Assembly (NCBI GenBank): GCA_947626655.1
Contig: CANQTA010000009.1
Coordinates: 1-39,795 of the forward strand
Length of the DNA: 39,795 nucleotides
Direction: 5' to 3'
DNA from: an uncultured Bacilli bacterium
GTDB taxonomy: Bacteria > Bacillota_I > Bacilli_A > RF39 > UBA660
Part shown: piece by piece, positions 1-39,795 of the stretch
Layout: every line of letters begins with the position of its first letter
How positions within the stretch are numbered: the stretch's first letter is position 1
Notes under the pieces: model-generated
Database searches by the model: none
The model's input: only the letters and a program-made list of their open reading frames with translations
What the model was told of the DNA's origin: nothing
Position numbers and translations under genes: made by a program

Positions 1-2
1 AT

Positions 3-1313
3 TTAGCCAATAAAACAAGTTTAATATTAGAAGAAAGTTCTAATTATGGAACAATAACAAATAATTTAGGAAGTAATGCTGGAGGATTATTAGGAAGAGA
101 TAATGGAACTACATCAAATACAACTATAAGTAAAAGTCATAATTATGGTGAAATAAATATGCTAAAAAATGAAAGTACATCGAACAAAGCAGTTGGAGGA
201 TTAGTAGGTAAATCTTCAGGAAATACAACAATAGAAAATAGTACTAATGGAAATAAAATAACTGTAGAAAACCTAAGAACAGGAAATGTAAACATCGGTG
301 GATTGTTAGGATATAATAATGTAACAACATCAAATATTACCATAAATAAAAGTCATAATTATGGTCAAATAAAGATTGAAAATAATGAATCAACAAGTGC
401 TTCTTATATAGGGGGAATAATAGGATTATCTAAAGCAACAACAACAATAACAAATAGTTCAAATGAAATAAAAACAACTAATGATGAAGCTGGTATATTT
501 GTTAAAACTTCTAATATAACTGTTTCTTCTGGGGTTGGTGGATTAATTGGTTATGGCGTTAATTCAGTAGAAATAAAAATAGAAAATAGTTATAATACTA
601 GTAACATAAATGGTGGTGTTAGAACCGGCGGAATTTTAGCAAGTATTGGTGACACTACATTAATTATAAATAAATGTTTCAATACAGGAGATATATCAAC
701 TCAAGAAGATGCTATGCTTGAAGGTAATACTTCGTTTGCAGGAGGAATAACAGCTCAATTATGGGATAATACAACCGCTTACGTTATCAATTCTTATAAT
801 ACTGGAACAATAACATCAAAATTAAATAAAAATTTGGAGGCATTTAGTGTAGGATTAGTTGCAGAATTAGGAAATAATAGTAGGACTCGTAAATCTAGAG
901 GATATATAGTAAATTCATATAATATTGGTAAATTAGTTGCAAAATCACACTCTAATGGTATATCACGTATTTTAGGAGAAAGTGATATAACTATAAATAA
1001 TGTTTATAATTTAGGTTCTTTAGAAGCTCCTACTAAATATGGAATATTAGAACATTATACTACAGGTACAGTAGATATTCAAAACACATATTATTTGTCT
1101 GGAGTTAACGCTTCAAATAAAACTATAAATGCTACTAGTAAAAATGAAAATGATATAAAGTCACAAACTTTTGTAGATATATTAAATAGTAATATAAATA
1201 ATATTGGTTTAGGAAGTATTGATCCAGAATTAAAAGATTATACCTTGGTAGATTGGATAATAGATTCAACAACAGGTTATCCAACATTAAACTATAATTT
1301 AGAAAGTAATTAA
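3..1313 (+). CDS. GLUG-repeat surface protein, C-terminal part (5' end outside window)
   Basis: The frame is open from the first bases of the window, so the N-terminus lies upstream. The protein is a series of degenerate GLUG-type repeats with cores such as GGLLGR, GGLVGK, GGLLGY, GGIIGL and GGLIGY, each followed by a short polar beta-strand stretch rich in Asn, Thr and Ser. GLUG repeats occur in secreted or surface proteins, sometimes adhesins or IgA-protease-like proteins. No LPXTG motif or membrane anchor follows; the protein ends in a YPTLNYNL segment. That ending, and an NSNINNI..GSID.EL block before it, are shared with the gene ending at 38595, so the two are paralogues. A Rho-independent terminator follows. 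An exported location is inferred from the paralogues, which carry signal peptides. Ligand or role is unknown. Confidence 0.85.
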   Translation, partial: LANKTSLILEESSNYGTITNNLGSNAGGLLGRDNGTTSNTTISKSHNYGEINMLKNESTSNKAVGGLVGKSSGNTTIENSTNGNKITVENLRTGNVNIGGLLGYNNVTTSNITINKSHNYGQIKIENNESTSASYIGGIIGLSKATTTITNSSNEIKTTNDEAGIFVKTSNITVSSGVGGLIGYGVNSVEIKIENSYNTSNINGGVRTGGILASIGDTTLIINKCFNTGDISTQEDAMLEGNTSFAGGITAQLWDNTTAYVINSYNTGTITSKLNKNLEAFSVGLVAELGNNSRTRKSRGYIVNSYNIGKLVAKSHSNGISRILGESDITINNVYNLGSLEAPTKYGILEHYTTGTVDIQNTYYLSGVNASNKTINATSKNENDIKSQTFVDILNSNINNIGLGSIDPELKDYTLVDWIIDSTTGYPTLNYNLESN

Positions 1314-1360
1314 TAAATAATACTTTTTAAGATTATAAAAGTGCATACGCTTAATATTGG

Positions 1361-1384
1361 GAAGATATAAATTATCTTCTTTTT
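1361..1384 (+). terminator. Rho-independent terminator after GLUG gene
   Basis: A perfect 7-bp stem (GAAGATA / TATCTTC) with a 5-nt loop is followed by a run of Ts. It lies 48 bases after the GLUG stop codon. The duplicated Rpn segment starts in its T tract. Confidence 0.75.
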
Positions 1385-1387
1385 AAA

Positions 1388-1412
1388 TGTCAAAAAATAG
1401 GAAGTTTTGACA
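1388..1412 (+). promoter_or_regulatory. Inverted repeat upstream of Rpn gene A
   Basis: TGTCAAAA and TTTTGACA form a perfect 8-bp inverted repeat around a 9-nt spacer, just upstream of the promoter. Copy B keeps the right arm, but the left arm has one change (TGTCGAAA). It could be an operator or a transcript hairpin; function is not known. Confidence 0.4.
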
Positions 1413-1428
1413 TCATTTGTCGAAAGTC

Positions 1429-1456
1429 TTGCAAGTAGTAAAATAAAAGCTAAAAT
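1429..1456 (+). promoter_or_regulatory. Promoter of Rpn gene A
   Basis: TTGCAA at -35 and TAAAAT at -10 are separated by 16 bp, about 30 bp before the start codon. The same elements occur in copy B. The ribosome site is a GAGAGAAGAAG stretch before the ATG. Confidence 0.5.
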
Positions 1457-1485
1457 AAGTAACTCGAGAAAGAGAGAAGAAGATA

Positions 1486-2325
1486 ATGCGTAAAAAATTT
1501 TATACTTTGAATAATGATCGAATGTTTAAGACAATTATGTTAAATGATAATAATGAATTATTAGAAAAAATAATTAGTGATATTTTAGAAGAAAAAATAA
1601 CTATTAAAATAGTAAAACCAACTGAATTACCAATTCTAAATATGGGGATGAAATTAAATGTCTTAGATGTTGTAGTAGAAACGGAAAATCATGAAACAAT
1701 AAATGTGGAAGTAAATCCTTGTTTTGATGAAATAATAAAGAAAAGAAATATTATCTATTTAGCTACTTTGTGTAGTCAAATAGCAAAGAAAGGTAAATTA
1801 TTAGAAGATAATAAAATAATCCAAATCAATTTAAATTATAATGATATTGGTCATTTAAAAGAAGATTATATGTTAATAGATAGAATAAATGGTGGGGTAT
1901 ATAGTGAAGACATTCGGATAATCAATGTCAATCTTGTAGAATATAAAAGAATGTGGTATGATAAAAATATCCAAGGGGATTTAGAACATATCTATTTAGT
2001 AATGTTAAGTGCTAGTAAAGAAGAAATAGAGAAATTAAGTAAACAAGATAAATTAGTAAGGGAGGTTGAAGAAAAGATGTTTGTAATCAATGATGATGAT
2101 AGTATAACAAGATTAGTATCTTATGAAGAAGAAGCTAAAATGATCCAAGAAGCCAGAGAACGTTATGCTAGAAATGAAGGTATAAAAACTGGCAAAGAAA
2201 CAGGAATTAAGCAAACCAAAAATAAAATAGTTAAAAATATGTTAAAAAAAGGCATGTCAATCAAAGATATAAAAGAAGTCACCGGTTTAAAGGATGAAGA
2301 AATAATAAAATTGCAAAATAATTAA
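1486..2325 (+). CDS. Rpn family recombination-promoting nuclease / PD-(D/E)XK transposase-like protein, copy A
   Basis: This is a 279-aa protein of the Rpn/PDDEXK_2 (YhgA-like) family: Mg-dependent DNA endonucleases linked in E. coli to RecA-independent recombination and, more recently, to phage defence. The N-terminus (MRKKFYTLNNDRMFKTIM) is the usual 'D..FK.l' family start. The nuclease core is near residues 60-85, VLDVVVET followed by INVEVNP; this gives D..ExN where most members have ExQ or ExK. The C-terminal ~45 residues look like a small helical DNA-binding tail (MSIKDIKEVTGLKDEEIIKLQ). Residues 1-232 are almost identical to the gene at 24667, but the tail differs and is longer by a TGKETGIKQTK segment. 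An internal ATG with a strong Shine-Dalgarno at codon 198 may encode a separate 82-aa protein. It is a single-gene unit with its own promoter and terminator. Confidence 0.8.
   Translation: MRKKFYTLNNDRMFKTIMLNDNNELLEKIISDILEEKITIKIVKPTELPILNMGMKLNVLDVVVETENHETINVEVNPCFDEIIKKRNIIYLATLCSQIAKKGKLLEDNKIIQINLNYNDIGHLKEDYMLIDRINGGVYSEDIRIINVNLVEYKRMWYDKNIQGDLEHIYLVMLSASKEEIEKLSKQDKLVREVEEKMFVINDDDSITRLVSYEEEAKMIQEARERYARNEGIKTGKETGIKQTKNKIVKNMLKKGMSIKDIKEVTGLKDEEIIKLQNN
2061..2079 (+). promoter_or_regulatory. Internal Shine-Dalgarno and ATG inside Rpn gene A
   Basis: GGGAGGT lies 10 nt before an in-frame ATG at 2077 (codon 198). This is the best Shine-Dalgarno match in the gene and would yield the C-terminal 82 residues. 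The equivalent site in copy B is also present. In E. coli some rpn genes make such internal small proteins (RpnS), which block the full-length nuclease. Use of this site is an inference. Confidence 0.45.
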
Positions 2326-2375
2326 GAATTCTAAGTCTAGTAAAATGGATCTTTTCTTTGCATATTAATTTATAA

Positions 2376-2405
2376 GGAGATAGAAATTATCTTCTTTATT
2401 TTTTC
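2376..2405 (+). terminator. Rho-independent terminator after Rpn gene A
   Basis: GGAGATA and TATCTTC pair over 7 bp (one G-U) around a GAAAT loop, followed by a T-rich tail. Confidence 0.65.
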
Positions 2406-2421
2406 CTTAAATAAATGGTTT

Positions 2422-2450
2422 TTGTATGGACAAAGTTATTTTAATATAAT
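2422..2450 (+). promoter_or_regulatory. Promoter of the dGTPase transcription unit
   Basis: TTGTAT at -35, a 17-bp spacer and a consensus TATAAT at -10 stand 24 bases before the short ORF at 2475. Confidence 0.55.
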
Positions 2451-2474
2451 AAAATTTTATTAGAGGTTATAATT

Positions 2475-2552
2475 ATGCGTGAAGTAAAAATTGGTAAAAT
2501 ATATAGACATTTTATAGCTAAAAATTATTTAGAAGAGGTTTCTCATGAATAA
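2475..2552 (+). pseudogene. Shrunken DUF1653-like mini-gene (25 codons)
   Basis: A complete ATG-to-TAA reading frame preceded by AGAGGT at good spacing encodes MREVKIGKIYRHF, then IAKNY, then LEEVSHE. The first 13 residues match the usual start of DUF1653 proteins (REVKIGKIYRHFKG), and LEEVSHE resembles their C-terminal end (MFLSEVDHE). It therefore looks like a DUF1653 gene that lost its middle in frame. Its stop overlaps the dGTPase start by 8 bases, so it may now serve as a leader ORF that delivers ribosomes to that gene. The family match is from memory and the leader role is inferred. Confidence 0.5.
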
Positions 2553-3666
2553 AGATTTAATTCGTCAGCAAATGGAAATTAAAAATTTAAGTAAATATGC
2601 CTGTCCTTATGATAAAGGTATCCGCTTTAAAGATGAAGAACAAGATATAAGACCAACTTTTTACAGAGATATAGATCGTATTTTATATTCTCTTGCTTAT
2701 ACAAGATATATGGATAAAACGCAAGTGTTTACCCATGGTGATAATGATCATTTAAGTAGAAGAATGACTCATGTTCAATATGTTAGTAAAATAGCTAGAA
2801 CAATCGGAAGAGCTTTAAATTTAAATGAAGATTTAATCGAAGCAGCATCTCTAGGTCATGATTTAGGCCATACTCCTTTTGGTCATTTAGGAGAATCTAT
2901 TTTAAATGAAATAAGTATTAAAAACGGCGAAGGTTATTTTAATCATAATATCCAAAGTGTTAGGCTTTTAATGGAAATTGAAAATTATGGTAATGGTTAC
3001 AATTTAACATTACCAGTTTTAGATGCAATTATGTGTCATAATGGAGAAATTGCTCTCGGAAAATATGAACCAGTTCCAAAAACTAAAGAAGAATTTTTAC
3101 AAGAATATTATGCTACTTATCAAGATAAAACCATGAATTTAAAAATGCGACCTATGACTTTAGAAGGTTGTGTAGTAAGAGTAAGTGATTTAATCGCCTA
3201 TTTAGGTAAAGATGTTGAAGATGCCATAAGAATAAATTTGATAACACCAGATATGATTCCACAAAATATAAAATCTATTTTAGGAAATACCAATAGAGAA
3301 ATAGTAAATACTATTATTATGGATATAATTAGTAATAGTTTATCTAAAAATTATATAAAATTAAGTGATCAAGTTTTTAAAGCTATGGAAGAATTAAAAT
3401 CTTTTAATTATGAAAATATTTATGCTAAAGCAGCGACTAAAGAAGAAAAAGAATTAGTTAAAGATATGTTTAATACTCTTTTTACAACTTATTTAAATGA
3501 TTTAGAAGAAAACAATAAAGAATCAATTATTATTAAAAATTATTTAAATAAAATGAGTGACTCTTATAAAAAGAATAATAGTAATAAAAGAATTGTAATC
3601 GATTATTTAGCAGGTATGACTGATGCTTATATGCAAGAGCAATATCAAAAATTAAAAAAAATATAA
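2545..3666 (+). CDS. dgt: Deoxyguanosinetriphosphate triphosphohydrolase-like HD-domain protein
   Basis: A 373-aa cytoplasmic enzyme of the dGTPase/dNTPase HD family, which hydrolyses dNTPs to deoxynucleoside plus triphosphate and helps balance dNTP pools. The HD metal site is visible: R-M-T-H near residue 75, G-H-D-L-G-H with H105 and D106 followed by TPFGH, and a late Asp in RVSDLIAYLG. The N-terminus (CPYDKGIRF...RPTFYRDIDRILYS..YTRYMDKTQVF) is typical of the Firmicutes subgroup. The start ATG overlaps the end of the DUF1653-like mini-gene, and AGAAGAGG inside that ORF is its ribosome site. Length is in the normal range. Which dNTP it prefers cannot be told from sequence. Confidence 0.85.
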   Translation: MNKDLIRQQMEIKNLSKYACPYDKGIRFKDEEQDIRPTFYRDIDRILYSLAYTRYMDKTQVFTHGDNDHLSRRMTHVQYVSKIARTIGRALNLNEDLIEAASLGHDLGHTPFGHLGESILNEISIKNGEGYFNHNIQSVRLLMEIENYGNGYNLTLPVLDAIMCHNGEIALGKYEPVPKTKEEFLQEYYATYQDKTMNLKMRPMTLEGCVVRVSDLIAYLGKDVEDAIRINLITPDMIPQNIKSILGNTNREIVNTIIMDIISNSLSKNYIKLSDQVFKAMEELKSFNYENIYAKAATKEEKELVKDMFNTLFTTYLNDLEENNKESIIIKNYLNKMSDSYKKNNSNKRIVIDYLAGMTDAYMQEQYQKLKKI

Positions 3667-3723
3667 AAATTAATGAACTCATAATATTTTTGTTTTGAGC
3701 TATAATAAAGTAAGAGGTGTTCT

Positions 3724-5007
3724 ATGGAATATAAAAAAACTAATTGTAATTCATATAATATTCATACAATTAAAACCGATAAATTTAAAACAGTCCGGAT
3801 GGAAATTATTTTTAGCTTAGAAGTAAAAAAAGAAATTTTACCTATTTATACTTTTTTATGTGATATTCTTACTGATTGTTCCAAAAAATATCAAAGAAGA
3901 AAAGATATTGCCATTAGATTAGAAGAATTATATAAAGCTAGTTTTTATGGTTTAACTAATAAAGTTGGTAATTTATATACGGCTTCATTTGTTTTAGAAT
4001 TTATTGCTCCTAATTTTATTAATGAAAAAGATTATTTAAATGAGGTTTTAAAATTTCCTTTTGAAATAATTAATAATCCTAAAGTTTTAAATAAAGAATT
4101 TGATTTAACTAATTTTAATATCGTTAAAAGAAGAATTTTAGAAGAAATAGCTAGTATTAAAGAATCATCAGATAAATTAGCTTTAATTAAAGCTTTAGAG
4201 AATATGGATAATACTAGCCCTAGTTCTTATAAAGTTCTAGGAGAAAAAGAAGATATTCTAAAAATAACTCCTAGTAGTCTATATGAAGCTTATCTAGATT
4301 TATTTAAAAATAATTGTGATATTTTTGTTATCGGTAATATTAATATGGATGAAGTAGTTAAAATAATAAAAGAAAATTTTAAAAATCATATTATTAAGAC
4401 CAACCGGCCTAAATTAGACGTCACCAATAAGATGAGGAAAAAAGTTCTAAAAGTAAATGAACCATCAAATTTTGTCCAAAGTACTTTAGTTATGATTTAT
4501 AATATAAATAATTTAAATAAAGAATATAAAAATGTTGCCTTTCATGTCTTTAATTACTTACTTGGTTCCGGTGGTATATCTTCCAAACTTTATAAGAATT
4601 TAAGAATGGATAATTCTTTATGTTATAGTGTAAGAAGTCTTTATTTAAAATATGATGAATTACTTATAATTGAAGTATCTTTGGATAAAGAAAATATCAA
4701 ATTAGCCGAGAAATTAATTCGTAAAAGTATTATGGAAATGTTAAATGGTGAATATACTGAAGATAATTTAAATGATGCTAAAAAGAATTTGATATTTTCC
4801 TTAAAAATGGGTAGTGATAATAATGTTTCAATTTTAAATAATTATCTTTTCCATTATTTTGATGATTTACCTTTACTAGAAGAGAGAATTGAATTAATCA
4901 ACAAAGTAACTAAAGATGATTTAATTAAATGTGCTAAAAGTATTAGTTTAAATACAATCTATGTTCAAGATGCCAAAGAGAATAGTTCGGGTGATAATAA
5001 TGAATGA
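3724..5007 (+). CDS. ymfF: M16 peptidase-like protein, YmfF family (inactive partner)
   Basis: A 427-aa protein with the two-lobe architecture of M16 (pitrilysin/processing-peptidase) metalloproteases but without the HxxEH zinc motif in the N-terminal lobe, so it is probably not catalytic alone. Markers are the LEELYKASFYG region, the FxVIGNINMDEVVKIIKENF segment and GSGGISSKLYKNLR with SLCYSVRS in the second lobe. It overlaps the next gene, the HxxEH-bearing partner, by 8 bases. This matches the ymfF-ymfH pair of Bacillus (often annotated YfmF/YfmH, 'EF-P 5-aminopentanol modification-associated'). A heterodimer with one active subunit is expected from the M16B family. Its own ribosome site (AAGAGGTG) precedes the ATG. 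Confidence 0.8.
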   Translation: MEYKKTNCNSYNIHTIKTDKFKTVRMEIIFSLEVKKEILPIYTFLCDILTDCSKKYQRRKDIAIRLEELYKASFYGLTNKVGNLYTASFVLEFIAPNFINEKDYLNEVLKFPFEIINNPKVLNKEFDLTNFNIVKRRILEEIASIKESSDKLALIKALENMDNTSPSSYKVLGEKEDILKITPSSLYEAYLDLFKNNCDIFVIGNINMDEVVKIIKENFKNHIIKTNRPKLDVTNKMRKKVLKVNEPSNFVQSTLVMIYNINNLNKEYKNVAFHVFNYLLGSGGISSKLYKNLRMDNSLCYSVRSLYLKYDELLIIEVSLDKENIKLAEKLIRKSIMEMLNGEYTEDNLNDAKKNLIFSLKMGSDNNVSILNNYLFHYFDDLPLLEERIELINKVTKDDLIKCAKSISLNTIYVQDAKENSSGDNNE

Positions 5008-6277
5008 AATTAAATTAGAAGGTTTAGATGAAACTATATATTATGATAAATGTGCAAATGGTTTGAAAGTTTACATGTGGGTTAAGAAAAACGTTAATAC
5101 TTTTTATGCTACCTTATCAGTTAAATATGGTTCAATTCATAATGAATTTAAAATTGGGGGTAAAACTTACAAAACTCCAAAAGGTTTAGCGCACTTTTTA
5201 GAGCATGTCAAATTTAATGAAGATAAAGATACAACCGCCCATGATTATTATTTTAAAACTGGTTGTGATACCAATGCTTTTACAACTTTCAATTATACCA
5301 ATTATCAAGTTTTAGGTAGTACCAATGCTAAAGATAATATTGAACATTTATTAGATTTCGTTGAAAATGATTATTTTTCCAAACCCTTAGTTAATAATGA
5401 AAAAGGAATTATTACTGAAGAAGCTAAAATGGGCGAGGATGATCCTTATACAGTTATGTTATTTAAACATTTAGATAATATTTTTCATACCTATCCCCAT
5501 AAAAATTTAATTACTGGTAATCCTCACGACATTAAAGAAATAAATTTAGAAGATATTAAGCTCGTTTTTCATAATTTTTATCATCCATCTAATATGTTTT
5601 TAGTCGTTACTGGTAATTTTAACCCCTATGAAATAATGGAAATGGTGAGAGAAAATCAAAATAAAAAAGAATTTATGAAATATCAAAATCCGGTTAGATT
5701 AATTAAAAAAGAAAGCAAAAAAGTAAAAGTACCTTATGAAGAAATTAGTTTAAATGTTTCTAGTCGCAAGATTAAAATCGGTATTAAAATAGCTAAAAGT
5801 ACTTTAAAAGACTTTGATGATTTACATATAAGGTTATATTTAAATTTACTTTTAAAAGCTAACTTTGGCATCACCAGTGATTTTAAAGATGAATTATTAG
5901 AAAAAGAATTAATTAATAACATGAGCTATATGAGCGAAATATTTGATGATTATGTAGTAATTATGTTTACTATTGATAGTAGTTATACTACTGAGATTTT
6001 AAAATTATTTGAAGAAAAATTAAATAATTTAAATATTTTAGAAAAAACTTTTGATAGAATAAAAAAAGCTAATATAGCCACTTTAATCTTAGAATATGAA
6101 GATGTTGAAGTTGTCAATAATATTATTCAAGCAGAAATTTTAAATTATGGTGATATAATTCCCAATTTAAAAGCAATTTATGAAAATTTAAATTATGATG
6201 AAATAACTAAATTTCTTAGTTTATTAGATTTAAGTAATAAAAGTATTTTAATTTTAAATCCCTTAGATAACAAATAA
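5000..6277 (+). CDS. ymfH: M16 zinc peptidase, YmfH family (catalytic partner)
   Basis: A 425-aa M16-family metallopeptidase. The inverted zinc motif H65-F-L-E68-H69 is intact in GLAHFLEHVKF, and the downstream acidic ligand region is in GIITEEAKMGEDDP. The ATG at 5000 is chosen over the upstream in-frame ATG at 4961: it sits behind GGTGAT, overlaps the ymfF stop by 8 bases, and starts the family-like MNEIKLEG. It is translationally coupled to ymfF and probably forms a protease dimer with it. Bacterial relatives are placed near EF-P modification genes. No ymfI or efp gene is next to the pair here. A convergent terminator separates it from rpsD. Confidence 0.82.
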   Translation: MNEIKLEGLDETIYYDKCANGLKVYMWVKKNVNTFYATLSVKYGSIHNEFKIGGKTYKTPKGLAHFLEHVKFNEDKDTTAHDYYFKTGCDTNAFTTFNYTNYQVLGSTNAKDNIEHLLDFVENDYFSKPLVNNEKGIITEEAKMGEDDPYTVMLFKHLDNIFHTYPHKNLITGNPHDIKEINLEDIKLVFHNFYHPSNMFLVVTGNFNPYEIMEMVRENQNKKEFMKYQNPVRLIKKESKKVKVPYEEISLNVSSRKIKIGIKIAKSTLKDFDDLHIRLYLNLLLKANFGITSDFKDELLEKELINNMSYMSEIFDDYVVIMFTIDSSYTTEILKLFEEKLNNLNILEKTFDRIKKANIATLILEYEDVEVVNNIIQAEILNYGDIIPNLKAIYENLNYDEITKFLSLLDLSNKSILILNPLDNK

Positions 6278-6306
6278 AAAAGGACTAAATTTCTTAGTCT
6301 CTTTTT
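6278..6306. terminator. Bidirectional terminator between ymfH and rpsD
   Basis: GACTAA and TTAGTC form a stem around ATTTC, flanked by A5 on the left and T5 on the right. It can therefore stop transcripts from both convergent genes. Confidence 0.7.
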
Positions 6307-6310
6307 AATA

Positions 6311-6913
6311 TTATCTATTATAGTATTCAACAATTAATTGTTCATTAATTTCGCTATTTAGTTCGCTTCTTTCTGGATATCTTACATATTTACCACTTAA
6401 TTTTTTATTATCAAATTCTAAATAAGCTGGTACAGTAACTTTATTTTCTAATGAAGCTAAAATAGCTGGATGATTTAATGAATTTTCTTTAACACTGATT
6501 GTATCACCAGGCATAACGCGATATGATGGAATATCAACCTTTTTGTTGTTTACTAAGATATGACCATGATTAACAATTTGTCTTGCGGCTCTTCTAGTTT
6601 TAGCCATTCCTAAACGATAGACTAAATTATCAAGACGTGATTCAAGAAGCATTAATAAATTTTCTCCCGCAATTCCTGGCATTTTTTGAGCTTTATCAAA
6701 AACCTTATGGAATTGTTTTTCGGTAAGTCCGTACATAAATCTTACTTTTTGTTTTTCTTGTAATTGAACACCATATTCACTAGATTTTTTCTTCCGATCT
6801 TTACCATGAGCCCCAGGAGCATAAGGACGACGAGCTAAATCTTTACCATTTTCTAAAGTTGAAAAACCTAATCTTCTTGATTTTTTGTAAGCTGGTCCAG
6901 TATATCTTGCCAT
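6311..6913 (-). CDS. rpsD: 30S ribosomal protein S4
   Basis: At 200 aa this is the usual bacterial S4 length. It starts [18 protein letters not shown] and contains the S4 RNA-binding domain ([31 protein letters not shown]). S4 binds 16S rRNA early in 30S assembly and in Firmicutes represses its own mRNA. It is a single-gene unit here, as in many Firmicutes, with AGGAG upstream of the start and a 150-base leader. No zinc-binding cysteines are present at the N-terminus (the C-minus form). Confidence 0.97.
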
Positions 6914-7065
6914 AATTTTTCTCCTTTCTTTATAATTTACAATATTTTTTTACTTTAACTTTCTTATAGGGAGTATTATTTAATTTCACTAAGGGCAGTC
7001 CTTAATTACTTTATTTTATCTTAATACACATTATAATAAGTTAAAATACTGCCAAAATAATTGCA
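6914..7065 (-). promoter_or_regulatory. Candidate autoregulatory leader of rpsD mRNA
   Basis: About 150 transcribed bases lie between the rpsD promoter and start codon with no ORF. A 6-bp long-range pairing is visible: GGCAGT near the leader 5' end with ACTGCC 48 bases later (plus-strand 7048-7053 and 6994-6999). Firmicutes rpsD genes commonly carry an S4-binding leader. I cannot confirm that this one fits that consensus. Confidence 0.4.
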
Positions 7066-7071
7066 ATTAAT

Positions 7072-7099
7072 ATTATACTATATTTTTAAGTTTTGTCAA
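7072..7099 (-). promoter_or_regulatory. rpsD promoter
   Basis: Read on the minus strand, TTGACA and TATAAT are both perfect consensus hexamers, with a 16-bp spacer. Confidence 0.75.
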
Positions 7100-7120
7100 A
7101 TATGCTAAGTCCTTTTTTAA

Positions 7121-7147
7121 GTAAACAAAAACTAGATAACAATCTAG
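7121..7147 (-). terminator. Terminator after tRNA-Met
   Basis: On the minus strand CTAGAT-TGTT-ATCTAG is a perfect 6-bp hairpin followed by TTTTTG. It lies 19 bases past the tRNA CCA end and before the rpsD promoter, so the tRNA is its own unit. Confidence 0.7.
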
Positions 7148-7165
7148 CTCGTCGAAAAAAATAAT

Positions 7166-7242
7166 TGGTAGCGAGAGGGGGATTCGAACCCTCGACCGAT
7201 CGGGTATGAACCGATTGCTCTAGCCAGCTGAGCTATCTCGCC
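7166..7242 (-). tRNA. tRNA-Met (CAT anticodon)
   Basis: A full cloverleaf including an encoded CCA. The acceptor GGCGAGA pairs with TCTCGCT, allowing a G-T pair. The D arm is of the GCTCAGCTGGCTAGAGC type, the anticodon loop is TTCATAC in an ATCGG/CCGAT stem, and the T arm has the TTCGAAT loop. The overall sequence resembles the elongator tRNA-Met of Firmicutes rather than the initiator. An Ile2 tRNA with lysidine-modified CAT is the alternative, but the body looks like Met. Confidence 0.93.
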
Positions 7243-7256
7243 ATCAGAACAATAAT

Positions 7257-7285
7257 ATATTATCATACTTAATAGAAATTTACAA
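7257..7285 (-). promoter_or_regulatory. tRNA-Met promoter
   Basis: On the minus strand TTGTAA, a 17-bp spacer and TAATAT stand 14 bases before the tRNA 5' end. Confidence 0.55.
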
Positions 7286-7416
7286 CTAAAATTTTCGCTT
7301 AGACTTTAAATTTTCCATAAATAGTGTCCAAAAAAAGCCTTTTCCAAAACAATATTTTGCTAATTAGGAATTAATATGTTATTATTAGGACAGAATAGAG
7401 AAGAAAGGATTGCCAG

Positions 7417-8352
7417 ATGCTAAAAGTAATTTTTTTATTAATTTTAGGTTTATCATTATTAGTAGTAGCCAGTCGTCTTTTAATAACGTGTTCGAGTAAT
7501 ATAGCTAAAAGTTTAAATGTCTCTGATTTTGTAATTGGCTTAACTATTGTAGCAATTGGTACCAGTTTACCTGAACTTTTTATTTGTTTTACTTCCGCTT
7601 GGGAAGGTCACTTTGACATCAGTTTTGGTAATATCATTGGTAGTAATATTTTTAATATCTTCTTAATTTTAGGTATTTCCGCATTTTTTAAACCAATTTT
7701 ATTTGATAATCATACAAAAAAATATGATATTCCTTTAGGAATTATTTTTTCCATTTTAACTTGGGCTTTTGCCCTTACTAACAACATTATTACTCGTTTA
7801 GAAGCTTTAATTATGCTTACCATGTTTGGTATCTATATGATATATACTCTTAGTTCTCTGCATATTGATAAAAAAATGTTTAAAAATAAAAAATTATCTC
7901 TATTAGAATTATTTATTTATTTTCTTTTAATTCTTATAAGTGTCTTTTTATTAAAATTAGGTAGTGATCTTGTCGTGGATAATGCTATCAATATAGCTAT
8001 TCTGATGCGCATTAGGGAAGATATAATCGGTCTTTCCGTTATCGCAATCGGAACAGGCTTACCAGAAATTGTCACAACCATAGTGTCTTTAATTAAAGGT
8101 AAAGAAAACATTGCTATTGGTAATATGATTGGCTCTGTGACCATTAATACTTTACTTATTTTAGGCCTTTCTGGCTTAATTAATCCTTTAGTTTATGATT
8201 ATGCTTTTAATCTTAATTTTCTTATTGCCATATTAGGTCCTATTTTACTTTGGCTCTTTGCCTATATTAAACCTTTTAATAAAATGACTAGAAATAATGG
8301 TATTGTTTTCTTAATCATTTATCTAATCTATTTAGTTTCAATTCTAAGTTAG
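7417..8352 (+). CDS. CaCA family sodium/calcium antiporter (YrbG-like)
   Basis: A 311-aa, highly hydrophobic inner-membrane protein with about ten membrane segments in two homologous halves. Each half carries the alpha-repeat signature of the Ca2+/cation antiporter family: GTSLPEL...GNIIGSNIFN in the first half and GTGLPEIV...GNMIGSVTIN in the second, with the conserved acidic residues in place. Members exchange Ca2+ for Na+ or another cation. Length matches the bacterial YrbG group. GAAAGGA lies 8 nt before the ATG. It is the first gene after a divergent tRNA unit. Substrate preference is assigned by family only. Confidence 0.88.
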   Translation: MLKVIFLLILGLSLLVVASRLLITCSSNIAKSLNVSDFVIGLTIVAIGTSLPELFICFTSAWEGHFDISFGNIIGSNIFNIFLILGISAFFKPILFDNHTKKYDIPLGIIFSILTWAFALTNNIITRLEALIMLTMFGIYMIYTLSSLHIDKKMFKNKKLSLLELFIYFLLILISVFLLKLGSDLVVDNAINIAILMRIREDIIGLSVIAIGTGLPEIVTTIVSLIKGKENIAIGNMIGSVTINTLLILGLSGLINPLVYDYAFNLNFLIAILGPILLWLFAYIKPFNKMTRNNGIVFLIIYLIYLVSILS

Positions 8353-8397
8353 CTTAAAAATTTTCAAAAATATGATATAATGAATAAGGGAGTCCAT

Positions 8398-9096
8398 ATG
8401 AATCAAGAAGAAATAGGAAAAATTATTAAAGATTTACGGAAAAAAGAAAACTTAACACAAGAAGAATTTGCTAGTATTTTTCATGTAACATATCAAGCAG
8501 TAAGTAAATGGGAAAATGGTAAATGTTTACCAGATATTTTAATTCTTAAAGAAATGGCTAAAAAATATAATTTAGATATAAATATGTTTTTAGAAGGAGA
8601 AAGTAAAAAAAATCCTAAAAGAAAACTAAGATTAAGTTATTTTTTAGCTGGGGGAATTATTATTTGTTTATTATTAGTTAGTGTAATAATTACTAAAATA
8701 CCTAATGAAGATTTTAAGTTTTTAAGTATTTATACAACTGAACCTAATTTTAATATTTATGGAAGTATTGCTTATAATTCTAAGAAAACGACTATCTACA
8801 TCGCTAATATTACTTATGAAGGGGATATTAATAAAACTTATAAAGAAATAGAATGTGGCTTATATGAACAAAATGATAAAATAATTAGTGAAGCTGATTT
8901 TAAAAAAGAAGATATTAGTTTAAGTGAATTTTTAAAAAATGTCGAATTTAATGTTAATCACTATAGTCGTAATTGTCATATGTATGAAGATAATGAATTA
9001 TATGTTAAAATAAAAACTGTTGATAGTGCTAATAATTCCAAATGTTATTTAATACCTATTAGAAGTAGTATCTGTGAAAATTCAACCATAAGTTGA
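8398..9096 (+). CDS. Membrane-tethered Xre-family transcriptional regulator
   Basis: The 232-aa protein starts with a classical Xre/Cro helix-turn-helix (IGKIIKDLRKKENLTQEEFA...TYQAVSKWENGKCLPDI), residues 1-65. A basic linker, one membrane segment near residues 76-97 (YFLAGGIIICLLLVSVIIT) and a ~135-residue extracytoplasmic domain with three or four cysteines follow. The architecture suggests a one-component sensor that binds DNA inside and senses something outside. The ATG at 8398 is preferred to the one at 8380 because GGGAG lies 5 nt before it. Target genes are unknown; the extracytoplasmic thioredoxin genes just downstream are possible candidates. The outer domain is not one I recognise. 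Confidence 0.8.
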   Translation: MNQEEIGKIIKDLRKKENLTQEEFASIFHVTYQAVSKWENGKCLPDILILKEMAKKYNLDINMFLEGESKKNPKRKLRLSYFLAGGIIICLLLVSVIITKIPNEDFKFLSIYTTEPNFNIYGSIAYNSKKTTIYIANITYEGDINKTYKEIECGLYEQNDKIISEADFKKEDISLSEFLKNVEFNVNHYSRNCHMYEDNELYVKIKTVDSANNSKCYLIPIRSSICENSTIS

Positions 9097-9104
9097 GTTT
9101 TTTT
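9081..9104 (+). terminator. Terminator overlapping the end of the Xre-type gene
   Basis: TCAAC-CATAA-GTTGA forms a short stem followed by seven Ts. The hairpin includes the last codons and stop codon. The stem is only 5 bp (plus one G-U), so it may be weak. Confidence 0.45.
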
Positions 9105-9172
9105 AAATAATTTTTATAGCTTTTTTTAAATAATTATATTATTATATCGTCATAAGGAGTAGGTAGGTAAAA

Positions 9173-9898
9173 ATGAAAAAGAAAATATTTTTATTATTAG
9201 CATTATGTTTATTAATGTTCCCATTAGGAGTATTTGCTAAAGAAGGTGAGGGAGCTGGTAATGGCTTTGATGCCTTAAGTTTTACAGAAACTTTAGAAGA
9301 AGAAGAATTAGATGTACCAGAAAGTTATCAAGAAAATTCTAAACAAATTACTATTTATATGTTTAGAGGTAAAGGCTGTGGGGTATGTCGTTCTTTCTTA
9401 AGTTTTATGAGTAGCATAGCTTCTGAATATGGTGACAAATTTAAAATAAAAACTTATGCTATTAATTTTTATGGTGATAATCACCCTAATAATACTAATT
9501 TATATGAAGCAGTTCAAACATTTTTAAATGTGTCAAGTGATGGCGTACCTTATATAATTATTGGTAATCAAGTATTTCCTGGCTATGCTGCTAGCTATGA
9601 TAGTCAAATTAAATCAGCAATAGAGGCAGCTTATAATAGTGAAGAACGTTATGATGTATTTGATAAAATGCGCGATGCTGGTTATGTATTTAATGAAGAT
9701 GGAACTGTAACAAGTCCAAAAAAAGATAGTAACAATGGAGGAAATAGTGTGTTAAGCATAGTTCTAAGTTTAGTTTTTAGCCTTATTAGTACGGCTATAA
9801 TCATTATGGTAATATATATATATAATCAAAGATTAAATATGCGAATTGATGCTATTGAAGAATTAGTTAAGAAAAAAGGAAGTGATAAAAATGACTAA
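9173..9898 (+). CDS. Extracytoplasmic thioredoxin-like protein with CGVC motif
   Basis: A 241-aa exported protein. Residues 1-22 are a signal peptide (MKKKIFLLLALCLLMFPLGVFA). A thioredoxin-fold domain carries the redox motif C69-G-V-C72 in MFRGKGCGVCRSF and a cis-Pro region (DGVPYIIIGNQVFPGY). A hydrophobic segment near residues 197-217 anchors the C-terminus, leaving a charged cytoplasmic tail (EELVKKKG). The likely role is disulfide or thiol chemistry on the outer face of the membrane. It heads a run of three thioredoxin-like genes and overlaps the next by 8 bases, so translation is probably coupled. The exact partner, oxidase or reductase, cannot be told from sequence. Confidence 0.78.
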   Translation: MKKKIFLLLALCLLMFPLGVFAKEGEGAGNGFDALSFTETLEEEELDVPESYQENSKQITIYMFRGKGCGVCRSFLSFMSSIASEYGDKFKIKTYAINFYGDNHPNNTNLYEAVQTFLNVSSDGVPYIIIGNQVFPGYAASYDSQIKSAIEAAYNSEERYDVFDKMRDAGYVFNEDGTVTSPKKDSNNGGNSVLSIVLSLVFSLISTAIIIMVIYIYNQRLNMRIDAIEELVKKKGSDKND

Positions 9899-10601
9899 AA
9901 AAATTTTAATTCCCATTGCTTTAGTTCTAATTTTATTATGTACTGGTTGTTTTGAAAAAGAACCAACCCCTTCAAAAACAGATACCGATGCTATTAAATT
10001 TAAAGAAGAATATGAAGGTGTCAATGGTACTAATACCAGTAGTGGTAAAGAATATCGGAAAATTACAATTCCTGAAGACAATCCTATGGTTTATAAAACT
10101 GCAGAAGAATTAGTAGAAGCTATCAATAATGATGAAACTTTCGTTGTTTATTTTGGCTTTAAAACTTGTCCTTGGTGTCGTAGTATTTTACCAACATTAG
10201 TTAAAGTTAGTGATGATTTATTACTAAAAAAGATTTATTATGTTGATATTTCTGAAATTAGAGATACAATGAGTTTAAATAGTAAAGGTAAAGCAGAAAC
10301 TACTAAAGAAGGTAGTGAAGCTTATTATCAATTATTAGAGCTTTTAGATAATGTTTTAAGTGATTATACTTTAGATAATAATGGTAAAACAGTTAATACT
10401 AAAGAAAAAAGAATTTATGCTCCTAATGTAGTTGCAGTTGTTAAAGGTGAAGCTAAAGCTCTAACTGAAGGCATTAGTGATAAACAAACTGATGGTTATA
10501 TGGAATTAACTCAAGAAATGTTAGATGATACCTATAGCCAATTAGAAAGCGTTTTAAAAATAGTTGTTGAAGCCGACTCTAAATGTGAAAAAGGTTGTTA
10601 A
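9891..10601 (+). CDS. Thioredoxin-like lipoprotein with CPWC motif
   Basis: A 236-aa predicted lipoprotein. The short hydrophobic leader ends in LLCTGC with the lipidated Cys at residue 20; a Cys at -3 of the lipobox is unusual. A linker precedes a thioredoxin-like domain with C93-P-W-C96 in YFGFKTCPWCRSILP. The region APNVVAVVKGEAK fits the cis-Pro strand. The ATG at 9891 is preferred to the upstream GTG at 9882 because it gives a clean signal sequence and overlaps the previous stop. It probably works with the upstream CGVC protein in extracytoplasmic thiol exchange. A terminator starts right after the stop codon. Confidence 0.78.
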   Translation: MTKKILIPIALVLILLCTGCFEKEPTPSKTDTDAIKFKEEYEGVNGTNTSSGKEYRKITIPEDNPMVYKTAEELVEAINNDETFVVYFGFKTCPWCRSILPTLVKVSDDLLLKKIYYVDISEIRDTMSLNSKGKAETTKEGSEAYYQLLELLDNVLSDYTLDNNGKTVNTKEKRIYAPNVVAVVKGEAKALTEGISDKQTDGYMELTQEMLDDTYSQLESVLKIVVEADSKCEKGC

Positions 10602-10627
10602 AGAATCAAGAAATTGGTTCTTTTTTC
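10602..10627 (+). terminator. Terminator after the thioredoxin-like lipoprotein gene
   Basis: AGAATCA and TGGTTCT form a 7-bp stem (one G-U) around a 6-nt loop, followed by a run of Ts. Confidence 0.7.
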
Positions 10628-10722
10628 TTAGAAATAAAAATATTCAATTAAAAAATTCTAATCAATAAAACTGATTTTTTTAAAGATTTAACAAGAGTTT
10701 ACAAATAATGTATGGAGATTAC

Positions 10723-10751
10723 TTAAAATATTAGAAAAATTTTGCTATAAT
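10723..10751 (+). promoter_or_regulatory. Promoter before the Cys-less thioredoxin-like gene
   Basis: TTAAAA, a 17-bp spacer and TATAAT lie just upstream of the ATG at 10766. It suggests that this gene and those after it, possibly through frr, form a separate transcript. Confidence 0.5.
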
Positions 10752-10765
10752 TAAAGAGATGTATT

Positions 10766-11359
10766 ATGAAGAAAAAATTATTTAAAAATAAAATACAGAT
10801 GGTAAGTTATATAATTATAACAATTATTATCCTAATCCTGTTTATTATAATTGGTAAGACTGATTATAAGAAGAAAGATATTAGTGATAATGAAAAGTTT
10901 AGTAATTTATATAATTTAGTTGATAAGAATAATATATATAAGATAGCTAGAAGTAGTGAAGTATTGGAAATAGTTGATAATAAAAGTGGCGTTATATTAA
11001 TGGGATTTCCTACTAATAAATGGACTAATTACTATGCTAAATTATTAAATGATGTTGCTAAAGAAGTTGGTTTAAAAGAGATACTATATTATGATTTTTT
11101 ACAAGATCGTGAAGAAAATAATGGCACCTATGAAACTATTGTCAATAGATTAAAAGCTTATGTTACAGTTGATGATGAAGGAAGTATGGATATCTATGCT
11201 CCAACAGTTATTGTTGTTAAAAATGGCGAAGTAATAGGATATTTCAACGATACTGCTATTATGCAAGGTATTACTAAACCAGAAATCTATTATAATGAAT
11301 ATAATACAAGCTTAATATCCGAGAAGTTTAAAACTGCTTTAACAGCTTATATGGAATAG
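10766..11359 (+). CDS. Membrane-anchored thioredoxin-fold protein lacking redox cysteines
   Basis: A 197-aa protein with an N-terminal membrane anchor near residues 13-30 (YIIITIIILILFIIIG) and an outer domain. That domain tracks the neighbouring thioredoxin-like lipoprotein: GVILMGFPTNKWTNYYAKLL occupies the place of YFGFKTCPWCRSILP, and IYAPTVIVVKNGEVIG matches its IYAPNVVAVVKGEAK strand. The CxxC motif is absent (TNKW instead) and the whole protein has no cysteine. It is therefore more likely a structural or substrate-binding paralogue than a redox enzyme. It lies 10 bases before the next gene. The relationship is from my reading of the aligned segments. Confidence 0.65.
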   Translation: MKKKLFKNKIQMVSYIIITIIILILFIIIGKTDYKKKDISDNEKFSNLYNLVDKNNIYKIARSSEVLEIVDNKSGVILMGFPTNKWTNYYAKLLNDVAKEVGLKEILYYDFLQDREENNGTYETIVNRLKAYVTVDDEGSMDIYAPTVIVVKNGEVIGYFNDTAIMQGITKPEIYYNEYNTSLISEKFKTALTAYME

Positions 11360-11368
11360 GGGAGAAAG

Positions 11369-12133
11369 ATGGAAGAAAATTTAAAAAATAAATTGGGTTT
11401 AACATTTTTTATCTTGATTATATTATTTTTAAGTATTGGTGGTTATTTCTTCATGCAATACGAATTAAAAGATAAAAATACTAATAACAATAATAAAAAA
11501 AATTCAGTCGTTAATTATAAAGTCGATAAAGATAAAGACTATATCTATTTTAAAAATGAAGAAACAATTAGTGAAAGAGCCGAAATATTTTTTCGAGATG
11601 TCGTAATCAATTTAAATACTCAAGATAATTTAAATGAAACACTAGCCAAAGAAGTTAGTAAATATAAAAATAATATTGAGTATATTTCAAAAAAAGAAGG
11701 ATTAAACGAAGATTTAATTGTTTATAATAACGATGATTTATATGCCCTTACTTATCGTGATTATGAAAATTATACTTATGATAAATATGTTAGTTTAGTT
11801 ATTAAAGATTTTAATTATTCTTGTTTTGATAATAGTACTTTTATTGGTACTAAAAGTTATATATTTGATACTAGTGATGGTCATTTATTGAGTGAAGATG
11901 AAATCTTAAAGATGTATAATACTAATATGGATAATATAAAAAATATGATTAAAAGTAGCTTAGAAAAAAAACAAACAACTTTAGAAAATGGTTTAGAATT
12001 ATTTAAAATTGATGATACTATAAATAATTTAGAACAATATAGTTTATATATTAATGATTATGGTCAACTATATATTATGTATCTTGCCAAAACGAATGAA
12101 GTAGATTATAATGAAGTTATGGAGGTAAGTTAA
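11369..12133 (+). CDS. Membrane-anchored protein, possible DUF3298/PdaC-RsiV-like domain
   Basis: A 254-aa protein with one N-terminal membrane segment (residues ~9-29), then a Lys/Asn-rich linker and an extracytoplasmic domain. The segment FDTSDGHLLSEDEILKMY, after several beta-strand-like stretches, resembles DUF3298 found in RsiV and PdaC, but this is a weak resemblance. It follows the Cys-less thioredoxin-like gene by 9 bases, and its stop is directly followed by the frr start codon. GGAGGT within its last codons serves frr. Function is unknown; context suggests a surface protein made with the neighbouring thioredoxin-fold proteins. Confidence 0.55.
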   Translation: MEENLKNKLGLTFFILIILFLSIGGYFFMQYELKDKNTNNNNKKNSVVNYKVDKDKDYIYFKNEETISERAEIFFRDVVINLNTQDNLNETLAKEVSKYKNNIEYISKKEGLNEDLIVYNNDDLYALTYRDYENYTYDKYVSLVIKDFNYSCFDNSTFIGTKSYIFDTSDGHLLSEDEILKMYNTNMDNIKNMIKSSLEKKQTTLENGLELFKIDDTINNLEQYSLYINDYGQLYIMYLAKTNEVDYNEVMEVS

Positions 12134-12667
12134 ATGGATTTAAATACTGAAAATAGAATGTTAAAAGTTATTGAAAATTTAGATAATAGATTACTAAGTA
12201 TCAGAGCTGGAAGGGCTAATCCTTCAATGCTTAATGGAATTATGGTCGATTATTATGGTTCCTTAACTCCTTTAAATAGTATTGCTAATGTGACTGTTCC
12301 TGAGGCTCGTCAATTATTTATCAAACCTTTTGATAAAAGTGCTCTTAAAAATATTGAAAAAGCTATTAATGAATCGAATATTGGGATAGCTCCTAATAAC
12401 AATGGCGAAATGATTATTTTAACAGTTCCAGAATTAAATGAAGAAAGAAGAAAAGAATATGTTAAACAAGCAAAAAGTATTGGCGAAGAAGCTAAAATAG
12501 CTTTAAGAAATATTCGTCAAGAAGATAATGATAAAATTAAAAAAGAAGAATTACCAGAAGATGAAGAAAAACTCTATTTAGAAGATGTTCAAGAACTTAT
12601 TAATAAATATAATAAAGTTGTTGATGATAAAGTTAAAGAAAAAGAAACTGAATTATTAAAAATATAG
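12134..12667 (+). CDS. frr: Ribosome recycling factor
   Basis: A 177-aa protein, slightly shorter than the usual 185. It splits post-termination ribosomes together with EF-G. Family landmarks are RLLSIRAGRANPSML, the VDYYGSLTPLNSIANVTVPEARQLFIKPFDKSALKNIEKAI block, and the C-terminal helix RKEYVKQAKSIGEEAKIALRNIRQE. The start codon abuts the previous stop, with a GGAGGT ribosome site in the upstream gene. It is not next to pyrH or tsf, which is the more common arrangement. Confidence 0.96.
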   Translation: MDLNTENRMLKVIENLDNRLLSIRAGRANPSMLNGIMVDYYGSLTPLNSIANVTVPEARQLFIKPFDKSALKNIEKAINESNIGIAPNNNGEMIILTVPELNEERRKEYVKQAKSIGEEAKIALRNIRQEDNDKIKKEELPEDEEKLYLEDVQELINKYNKVVDDKVKEKETELLKI

Positions 12668-12683
12668 AAAAGAGTAGATAAAA

Positions 12684-13169
12684 ATGAATAAAGAGGAAAT
12701 GACTAGTAAAGTAGAAGAATATAAAAATGGTTTTCATATTCCCATGGTAATTGGAGCCTACCTAGCTCTAGATATTATTATCTTATTTGCTTTATGTTTA
12801 GGAGAAATTTATTTTAATTTAAGTCATCAAATTGTCTTAATGTTAAGCATGATTATTGAATTTTTAATTATGTTATTTGTTGCAATTAAAGGTAATTTAA
12901 AATCAGCTATAATTTTATTTATTTTGTTATTAGTATCACCAGCTTTTTTAGGACTTATTGCAATGGGTATGCATGCTATCTTGGGAAATAATGCAATTCC
13001 TTTTACCCCAACCATTTTATATGCCTTTCGAACTGGTTATACATTAAATGGTGAAAAATTAAATAATATAATGCGTTTTGTGATAACTTTTAGATTACCA
13101 TCAGTTGGAGCTCTAATAGTAGGAATATTAGCTTATTTCTTAAAAAGCAAAAAAGAAGTCCAAGAATAG
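12684..13169 (+). CDS. Small polytopic membrane protein, function unknown
   Basis: A 161-aa protein with four predicted membrane segments, at about residues 20-40, 48-64, 70-95 and 135-155. The N-terminal 18 residues are charged and probably cytoplasmic. I do not recognise a family. It lies 16 bases after frr and ends inside a terminator hairpin, so it is probably the last gene of that transcript. Confidence 0.6.
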   Translation: MNKEEMTSKVEEYKNGFHIPMVIGAYLALDIIILFALCLGEIYFNLSHQIVLMLSMIIEFLIMLFVAIKGNLKSAIILFILLLVSPAFLGLIAMGMHAILGNNAIPFTPTILYAFRTGYTLNGEKLNNIMRFVITFRLPSVGALIVGILAYFLKSKKEVQE

Positions 13170-13187
13170 GCAATGACCTATTTTTTA
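13165..13187 (+). terminator. Terminator at the end of the frr transcript
   Basis: AATAGG-CAATGA-CCTATT is a perfect 6-bp stem followed by T-rich sequence. It overlaps the stop codon of the membrane protein gene. Confidence 0.7.
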
Positions 13188-13244
13188 TTTAGAAATTTTT
13201 AATAGAACAAAATGTGAAAATTTAATGTAAATAGCTTTTATAAG

Positions 13245-13273
13245 TTGACATTAATCTAAATTAAGTGTATAAA
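13245..13273 (+). promoter_or_regulatory. topA promoter
   Basis: TTGACA, a 17-bp spacer and TATAAA lie 27 bases before the topA start codon. Confidence 0.7.
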
Positions 13274-13299
13274 ATATAAATGACAGGAGTGAAAAACAA

Positions 13300-15342
13300 T
13301 TGAAAAATATCGTAATAGTGGAATCTCCCGCTAAAAGTAAAACTATTGAAAAATATTTGGCTGGTGACTATAAAGTTGTCTCATCAAAAGGCCATATTAG
13401 AGATTTAGCAACAACTGGCAAATATGGTCTAGGTGTTGACTTAGATAACGATTTTAAACCTAATTATGTGATTATTAAAGGTAAAACTAAAGATGTTAAA
13501 GAATTAAAAAAATTGGTTAGCAGTGCTGATCATGTTTATCTAGCAACCGACCCCGACCGGGAAGGGGAAATTATTTCATGGCATTTAAAAGATGAATTAG
13601 GAATACCTGATGAAAAATATGATCGAGTAACATTTAGAGAAATAACTAAAGATGTGGTTTTAGATTCAATAAAAGAACATGCCAAAATTGATATGAATTT
13701 AGTTAAAGGTGCTGAAACTAGAAGAATTTTAGATCGAATTATTGGCTTTCGATTATCAAAATTAATGCAATATAAAACAGGTGGTAAAAGTGCTGGTCGG
13801 GTGCAATCAGTTGCTTTAAAATTGATTGTCGATCGGGAAAGAGAAATCTTAGCTTTTGTACCGAAAGAGTATTGGACAATTGAAGCTGATTTCAAAGATT
13901 TTACAGCCGAGCTTTTTAAATATCAAGATAAGGATATTGAAATTAATAATGAAGCCGAAGCTGATGCTATTTTAGAAAAGTTATCTAAATCATTTAAAAT
14001 AAAATCTATCGAAGAAAAAGAAAAGAAAAAAGCCTCAAGAGAAGTATTTAAAACTTCAACATTACAACAAATGGCTTCAACAAGACTTAATTTTGCTGCC
14101 TCAAAAACTATGAAAATAGCCCAAAAACTTTATGAAGGTGTAGATTTAGGAACTGAAACTGTCGGACTTATTACCTATATGCGTACCGATTCTGTAAGAT
14201 TGTCTGATGAATTTATTTCGCAAACAAAAGGTTATATCAATGGTAAGTATGGTAAAGAATATGTTGGTTTTGCTAAAGTAGGTAAGAAAAAAGATAATGT
14301 TCAAGATGCTCATGAAGGAATTAGACCAACTAGTATTAATAGGACACCTGAAAGTGTTAAAAATTATCTAAGTACCGATGAATACAAATTATATAAATTA
14401 ATCTATATAAGGGCTTTAGCATCTATTATGGCGGATGCCAAAGTATTAGCAACTACCGTTATATTTGATAATAATGATTATTTATTTAAAACAACAGGTT
14501 CTGTTTTAACTTTTGATGGCTATTTAAAAGTATATCAAGAATATGAAGATAATGAAGATAAAATATTACCTAACTTTAAAGATTATAAAAGTGATGTTGT
14601 TGTTGCTAATGAAATTAATAAATATCAACACTTTACTAAACCAGCTAGTCGGTATACCGAATCTAGTTTGATTAAAGAATTAGAAAGTTTAGGTATCGGG
14701 CGTCCTTCTACTTATGCGACAATAATAAGTACCATTAAAGATCATGACTATGTCAAAGTTGAAGATAAAAAATTTGTTCCAACCGAGATGGGTATGGAAA
14801 CAACTGATAAGTTACAAGAATATTTTAGTGATATAATTAATGTAAAGTATACAGCACATATGGAATCCGATTTAGATGATATAGCTGAAGCTAAAAAAGA
14901 TAATATTAAAGTTTTACATGAATTTTATGATAAATTTGCCCCAATTATGGATGATGCTTTAAAGAATATGTCCAAAAAAGCTCCCCAAGAAACCGGCGAA
15001 GTTTGTCCAGAGTGTGGAGGAAACTTAGTTATTAGAAAAGGCAAATATGGTGAATTTGTCGCTTGTTCAAATTATCCAAAATGTAAATATATTAAAAAAG
15101 AAGTCAAAGAAGAAAAAGAAGTAGTAGCTTTAGCTGAATGTCCTAAATGTCACAAACCAATTGTGCAAAGAAGAACTAAAAAAGGCAAAATATTTTATGG
15201 CTGTTCTGGTTATCCAAAATGTAATTATGCCACTTGGTATCGTCCTACTGGCGAAGTTTGTCCTAAATGTGGTAATTTAATAGTAAATAAGAACAATCAA
15301 GATGTTTGTGAAAATTGTGAAAAAGAAAATAATGAAGAATAG
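13300..15342 (+). CDS. topA: DNA topoisomerase I
   Basis: A 680-aa type IA topoisomerase that relaxes negative supercoils. The Toprim domain is at residues ~1-120 (IVESPAKSKTIEKYL at the start, DPDREGEIISWHL with the metal-binding acidic residues). The nucleophile is Y293 in LITYMRTDS. The strand-passage core includes the GRVQSVALK and GIGRPSTYATI motifs. The C-terminus has three zinc-finger modules: two full ones (CPECGG..CSNYPKC and CPKCHK..CSGYPKC) and a short CPKC..CENC. The start is TTG, with AGGAG upstream and the family start MKNIVIVESPAKSK directly after it. It is a single-gene unit between its own promoter and terminator. Confidence 0.97.
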   Translation: MKNIVIVESPAKSKTIEKYLAGDYKVVSSKGHIRDLATTGKYGLGVDLDNDFKPNYVIIKGKTKDVKELKKLVSSADHVYLATDPDREGEIISWHLKDELGIPDEKYDRVTFREITKDVVLDSIKEHAKIDMNLVKGAETRRILDRIIGFRLSKLMQYKTGGKSAGRVQSVALKLIVDREREILAFVPKEYWTIEADFKDFTAELFKYQDKDIEINNEAEADAILEKLSKSFKIKSIEEKEKKKASREVFKTSTLQQMASTRLNFAASKTMKIAQKLYEGVDLGTETVGLITYMRTDSVRLSDEFISQTKGYINGKYGKEYVGFAKVGKKKDNVQDAHEGIRPTSINRTPESVKNYLSTDEYKLYKLIYIRALASIMADAKVLATTVIFDNNDYLFKTTGSVLTFDGYLKVYQEYEDNEDKILPNFKDYKSDVVVANEINKYQHFTKPASRYTESSLIKELESLGIGRPSTYATIISTIKDHDYVKVEDKKFVPTEMGMETTDKLQEYFSDIINVKYTAHMESDLDDIAEAKKDNIKVLHEFYDKFAPIMDDALKNMSKKAPQETGEVCPECGGNLVIRKGKYGEFVACSNYPKCKYIKKEVKEEKEVVALAECPKCHKPIVQRRTKKGKIFYGCSGYPKCNYATWYRPTGEVCPKCGNLIVNKNNQDVCENCEKENNEE

Positions 15343-15362
15343 ATGTAGCAATACATCTTTTT
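15341..15362 (+). terminator. topA terminator
   Basis: AGATGT-AGCAAT-ACATCT is a perfect 6-bp stem followed by TTTTT. It starts within the stop codon. Confidence 0.75.
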
Positions 15363-15406
15363 AATTGTCAAAAAGTGTCAAAAAAACTACAAAAGATACT
15401 AAAAGT

Positions 15407-15757
15407 CTATTTCTTTAAAGTCCCATTAGCGCTATTTAAATAACTTCTAGTAAGAAGTCCTGATCCTAATTTAATTCCCCCAAAATATCTAACTACACAA
15501 ATAAGAATATTATCTAAATTATTATTAATAATTAAATTATAAATTGGTGTACCTGCCGTATTACTTGGTTCTTTATCATCACTTTTTTTAGCAATATTAC
15601 CAATTTTATAAGCATAAGGAATATGTCTAGCTTTCTTATGTTCTTTTTTGAGCATTTCAAGAATTGCTGTTACTTCTTCTTTAGTGGTAACTTCATAATA
15701 ATAAGCAATAAATTTCGACTTTTTAATTTCTAACGTATAAGTATTTATTAATTTCAT
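15407..15757 (-). CDS. YigZ/IMPACT family protein, short form
   Basis: A 116-aa protein corresponding to the N-terminal domain of the YigZ/IMPACT (UPF0029) family. Landmarks are the KKSKFIAYYYEV start, the HKKARHIPYAYKIG segment, the DDKEPSNTAGTPIYNLI motif and VVRYFGGIKLGSGLLTRSYLNSA. Full-length members have about 200 residues with a second, ferredoxin-like domain, which is absent here; the ORF stops right after the core motif. It is convergent with topA and has AAGGTG upstream. Relatives are implicated in translation-linked regulation, but the bacterial role is not settled. It could be a naturally short form or a truncation. Confidence 0.8.
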   Translation of the reverse strand: MKLINTYTLEIKKSKFIAYYYEVTTKEEVTAILEMLKKEHKKARHIPYAYKIGNIAKKSDDKEPSNTAGTPIYNLIINNNLDNILICVVRYFGGIKLGSGLLTRSYLNSANGTLKK

Positions 15758-15832
15758 ATAGACACCTTGTCATAATTTTAACATAAAATCTTGGAAGTGT
15801 GTTATAATTTTAAATAGTTAGTAGGGATAATT

Positions 15833-17617
15833 ATGTTAGAAGAAAAATTAAAACTAGTTCCTCATTTACCGGGTAGTTACCAAATGCGGGATAAAGATGG
15901 AATAGTTATTTATGTTGGTAAAGCTAAAGACCTTTATAAAAGAGTTAATAGCTATTTTAAAGGAACGGTCACTGGTAAAACAAGAAAAATGGTTTCTGAA
16001 GTAGTCGATTTTACTTATATTATTACTAGTAGTGAAACTGAAGCTTTTATTGCCGAAATTAATTTAATTAAAGAATATAACCCTAAATATAATATTTTAC
16101 TAAAAGACGATAAAAGTTATCCCTATATTGAATATATTAGTAAACCTTATCCTAAAGTTAAAGTAGCAAGATATTTAAACATTAAAAGAAAAGATAAAAA
16201 ATTAATTTTTGGTCCCTTTCCTAATGCCTATGCCGCTAGAAGAATTGTTAGATTAATAAATAGATTATATCCTTTAAAAAAATGTGAAGGTATGCCTAAA
16301 CAAGTCTGTTTATATTATCATATTGGGGAATGTTTAGGTTATTGTACTAAAAATATTGATAAAGATAAATTAACCCAAATGGAAAATGAAATATTAGGAT
16401 TCTTAAGAGGCAATGATAAAATTATAAAAGATAAATTAATGGAAAAAATTAATATTTATGCTGAAACTTTAAATTATGAAATGGCTAAAGAACTAACTGA
16501 TGAATTAAAATTTATGAATATAGTTTTAGCTAAACAAAAAGTTGAATTACATGATTTTATTAATCGCGATGTTATTGGTTATTATATTGATCAAGGCCAT
16601 ATTGGAATTAATATTTTATTTATTAGAAATAATAAATTAATTGGTAGTCATAATGAACTTTTAACAATTAAATTAGATGAAGTAGATGAACTTAATTATT
16701 ATATTATGAATTTTTATTTAAGACATGAAGTGCCTAAAGAAATATTAGTAAGTGGTATTCTGAATAAAGATTTATTACAAGATTTAATTAAATGTAATAT
16801 AGTAGAACCAGAAAAGGGTATTAAGAAAAAGTTACTTGATATGGCTAGTATTAATGCTAAAGTTTATTTAGAAAACGAAATAACACAAGCAATAAGAGAA
16901 GAAATGCGGACAACTGATGCCAATGAAGATTTGCGCAAACTTTTGAATTTACCTCATTTAAGAAGAATTGACTCTTTTGATAATTCTAATTTATTTGGAT
17001 CATTTTCAGTAAGTGGGATGGTCGTATTTAAAGAAGGTAAACCTTATAAAAAAGAATATCGTAAATATAAAGTTAGTGTTGATAAAAATGATGATTATAA
17101 TACTATGAAAGAAGTTATTTATCGGCGTTATTTTAGAGCCTTACTAGATAAAACTGAAATGCCAGATTTAATTATTGTTGATGGTGGTATTAATCAAATT
17201 AACGCTTGTTTAGATACTTTAAAGAGTTTAAATTTACATATTAAAGTGGTAGGATTAAAGAAAAATGATAAACACCGGACCAATGAATTGATTGATGGTG
17301 ATACTTACAATATAATACCATTAGATAAAGATAGTAATATTTTTCATTATTTAACTCGTATCCAAGATGAAGTTCATAGATTTACCATTACTTATCATAA
17401 AACTTTACGTAGTAAAGGAAGTATTAGTAGTATTTTAGATGAAATAGAGGGAATTGGTAATGTTAGAAAAAAAGAACTTATTAAAAAATATGGAAATTTA
17501 AATAATATTAAAGAGGCTAGTATTGAAGAATTAAGTACAATTATTCCAGAAAATATTGCTATTGAGTTAAAGAAATTTTTAATTTCCCGAGAGGAAGCTA
17601 AAAACTCTAAAAATTAA
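15833..17617 (+). CDS. uvrC: Excinuclease ABC subunit C
   Basis: A 594-aa nucleotide-excision-repair nuclease that makes both incisions around UvrB-marked lesions. The N-terminal GIY-YIG domain is seen in PGSYQMRDKDGIVIYVGKAKDL. A Cys-rich segment (KKCEGMPKQVCLYYHIGECLGYC) and a UvrB-binding UVR motif near residue 210 (YAETLNYEMAKELTDEL) follow. The C-terminal RNase H-like nuclease contains RIDSFDNSNLFGSFSVSGMVVF and LIIVDGG. Two helix-hairpin-helix motifs end the protein (IEGIGNVRKKELIKKYG). Length is normal. The start follows an extended -10 (TGTTATAAT) and GTAGGG. Confidence 0.97.
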   Translation: MLEEKLKLVPHLPGSYQMRDKDGIVIYVGKAKDLYKRVNSYFKGTVTGKTRKMVSEVVDFTYIITSSETEAFIAEINLIKEYNPKYNILLKDDKSYPYIEYISKPYPKVKVARYLNIKRKDKKLIFGPFPNAYAARRIVRLINRLYPLKKCEGMPKQVCLYYHIGECLGYCTKNIDKDKLTQMENEILGFLRGNDKIIKDKLMEKINIYAETLNYEMAKELTDELKFMNIVLAKQKVELHDFINRDVIGYYIDQGHIGINILFIRNNKLIGSHNELLTIKLDEVDELNYYIMNFYLRHEVPKEILVSGILNKDLLQDLIKCNIVEPEKGIKKKLLDMASINAKVYLENEITQAIREEMRTTDANEDLRKLLNLPHLRRIDSFDNSNLFGSFSVSGMVVFKEGKPYKKEYRKYKVSVDKNDDYNTMKEVIYRRYFRALLDKTEMPDLIIVDGGINQINACLDTLKSLNLHIKVVGLKKNDKHRTNELIDGDTYNIIPLDKDSNIFHYLTRIQDEVHRFTITYHKTLRSKGSISSILDEIEGIGNVRKKELIKKYGNLNNIKEASIEELSTIIPENIAIELKKFLISREEAKNSKN

Positions 17618-17627
17618 ATATTTTATA

Positions 17628-17656
17628 GTGCAAACTTCTAAATTTTAAGATATAAT
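17628..17656 (+). promoter_or_regulatory. tRNA-Thr promoter
   Basis: GTGCAA, a 17-bp spacer and TATAAT lie just after uvrC and about 25 bases before the tRNA. A perfect 8-bp hairpin (ATGAACTT / AAGTTCAT, 17661-17679) separates the two and may aid 5' processing. Confidence 0.5.
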
Positions 17657-17681
17657 TAGTATGAACTTCAAAAGTTCATGT

Positions 17682-17755
17682 GCTGAATTAGTTTAATGGT
17701 AGAACAAGGCACTCGTAATGCTTAGATGCAAGTTCGATTCTTACATTCAGCACCA
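17682..17755 (+). tRNA. tRNA-Thr (CGT anticodon)
   Basis: The acceptor GCTGAAT pairs fully with ATTCAGC, with discriminator A and encoded CCA. The anticodon stem AGGCA/TGCTT holds the loop CTCGTAA, giving CGT (reads ACG). The D and T arms are recognisable (TTCGATT loop), but the T stem has one C-A mismatch and the variable region is 4 nt. It is slightly degenerate for a main tRNA, as expected of a minor isoacceptor. It borders an integrase remnant, a classic integration setting. Confidence 0.85.
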
Positions 17756-17766
17756 TAATGTCTTTT

Positions 17767-17789
17767 AACCCGTATTTATGCGGGTTTTT
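17767..17789 (+). terminator. tRNA-Thr terminator
   Basis: AACCCG and CGGGTT pair around an 8-nt loop, followed by TTTTTA, 12 bases past the CCA end. Confidence 0.7.
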
Positions 17790-17805
17790 ATAATATAAAA
17801 TTTTA

Positions 17806-17827
17806 TTACGTAGCATTTACGTAGCAT
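17806..17827. repeat. Tandem 11-bp repeat next to integrase remnant
   Basis: TTACGTAGCAT occurs twice without spacing between the tRNA-Thr terminator and the 3' end of the integrase remnant. Short direct repeats here are typical of integrase arm-binding sites at an element end. Confidence 0.45.
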
Positions 17828-17836
17828 TTTTCCTTT

Positions 17837-18043
17837 CTATTTTATTAATTCTCTTGATTTCTCGTTGTATTTTGTTTCGTATGGATGAGCATAAGTAGCT
17901 TTTATAACATCTACAGTATCACCCAACCTTTCTGCTATTATTTCATAAACAATTTCACGTGCAATGCCTTCTTCAATTCCTTTATTTAGTAAATACGAAG
18001 CATGACTATGCCTTCCAAATCCATGATGTGTTAAATTATTTAT
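17837..18043 (-). pseudogene. Tyrosine recombinase (integrase) C-terminal remnant
   Basis: The minus strand encodes about 67 residues: HHGFGRHSHASYLLNKGIE, then IAERLGDTVDVIKATYAHPYE and a Lys-rich end at TAG. This matches the HxxR...H/W...Y part of phage-type integrases (family pattern HDLRHSHAS..ERLGH...T..TYSHLY). The conserved H-x-x-R box is distorted (an extra residue before RHSHAS), ERLGH has become ERLGD, and a stop lies just upstream. The N-terminal and most of the catalytic domain are missing. The gene is dead and marks an old integration beside tRNA-Thr. Confidence 0.8.
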
Positions 18044-18068
18044 TTTTTATTTTACCAAAAATTTAATA

Positions 18069-18437
18069 TTATTCTATCATTACATTTTTGATAAACTTAT
18101 TAACTTTAGTTATAATCAAGTTAATATGTGAAACATCTAAAGTAACATTATAAGATTTAATTAATCTTTGTATTGATATTGTTCTAATTTGATCCAATAA
18201 TGCAATTGAATCAGTTTTATCAATATAAATTAAATTTTGATATTTTAACTCATTATGATTACGATTTTTAAATGCTTCAATGTTTTTAAAATGTTTTTCT
18301 TTTGGACTTGTAAGAGGTATGCAAAATACCATATTCTTTACTTTAGGAATAGTAAATATTATACCTAAATGTATATTATTTATTTCTGAACCTCTATTTC
18401 CTTTAAAATTTATATAATATATTTCTCCATTTTTCAT
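18069..18437 (-). CDS. Putative type III toxin-antitoxin toxin (ToxN/CptN-like, PemK fold)
   Basis: A 122-aa protein with the PemK/MazF/ToxN-like pattern. GEIYYINFKG is the first strand; GSEINNIHLGIIFTIP and MVFCIPLTSPKEKHFKN follow, the latter strongly recalling the PLTSPK..H segment of ToxN endoribonucleases. Next comes KYQNLIYIDKTDSIALLDQIRTIS, then a C-terminal helix. Known ToxN-class toxins cleave RNA and are held inactive by repeated RNA pseudoknots encoded upstream. Here the upstream region (minus strand) has a promoter, two structured repeats and a terminator before the gene, the type III layout. AGGAGG precedes the ATG at ideal spacing. At 122 residues it is shorter than ToxN (about 170). 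No protein antitoxin gene is adjacent. A plain MazF-like toxin is the alternative. Confidence 0.75.
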   Translation of the reverse strand: MKNGEIYYINFKGNRGSEINNIHLGIIFTIPKVKNMVFCIPLTSPKEKHFKNIEAFKNRNHNELKYQNLIYIDKTDSIALLDQIRTISIQRLIKSYNVTLDVSHINLIITKVNKFIKNVMIE

Positions 18438-18457
18438 AAATTACCTCCTAACAATTG

Positions 18458-18484
18458 AAAAAGGAACCCTAATAATAGAGTTCC
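18458..18484 (-). terminator. Terminator between antitoxin RNA repeats and toxin gene
   Basis: On the minus strand GGAACTC and GGGTTCC pair (one G-U) around an 8-nt loop, followed by TTTTTC. In type III systems a leaky terminator in this place sets the RNA-to-toxin ratio. Confidence 0.75.
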
Positions 18485-18489
18485 TTAAA

Positions 18490-18612
18490 CAGTGAATAGA
18501 CTAATATGTTCCTCGAGTTTTCTCTTCACAACGCTATTCTTGATGTTATAATTAGACTGACTAATATGTTCCTCGAACAAAATTCTTCACAACGCAGTCA
18601 ATTACAACTTGT
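18490..18612 (-). ncRNA. Candidate type III antitoxin RNA: two structured repeats
   Basis: Two copies of a ~36-nt core lie 60 bases apart. On the minus strand both contain GCGTTGTGAAGA, a 7-8 nt variable middle, and CGAGGAACATATTAGTC. Each core is closed by its own stem of different sequence: GAATAG/CTATTC for one and GACTG/CAGTC (extendable with AATT) for the other, so pairing is kept while sequence changes. This is the form of a processed antitoxin RNA. The unit follows a promoter and precedes a terminator and a ToxN-like gene. Exact ends, pseudoknot pairs and cleavage sites cannot be set by eye. Confidence 0.7.
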
Positions 18613-18618
18613 GATAAT

Positions 18619-18647
18619 ATATTACCACAATTTTGATAGAAAATCAA
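18619..18647 (-). promoter_or_regulatory. Promoter of the antitoxin RNA / toxin unit
   Basis: On the minus strand TTGATT, a 17-bp spacer and TAATAT lie about 12-20 bases before the first RNA repeat. Confidence 0.6.
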
Positions 18648-18713
18648 TGATTTTGATTTTCCTAACTCTATTATATGCAAATTTAAATAAAATATATATT
18701 TTATTAACCATTA

Positions 18714-18941
18714 TTATTTTACTCTATCTAATTTTTCTTTAATTCCATCGTGTCCAGAGCACATACCCCTATAATTATCTTTACTTGAATCATCTTGATA
18801 AGAAATAGTTCCGTCATTACAAATAGCTTTTAATGGCAAATTTTGATTTTCATCACTAGTATCTTTATTGTTAGTAGTTTTATCTTTTGAATTATTATTT
18901 GTTGTATTTGTAGTAGTTTTATCAGTGGTTTTGTCAGAAAG
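18714..18941 (-). pseudogene. 5'-truncated DUF3761-like secreted protein remnant
   Basis: The minus-strand frame has no start codon of its own: it opens just after a TAA. It encodes a Thr/Asn/Lys-rich linker (DKTTDKTTTNTTNNNSKDKTT) and a C-terminal domain with LKAICNDGTISYQDDSS and RGMCSGHDGI. The CxDGtxS...CSgHxG pattern is that of DUF3761, usually the end of a small lipoprotein or secreted protein. The signal sequence and promoter are missing, so it is probably a remnant. It lies upstream of and in the same direction as the toxin-antitoxin unit, whose promoter starts downstream of it. Confidence 0.6.
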
Positions 18942-19057
18942 TTATTGCTATTTGCACGAGAAAATGGTATAACCTAACCTCTATTTTGTGTCAATAGAGT
19001 AGAATTTTTGTAAATAAATTTTGTACATATTTTGTAAACATTTTACATATAATATAA

Positions 19058-19086
19058 TTGACAAATGCTAAACTTTGTGTTAGTAT
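19058..19086 (+). promoter_or_regulatory. Strong promoter of the small RNA
   Basis: Consensus TTGACA, an exact 17-bp spacer and TAGTAT at -10 on the plus strand. No protein gene follows on this strand; the structured segment 19093-19158 does. Confidence 0.7.
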
Positions 19087-19092
19087 TTAGTC

Positions 19093-19158
19093 ATGGAAGC
19101 GAATGCTTCGGGGTACGTTGTATAGCGTACGAGAGAAGATGGTTTTAACCGTCTTTTT
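19093..19158 (+). ncRNA. Small structured RNA, three hairpins, next to DUF3800 gene
   Basis: About 65 nt follow the promoter. Hairpin 1 is GAAGC-GAAT-GCTTC (19096-19109). Hairpin 2 is GTACG/CGTAC, extendable to 7 bp by U-G and U-A (19113-19130). Hairpin 3 is an 8-9 bp stem with loop TTTA (19136-19155) ending in a T tract, i.e. an intrinsic terminator. No ORF fits. Its 3' end overlaps the 3' end of the convergent DUF3800 gene by about 14 bases. Several structured RNA classes named DUF3800-I and onward have been described next to DUF3800 genes; whether this is one of them I cannot say. Confidence 0.65.
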
Positions 19159-20002
19159 CTTTTGGAAAAATCTTTATTCCTTTATTTTCAAATTTAGGAT
19201 AACATACTATTTTGTCTTTTATCGCATTAAAAGCTAAATTTTCTTTTTTATATTTTATATATTGATGAATTGGATATGAAAATAAATCAGCTATTTCTAA
19301 CCCACAAAACGTAGAAGAATGACCACCATACCATTTGGGATTAAAATAAACACCTACAATTTTTTCTTCTAACTCTTTGGTAGAAATTTTATCTCTTCCT
19401 TTGTTATGAATAACGTCATAGATGTGTTTTAATAATTCTTTATCATCTTGTTTGCCCCTTGATTCTAACATTATAATTCCTTTTTTGTTATTTTTGGTAG
19501 CATAAATATATCTTCCTAATAATAAATCAAAACCTTTTTCATAAACATTTTCTAAATATCCTTGCCTAATAAATTCTTCAAGATTAATATTTATCGAAAT
19601 TATCTTGCAATCAATATTTATAAGCACATCACTTAAATCTTTAAGAAAATTACTATGATTGATAACACTATCATTAAACGCACCGTCATGTCTTCTAATA
19701 TCTCTAGAATGGAAACAAACATATCTTGTATCATTATGTTTGGTATCATTGTAAAAACCATTATTCCAATATTTCGATTTTAATTTTCTTATATCATTTC
19801 TCATTTTTGAATAATTTGCCTTTTCAAAAATGCAGCCTGTAATTGTAAAATATTTGTCATCTAAATTAATAGGAATATTATTAGTTATTTTTTTAAATAT
19901 ATCAGTGATTTTTCCACCATTTCCATTTTCATCAACGAACATTACATAATCAATTCCAATATTCCAATTTTTTATTTTTTGTGGATGTTCATACCAACTC
20001 AT
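19145..20002 (-). CDS. DUF3800 domain protein
   Basis: A 285-aa protein with the DUF3800 layout. The N-terminal acidic motif is VMFVDENGNGG (family DESG), followed by a long strand-helix core including CFHSRDIRRHDGAF and KGIIMLESRGKQDD. The C-terminal acidic motif is FCGLEIADLFSYPIHQY (family LQ.ADL.a). The fold is thought to be RNase H-like, so a metal-dependent nuclease is plausible, but no activity is established for this group. The ATG at 20002 is preferred to the upstream GTG at 20011, which lies inside the AGAGGTG ribosome site. The gene sits in the accessory island and is convergent with a small structured RNA. Confidence 0.8.
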   Translation of the reverse strand: MSWYEHPQKIKNWNIGIDYVMFVDENGNGGKITDIFKKITNNIPINLDDKYFTITGCIFEKANYSKMRNDIRKLKSKYWNNGFYNDTKHNDTRYVCFHSRDIRRHDGAFNDSVINHSNFLKDLSDVLINIDCKIISININLEEFIRQGYLENVYEKGFDLLLGRYIYATKNNKKGIIMLESRGKQDDKELLKHIYDVIHNKGRDKISTKELEEKIVGVYFNPKWYGGHSSTFCGLEIADLFSYPIHQYIKYKKENLAFNAIKDKIVCYPKFENKGIKIFPKEKDG

Positions 20003-20034
20003 TCTTTTCACCTCTAATTTTAATATTATTTTTT

Positions 20035-20136
20035 TTATTTTAAATCATGATTAGCAATATCTAGGATATTTTTAAGTTTTTTTAAATCTTCATTATTTAT
20101 CAAAAAGTTAAATACATTGTCATCTATCTCAACCAA
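20035..20136 (-). other. Short open segment upstream of DUF3800, 33 codons, doubtful
   Basis: A minus-strand open stretch ends at TAA 32 bases before the DUF3800 start. From a TTG at 20136 it reads VEIDDNVFNFLINN then EDLKKLKNILDIANHDLK, which has the composition of real protein rather than random AT-rich sequence. There is no convincing ribosome site and the frame is closed shortly upstream. It may be the tail of a lost gene or a leader ORF. The rest of 20012-20347 holds only the promoter listed next. Confidence 0.2.
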
Positions 20137-20188
20137 TGTCTGCTTTAATATTTAAATTTTTTATTCTTATCCCCTTGTTTTCAACAAT

Positions 20189-20218
20189 ATTATAGCAATT
20201 GAAGAAAAAAAAAATCAA
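20189..20218 (-). promoter_or_regulatory. Candidate promoter for DUF3800
   Basis: On the minus strand TTGATT, an 18-bp T-rich spacer and TATAAT. About 190 bases separate it from the DUF3800 start. Confidence 0.45.
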
Positions 20219-20347
20219 CCAAAAACTCAAAAAATTGAATTTTATGCCGGCTTCAAATATTTTAAGTGATATACTAAAATTACTCTAATAGTATTTCAAT
20301 TTTAAAAAAAATATTATAATATATAATCAATAAGGAGAAGATATAAA

Positions 20348-21337
20348 ATGGTTAATTTGAAACATGAACTTACCGTAGATGATTTAATTGTGGAGTATAT
20401 GATATGTAAAGTTATTAACGGATATGAACCCCAATTTTCAACATATGAATTTATGAATTTTTTATATTTTTTTACTAGTAAAATGCCAGTTAAAGATATA
20501 TTATATGATAGTCAAAAATTATTTCAAAGATTTTTTGAAAGAAAATCAGCAAGTGATTGGTCTAGAATTATAGATTGGAAGACACATGAAAAAGAAATTA
20601 CTCCTCATATGAATATAATATATAATGGAGAAGTTGATAATTATATTATAAAAGCTAATTATAGATTAAGTGATTATGATAAAAGCATTATCAATACTTA
20701 TTTTATGGATAATGGCATGAGTAAATTTGATAATTTTAAAGGAACTGCTGCCAAAATCAGAAGTATTATTTGTGAATATCTAGCTAAGCAACCAAAAAGA
20801 AAAATAGATGAAAACACTAACATTGATGATACTTTTTTAATAGTAGGCAAGTATATTACTGCCGAAATAATTAGAAATATTTGGAATAATTATATAAATA
20901 ATCAAATTAAAAATCATAAATGGCCAGAACAATGTCGAGATATTGATAAATATTTATTTGAAATAGATTTAGCTGAAATTATTGGTCTTAAATCAATAAA
21001 AAAAGAATTATTAGATTTTTATGAAGTGATTTCAAGAAGAATCGCCATTTTATATCAACAAGATAAAAACTTAAAAATTAGTAATTGTAGTGGAGGGTAC
21101 TTAGCCAGAGCAAATTATGAATTATTAATAAGTGGTTATCAAGAAATATTTGGAATAGCTTTTGGCAAATATAAAAATTCATTAAATATAGATTTAGAAT
21201 CATCAACATTTAAAGAAAGTTATGAACTCGAAGGTTTGTATATGTGGGATGAAGATCCTATTGTTAAAACTACAACTTATCAAATTGGTAATGACAAAAC
21301 AAAAAAATTAGTAAGAACTTTAGATAAAAATATTTAA
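20348..21337 (+). CDS. Conserved-looking protein of unknown function (329 aa)
   Basis: I do not recognise a named domain. The protein is soluble, with no signal peptide or membrane segment, and has many aromatic residues (e.g. YEFMNFLYFFTSKM, FQRFFERK, IRNIWNNYINNQIKNHKWP). Three possible parts are visible: residues ~1-115 (LTVDDLIVEYMICKV to SDYDKSIINTYFM), a charged middle ~135-215, and a C-terminal helical part ending in a Lys-rich tail. AAGGAG precedes the ATG by 10 nt. It stands alone at the end of the accessory island, with spacing on both sides that suggests its own transcript. Homologues may exist in other low-GC gut bacteria, but no function can be given. Confidence 0.6.
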   Translation: MVNLKHELTVDDLIVEYMICKVINGYEPQFSTYEFMNFLYFFTSKMPVKDILYDSQKLFQRFFERKSASDWSRIIDWKTHEKEITPHMNIIYNGEVDNYIIKANYRLSDYDKSIINTYFMDNGMSKFDNFKGTAAKIRSIICEYLAKQPKRKIDENTNIDDTFLIVGKYITAEIIRNIWNNYINNQIKNHKWPEQCRDIDKYLFEIDLAEIIGLKSIKKELLDFYEVISRRIAILYQQDKNLKISNCSGGYLARANYELLISGYQEIFGIAFGKYKNSLNIDLESSTFKESYELEGLYMWDEDPIVKTTTYQIGNDKTKKLVRTLDKNI

Positions 21338-21406
21338 ATATTAAGTTTATAGTTAATTAATGATTTATTACTAAAAAATTATAAATTTTTTTTAGGAGAT
21401 GATATT

Positions 21407-21898
21407 TTGAAACCCATAATTAGAAAAAGAAAAATCGAAGATTCAAATGAATTAGCCCATTCCATCGCTCTTGTTTGGAATACTACTTATCAAGGAATTG
21501 TAGATGATGATTTTTTAAAAAACTTATTAGCTAATGAAAGTAGAAATGCCGAAAGATTAAAAAATAATATAAATGATCAGCCAAATTATTATGTTTTAGT
21601 ATTAAAAGAAAAAATAATTGGTTGGATTTATTATACTTTAGACAGTGATAAATATGCAAATGCTGCCGAAATACACTCTTTATACATTCTAAAAGAATAT
21701 CAAGGAAATGGCTATGGCAAATTGTTATATAATTATGCTTTAAATAATATTAAAAAACAAGGAATTAAAAAATTAATAATTGGCTGTCTAGATGGTAATC
21801 CTGCTAATAATTTTTACAAGCATCTTGGTGGACAGTATATAGGTAACCAATTATTTAGGGAAAAATATAAAGAAAATATATATTTATTTGCATTATAA
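21407..21898 (+). CDS. GNAT family N-acetyltransferase
   Basis: A 163-aa single-domain GNAT enzyme that moves an acetyl group from acetyl-CoA to an amine. The N-terminal part (IRKRKIEDSNELAHSIALVWNTTYQGIVDDDFL) is like RimI/YobR-type members. The acetyl-CoA loop is IHSLYILKEYQGNGYGKLLYNYAL (Q-x-x-G-x-G/A with GNGYGK). The last strand is KLIIGCLDGNPANNFYKHLGGQ. The start is TTG with GGAG 8 nt upstream; the embedded ATG is out of frame. Substrate is unknown. Confidence 0.87.
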   Translation: MKPIIRKRKIEDSNELAHSIALVWNTTYQGIVDDDFLKNLLANESRNAERLKNNINDQPNYYVLVLKEKIIGWIYYTLDSDKYANAAEIHSLYILKEYQGNGYGKLLYNYALNNIKKQGIKKLIIGCLDGNPANNFYKHLGGQYIGNQLFREKYKENIYLFAL

Positions 21899-22033
21899 AA
21901 GTTAAAATTATTTTGAAAATAATAAATTTGAAAATAATAAAATATAAAAAACTTTTAATTCTCTCATAAATATTGAACTATACTTCTAAAAGAAATAATG
22001 CTATAATAAATAAGCAGTTAAGGGGAAATGGTT

Positions 22034-23164
22034 ATGAAAAAGAAAATTTTAGCATATGTAATAAGTATTGTTTCATTACTATCAGCATCATCTTGTGTAA
22101 AAGCGGCGGAGAATATTAGTTGGGAAGAAGATAATAGTATTATTGAAAGTCAAGAAGATAATCAAAATGTTGCTAAAAGTAATGAAAAAGAAGAATTAGT
22201 AGATGATGATTTATTAATAATTGCAGAAGAAGTTCCAGAACCCATCAAAAGTAGTATCACAATAAGTGCTGTCGGTGATTGTACTTTAGGAAGAGATGAT
22301 CGTGGAGATTATTACTATTCATTACCTTATTTTTTAGAAGTTAATAATAATGATTATAGTTACTTTTTTAAGGGTGTTTATGATATTTTGAATAAAGATG
22401 ATTTAACAATTGCTAATTTAGAATCTCCATTAACTGATGCAACTGTTAGAGCCCAAAAGAAGTTTACCTTTAAAGGTCCAAGTGATTATACTAATATTTT
22501 AATAAATGGTAGTGTAGAAGCTGTTAATTTAGCTAACAATCATACTTATGATTATTTAGAAGCAGGATATAATGATACATTAAATACTTTAAAAGAAAGT
22601 CCCTTATTATATTTTGGTAATGGTATTTATAGCATTAAAGAAATTAATGGTAAAAAAATTGGCATGTGTGGCATCCAAGGTTGGAGTCAAGAAAGTGCTT
22701 GTGCTGATATAGATGCTGCTAGCCTTTATTTTGCCGAAAATAATTGTGATTTAAAAATTTATACTTTTCATTGGGGCATTGAAAGAGAATATCAACAAAA
22801 TTATATTCAAGAAAACATTGCTCATTATGCAATAGATAAAGGTGCTGATTTAGTATTAGGCCATCATCCTCATGTTTTACAAGGAATTGAAGAATATAAT
22901 GGTAAATATATAGTTTATTCTTTAGGAAATTTTGTTTTTGGCGGTAATAAAAATCCTGGTGATAAAGATACGATGATTTTTCAAATAACCTTTAATTATG
23001 AAGATGGCATTTTAACTGAGCCTTTAGTTAATATTATTCCAGCCTCTTTATCTAGTACCAATGCTTATAATGATTATCAACCCCAAATTCTAGATGGTGA
23101 TGAAAAAGCCAGAGTATTAAAGAAAATCCTAAATTCCAGCACTAATTTTACTTACGAAGATTAA
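22034..23164 (+). CDS. CapA family poly-gamma-glutamate synthesis-type phosphoesterase
   Basis: A 376-aa exported protein. The signal peptide covers residues ~1-25 (KKKILAYVISIVSLLSASSCVKA; the Cys could be lipidated, although the lipobox is poor). An acidic linker comes before a metallophosphatase-like CapA domain: SAVGDCTLGRDD, DLTIANLESPLTD, FTFKGP, NLANNHTYDY, YTFHWGIEREY, GADLVLGHHPHVLQGIE and YSLGNFVFGG. CapA proteins act in capsule or poly-gamma-glutamate anchoring and synthesis outside the cell. The capBC partners are absent here, so the substrate may be another surface polymer. The ATG at 22034 is chosen over 22028 because AGGGG is then 8 nt away. Confidence 0.87.
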   Translation: MKKKILAYVISIVSLLSASSCVKAAENISWEEDNSIIESQEDNQNVAKSNEKEELVDDDLLIIAEEVPEPIKSSITISAVGDCTLGRDDRGDYYYSLPYFLEVNNNDYSYFFKGVYDILNKDDLTIANLESPLTDATVRAQKKFTFKGPSDYTNILINGSVEAVNLANNHTYDYLEAGYNDTLNTLKESPLLYFGNGIYSIKEINGKKIGMCGIQGWSQESACADIDAASLYFAENNCDLKIYTFHWGIEREYQQNYIQENIAHYAIDKGADLVLGHHPHVLQGIEEYNGKYIVYSLGNFVFGGNKNPGDKDTMIFQITFNYEDGILTEPLVNIIPASLSSTNAYNDYQPQILDGDEKARVLKKILNSSTNFTYED

Positions 23165-23239
23165 TTAAAATTATTATTTAATATTGATTATGTTTTTAAA
23201 ACGTTTTATAATTCTATTATAGAAAGTAGTGGGTTATAA

Positions 23240-24511
23240 ATGCGTGATTTAAAAAAAATATTTAGTATTATTTGTTTTAGCTTGGGTGTATTTTTTATGG
23301 CTAGTCCTATAACTAAAGCCGATATTGATTCTTCAACTTCTAAAGATTGGTTAAAATGTGGGGAAGAAGTAACTAGTCCGGAAGGCATTGCTACAAAAAC
23401 TTGTAAAATAACTTTTACGGTTAAAGATACTGCAGCCAATTATAATGCTATTGATGTTACCTTTACAACTTTAGAAAATTTAGTTTTAGATGCTGATTCA
23501 ATTAAATTAGAAGCAGGTTGGAAAAATACTCAAAAAACTGAACGAGTTTTAACTTTTGAAAGTGAAGAATCTAGTTTTAGTGTTGGTGAACATGTCGTTG
23601 GTGAAGTAACTTTTAAAAAAGTAAGACCATCTGAAATATGTAATTTATCTTATCGCTATGATTTTAAAAAGATTGAAAGAAATTGCGTTTTTGAAAATAA
23701 TAAATATTATGATTCTAATGGGAATATTGTGACGGAATTTGAATTTAAAAAAGTTTGTGAAGCTCCTAAATGTGGAATATTAGAAAATGAAGGTCAACAA
23801 TACTATTTCGATGAACAAGGCAAAGAAACAACTAAGGAAGATTATGAAGCTAAATGTTTAGAACATCATTATTGTGAAAAAGTAGAGGATGTTTATTATG
23901 ATATAGATGGTAATGTTACAACTGAGGCTAATTATAATCGTTATTGTGTTAAACATTATTGTGAAGTAATTGAACCAGATATTTATTTTAATAAAAAAGG
24001 GGTTGAAATTGATAAATTAACTTATGAAAAAGAATGTAAAACTCATTCTTGTGAAATCCTAGAAGATGGTACAATTTATGGTAAAAATGGTTCAATAGTT
24101 AATAATATGACTTATGAAAAAGAGTGTTTAACTAATGTTTGTCGCATATTTCCGGATGGAACTCATTTTGATAGCAAAGGTAATGTAGTCGATGCTCTTA
24201 ATTATAAAAAAGAATGTGAAACTTTAAAATGTGAAATATTACAAGATGGTACCATCTATGGTGCTAATGGCGATATAGTAGATGAAATCACTTATAAGCA
24301 ACAATGCGAAGTTAATAACTGTGTTAAAGTTGGTGAATTATTCTATGATAATGAAGGTAACGTCGTTGATGAAAATGTTTATAACGCCATGTGTGGAACT
24401 ATTGAAAATCCTAAAACAGGTATGTCATTGCCAATAATACTAATTAGTGTTATTGGAATAGCAGGTATTACCATGTTAATTCATTTAAAGAAATATAATA
24501 AGTTTATGTAA
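23240..24511 (+). CDS. Sortase-anchored Cys-rich repeat surface protein (NPKTG)
   Basis: A 423-aa cell-wall protein. The signal peptide (~1-27) ends at TKADI. Residues ~28-135 form a beta-rich N-terminal domain with its own Cys pair. Residues ~145-385 hold eight imperfect repeats of 30-34 residues, each with the plan C-E-x-L-x-D-G-x-x-Y-x-x-x-G-N-x-V-x-x-x-x-Y-x-x-x-C, so every unit brings two cysteines. The C-terminus is a full sorting signal: N390-P-K-T-G394, a hydrophobic segment and KKYNKF. NPKTG instead of LPXTG suggests a class-specific sortase. No sortase gene is in the window. Likely disulfide-stabilised rod; the ligand is unknown. The extracytoplasmic thioredoxin-like proteins at 9.2-10.6 kb could help fold it (inference). 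Confidence 0.8.
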   Translation: MRDLKKIFSIICFSLGVFFMASPITKADIDSSTSKDWLKCGEEVTSPEGIATKTCKITFTVKDTAANYNAIDVTFTTLENLVLDADSIKLEAGWKNTQKTERVLTFESEESSFSVGEHVVGEVTFKKVRPSEICNLSYRYDFKKIERNCVFENNKYYDSNGNIVTEFEFKKVCEAPKCGILENEGQQYYFDEQGKETTKEDYEAKCLEHHYCEKVEDVYYDIDGNVTTEANYNRYCVKHYCEVIEPDIYFNKKGVEIDKLTYEKECKTHSCEILEDGTIYGKNGSIVNNMTYEKECLTNVCRIFPDGTHFDSKGNVVDALNYKKECETLKCEILQDGTIYGANGDIVDEITYKQQCEVNNCVKVGELFYDNEGNVVDENVYNAMCGTIENPKTGMSLPIILISVIGIAGITMLIHLKKYNKFM

Positions 24512-24539
24512 TAAAACAAATAATTAATTTGTGAAAAAG

Positions 24540-24565
24540 AAGATGTGTGACAAGCTCATCTTTTT
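24540..24565 (+). terminator. Terminator after the NPKTG protein gene
   Basis: AAGATG and CATCTT pair around an 11-nt loop and are followed by Ts. The second Rpn repeat begins in its T tract. Confidence 0.65.
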
Positions 24566-24609
24566 AAATGTCGAAAAATAAGAAGTTTTGACATCATTTG
24601 TCGAAAGTA

Positions 24610-24637
24610 TTGCAAGTAGTAAAATAAAAGCTAAAAT
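24610..24637 (+). promoter_or_regulatory. Promoter of Rpn gene B
   Basis: TTGCAA, a 16-bp spacer and TAAAAT, the same as in copy A. Confidence 0.5.
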
Positions 24638-24666
24638 AAGTAACTCGAGAAAGAGAGAAGAAGATA

Positions 24667-25488
24667 ATGCGTAAAAAATTTTATACTTTGAATAATGATC
24701 GAATGTTTAAGACAATTATGTTAAATGATAATAATGAATTATTAGAAAAAATAATTAGTGATATTTTAGAAGAAAAAATAACTATTAAAATAGTAAAACC
24801 AACTGAATTACCAATTCTAAATATGGGGATGAAATTAAATGTCTTAGATGTTGTAGTAGAAACGGAAAATCATGAAACAATAAATGTGGAAGTAAATCCT
24901 TGTTTTGATGAAATAATAAAGAAAAGAAATATTATCTATTTAGCTACTTTGTGTAGTCAAATAGCAAAGAAAGGTAAATTATTAGAAGATAATAAAATAA
25001 TCCAAATCAATTTAAATTATAATGATATTGGTCATTTAAAAGAAGATTATATGTTAATAGATAGAATAAATGGTGGGGTATATAGTGAAGACATTCGGAT
25101 AATCAATGTCAATCTTGTAGAATATAAAAGAATGTGGTATGATAAAAATATCCAAGGGGATTTAGAACATATCTATTTAGTAATGTTAAGTGCTAGTAAA
25201 GAAGAAATAGAAAAATTAAGTAAGCAAGATAAATTAGTAAGGGAGGTCGAGGAAAAAATGTTTGTAATCAATGATGATGATAGTATAACAAGATTAGTAT
25301 CTTATGAAGAAGAAGCCAAAATGATTCAAGAAGCCAGAGAACGTTATGCCAGAAATGAAGGCATTAATTTAGTTGCTAAAAATATGTTAAAAGAACATAT
25401 TCCAATGGAAACTATAGTTAAAACAACTAACTTAAGTAAAGAAGAAATAATAAAATTGCAAAATAATATTTCAAAATCTACCATATAA
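24667..25488 (+). CDS. Rpn family recombination-promoting nuclease, copy B
   Basis: A 273-aa paralogue of the gene at 1486, identical in protein sequence for about the first 232 residues, including the D..EVN nuclease core. The tail differs: after YARNEGI it continues NLVAKNMLKEHIPMETIVK, then TTNLSKEEIIKLQNNISKSTI. Copy A instead has an extra TGKETGIKQTK segment and KGMSIKDIKEVTGLKDEE. Both tails keep the KNMLK and EEIIKLQNN anchors, so the same helical fold carries different surface residues. An internal start at codon 198 (ATG 25258, GAGG at 5-nt spacing) could give a 76-aa C-terminal protein. It is followed closely by lon, which has its own ribosome site. Confidence 0.8.
   Translation: MRKKFYTLNNDRMFKTIMLNDNNELLEKIISDILEEKITIKIVKPTELPILNMGMKLNVLDVVVETENHETINVEVNPCFDEIIKKRNIIYLATLCSQIAKKGKLLEDNKIIQINLNYNDIGHLKEDYMLIDRINGGVYSEDIRIINVNLVEYKRMWYDKNIQGDLEHIYLVMLSASKEEIEKLSKQDKLVREVEEKMFVINDDDSITRLVSYEEEAKMIQEARERYARNEGINLVAKNMLKEHIPMETIVKTTNLSKEEIIKLQNNISKSTI
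25241..25260 (+). promoter_or_regulatory. Internal Shine-Dalgarno and ATG inside Rpn gene B
   Basis: GGGAGGT and then GAGG lie before the in-frame ATG at 25258 (codon 198). Silent changes relative to copy A (GTT to GTC, GAA to GAG) create the second, better-spaced GAGG. It may direct synthesis of a C-terminal fragment. Confidence 0.45.
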
Positions 25489-25584
25489 ATTTTCTTCTTT
25501 TTTTTAGTAAAAAAATTCCCATTATCCTTTACAAAAACTGAAAATTTCATTATAATAAAATTTAGATTTTGGAGGTGCAAAATA

Positions 25585-27879
25585 ATGGAATATCCACTAC
25601 TAGTTATGCTCTTAAAAGATTTAGTTATTTTGCCTTTTCAAGAAATAAAACTTGAGTTAAAAGATGAAAATAGTAAAAAAATAATAAAAATAAGTTCGAA
25701 AAAATATAATGATCGGGTTTTAATTGTTTCACCCCTTAATATGGGAACTTCTTCAGTTGATGATTTACCAAAAGTGGGAGTCATTGCTGTTATTAAAAGT
25801 AAAATTGATTTACCTAATGGTAATTTACGGCTTACTTTAAGAGGTGAAAAAAGAGTTAGAGTATTAGAATATGAATCTTTTAGTCAAGATATTTTAGCGT
25901 CTTATGTTACCGATATTGTTTTACCTAAATTTGAAGTTACAGGGGAAGAAGTTATTAAAAATAAATTAAAAGACATATTAAAAGAATTTATTGATAGTAA
26001 TCCAAGTGTTTCGAATAGTATTTTAAAAACTATTGAAGAAAATAATGATTTAAGTTTTTTAACCGATGTGGTTACTTCATTTTTGCCACTTAAAACTATT
26101 CAAAAACAAGCATATATGCAAGAAATAAATAGTGAAAAGCGTGCTTTATCTTTAATTAGAGATATTAAAATGGAAATAAAATATCAAAAGTTAGATGAAA
26201 AAATTGAACATAGTGTCGAAATTAAATTGTCTAATGAACAAGAAGAATTTTATTTAAAAGAAAAATTAAAAGAAATCGAAAAAACTTTAGGTTATAATAC
26301 CAAAAATGATATTTTAGAATATAATGAATTGTTAAATAATTTACATTTGGATAGTAAGACAGAACAAAAAATTCACAATGAAATTAAAAAGTTAGAATGT
26401 ATGCCAGAATCATCACCTGAAATAAGTGTCTTAAGAAGTTACTTAGATTGGATACTAAATTTGCCATGGCATTTAGAAAGCAAAGAAAATCTTAATGCTA
26501 AAAATGTTTTAGCTAGTTTAAATAAAAGCCACTATGGTTTAGAAAGTATTAAAAATCGTATTGAAGATTATGTCAACATCAAAAATATTAATCCTGATAT
26601 TAGTAGTCCTATTATATGTTTAGTGGGGCCACCTGGAGTTGGTAAAACAACTATTACGGAAAGTATCGCTTTATCTTTAAATAGAGAATTTGCTAAAATA
26701 AGTGTCGGGGGATTAAATGATGCGACTGAACTAGTTGGCTCAAGACGGACCTACTTAGGTAGTCTTCCTGGTAAAATTATTCAAGCTTTACGAAAATGTA
26801 ATACTAATAATCCAGTTATTTTAATTGATGAAGTAGATAAAATGGTGAAAGATTATAAAGGAGATCCCGCTAGTACTTTGTTAGATATTTTAGACAGTAA
26901 TCAAAATAAAAATTTTATTGATAATTACATTGAAGAACCTTTTGATTTAAGTCACGTTTTGTTTATTTTAACAGCTAATAGTAAAGATAATATTCCCTAT
27001 ACATTATATGATCGTTTAGAAGTAATTGAATTATCTAGTTATACAGTTTTTGAAAAATTAGATATGGCCAAAAAATATTTGTTACCAAAAATTTATGATG
27101 ATTTTAAAATGTCCAAAAAATTAGTTATGAAAGATGAAACTTTGATATATTTAATTAATAATTATACGAAAGAGGCAGGAGTGCGCAATTTAGCCCGTGT
27201 TTTAAGAACTTTAGTAACTAAAGTCATAACTAGTAAAAATGAGTCTTTAACAGTAACAACAACTGATTTAAGTAAATATTTAAAAGATGATGTGGTTGAA
27301 TTAGAAAATACCAAGATAACGACTTCGGGGATTGTTAATGCTTTAGCTTATACAGATATTGGGGGAACATCTTTAAGATGCGAAGCTAGTATTTATAATG
27401 GTGAAGAAAAAATTATTGTAACTGGTTCTTTGGGATCTGTTTTAAAAGAAAGTATTCAAGTTGCTATTTCATATATTAAAGAACAAGGTTATGTTAGTAA
27501 TACCGTATTTTATAATCATACTATTCATATTCATCTCTTAGATGGCGCTACTAAAAAAGAAGGACCATCATGTGGGGTGGCTATTACAACCGCTTTGCTT
27601 TCAAAGTTGTTAGATGTTCCGGTAAGTGAAGAAGTAGCTTTTACTGGTGAAATATCTTTAAAAGGCAATATTTTACGAATTGGTGGTTTAAAGGAAAAGC
27701 TAATCGCGGCCTATAATGCTGGCATAAAAAAAGTCTATATTCCTGCGACTAATGAGAGTGAATTAGCTAATATTCCTCTACCTATTTTAGAAAAAATAGA
27801 AATTAAATTAGTAAGTAATTATGAAACTATTTATAATGATGTTTTTGCTTCTAAAAATTCTGAAAATAATATAGCATAA
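25585..27879 (+). CDS. lon: ATP-dependent Lon protease (endopeptidase La)
   Basis: A 764-aa LonA protease degrading misfolded and regulatory proteins in the cytoplasm. The N-terminal substrate domain covers residues ~1-195 (LLVMLLKDLVILPFQE...). The AAA+ module has Walker A GPPGVGKT (K354) and Walker B VILIDEVDK. The protease domain has the Ser-Lys dyad S662 in KKEGPSCGVA and K705 in GGLKEKLIAAYN, 43 residues apart as in E. coli. The residue after Ser is Cys, where most LonA have Ala. Slightly shorter than usual. GGAGG lies 8 nt before the ATG. The next genes are spoVID- and ysxE-like, a Bacillus-like neighbourhood. Confidence 0.97.
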   Translation: MEYPLLVMLLKDLVILPFQEIKLELKDENSKKIIKISSKKYNDRVLIVSPLNMGTSSVDDLPKVGVIAVIKSKIDLPNGNLRLTLRGEKRVRVLEYESFSQDILASYVTDIVLPKFEVTGEEVIKNKLKDILKEFIDSNPSVSNSILKTIEENNDLSFLTDVVTSFLPLKTIQKQAYMQEINSEKRALSLIRDIKMEIKYQKLDEKIEHSVEIKLSNEQEEFYLKEKLKEIEKTLGYNTKNDILEYNELLNNLHLDSKTEQKIHNEIKKLECMPESSPEISVLRSYLDWILNLPWHLESKENLNAKNVLASLNKSHYGLESIKNRIEDYVNIKNINPDISSPIICLVGPPGVGKTTITESIALSLNREFAKISVGGLNDATELVGSRRTYLGSLPGKIIQALRKCNTNNPVILIDEVDKMVKDYKGDPASTLLDILDSNQNKNFIDNYIEEPFDLSHVLFILTANSKDNIPYTLYDRLEVIELSSYTVFEKLDMAKKYLLPKIYDDFKMSKKLVMKDETLIYLINNYTKEAGVRNLARVLRTLVTKVITSKNESLTVTTTDLSKYLKDDVVELENTKITTSGIVNALAYTDIGGTSLRCEASIYNGEEKIIVTGSLGSVLKESIQVAISYIKEQGYVSNTVFYNHTIHIHLLDGATKKEGPSCGVAITTALLSKLLDVPVSEEVAFTGEISLKGNILRIGGLKEKLIAAYNAGIKKVYIPATNESELANIPLPILEKIEIKLVSNYETIYNDVFASKNSENNIA

Positions 27880-27928
27880 GTTATATTATTTTTTTCTAAT
27901 ACATATTATTTTTTAGGAGATGAATAAT

Positions 27929-28726
27929 ATGTTTATTAAAATACCTTTTGAAAGTACCATTGATTTTAAAACCAATATATCGGAAGTCACTAAAATGTCT
28001 TTAGAGCATGATTTTAATGTTTCAGGTGGTGTAGTATTGGGTAATTTTTATATAAGTGGTGAATATAAGGCCCATGAAGTAAGTGTCAATAAAGAACCAT
28101 TTAAATATACTTTACCTTTTACAGTGGAAATATCAGATCGTATTAAAGAAGATACTTTAGAATTTAATATTGAAGATTTTTCTTATGATATTGTTGATCA
28201 TAAAGCTTTGAAGGTGAATATTGAATATTCTTTGAGTGCTGATGAAAAAGAAGAAGAGGAATTATTTACCAGAGTTGATGAGAGTGAATTAGAAAGTGAG
28301 TTAGCTTTTATTGATAATTTTTTAGATAATAATGAAAAAGAAGAAACTTCAAAGGAAAGTGTAAAAGTAGTAGAAGAGCCTAGCGAAGAATTAACAAAAC
28401 CTACCTATACATTAACTATTGAGGATAATTCGGAAAGAGAAGATGCTGCTGCTAAAAAAGAAGAAGCAAAAGAAGATGAAAAAGAAGCAGAAAGTACAGA
28501 AACCAAAGAAAGATTAACTGCCGAAGAAGAAAAAACAATTATGGAAACTATCAAATCAAGTGATGATACTTTTGTAACTTATCATGTTCATATAGTTAAA
28601 GAAAATGAAACTATAGAATCAATTAGTGCTTTGTATAGTGTTCCTACAACTTTAATTAGTGAATATAATACTATTGATAATTTAAATACGGGTGATAAAA
28701 TATTAATTCCGAAATGTGATGAATAA
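27929..28726 (+). CDS. SpoVID-like spore-coat morphogenetic protein with LysM
   Basis: A 265-aa protein. The N-terminal ~110 residues (FIKIPFESTIDF...GGVVLGNFYISGEYKAHEV...YTLPFTVEISDRI) look like the SPOCS domain at the start of Bacillus SpoVID. A long acidic, Lys/Glu-rich linker (~115-210) follows. The last 48 residues are a LysM domain (YHVHIVKENETIESISALY...LISEYNTIDNLNTGDKILIP). SpoVID drives spore encasement. Here the protein is about half the Bacillus size. Position downstream of lon and 8-base overlap with a YsxE-like gene match the Bacillus order. The ATG at 27929 is preferred to 27920, which abuts the AGGAG. Assignment rests on architecture and synteny. Confidence 0.7.
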   Translation: MFIKIPFESTIDFKTNISEVTKMSLEHDFNVSGGVVLGNFYISGEYKAHEVSVNKEPFKYTLPFTVEISDRIKEDTLEFNIEDFSYDIVDHKALKVNIEYSLSADEKEEEELFTRVDESELESELAFIDNFLDNNEKEETSKESVKVVEEPSEELTKPTYTLTIEDNSEREDAAAKKEEAKEDEKEAESTETKERLTAEEEKTIMETIKSSDDTFVTYHVHIVKENETIESISALYSVPTTLISEYNTIDNLNTGDKILIPKCDE

Positions 28727-29630
28727 AATTGAATCTTTAAAATCCTTATATAAACCTTTTCGTTATACTATTAAAGGTAATTGCACAATTTTAGAAACAA
28801 CATCTGGTAATTTTGTTGTTAAGAAAAAACCACCTAATAAAGATTTACCGGGCATTTTTAATTATTTAAGAACTCGTGATTTTAATTATTTTCCAACTAT
28901 TTATGCTGGTAGTCGTGATGACAATTATGTTTATGAATATTTGGAGGAAGATGGAATAATTAATCCAACTAAGAGTGAAGATTTAATAAATGTGGTAGCA
29001 TTGTTACACTCTAAAACTTCTTTTAATAAAGAAGTATCGGAAGAAACTTATAAAGAAATTTATGAAAATATTAAAAATAATATCTTATATTTAAAAGATT
29101 ATTATTTAAGGTATTATGATTTATTTTTAAAAAGTATTTATATGGCACCGAGTGAGTATGAGTTTACGCGTAATTATTCGAAAATTAAAGCTGCTCTGGC
29201 ATTTACGGAAAGAGAACTCGATGATTGGTATAGTATGGTTAAAGATAAAAAAAGTGAGCGAATATCGCTTATTCATAATAATTTGAGTTTAGAACATTAC
29301 TTAAAAAGTGCCAATCGCGATTATTTAATCAGTTGGGATCAAGCTAAATTTGATACTCCAGTTTTAGATTTGGTTAAATTGTATCAAAATAATTTTTGGG
29401 AATTAGAATTTGCAACTATCTATAATCGTTATTTAGCTATTACTAGTTTAACAGCTAGTGAACAAAAATTATTCTTTATTTTAATTTCTTTAGTGCCAGA
29501 AATTGATTTTAATAAACACAAAAATTCCGAATTTAATGCTTGTAAAGATATGCGTCAAAAATTAGATTATATTTATAAAACTGAAGCATTTTTAAAACCA
29601 TACTATGCGACTGATACAGAGAATGAGTAA
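28719..29630 (+). CDS. YsxE/CotS-like kinase-fold protein
   Basis: A 303-aa protein with an aminoglycoside-phosphotransferase/CotS-like fold. The N-lobe is SLYKPFRYTIKGNCTILETTSGNFVVKKKP. The linker contains YVYEYLEEDG. The catalytic region reads ERISLIHNNLSLEHYLKSANRDYLISWDQAKFDTPVLDLVKLYQN, matching the H-x-D/N-x...W-D/E...P..DL pattern; the usual catalytic Asp is Asn (HNNLS) here, so activity is doubtful. In Bacillus, ysxE follows spoVID, and relatives (CotS, YutH) are coat proteins. The ATG at 28719 overlaps the upstream stop by 8 bases. A terminator follows about 140 bases downstream. Confidence 0.7.
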   Translation: MNKIESLKSLYKPFRYTIKGNCTILETTSGNFVVKKKPPNKDLPGIFNYLRTRDFNYFPTIYAGSRDDNYVYEYLEEDGIINPTKSEDLINVVALLHSKTSFNKEVSEETYKEIYENIKNNILYLKDYYLRYYDLFLKSIYMAPSEYEFTRNYSKIKAALAFTERELDDWYSMVKDKKSERISLIHNNLSLEHYLKSANRDYLISWDQAKFDTPVLDLVKLYQNNFWELEFATIYNRYLAITSLTASEQKLFFILISLVPEIDFNKHKNSEFNACKDMRQKLDYIYKTEAFLKPYYATDTENE

Positions 29631-29765
29631 AAATATTTCGACGAAAAGAATAAAAATATTGTATCTAAACGGTAAAATAAAAGTGATTATTAATTGATAG
29701 AATATTAATATACATAAACCAATGGCACATAAAATATAAAATGTAGGATTATTTCTTCTTGGCAT
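29592..29765 (-). CDS. Possible small two-span membrane protein (57 aa)
   Basis: The minus-strand frame begins MPRRNNPTFYILCAIGLCIL and continues with a second hydrophobic stretch (FILFVEIFLLILCI). A positively charged N-terminus and an AGGTG ribosome site 6 nt upstream support it, and most of it lies in an otherwise empty interval. It overlaps the 3' end of the ysxE-like gene by 39 bases. Hydrophobic antisense frames are common in AT-rich DNA, so it may be spurious. Confidence 0.35.
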   Translation of the reverse strand: MPRRNNPTFYILCAIGLCILIFYQLIITFILPFRYNIFILFVEIFLLILCISRIVWF

Positions 29766-29771
29766 AAGAAT

Positions 29772-29805
29772 CACCTATAATAATATATTGTAGGTGTCTT
29801 TTTTT
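29772..29805 (+). terminator. Terminator of the lon-spoVID-ysxE region
   Basis: CACCTA and TAGGTG form a 6-bp stem around an AT-rich 13-nt loop that can pair further, followed by TCTTTTTTT. Confidence 0.65.
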
Positions 29806-29840
29806 GGTTCCTCAAGCTAGAAAAAAATTTTTTAAAAAAA

Positions 29841-29868
29841 TTAGCACTCATATATTGACAAGTGCTAA
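29841..29868 (+). promoter_or_regulatory. CIRCE operator 1 (HrcA binding site), spacer 1 nt longer than usual
   Basis: TTAGCACTC and AAGTGCTAA are the two CIRCE arms; 8 of 9 bases are symmetric. They are separated by 10 bases, whereas the classical element has 9 and GAGTGCTAA. The right arm overlaps the last base of the -35 hexamer. Confidence 0.85.
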
Positions 29869-29883
29869 GCATAATATTATAAT
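29855..29883 (+). promoter_or_regulatory. hrcA-grpE-dnaK promoter
   Basis: TTGACA, an exact 17-bp spacer and TATAAT, both full consensus, lying between and partly inside the CIRCE elements. Confidence 0.85.
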
Positions 29884-29887
29884 AGAT

Positions 29888-29914
29888 TTAGCATTTTGAG
29901 AGAAAGAGTGCTAA
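29888..29914 (+). promoter_or_regulatory. CIRCE operator 2
   Basis: TTAGCATTT, 9 bases, GAGTGCTAA: standard spacing with a perfect right arm and a left arm degenerate in its last three bases. It begins 5 bases after the -10, so it covers the transcription start. The ATG at 29915 follows directly. Confidence 0.75.
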
Positions 29915-29929
29915 ATGCGTGGTGATGTA

Positions 29930-30943
29930 ATGTTAATGGATGAAAGAAAAAAATCTTTATTAAAAGAAATAGTAGAAGGATATGTCAAGACGGTTAAACC
30001 AGTAGGTAGTAAATCTTTATGTAAAAAGTTAAAATGCTCTAGTGCTACGATTAGAAATGAAATGGCAATTTTAGAAAAGTTAGGCTATATTGAAAAAAAT
30101 CATATTTCTAGTGGACGGGTACCCAGTGAAAAGGGTTATCATTACTATGTAGAGAATTTAATGCAAGCCAAAGATTTAACTGGCGAAGATATGCTAAAAT
30201 TACAAACTATTTTTCAAAATAATGAACTAGTAGTTAGTGATGCCGTTGCTCAATGTTTAGAAATTATTAGTGATTTAACTAATTATACTTCGGTTGTTTT
30301 AGGTAAGAGTAGTGATGATAATTTATTAAAGCAAATTAATATTATTGCTTTAGATGATAATAAAGTTATCGCGGTAGTTTGTACTGATAAAGGGGTTGTT
30401 GAAAATAAGCAATTTATCTTAGCAGGTAATCCAGATATTAAGGAAATTGTTAAGACTGGTGATATGATTAATAAAATGTTAGTAGGAACTCCGATTAATA
30501 AAGTATCAGAAAAGCTAGAGTTTGAAATAAAACCAGTTATAGCTAAAAAAGTTAAAGATTACGAAACCGTCTATAATATTTTCTATGATGCTTTTAATGA
30601 TTTTTTACTTCATAATACCAATATTCATGTATCAGGTCGAGTTAATTTACTGAAAGAGCCGGAATATGAAGAGGCAAAGGATATTAAAAGAATCGCCAAT
30701 AAATTAGAAGATGAGTCATTTAAAGAAATGGTTAGTAAAATTGATAATAATGATGAATTACAAATTTATATTGGTAAAGATTCGAAATTCGATGATAATG
30801 TTACAGTCATTAAGAGAAAATATAAAACAGGTGGTGAAGAAGGAACAATTGCTATTATTGGTCCTAAAAGAATGCAATATGAGAGAGTTGTTTCACTTCT
30901 TAATTACTTAGTAGATGGACTGGAGGGAAGAAATGGAAAATAA
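29930..30943 (+). CDS. hrcA: Heat-inducible transcription repressor HrcA
   Basis: The 337-aa repressor of class I heat-shock genes, binding CIRCE and helped by GroEL. The winged-helix N-terminus is clear: LLKEIVEGYVKTVKPVGSKSLCKKLKCSSATIRNEMAILEKLGYI, then HISSGRVPSEKGYHYYVE. The C-terminal GAF-like domain ends with GTIAIIGPKRMQYERVVSLLNYL. The start is set at 29930 (MLMDERKK), which matches the family and has GGTGAT just upstream. The ATG at 29915 directly abuts CIRCE 2 and would add five atypical residues (MRGDV). It heads the heat-shock operon and controls it through the two CIRCE sites. It overlaps grpE by 11 bases. Confidence 0.95.
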   Translation: MLMDERKKSLLKEIVEGYVKTVKPVGSKSLCKKLKCSSATIRNEMAILEKLGYIEKNHISSGRVPSEKGYHYYVENLMQAKDLTGEDMLKLQTIFQNNELVVSDAVAQCLEIISDLTNYTSVVLGKSSDDNLLKQINIIALDDNKVIAVVCTDKGVVENKQFILAGNPDIKEIVKTGDMINKMLVGTPINKVSEKLEFEIKPVIAKKVKDYETVYNIFYDAFNDFLLHNTNIHVSGRVNLLKEPEYEEAKDIKRIANKLEDESFKEMVSKIDNNDELQIYIGKDSKFDDNVTVIKRKYKTGGEEGTIAIIGPKRMQYERVVSLLNYLVDGLEGRNGK

Positions 30944-31466
30944 GGAAGAAGAAAAAGTGGAAACTTTAGAAACTCCTAAAGTGAAAGAGAAAAAGAAAGA
31001 TAAAAAATGTCATGAAGAAATAGCTAAATTACAAGAAGAAAAAATGGCTTTAAATGATAAATTATTAAGAATTAGTGCTGAGATGCAAAACATGCGTAAA
31101 AGATATGAAGATGAAATAGCTAGAATATATAAATATGAAGGGGAAGACTTGATTGAAAAAATACTCACGATTGTTGATAATTTTGAAAGAGCTATTTCCT
31201 TAGATGATAGTAATTTATCTGATGAATTATCTAAATTCTTAAGTGGTTTTAAAATGATTTATGGTAATCTTTTAAATATCTTAAATGATTTAGATGTTAA
31301 AGAAATAGAGTGTTTAGATAAAGATTTTGATCCTAATACAATGGAAGCAGTCTTAACCTATCATGAAGAGGGATTAGAACCTAATAAAGTGGTTGATGTG
31401 ATGCAAAAAGGATATACATATAAAGATAAAGTTATTCGTGTTGCTATGGTTAAGGTAAGCGAATAA
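30933..31466 (+). CDS. grpE: Nucleotide exchange factor GrpE
   Basis: A 177-aa co-chaperone that releases ADP from DnaK. A charged, disordered N-terminus (~1-35) leads into the long dimerising coiled coil (EEIAKLQEEKMALNDKLLRISAEMQNMRKRYEDE). The beta-domain contains LTIVDNFERAISLDD, DKDFDPNTMEAVLTY and VVDVMQKGYTYKDKVIRVAMVKV, the family signature. The ATG at 30933, behind GGAGGGAAGAA, is preferred to the upstream ATG at 30915 and overlaps the hrcA end. Confidence 0.96.
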   Translation: MENKEEEKVETLETPKVKEKKKDKKCHEEIAKLQEEKMALNDKLLRISAEMQNMRKRYEDEIARIYKYEGEDLIEKILTIVDNFERAISLDDSNLSDELSKFLSGFKMIYGNLLNILNDLDVKEIECLDKDFDPNTMEAVLTYHEEGLEPNKVVDVMQKGYTYKDKVIRVAMVKVSE

Positions 31467-31515
31467 AAAAACTATAAGTTACTATAAGAATGATTTAAAG
31501 AAAGGATGATTAATT

Positions 31516-33339
31516 ATGAGTAAAATTATAGGTATAGATTTAGGAACAACTAATAGTTGTGTTGCTGTCCTAGAAGGAGGAGAACCAAAAGTTATTCCTA
31601 ATAGTGAGGGAAATAGAACAACTCCATCAGTAGTAGCCTTTAAAGGTGATGATGAGTTAGTTGGTGAAACTGCTAAAAGACAAGCAGTAACCAATGTCAA
31701 AAATACTATTTCTTCAATAAAAAGAAAAATGGGAACTAGTGAAAAAGTGGAGGCTAATGGACGTAAATATACACCAGAAGAAATTAGTGCTAAGATACTT
31801 GCTAAACTAAAAAAAGATGCCGAGAGTTATTTAGGAGAAAAAGTTACTAAAGCAGTTATAACTGTTCCAGCTTACTTTAATGATGCTGAAAGACAAGCGA
31901 CTAAAAATGCTGGTAAAATTGCTGGCTTAGAAGTAGAAAGAATTATTAATGAACCAACTGCAGCTGCTTTAGCATATGGCTTAGATAAACAAGATAAGTT
32001 ACAAACTATTTTAGTTTATGACTTAGGTGGTGGTACATTCGATGTTTCTATTTTGGAACTTGGAGATGGTGTATTTGAAGTTAAAGCTACAAGTGGTAAT
32101 AACCGTTTGGGTGGTGATGACTTTGATGCTCGGATTATGGATTATTTAGTTTCAGAATTTAAAAAAGAACATAGTATTGATTTAGCTAAAGATAAGATGG
32201 CTATGCAAAGAATTAAAGATGCTGCTGAAAAAGCTAAAAAAGATTTATCTGGTATGACTAATGCTCAAATAAGTTTACCATTTATTGCCCAAAATGAAGA
32301 TAAAGAACCATTACATATGGATGTTACTTTATCAAAAGCTAAATTTGAAGATTTATGTCGTGATTTATTTGATTCAACACTTGAACCAGTTAGAAAAGCT
32401 CTTAAAGATGCGAAACTTACTAACAAAGATATCGACAAAGTTATTTTAGTTGGTGGATCTACTCGTATTCCATATATCCAAGAACTTGTTAAAAAAGAAC
32501 TTGGTCAAGAACCTAATAAAGGAGTAAATCCTGATGAAGTAGTAGCAATGGGGGCAGCTATTCAAGGTGGAGTTTTAACTGGTGAAGTTGATGATATTGT
32601 TTTACTTGATGTAACACCACTTTCCCTTGGGATTGAAACTCTTGGTAATGTTATGACAGTTTTAATTCCAAGAAATACTACTATTCCAACAAGTAAAAGT
32701 CAAGTATTTAGTACAGCTGTTGATAACCAACCAGCCGTAGATATTCATGTACTACAAGGTGAAAGACCAATGGCTTATGATAATAAAACTCTAGGTAATT
32801 TCCAACTTACTAATTTGCCACCAGCTAAAAGAGGAGTTCCACAAATCGAAGTTACTTTTGATATTGATGCTAATGGAATTGTTAATGTTAAAGCTAAAGA
32901 TTTAGGAACTGGTAAAGAACAATCTATTACTATTACTTCAAGTACTAACCTTTCTGATGAAGAAATAGATAAAATGGTCAAAGAAGCTGAAGCTAATAAA
33001 GAAGCTGATGAAAAACGAAAAGAAGAAGCTGAAATTAGAAATAATGCCGATGCGATGGTTTTCCAAACTGAAAAAGCTTTAGAAGATTTAGGCGATAAAG
33101 TAGATGCTAAAGATAAAGAAAAAGCAGAAGGCTTAGTTAAAGAATTAAAAGAATTATTATCTGGTAGTGATATTGATAAAATTAAAGAAAAAACAGAAGA
33201 ACTTTCGAAGACAGCCATGGATTTAGCTGCTAAAGTATATCAAAATGTTAATGCAAATAATGCAAATGCTGAAAATAATGCTAACGCTAGTGAAAATAAA
33301 GGCGATGGTGTTGAAGAAGCTAAGTTTGAAGAAAAATAA
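31516..33339 (+). CDS. dnaK: Molecular chaperone DnaK (Hsp70)
   Basis: The 607-aa Hsp70 chaperone. The ATPase domain starts [19 protein letters not shown] and holds [15 protein letters not shown] and [17 protein letters not shown]. The interdomain linker [14 protein letters not shown] and the peptide-binding domain are normal. The lid helices lead to a disordered Asn/Ala-rich tail ([16 protein letters not shown]). It lacks the long insertion of Gram-negative DnaK, as expected in Firmicutes. AAAGGATG precedes the ATG. It is the third gene of the HrcA-controlled operon. Codon use is notably more regular than in the surface genes, as for highly expressed genes. Confidence 0.98.
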
Positions 33340-33348
33340 AAAGTATGT

Positions 33349-33376
33349 GGCTCTAGCTAACTAGAGCCTTAACTTT
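33349..33376 (+). terminator. Hairpin between dnaK and pepF
   Basis: GGCTCTAG-CTAA-CTAGAGCC is a perfect 8-bp stem, the strongest in this operon, followed by only a weak T tract (TTAACTTT). It may cut transcription partly, lowering pepF-dnaJ expression, or protect the 3' end of the dnaK message. Confidence 0.6.
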
Positions 33377-33393
33377 GTTAGAAAGGATTTTTT

Positions 33394-35199
33394 ATGGCAA
33401 AAAAACGTAGTGAGTTTGAAAATACTTATAAATGGAATACTAAACATCTTTATGCAAGTCAGGAAGAAGTAATGGCCGAAATTACCAATTTAGAGAATAA
33501 AATTAAAGAATATGCTAAATATGAAAATCATATTTTGGATAGTGCAACAACTTTATTAGATTTATTAAATTTAGATAAAGAAGTTGGTATGCATTTAGAA
33601 AGATTATATATATATGGACATATTAATAATGATGCTGATACTAAAGATGTTTATTATCAAGAATTGTTTGGGAAGATTCAAAATGTTTATACTAAATATT
33701 TGCAAGCAACCGCTTTTATTGTTCCTGAGTTATTAAAAAGTGATTTTAAAGTTATAGAAAAATATTTAAAAACCAATGTTAATTTGAAGGAATATACTAG
33801 ATTATTAAAAGATATTTATCGGCATAAAGAACATATTTTAAGTGGTGAAGTTGAAAAAGCTTTATCTAGTTATGCTAAATTGATGTCAGCTCCTGATGAA
33901 ATTATGGGGACTTTAACGGATAGTGATTTAAAATTTAGTAATATTATTGTTGATGGTAAAGAAGTAGAACTAACAGAAAGTAATTATTCAGTTTATTTAA
34001 GACACCCTAATCGTGAAGTAAGAAAACAAGCTTTTTTATCTCTTTATAAAACTTATGGTGATTTTAAAAATACTTTAGCTGTTATTTTAAGATGTCAAGT
34101 TGAAAAAGATGTGACTAGTGCCAATCTTCATAAATTTAATAATAGTTTAGAAGCTGCTTTGTTTAGTAATGAAATTGATCCCCAAGTTTATCATAATTTA
34201 ATTGAATGTGTTCATCATAATTTAGAAATTATTTATGAATATTGGGATTTAAAGAAAAAAATGTTAAAATTAGATCAACTTCATCTTTATGATACTTATG
34301 CTGATGTTCCCCTAAAAGATGATACTTCTTATTCGTTTGAAGAAGCAAAAGATTTAGTATTAAAAGCTGTGGCGCCTTTAGGAGATAACTATAAGGAAGT
34401 AATAACGTCAGCTTTTACAGATGGTTGGATTGATTCTGTAAATAATGAAGGTAAAAGAGGGGGAGCTTATTGTACAGCTTGTTATAGTGTTCATCCATAT
34501 GTTTTACTTAGTTATGAAGGAAAACTTAATGATGTATCAACTTTAGCTCATGAACTTGGTCATGCGATGCATTACTATTATGCTTGTAAGTATCAAAGTT
34601 ATGAAGATTATAACTATAGTATTTTTGTAGCAGAAGTGGCTAGTCAAGTTAATGAAATTTTGTTATGTCGTTATTTACTTGATAATAGCCAAGACAAGGG
34701 CGAAAAATTAAGAATTATTGATGATTTATTACAAAAGTTTAAATCAACTATTTATAGGCAAACTATGTTTGCGGAATTTGAATTATTTATTCATGAGTTT
34801 ACAGAAGCTGGTAATGTTTTAACTTATCAAAATATGTGTGATAAATATTATGATTTAAATAAATTATATTTTGGTAATAAAGTGATAATAGACGATGAGA
34901 TTAAATATGAATGGGAAAGAATACCACATTTTTATATGAATTTTTATGTCTATCAATATGCAACGGGGTTTGCTGCCGCAGTATATTTAGCTAATAAAAT
35001 TTATGCTGGTGATAAAAAAGTAAGAGATAAATATTTAGAATTTTTACAACTTGGTTGTACTAAAAATCCAATTGATTCCTTAAAAGTAGCTGGAGTTGAT
35101 ATGACTAATGCTAAGGTTATTGATGAAGCACTAGGATTTATGAAAGATTTAATAAAAGAATATCGAGAATTATTAGGAAGTGAAGAAGATGGCAAGTAA
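33394..35199 (+). CDS. pepF: Oligoendopeptidase F
   Basis: A 601-aa M3-family zinc oligopeptidase of the cytoplasm. The N-terminal helical domain ([16 protein letters not shown]...) is followed by the catalytic domain with H386-E-L-G-H in [16 protein letters not shown], and the third ligand region [14 protein letters not shown]. The region [21 protein letters not shown] and the [16 protein letters not shown] motif are typical of PepF. Length is normal. Its stop overlaps dnaJ by 11 bases, so the two are translationally coupled. Its place between dnaK and dnaJ is unusual and may put it under heat-shock control. Confidence 0.95.
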
Positions 35200-36319
35200 A
35201 AAAGATTATTATGAAGTTTTAGGAGTTTCTAAAAATGCGACTGATGAAGAAATTAAAAGAGCATTCCGTGTTTTAGCCAAAAAATATCATCCCGATGTTA
35301 ATAAAGAACCTGGAGCAGCTGAAAAATTCAAAGAGATAGGCGAAGCTTATCAAGTTTTATCCGATAAAACAAAAAGAAGTCAATATGATCAATATGGGCA
35401 TGCAGCTTTTGAAGGAGCTAATGGTGGTGGTGCTGGCTTTGATATGGGTGATATTGATTTAGACGATATTATATCTAATATTTTTGGTGGTGGCTTTCAT
35501 GATTTTTCATCATTTGGAGGTTTTGGCAGAAGTAGTAGTCGTTCCCAAAATCGGGCTCGTCGGGGTGAAGATTTATTGATGAAAATGCGGTTAACTTTTG
35601 ATGAAGCTGTTAATGGTTGTAAAAAAGATATAAGAGTTACCGTAACTGAAAATTGTTCCAAATGTCATGGTAAAGGGGGAACTGGTGAAAGAACTTGTCC
35701 TACTTGTGGTGGACGCGGAATTATTAGAGAAGAAGCTAGAAGTATTTTTGGAATTATTCAAACGCAAAAGACTTGTCCGGAATGTGAAGGGGCTGGAAAG
35801 ATTTATGAAGAATATTGTAGTGAATGTCATGGTACTGGGCAAATTAAAGAAAATAAGACTTTAACAATTACCGTTCCAGCCGGAATAGATACTGGTAATC
35901 AATTACGATTATCTGGTAAAGGCGGTGCTGGTGTTAATGGGGGACCAAATGGTGATATCTATTTAGAATTTGAAGTTGCTGAACATAAATATTTTGAAAG
36001 ACAAGATGATGATATTTATTTGGAAGTACCAATTACAATTACGGATGCGATATTAGGATGTAAAAAAGAAATACCTACTTTGACTGGTAATGGTTATATT
36101 GAAATTAAACCTGGAACACAAAATTATACTAAATTAAAATTAAAAGGTAAAGGTATAAAAGGATTAAATAGTAAAGTACCAGGAGATATGTATGTAGTAG
36201 TTAATGTTATTATTCCAACTAAATTATCCAAAACGCAAAGAGAATTATTAGAAGAATTAAGAAATACTGATTTAGAAAATGAACCAGAATTTAAAGATTT
36301 TAAAAGATCACTACGTTAG
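35189..36319 (+). CDS. dnaJ: Molecular chaperone DnaJ (Hsp40)
   Basis: A 376-aa type I J-protein that stimulates DnaK ATPase. The J domain ([21 protein letters not shown]) carries the HPD motif in KKYHPDVN. A Gly/Phe-rich region follows. Four CxxCxGxG zinc modules are intact ([32 protein letters not shown]). The C-terminal substrate-binding domain contains [20 protein letters not shown]. The ATG at 35189 is chosen ([12 protein letters not shown]) over the GTG at 35180. The ribosome site GGAAG is inside pepF. A terminator begins at the stop codon. Confidence 0.97.
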
Positions 36320-36344
36320 AAAGTTTTATTACTTTCTTTTTTTC
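36319..36344 (+). terminator. Terminator of the heat-shock operon
   Basis: GAAAGT-TTTATT-ACTTTC is a perfect 6-bp stem followed by eight Ts. Confidence 0.75.
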
Positions 36345-36379
36345 TGCTGTAAATAAAAAATTAATTTACAAATGAAATG

Positions 36380-36408
36380 TTGAAATATAAAGAAATATTG
36401 ATTATAAT
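36380..36408 (+). promoter_or_regulatory. Promoter of GLUG gene 2, part of shared 5' module
   Basis: TTGAAA, a 17-bp spacer and TATAAT. The ~120 bases from about 36340 to 36462 are nearly identical to the region before the third GLUG gene (about 38618-38735), including a doubled GGATGAAGAGGATG start region. Confidence 0.65.
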
Positions 36409-36445
36409 TAATGTAAGAAATAAATAATAAGTGTTAAAGAAAAGG

Positions 36446-36511
36446 ATGAAGAGGATGAAAGCCAAACTAAAATATTTTAGTTTGTTAATACTATTAGTAT
36501 TAACAAACTAA
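36446..36511 (+). pseudogene. Frame-broken original start of GLUG gene 2
   Basis: From ATG 36446 (or 36455, with AGAGG just before it) the frame reads M K R M K A K L K Y F S L L I L L V L T N and stops at TAA 36509-36511. This is the native ribosome site and the first half of a signal peptide. A 41-bp tandem duplication throws the rest of the gene out of frame. Removal of one 41-bp unit would give a continuous signal peptide joined to the GLUG protein. Confidence 0.75.
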
Positions 36512-36545
36512 AATATTTTAGTTTGTTAATACTATTAGTATTAAC
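36464..36545 (+). repeat. Tandem 41-bp palindromic duplication in signal-peptide codons (GLUG gene 2)
   Basis: Two identical 41-bp units, 36464-36504 and 36505-36545. Each consists of a perfect 20-bp palindrome, AAACTAAAATATTTTAGTTT, and a second inverted repeat with arms GTTAATACTA and TAGTATTAAC around a single T. Since 41 is not a multiple of three, the second unit shifts the frame. Confidence 0.95.
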
Positions 36546-38595
36546 AATTATATTATCAAATGTAATATTTTCTAAGAGAGAAAAAGTAATCTTAGATGAA
36601 GTAAAATTAAAAAATATAGTAAATAAAAATATGTTTGCTATGTATTATGAAACTAAGCAAGAAGATGGTACTTATACTTATGTTGAAAGTGCAGATACTG
36701 CTTGGCCAACAAATTTAAGATTTAATGCCAAAATGTCAGGATGTATAGATGGTGATGGCAATAAAATAGAAGAAGAAATATTAACTTATGATGATGAAAC
36801 ACATATAGCTACAGTAGATACAGGAATAACAGCTTATTGTTATTTATATTTTGATTTAGGAACAGAAGATGAACCATATAAAATCCAATATATCGAAGAT
36901 TTAGTAGATTTAAGTAACAAAGTAAATAATGGTGAAACATATGACAGAGTATATTTTACTTTAGAAAGAGATTTAGATTTCAAAAAAGAAAGTAGTTATA
37001 AAAAATATGACAGAACAGATTATGGAGATATTAATGGTGTAGGTGGAACAACAACCTTAATGGATGAATTAACTAATCCCGAAGGAACAGGATTTACACC
37101 AATAGGATATGCAACCGGTTCAGAGAATATATCATTTAATGGAACTTTTGATGGAAATGAAAATACTATTTCAAATTTATATATCAAAAATAATATAGCA
37201 TCCAAAAGTGTTGGTTTATTTGGAAAGATAAGTAATTCAACAATAAAAAATTTAAAATTAACTGGGAATGTAATTACAACTGCAAATGCCAATATGGGAG
37301 GAATAGTAGGAAGAGTATATGGAGATAGTACAATTCAAAATATAGAAGGAACAGTAAATATGGAAAGTGAAGTAACAACAGGATCAACAGGAGGGATAAT
37401 AGGATCAACATCAGATGCTAATGGTACCTATATACTAAAAGATTTAATAAATCGAGGTTCAATAACAGAAGGCAGAAATAATGGAGGCATAATAGGTTGG
37501 GTTATGGATAAAAAAATGACAATAGAAAATTGTCAAAATTATGGAACCATAAAAAATGGAGAAAGAGTGGGAGGAATAGTTGGAGGAACAGACAATTCTT
37601 CTATTCTTGTAGAAATAAACAATTCACACAATTATGGTCAAATAAAGATAGAAAATAATGAATCAACAAATGTCGCTTATATAGGAGGTTTAATGGGGCT
37701 TATGGTTGGTACTCTTACAATAGAAGAAAGTTCAAATGAAATAGAAAAAACAAATGAAAGCGAAGGAATAATAATTATTTCAACTGGATCGAAGAGAGTT
37801 TATGCCGGAGGATTAGTAGGAAGAGCACAAAATTACTCTATGCTTACAATAGAAAATAGTTATAATACCAGTGATATAAAAGGAGGAACTCATGTAGGGG
37901 GTATATTAGGAGAAAGTACTGTTGCTAAGTTAATTATGAATAAATGTTATAATACTGGTAATTTAATTCTTAGTGAAATTGGTTTTTCAGCAGGATTAAT
38001 TTTTGGAGGATTATCTTCTGGATTTTGGGATAGTCAAAACGTTTATATAATAAACTCTTATAATACTGGAAATATAATTAGAAATAATATAAATAATAGT
38101 ATACGTGATATAGGACTTATAGGTTTTATAAATAATGATACTGGAACTAATTCTACTAAATCATATGTAATAAATTCATATAATTTAGGACATTTATCTT
38201 CAAATAATTTTTCATCTGGTATAGCAGACGTCATTTCTTCTTGTAATATAACAATAAATAATGTTTACAATTTAGGAAATTTAGAAGGTACGACTAAATA
38301 TGGAATATTAAGATCTACAACTACAGGAACAGTAGATGTAAAAAATGCATATTATTTAACCGGAGTAAACGGAAGTAATGTTTCATCTAATGGCTCAAAT
38401 TTATCAATAGATACAAAAAGTATGAATGAAAATGAAATAAAATCACAAATTTTTGTAGATACATTAAATAGTAATATAAATAATATTGATTTAGGAAGTA
38501 TAGATTCAGAATTAAGTAATTATAAATTAGAACAATGGATATTAGGAAGTGGAGGTTATCCAACACTTAACTATAACTTAGAAGGTAATGAGTAA
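36523..38595 (+). CDS. GLUG-repeat surface protein 2 (frame separated from its native start)
   Basis: A 690-aa frame opening with a TTG inside the duplicated unit; there is no ribosome site for this TTG, so as assembled the gene is probably not expressed. Residues 1-13 are the end of a signal peptide (LILLVLTIILSN). A ~100-residue N-terminal region with two cysteine pairs follows, then the GLUG lead-in EPYKIQYIEDLVDLSNKVN..YDRVYFTLERDLDF, then seven or more GLUG repeats (GGIVGR, GGIIGS, GGIIGW, GGIVGG, GGLMGL, GGLVGR, GGILGE). The end, YPTLNYNLEGNE, matches the paralogue at the window start. No sortase or membrane anchor is seen. With one 41-bp unit removed it would be a normal secreted protein of about 715 residues. 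Confidence 0.8.
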   Translation: MLILLVLTIILSNVIFSKREKVILDEVKLKNIVNKNMFAMYYETKQEDGTYTYVESADTAWPTNLRFNAKMSGCIDGDGNKIEEEILTYDDETHIATVDTGITAYCYLYFDLGTEDEPYKIQYIEDLVDLSNKVNNGETYDRVYFTLERDLDFKKESSYKKYDRTDYGDINGVGGTTTLMDELTNPEGTGFTPIGYATGSENISFNGTFDGNENTISNLYIKNNIASKSVGLFGKISNSTIKNLKLTGNVITTANANMGGIVGRVYGDSTIQNIEGTVNMESEVTTGSTGGIIGSTSDANGTYILKDLINRGSITEGRNNGGIIGWVMDKKMTIENCQNYGTIKNGERVGGIVGGTDNSSILVEINNSHNYGQIKIENNESTNVAYIGGLMGLMVGTLTIEESSNEIEKTNESEGIIIISTGSKRVYAGGLVGRAQNYSMLTIENSYNTSDIKGGTHVGGILGESTVAKLIMNKCYNTGNLILSEIGFSAGLIFGGLSSGFWDSQNVYIINSYNTGNIIRNNINNSIRDIGLIGFINNDTGTNSTKSYVINSYNLGHLSSNNFSSGIADVISSCNITINNVYNLGNLEGTTKYGILRSTTTGTVDVKNAYYLTGVNGSNVSSNGSNLSIDTKSMNENEIKSQIFVDTLNSNINNIDLGSIDSELSNYKLEQWILGSGGYPTLNYNLEGNE

Positions 38596-38614
38596 TAATA
38601 CTTGTTACTTTTTT
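38591..38614 (+). terminator. Weak terminator after GLUG gene 2
   Basis: AGTAA and TTACT pair around a 9-nt loop, followed by six Ts; it includes the stop codon. The stem is only 5 bp. Confidence 0.45.
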
Positions 38615-38650
38615 CTTTGTAAATAAAAAATTAATTTATAAATGAAAGTG

Positions 38651-38679
38651 TTGAAATATAAACGAATATTGATTATAAT
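38651..38679 (+). promoter_or_regulatory. Promoter of GLUG gene 3, shared 5' module
   Basis: TTGAAA, a 17-bp spacer and TATAAT, identical in layout and almost in sequence to the promoter at 36380. Confidence 0.65.
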
Positions 38680-38718
38680 TAATATAAGAAATAAATAATA
38701 AAAGTGTTAAAGAAAAGG

Positions 38719-38784
38719 ATGAAGAGGATGAAAACCAAACTAAAATATTTTAGTTTGTTGATACTAATAGTATCAACAAACTAA
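38719..38784 (+). pseudogene. Frame-broken original start of GLUG gene 3
   Basis: From ATG 38719 or 38728 the frame gives M K R M K T K L K Y F S L L I L I V S T N and ends at TAA 38782-38784, because of a second 41-bp duplication. The layout is the same as at 36446. Confidence 0.75.
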
Positions 38785-38818
38785 AATATTTTAGTTTGTT
38801 GATACTATTAGTATCAAC
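38737..38818 (+). repeat. Tandem 41-bp palindromic duplication in signal-peptide codons (GLUG gene 3), centre base inverted
   Basis: Units are 38737-38777 and 38778-38818. The 20-bp palindrome is the same as in gene 2. The second inverted repeat has arms GTTGATACTA and TAGTATCAAC. Its centre base is A in the first unit and T in the second, so the first unit's segment is the exact reverse complement of the second's. Compared with gene 2 both arms changed together (A to G and T to C). Confidence 0.95.
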
Positions 38819-39795
38819 AATAATAATACTTATACCCAATAATAATAGTGATGTATTTGCAGTTAAAGAAGAAAGACTAAACAATAAAATAAATAGGAAA
38901 CTGTTTGCCATGTATGTGGGGAAAGATGGAGTGTATGAAGAGTATAATGAAGATCATTTTCCTGAAAGATTGAAATATCTATATAATGAATCTAAAAGTT
39001 ATTGTGTTGATAGTAATAATGAAAAGATAGATCATACCAGTATAGTCAGAGTAAATGAAGACAATAGTATAACCGTAACAAGTGATAAAACCGTCTTTTG
39101 TACTTTTTACTTTGATTTAGATGAAAAGATTCCCGATATTAAAACTTTTGCAATAAATGAAAATAAAGAATATACTACAACAAAAGAAGCACCTCTTAGT
39201 ATAACAAGTGATGATGAAGATATAGTAAGTTATTGTATAACTACTGAAGATGATGCATTAACATGTGAAAATTGGATAGAAGTAGATAATAGTACCAATA
39301 TTGATGGAACATATAATTTTAAAGATGAGGGTAAATATACTTTATATGCTTTCATAAAAGATAAAGCCGGAAATATATCAGCAAGTAGAAACATGAGTAC
39401 AACAGTAGATACTATCCCACCAGAGATAAAGATAAAAAATAGTAAAGTCCAAAATGTCAGTTTAAGACAAGAAACAAATGAAATAATAATAGATAGTGAT
39501 GCCATTGAAACTGGAAGTGGAATAGATAAATGGTGTTATAAGATAAGTCCAGATAGTGATTATACATGCAAAGATAGTACTGAATTAACATATGAAGTAA
39601 TATTTAGTAAAGGAAATAGTAAAGCTACTTATACAATAAATATGTATGCAGTAGATAAAGTTGGACATATAAGTAATGAAATAACAGAGACCGTAACAGT
39701 AACAGAAATAGGAACAGAAACCAATCCATATCGGATATATTATATTGAAGATTTAGTAGAGTTAAGTAATAATGTCAATAAAGGAACAACATATG
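38796..39795 (+). CDS. GLUG-family surface protein 3, N-terminal part (runs off window)
   Basis: The frame opens in the second 41-bp unit (TTG at 38796) and stays open to the window end. After a signal-peptide end (LLILLVSTIIILIP) come a ~90-residue domain like the start of GLUG protein 2 (KLFAMYV..DGVYEEYN, with Cys pairs) and then two Ig-like or Big-type modules: ITSDDEDIVSYCITTEDD...GTYNFKDEGKYTLYAFIKDKAGNIS and VDTIPPEIKIKNSK...YTINMYAVDKVGHIS. The GLUG lead-in TNPYRIYYIEDLVELSNNVN then begins. The Ig-like modules are absent from gene 2, so family members differ by insertions. As assembled it lacks an in-frame start with a ribosome site. Confidence 0.75.
   Translation, partial: MLILLVSTIIILIPNNNSDVFAVKEERLNNKINRKLFAMYVGKDGVYEEYNEDHFPERLKYLYNESKSYCVDSNNEKIDHTSIVRVNEDNSITVTSDKTVFCTFYFDLDEKIPDIKTFAINENKEYTTTKEAPLSITSDDEDIVSYCITTEDDALTCENWIEVDNSTNIDGTYNFKDEGKYTLYAFIKDKAGNISASRNMSTTVDTIPPEIKIKNSKVQNVSLRQETNEIIIDSDAIETGSGIDKWCYKISPDSDYTCKDSTELTYEVIFSKGNSKATYTINMYAVDKVGHISNEITETVTVTEIGTETNPYRIYYIEDLVELSNNVNKGTTY

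Follow-up and report, generated by a model that had tools for sequence, protein, structure and literature searches.

Results

The stretch of DNA analysed here, referred to as the window (39,795 nucleotides), is contig C9 of the genome of an uncultured gut bacterium of the Bacilli that comprises 84 contigs (1.48 Mb). Toward its end, the window carries two successive surface-protein genes, each with a doubled 41-bp unit within its first codons (Table 1). For the first of these, a gene with the GLUG motif, an earlier note had claimed a palindromic 41-bp tandem duplication inside the signal-peptide codons, and both the duplication and its palindromic nature were borne out: TRF reports a period of 41 bp with 2.1 copies and a 100% match at 36463-36547, and the unit consists of a perfect 22-bp palindrome with no spacer (P1, CAAACTAAAATATTTTAGTTTG) followed by a 19-bp palindrome with one central base (P2, TTAATACTATTAGTATTAA). 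With 44 bases repeated at period 41, this array holds the window's longest exact direct run, compared with 10-13 bases at periods 35-47 in ten Markov sequences of the same composition, and palindrome arms reach up to 33 bp in the window versus 9-11 bp by chance.

Downstream of ATG 36455, the array codes for the hydrophobic core of a signal peptide. The frame from this ATG reads MKAKLKYFSLLILLVLTN and ends at TAA 36509 after 18 codons, or after 21 codons when counted from the in-frame ATG 36446, close to the figure of about 20 codons given previously. Read in the frame of the second unit, the sequence stays open as far as 38595 (696 codons). We considered TTG 36523 as an internal start in this closed state; it is in frame with the gene, but no ribosome site was seen before it, and the candidate was rejected. 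A noncoding RNA was likewise rejected, the hairpins yielding only sub-threshold, miRNA-type matches in Rfam. The next gene has a 41-bp doublet of its own (38736-38820), which was missed in the earlier note, and is also closed after 18 codons. Elsewhere in the window, a gene for a PemK/MazF-like toxin is located on the minus strand (18069-18437).

Table 1. Features of the two surface-gene loci, in window coordinates
Feature	Position	Strand	Basis or remark
Likely promoter TTGAAA-17-TATAAT, GLUG gene	36380..36408	+	Consensus scan 11/12; block recurs upstream of next gene
Truncated frame, two-unit (OFF) state, 18 codons	36455..36511	+	Stop TAA 36509-36511; also in-frame ATG 36446
Unit 1, GLUG gene	36463..36503	+	22-bp palindrome 36463-36484 and 19-bp palindrome 36485-36503, centre T
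Unit 2, GLUG gene	36504..36544	+	22-bp palindrome 36504-36525 and 19-bp palindrome 36526-36544, centre T
Surface-protein open frame (GLUG motif), out of frame with ATG	36505..38595	+	696 codons; Pfam Glug PF07581, E 1.1e-6
Likely promoter TTGAAA-17-TATAAT, next gene	38651..38679	+	Sequence; copy of 36380-36408
Truncated frame, next gene, 18 codons then TAA	38728..38784	+	Sequence
Unit 1, next gene	38736..38776	+	19-bp palindrome TTGATACTA-A-TAGTATCAA
Unit 2, next gene	38777..38817	+	Arms as in unit 1, centre T
Open frame, next surface protein (bacterial Ig-like)	38778..39794	+	Runs off contig

A DNA search of the same genome with the unit gave 80 matches, which, when all were read, placed the unit at the start of ~33 surface genes. 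The unit, whose length is not a multiple of three, sits after codon 2-3, always directly following the start codon of a surface gene, with flanks that are homologous within each family. We also considered a MITE or REP-type mobile palindrome and rejected it: such an element would insert into unrelated contexts, but the unit is confined to surface-gene starts.

Two main groups of loci were recognized. In family A, the frame passes directly into GLUG or Ig-like surface proteins. In family B, a leader precedes a DUF285/BspA-like protein (~800 residues at L031:5146; Pfam DUF285 E 1e-80 for one member). The one-unit leader at L031:5146 has 32 residues and ends in an ATGA that overlaps the start of the DUF285/BspA-like gene, and the two-unit leaders of this family stop after 18 amino acids, short of the downstream start. 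The ATGA overlap points to possible translational coupling of the leader and the DUF285 gene, and the closed state of family B may be leaky, the main gene having its own start. A weak, variable hairpin (CCAAGA..TCTTGG) lies before the downstream start of family B and is not kept in all loci. A third, small group (contigs C1, C30, C42, C44 and C60) has a different P1.

The assembly runs through 27 arrays, 23 with two units and four with one; pieces of further arrays lie at contig ends (six promoter halves and six gene halves). The frame is open in all four one-unit arrays; in the two-unit arrays it is closed after 18 residues at 21 of 23 loci and after 24 at the other two (L021 and L035). Among paralogues in the same genome, four with different starts (L148, L149, L151 and L152) have no such palindrome, two (L150 and L153) have P2 only, and no tandem copy was found in any of L148-L153. 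The paralogues of families A and B that are devoid of the unit (L148-L153 and L157-L167) have other promoters, and several of them adjoin an upstream stretch that, by eye, resembles on the other strand the start of a small helix-turn-helix regulator, which suggests a second, repressor-type control of these genes.

The genes behind two units are intact. Wherever the downstream sequence is complete, the frame is open (364-959 codons), and by the Nei-Gojobori method, dN/dS among two-unit paralogues is 0.14 across 21 pairs of family B (about 219 codons) and 0.41 across 10 pairs of family A (130 codons), with a value of 0.16 between one-unit and two-unit members of family B. The closed genes are under purifying selection. 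Most assembled-through loci being closed, the second unit might be taken for an old inactivating duplication that left a set of fixed dead genes; the complete downstream frames, all open, the dN/dS values well below 1 and the coexistence of one-unit loci in the same families make this extremely unlikely. In place of the fixed, decayed two-unit gene that the earlier note had envisaged as evidence against a switch, we thus find two-unit genes without decay.

Further information on the unit number comes from the way in which the assembly breaks. In three pairs of contigs the overlap is exactly 77 bp, and therefore the k of the assembly graph was 77. The promoter-side contigs that end within an array all (9/9) stop exactly where the one-unit and two-unit alleles diverge, and their terminal bases, CAA in family A, CAAA in family B and CAATA in the third group, correspond to the stretch common to the one-unit and two-unit continuations. 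On the gene side, four of six contigs begin where the alleles rejoin, on the initial base of P1, and two begin one base inside. A difference between two and three units would not branch at the base where the promoter-side contigs end. Three identical units should appear as a cycle in a 77-mer assembly, and the resolved contigs contained no such cycle, though three-unit alleles may still occur. Because the contigs end at the divergence base, the reads at many loci probably included one-unit as well as two-unit versions; thus, judging from assembly topology, the sampled population probably contained both alleles of one locus. The same assembly graph could possibly also arise from a mixture of strains or from PCR slippage at the palindromes.

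The earlier note had named an assembly error around palindromes as the main alternative. Short-read assembly does break in these repeats and palindromes are error-prone, so that the second unit might have been created by the library or by k-mer loops. Against such an artefact, the doublets occur at 23 loci that differ in their flanks and in unit type, and one-unit loci assemble equally well. Furthermore, eight arrays have two non-identical units (five with A/T centres and three with edge differences), which excludes a simple repeat error at these eight. We therefore consider an artefact very unlikely.

The unit varies widely in sequence. P1 occurs in at least four variants (CAAACTAAAATATTTTAGTTTG, CAAACAAAAGTACTTTTGTTTG, CAATAACAGATATCTGTTATTG and CAATAAAAGATATCTTTTATTG) and P2 in three arm types, the central base being T, A or G, and the layout of 22 + 19 = 41 bp is kept in every unit sequence. 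Across ten distinct units, all 200 of 200 cells are paired, with eight pairs carrying changes in both partners and no pair a change in just one, compared with 32-55% paired when the structure was slid by 1-3 columns. Some of the changes alter signal-peptide amino acids, for example, Leu to Pro or Ser, and hence the arm changes are not explained by codon constraint. Folding of a single unit gives two hairpins that abut directly, no base separating them (z -5.4 and -6.6). What is conserved in the unit is its structure, not its sequence.

Genes of families A and B are present in all 37 other genomes of the genus, and the palindromic unit is absent from all 37. Weak DNA matches in the relatives were dismissed as AT-rich chance matches, and an exact-pattern search of genome and viral contig collections, which may omit near records, did not find the unit. 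The closest named relatives by UvrC are metagenome-assembled uncultured Bacilli, mostly of the rabbit-gut 'Lapin' series, with SPAdes-style NODE contigs. Of the 38 genomes in the genus, 26 carry a TTGAC..G7+ promoter motif, often dozens of times over; the unit-bearing genome lacks it. In the loci inspected, the motif lies upstream of family A and B genes. Thus, the genus appears to phase-vary this repertoire by poly-G promoters, and the present species appears to do so differently. In congeners without the poly-G motif (G019, G050, G044 and G013), no palindromic arrays were found at 20 gene starts.

The surface-gene promoters of the sister species (e.g., L089, L091, L093, L103 and L168-L183) have 7-9 G between the TTGAC box and the -10 region, and sister-species contigs often end at such promoters. 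The motif distribution predicts a large poly-G phasome in 26 of 38 genomes of this uncultured genus. One poly-G-controlled sister-species gene (L184, G017:C76) carries a single copy of a 29-bp palindrome in its signal-peptide codons, possibly a forerunner of the unit.

Discussion

Because the second unit shifts the frame and stops translation, the unit number sets the state of the gene. With one unit, the frame continues into the gene (family A) or through a 32-residue leader to the ATGA overlap (family B), the ON state; a second unit adds 41 bp and shifts the frame, so that a stop is reached after 18 codons, or after 24 at two loci, the OFF state. The best reading is frame-based phase variation of ~33 surface genes by the number of 41-bp units, to which we assign a probability of roughly 0.8. 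Phase variation by gain or loss of a unit had been proposed for the GLUG gene, and this proposal is supported and extends further than was envisaged, to ~33 loci with open one-unit frames beside closed two-unit frames. We infer that gain and loss are reversible. The class of the switch, frame-shifting phase variation by repeat number, is ordinary; the device is unusual.

How the unit is gained and lost is a separate question, and we give about even odds to fold-back hairpin template switching as the engine. On the way from one unit to two, the nascent strand would fold back at a palindrome, copy itself and realign one unit off; on the way back, the extra unit would be removed by slippage or recombination between the direct copies, aided by hairpins. 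Since the unit folds wholly into two adjoining hairpins, an extra copy can loop out with no bases left unpaired. Each of the 23 doublets has the P1 core and P2 arms of its own locus in both units, and the duplication is therefore local and repeated. Template switching at inverted repeats is known to leave two marks, homogenized arms and an inverted spacer (PMC8604942). The central bases of P2 in units 1 and 2 are T/T in nine arrays, A/A in eight, G/G in one and A/T in five, with the arms unchanged, and the occurrence of T and A between the same arms is suggestive of the spacer inversion expected from template switching; the difference between five A/T arrays and no T/A array is not significant. 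In addition, at three loci (L022, L035 and L047), a first P1 with an imperfect left edge (ACAAC..) is followed by a perfect second one (CAAAC..), as though the right arm had served as template; this is suggestive of self-templated fold-back rather than plain slippage. The imperfect first P1 could also reflect later decay, and two of the three loci may share ancestry.

In another version of the same switch, the 41-bp direct repeats might gain and lose units through slipped-strand mispairing of the ordinary kind or through homologous recombination, with the palindromes incidental or only mildly stimulating. Direct repeats of at least 41 bp suffice for deletion, and the copy number of long tandem repeats varies (PMC12817950), which counts in favor of this route. 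We nevertheless regard it as rather unlikely: it leaves unexplained both the palindromy kept through complete sequence changes and the frequent duplication of lone units that have no more than 3-5 bp of repeat at their flanks, and simple slippage at L022, L035 and L047 would predict a period of 40 bp, not the observed 41 bp.

A site-specific recombinase acting on the palindromes by inversion or deletion, as in surface loci of Mycoplasma and Ureaplasma, would be another candidate, given that the genome encodes ten tyrosine recombinases and one serine recombinase, and that mycoplasma surface loci invert at short inverted repeats, some through a flexible recombinase (PMC3047005). The core sequence, however, is wholly different between loci, and no recombinase is encoded in the window, the nearest lying ~18 kb away on the contigs checked, which renders this alternative improbable. 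Inversion as such cannot switch the gene, because an inverted palindromic stretch differs only in its central base and leaves the frame unchanged. The genome also encodes one IS200-type (Y1) transposase (L313, G000:C64:3085-3441), of a class that acts on hairpins, for which no link to the units was seen.

Returning to fold-back template switching, it is an evenly balanced proposition that the switching unit is a self-templating double palindrome, in which fold-back would make and erase the extra unit and keep the arms complementary while the sequence drifts, and that this module has spread to two unrelated surface-protein families in one species.

In general class, the switch comes closest to repeat-number contingency loci such as the Opa genes of Neisseria, which contain simple repeats in signal-peptide or early codons and in which reversible changes in repeat number shift the frame. 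The loci described here resemble Opa-type loci in that they are surface genes, numerous in one genome and intact when off, and differ in their unit, which is 41 bp long, present in one or two copies, fully palindromic and conserved in structure. For family B, the leader-peptide switch of Streptococcus gallolyticus Pil1/Pil3 can be regarded as the nearest published analogue: there, too, the repeat number sets the extent of leader translation and thereby the expression of the downstream surface gene, but the GCAGA repeats act via a transcription terminator (PMC3894217), in contrast to the 41-bp doublet and ATGA overlap found here. The inversion loci of Ureaplasma and Mycoplasma similarly have short inverted repeats within the 5' portion of the coding sequence in families of surface genes (PMC3047005), and DUF285 proteins also occur in mycoplasmas; here, however, inversion is silent and it is the unit number that changes. 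Mutation by template switching at quasipalindromes shares the homogenized arms and the inverted spacer base but is recognized as a cause of point mutations and mutation clusters (PMC8604942; PMC7202029). In the open-access literature, we found no description of template switching as the engine of a phase-variation system, and a 2025 review of phase variation makes no mention of palindromes, hairpins or tandem duplication. The poly-G promoters of the sister species concern the same gene families, presumably for the same purpose, but rely on a promoter-spacing homopolymer, whereas the present device is a palindromic unit in the coding frame.

To conclude, this unit would escape standard searches aimed at homopolymers, microsatellites or inversions. 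Sister species appear to use different mutational devices on the same surface repertoire, which makes the evolution of such devices open to comparison. The unit also makes it possible to ask, in a natural setting, whether template switching driven by palindromes, a process generally regarded as damage, was adopted as a programmed switch.
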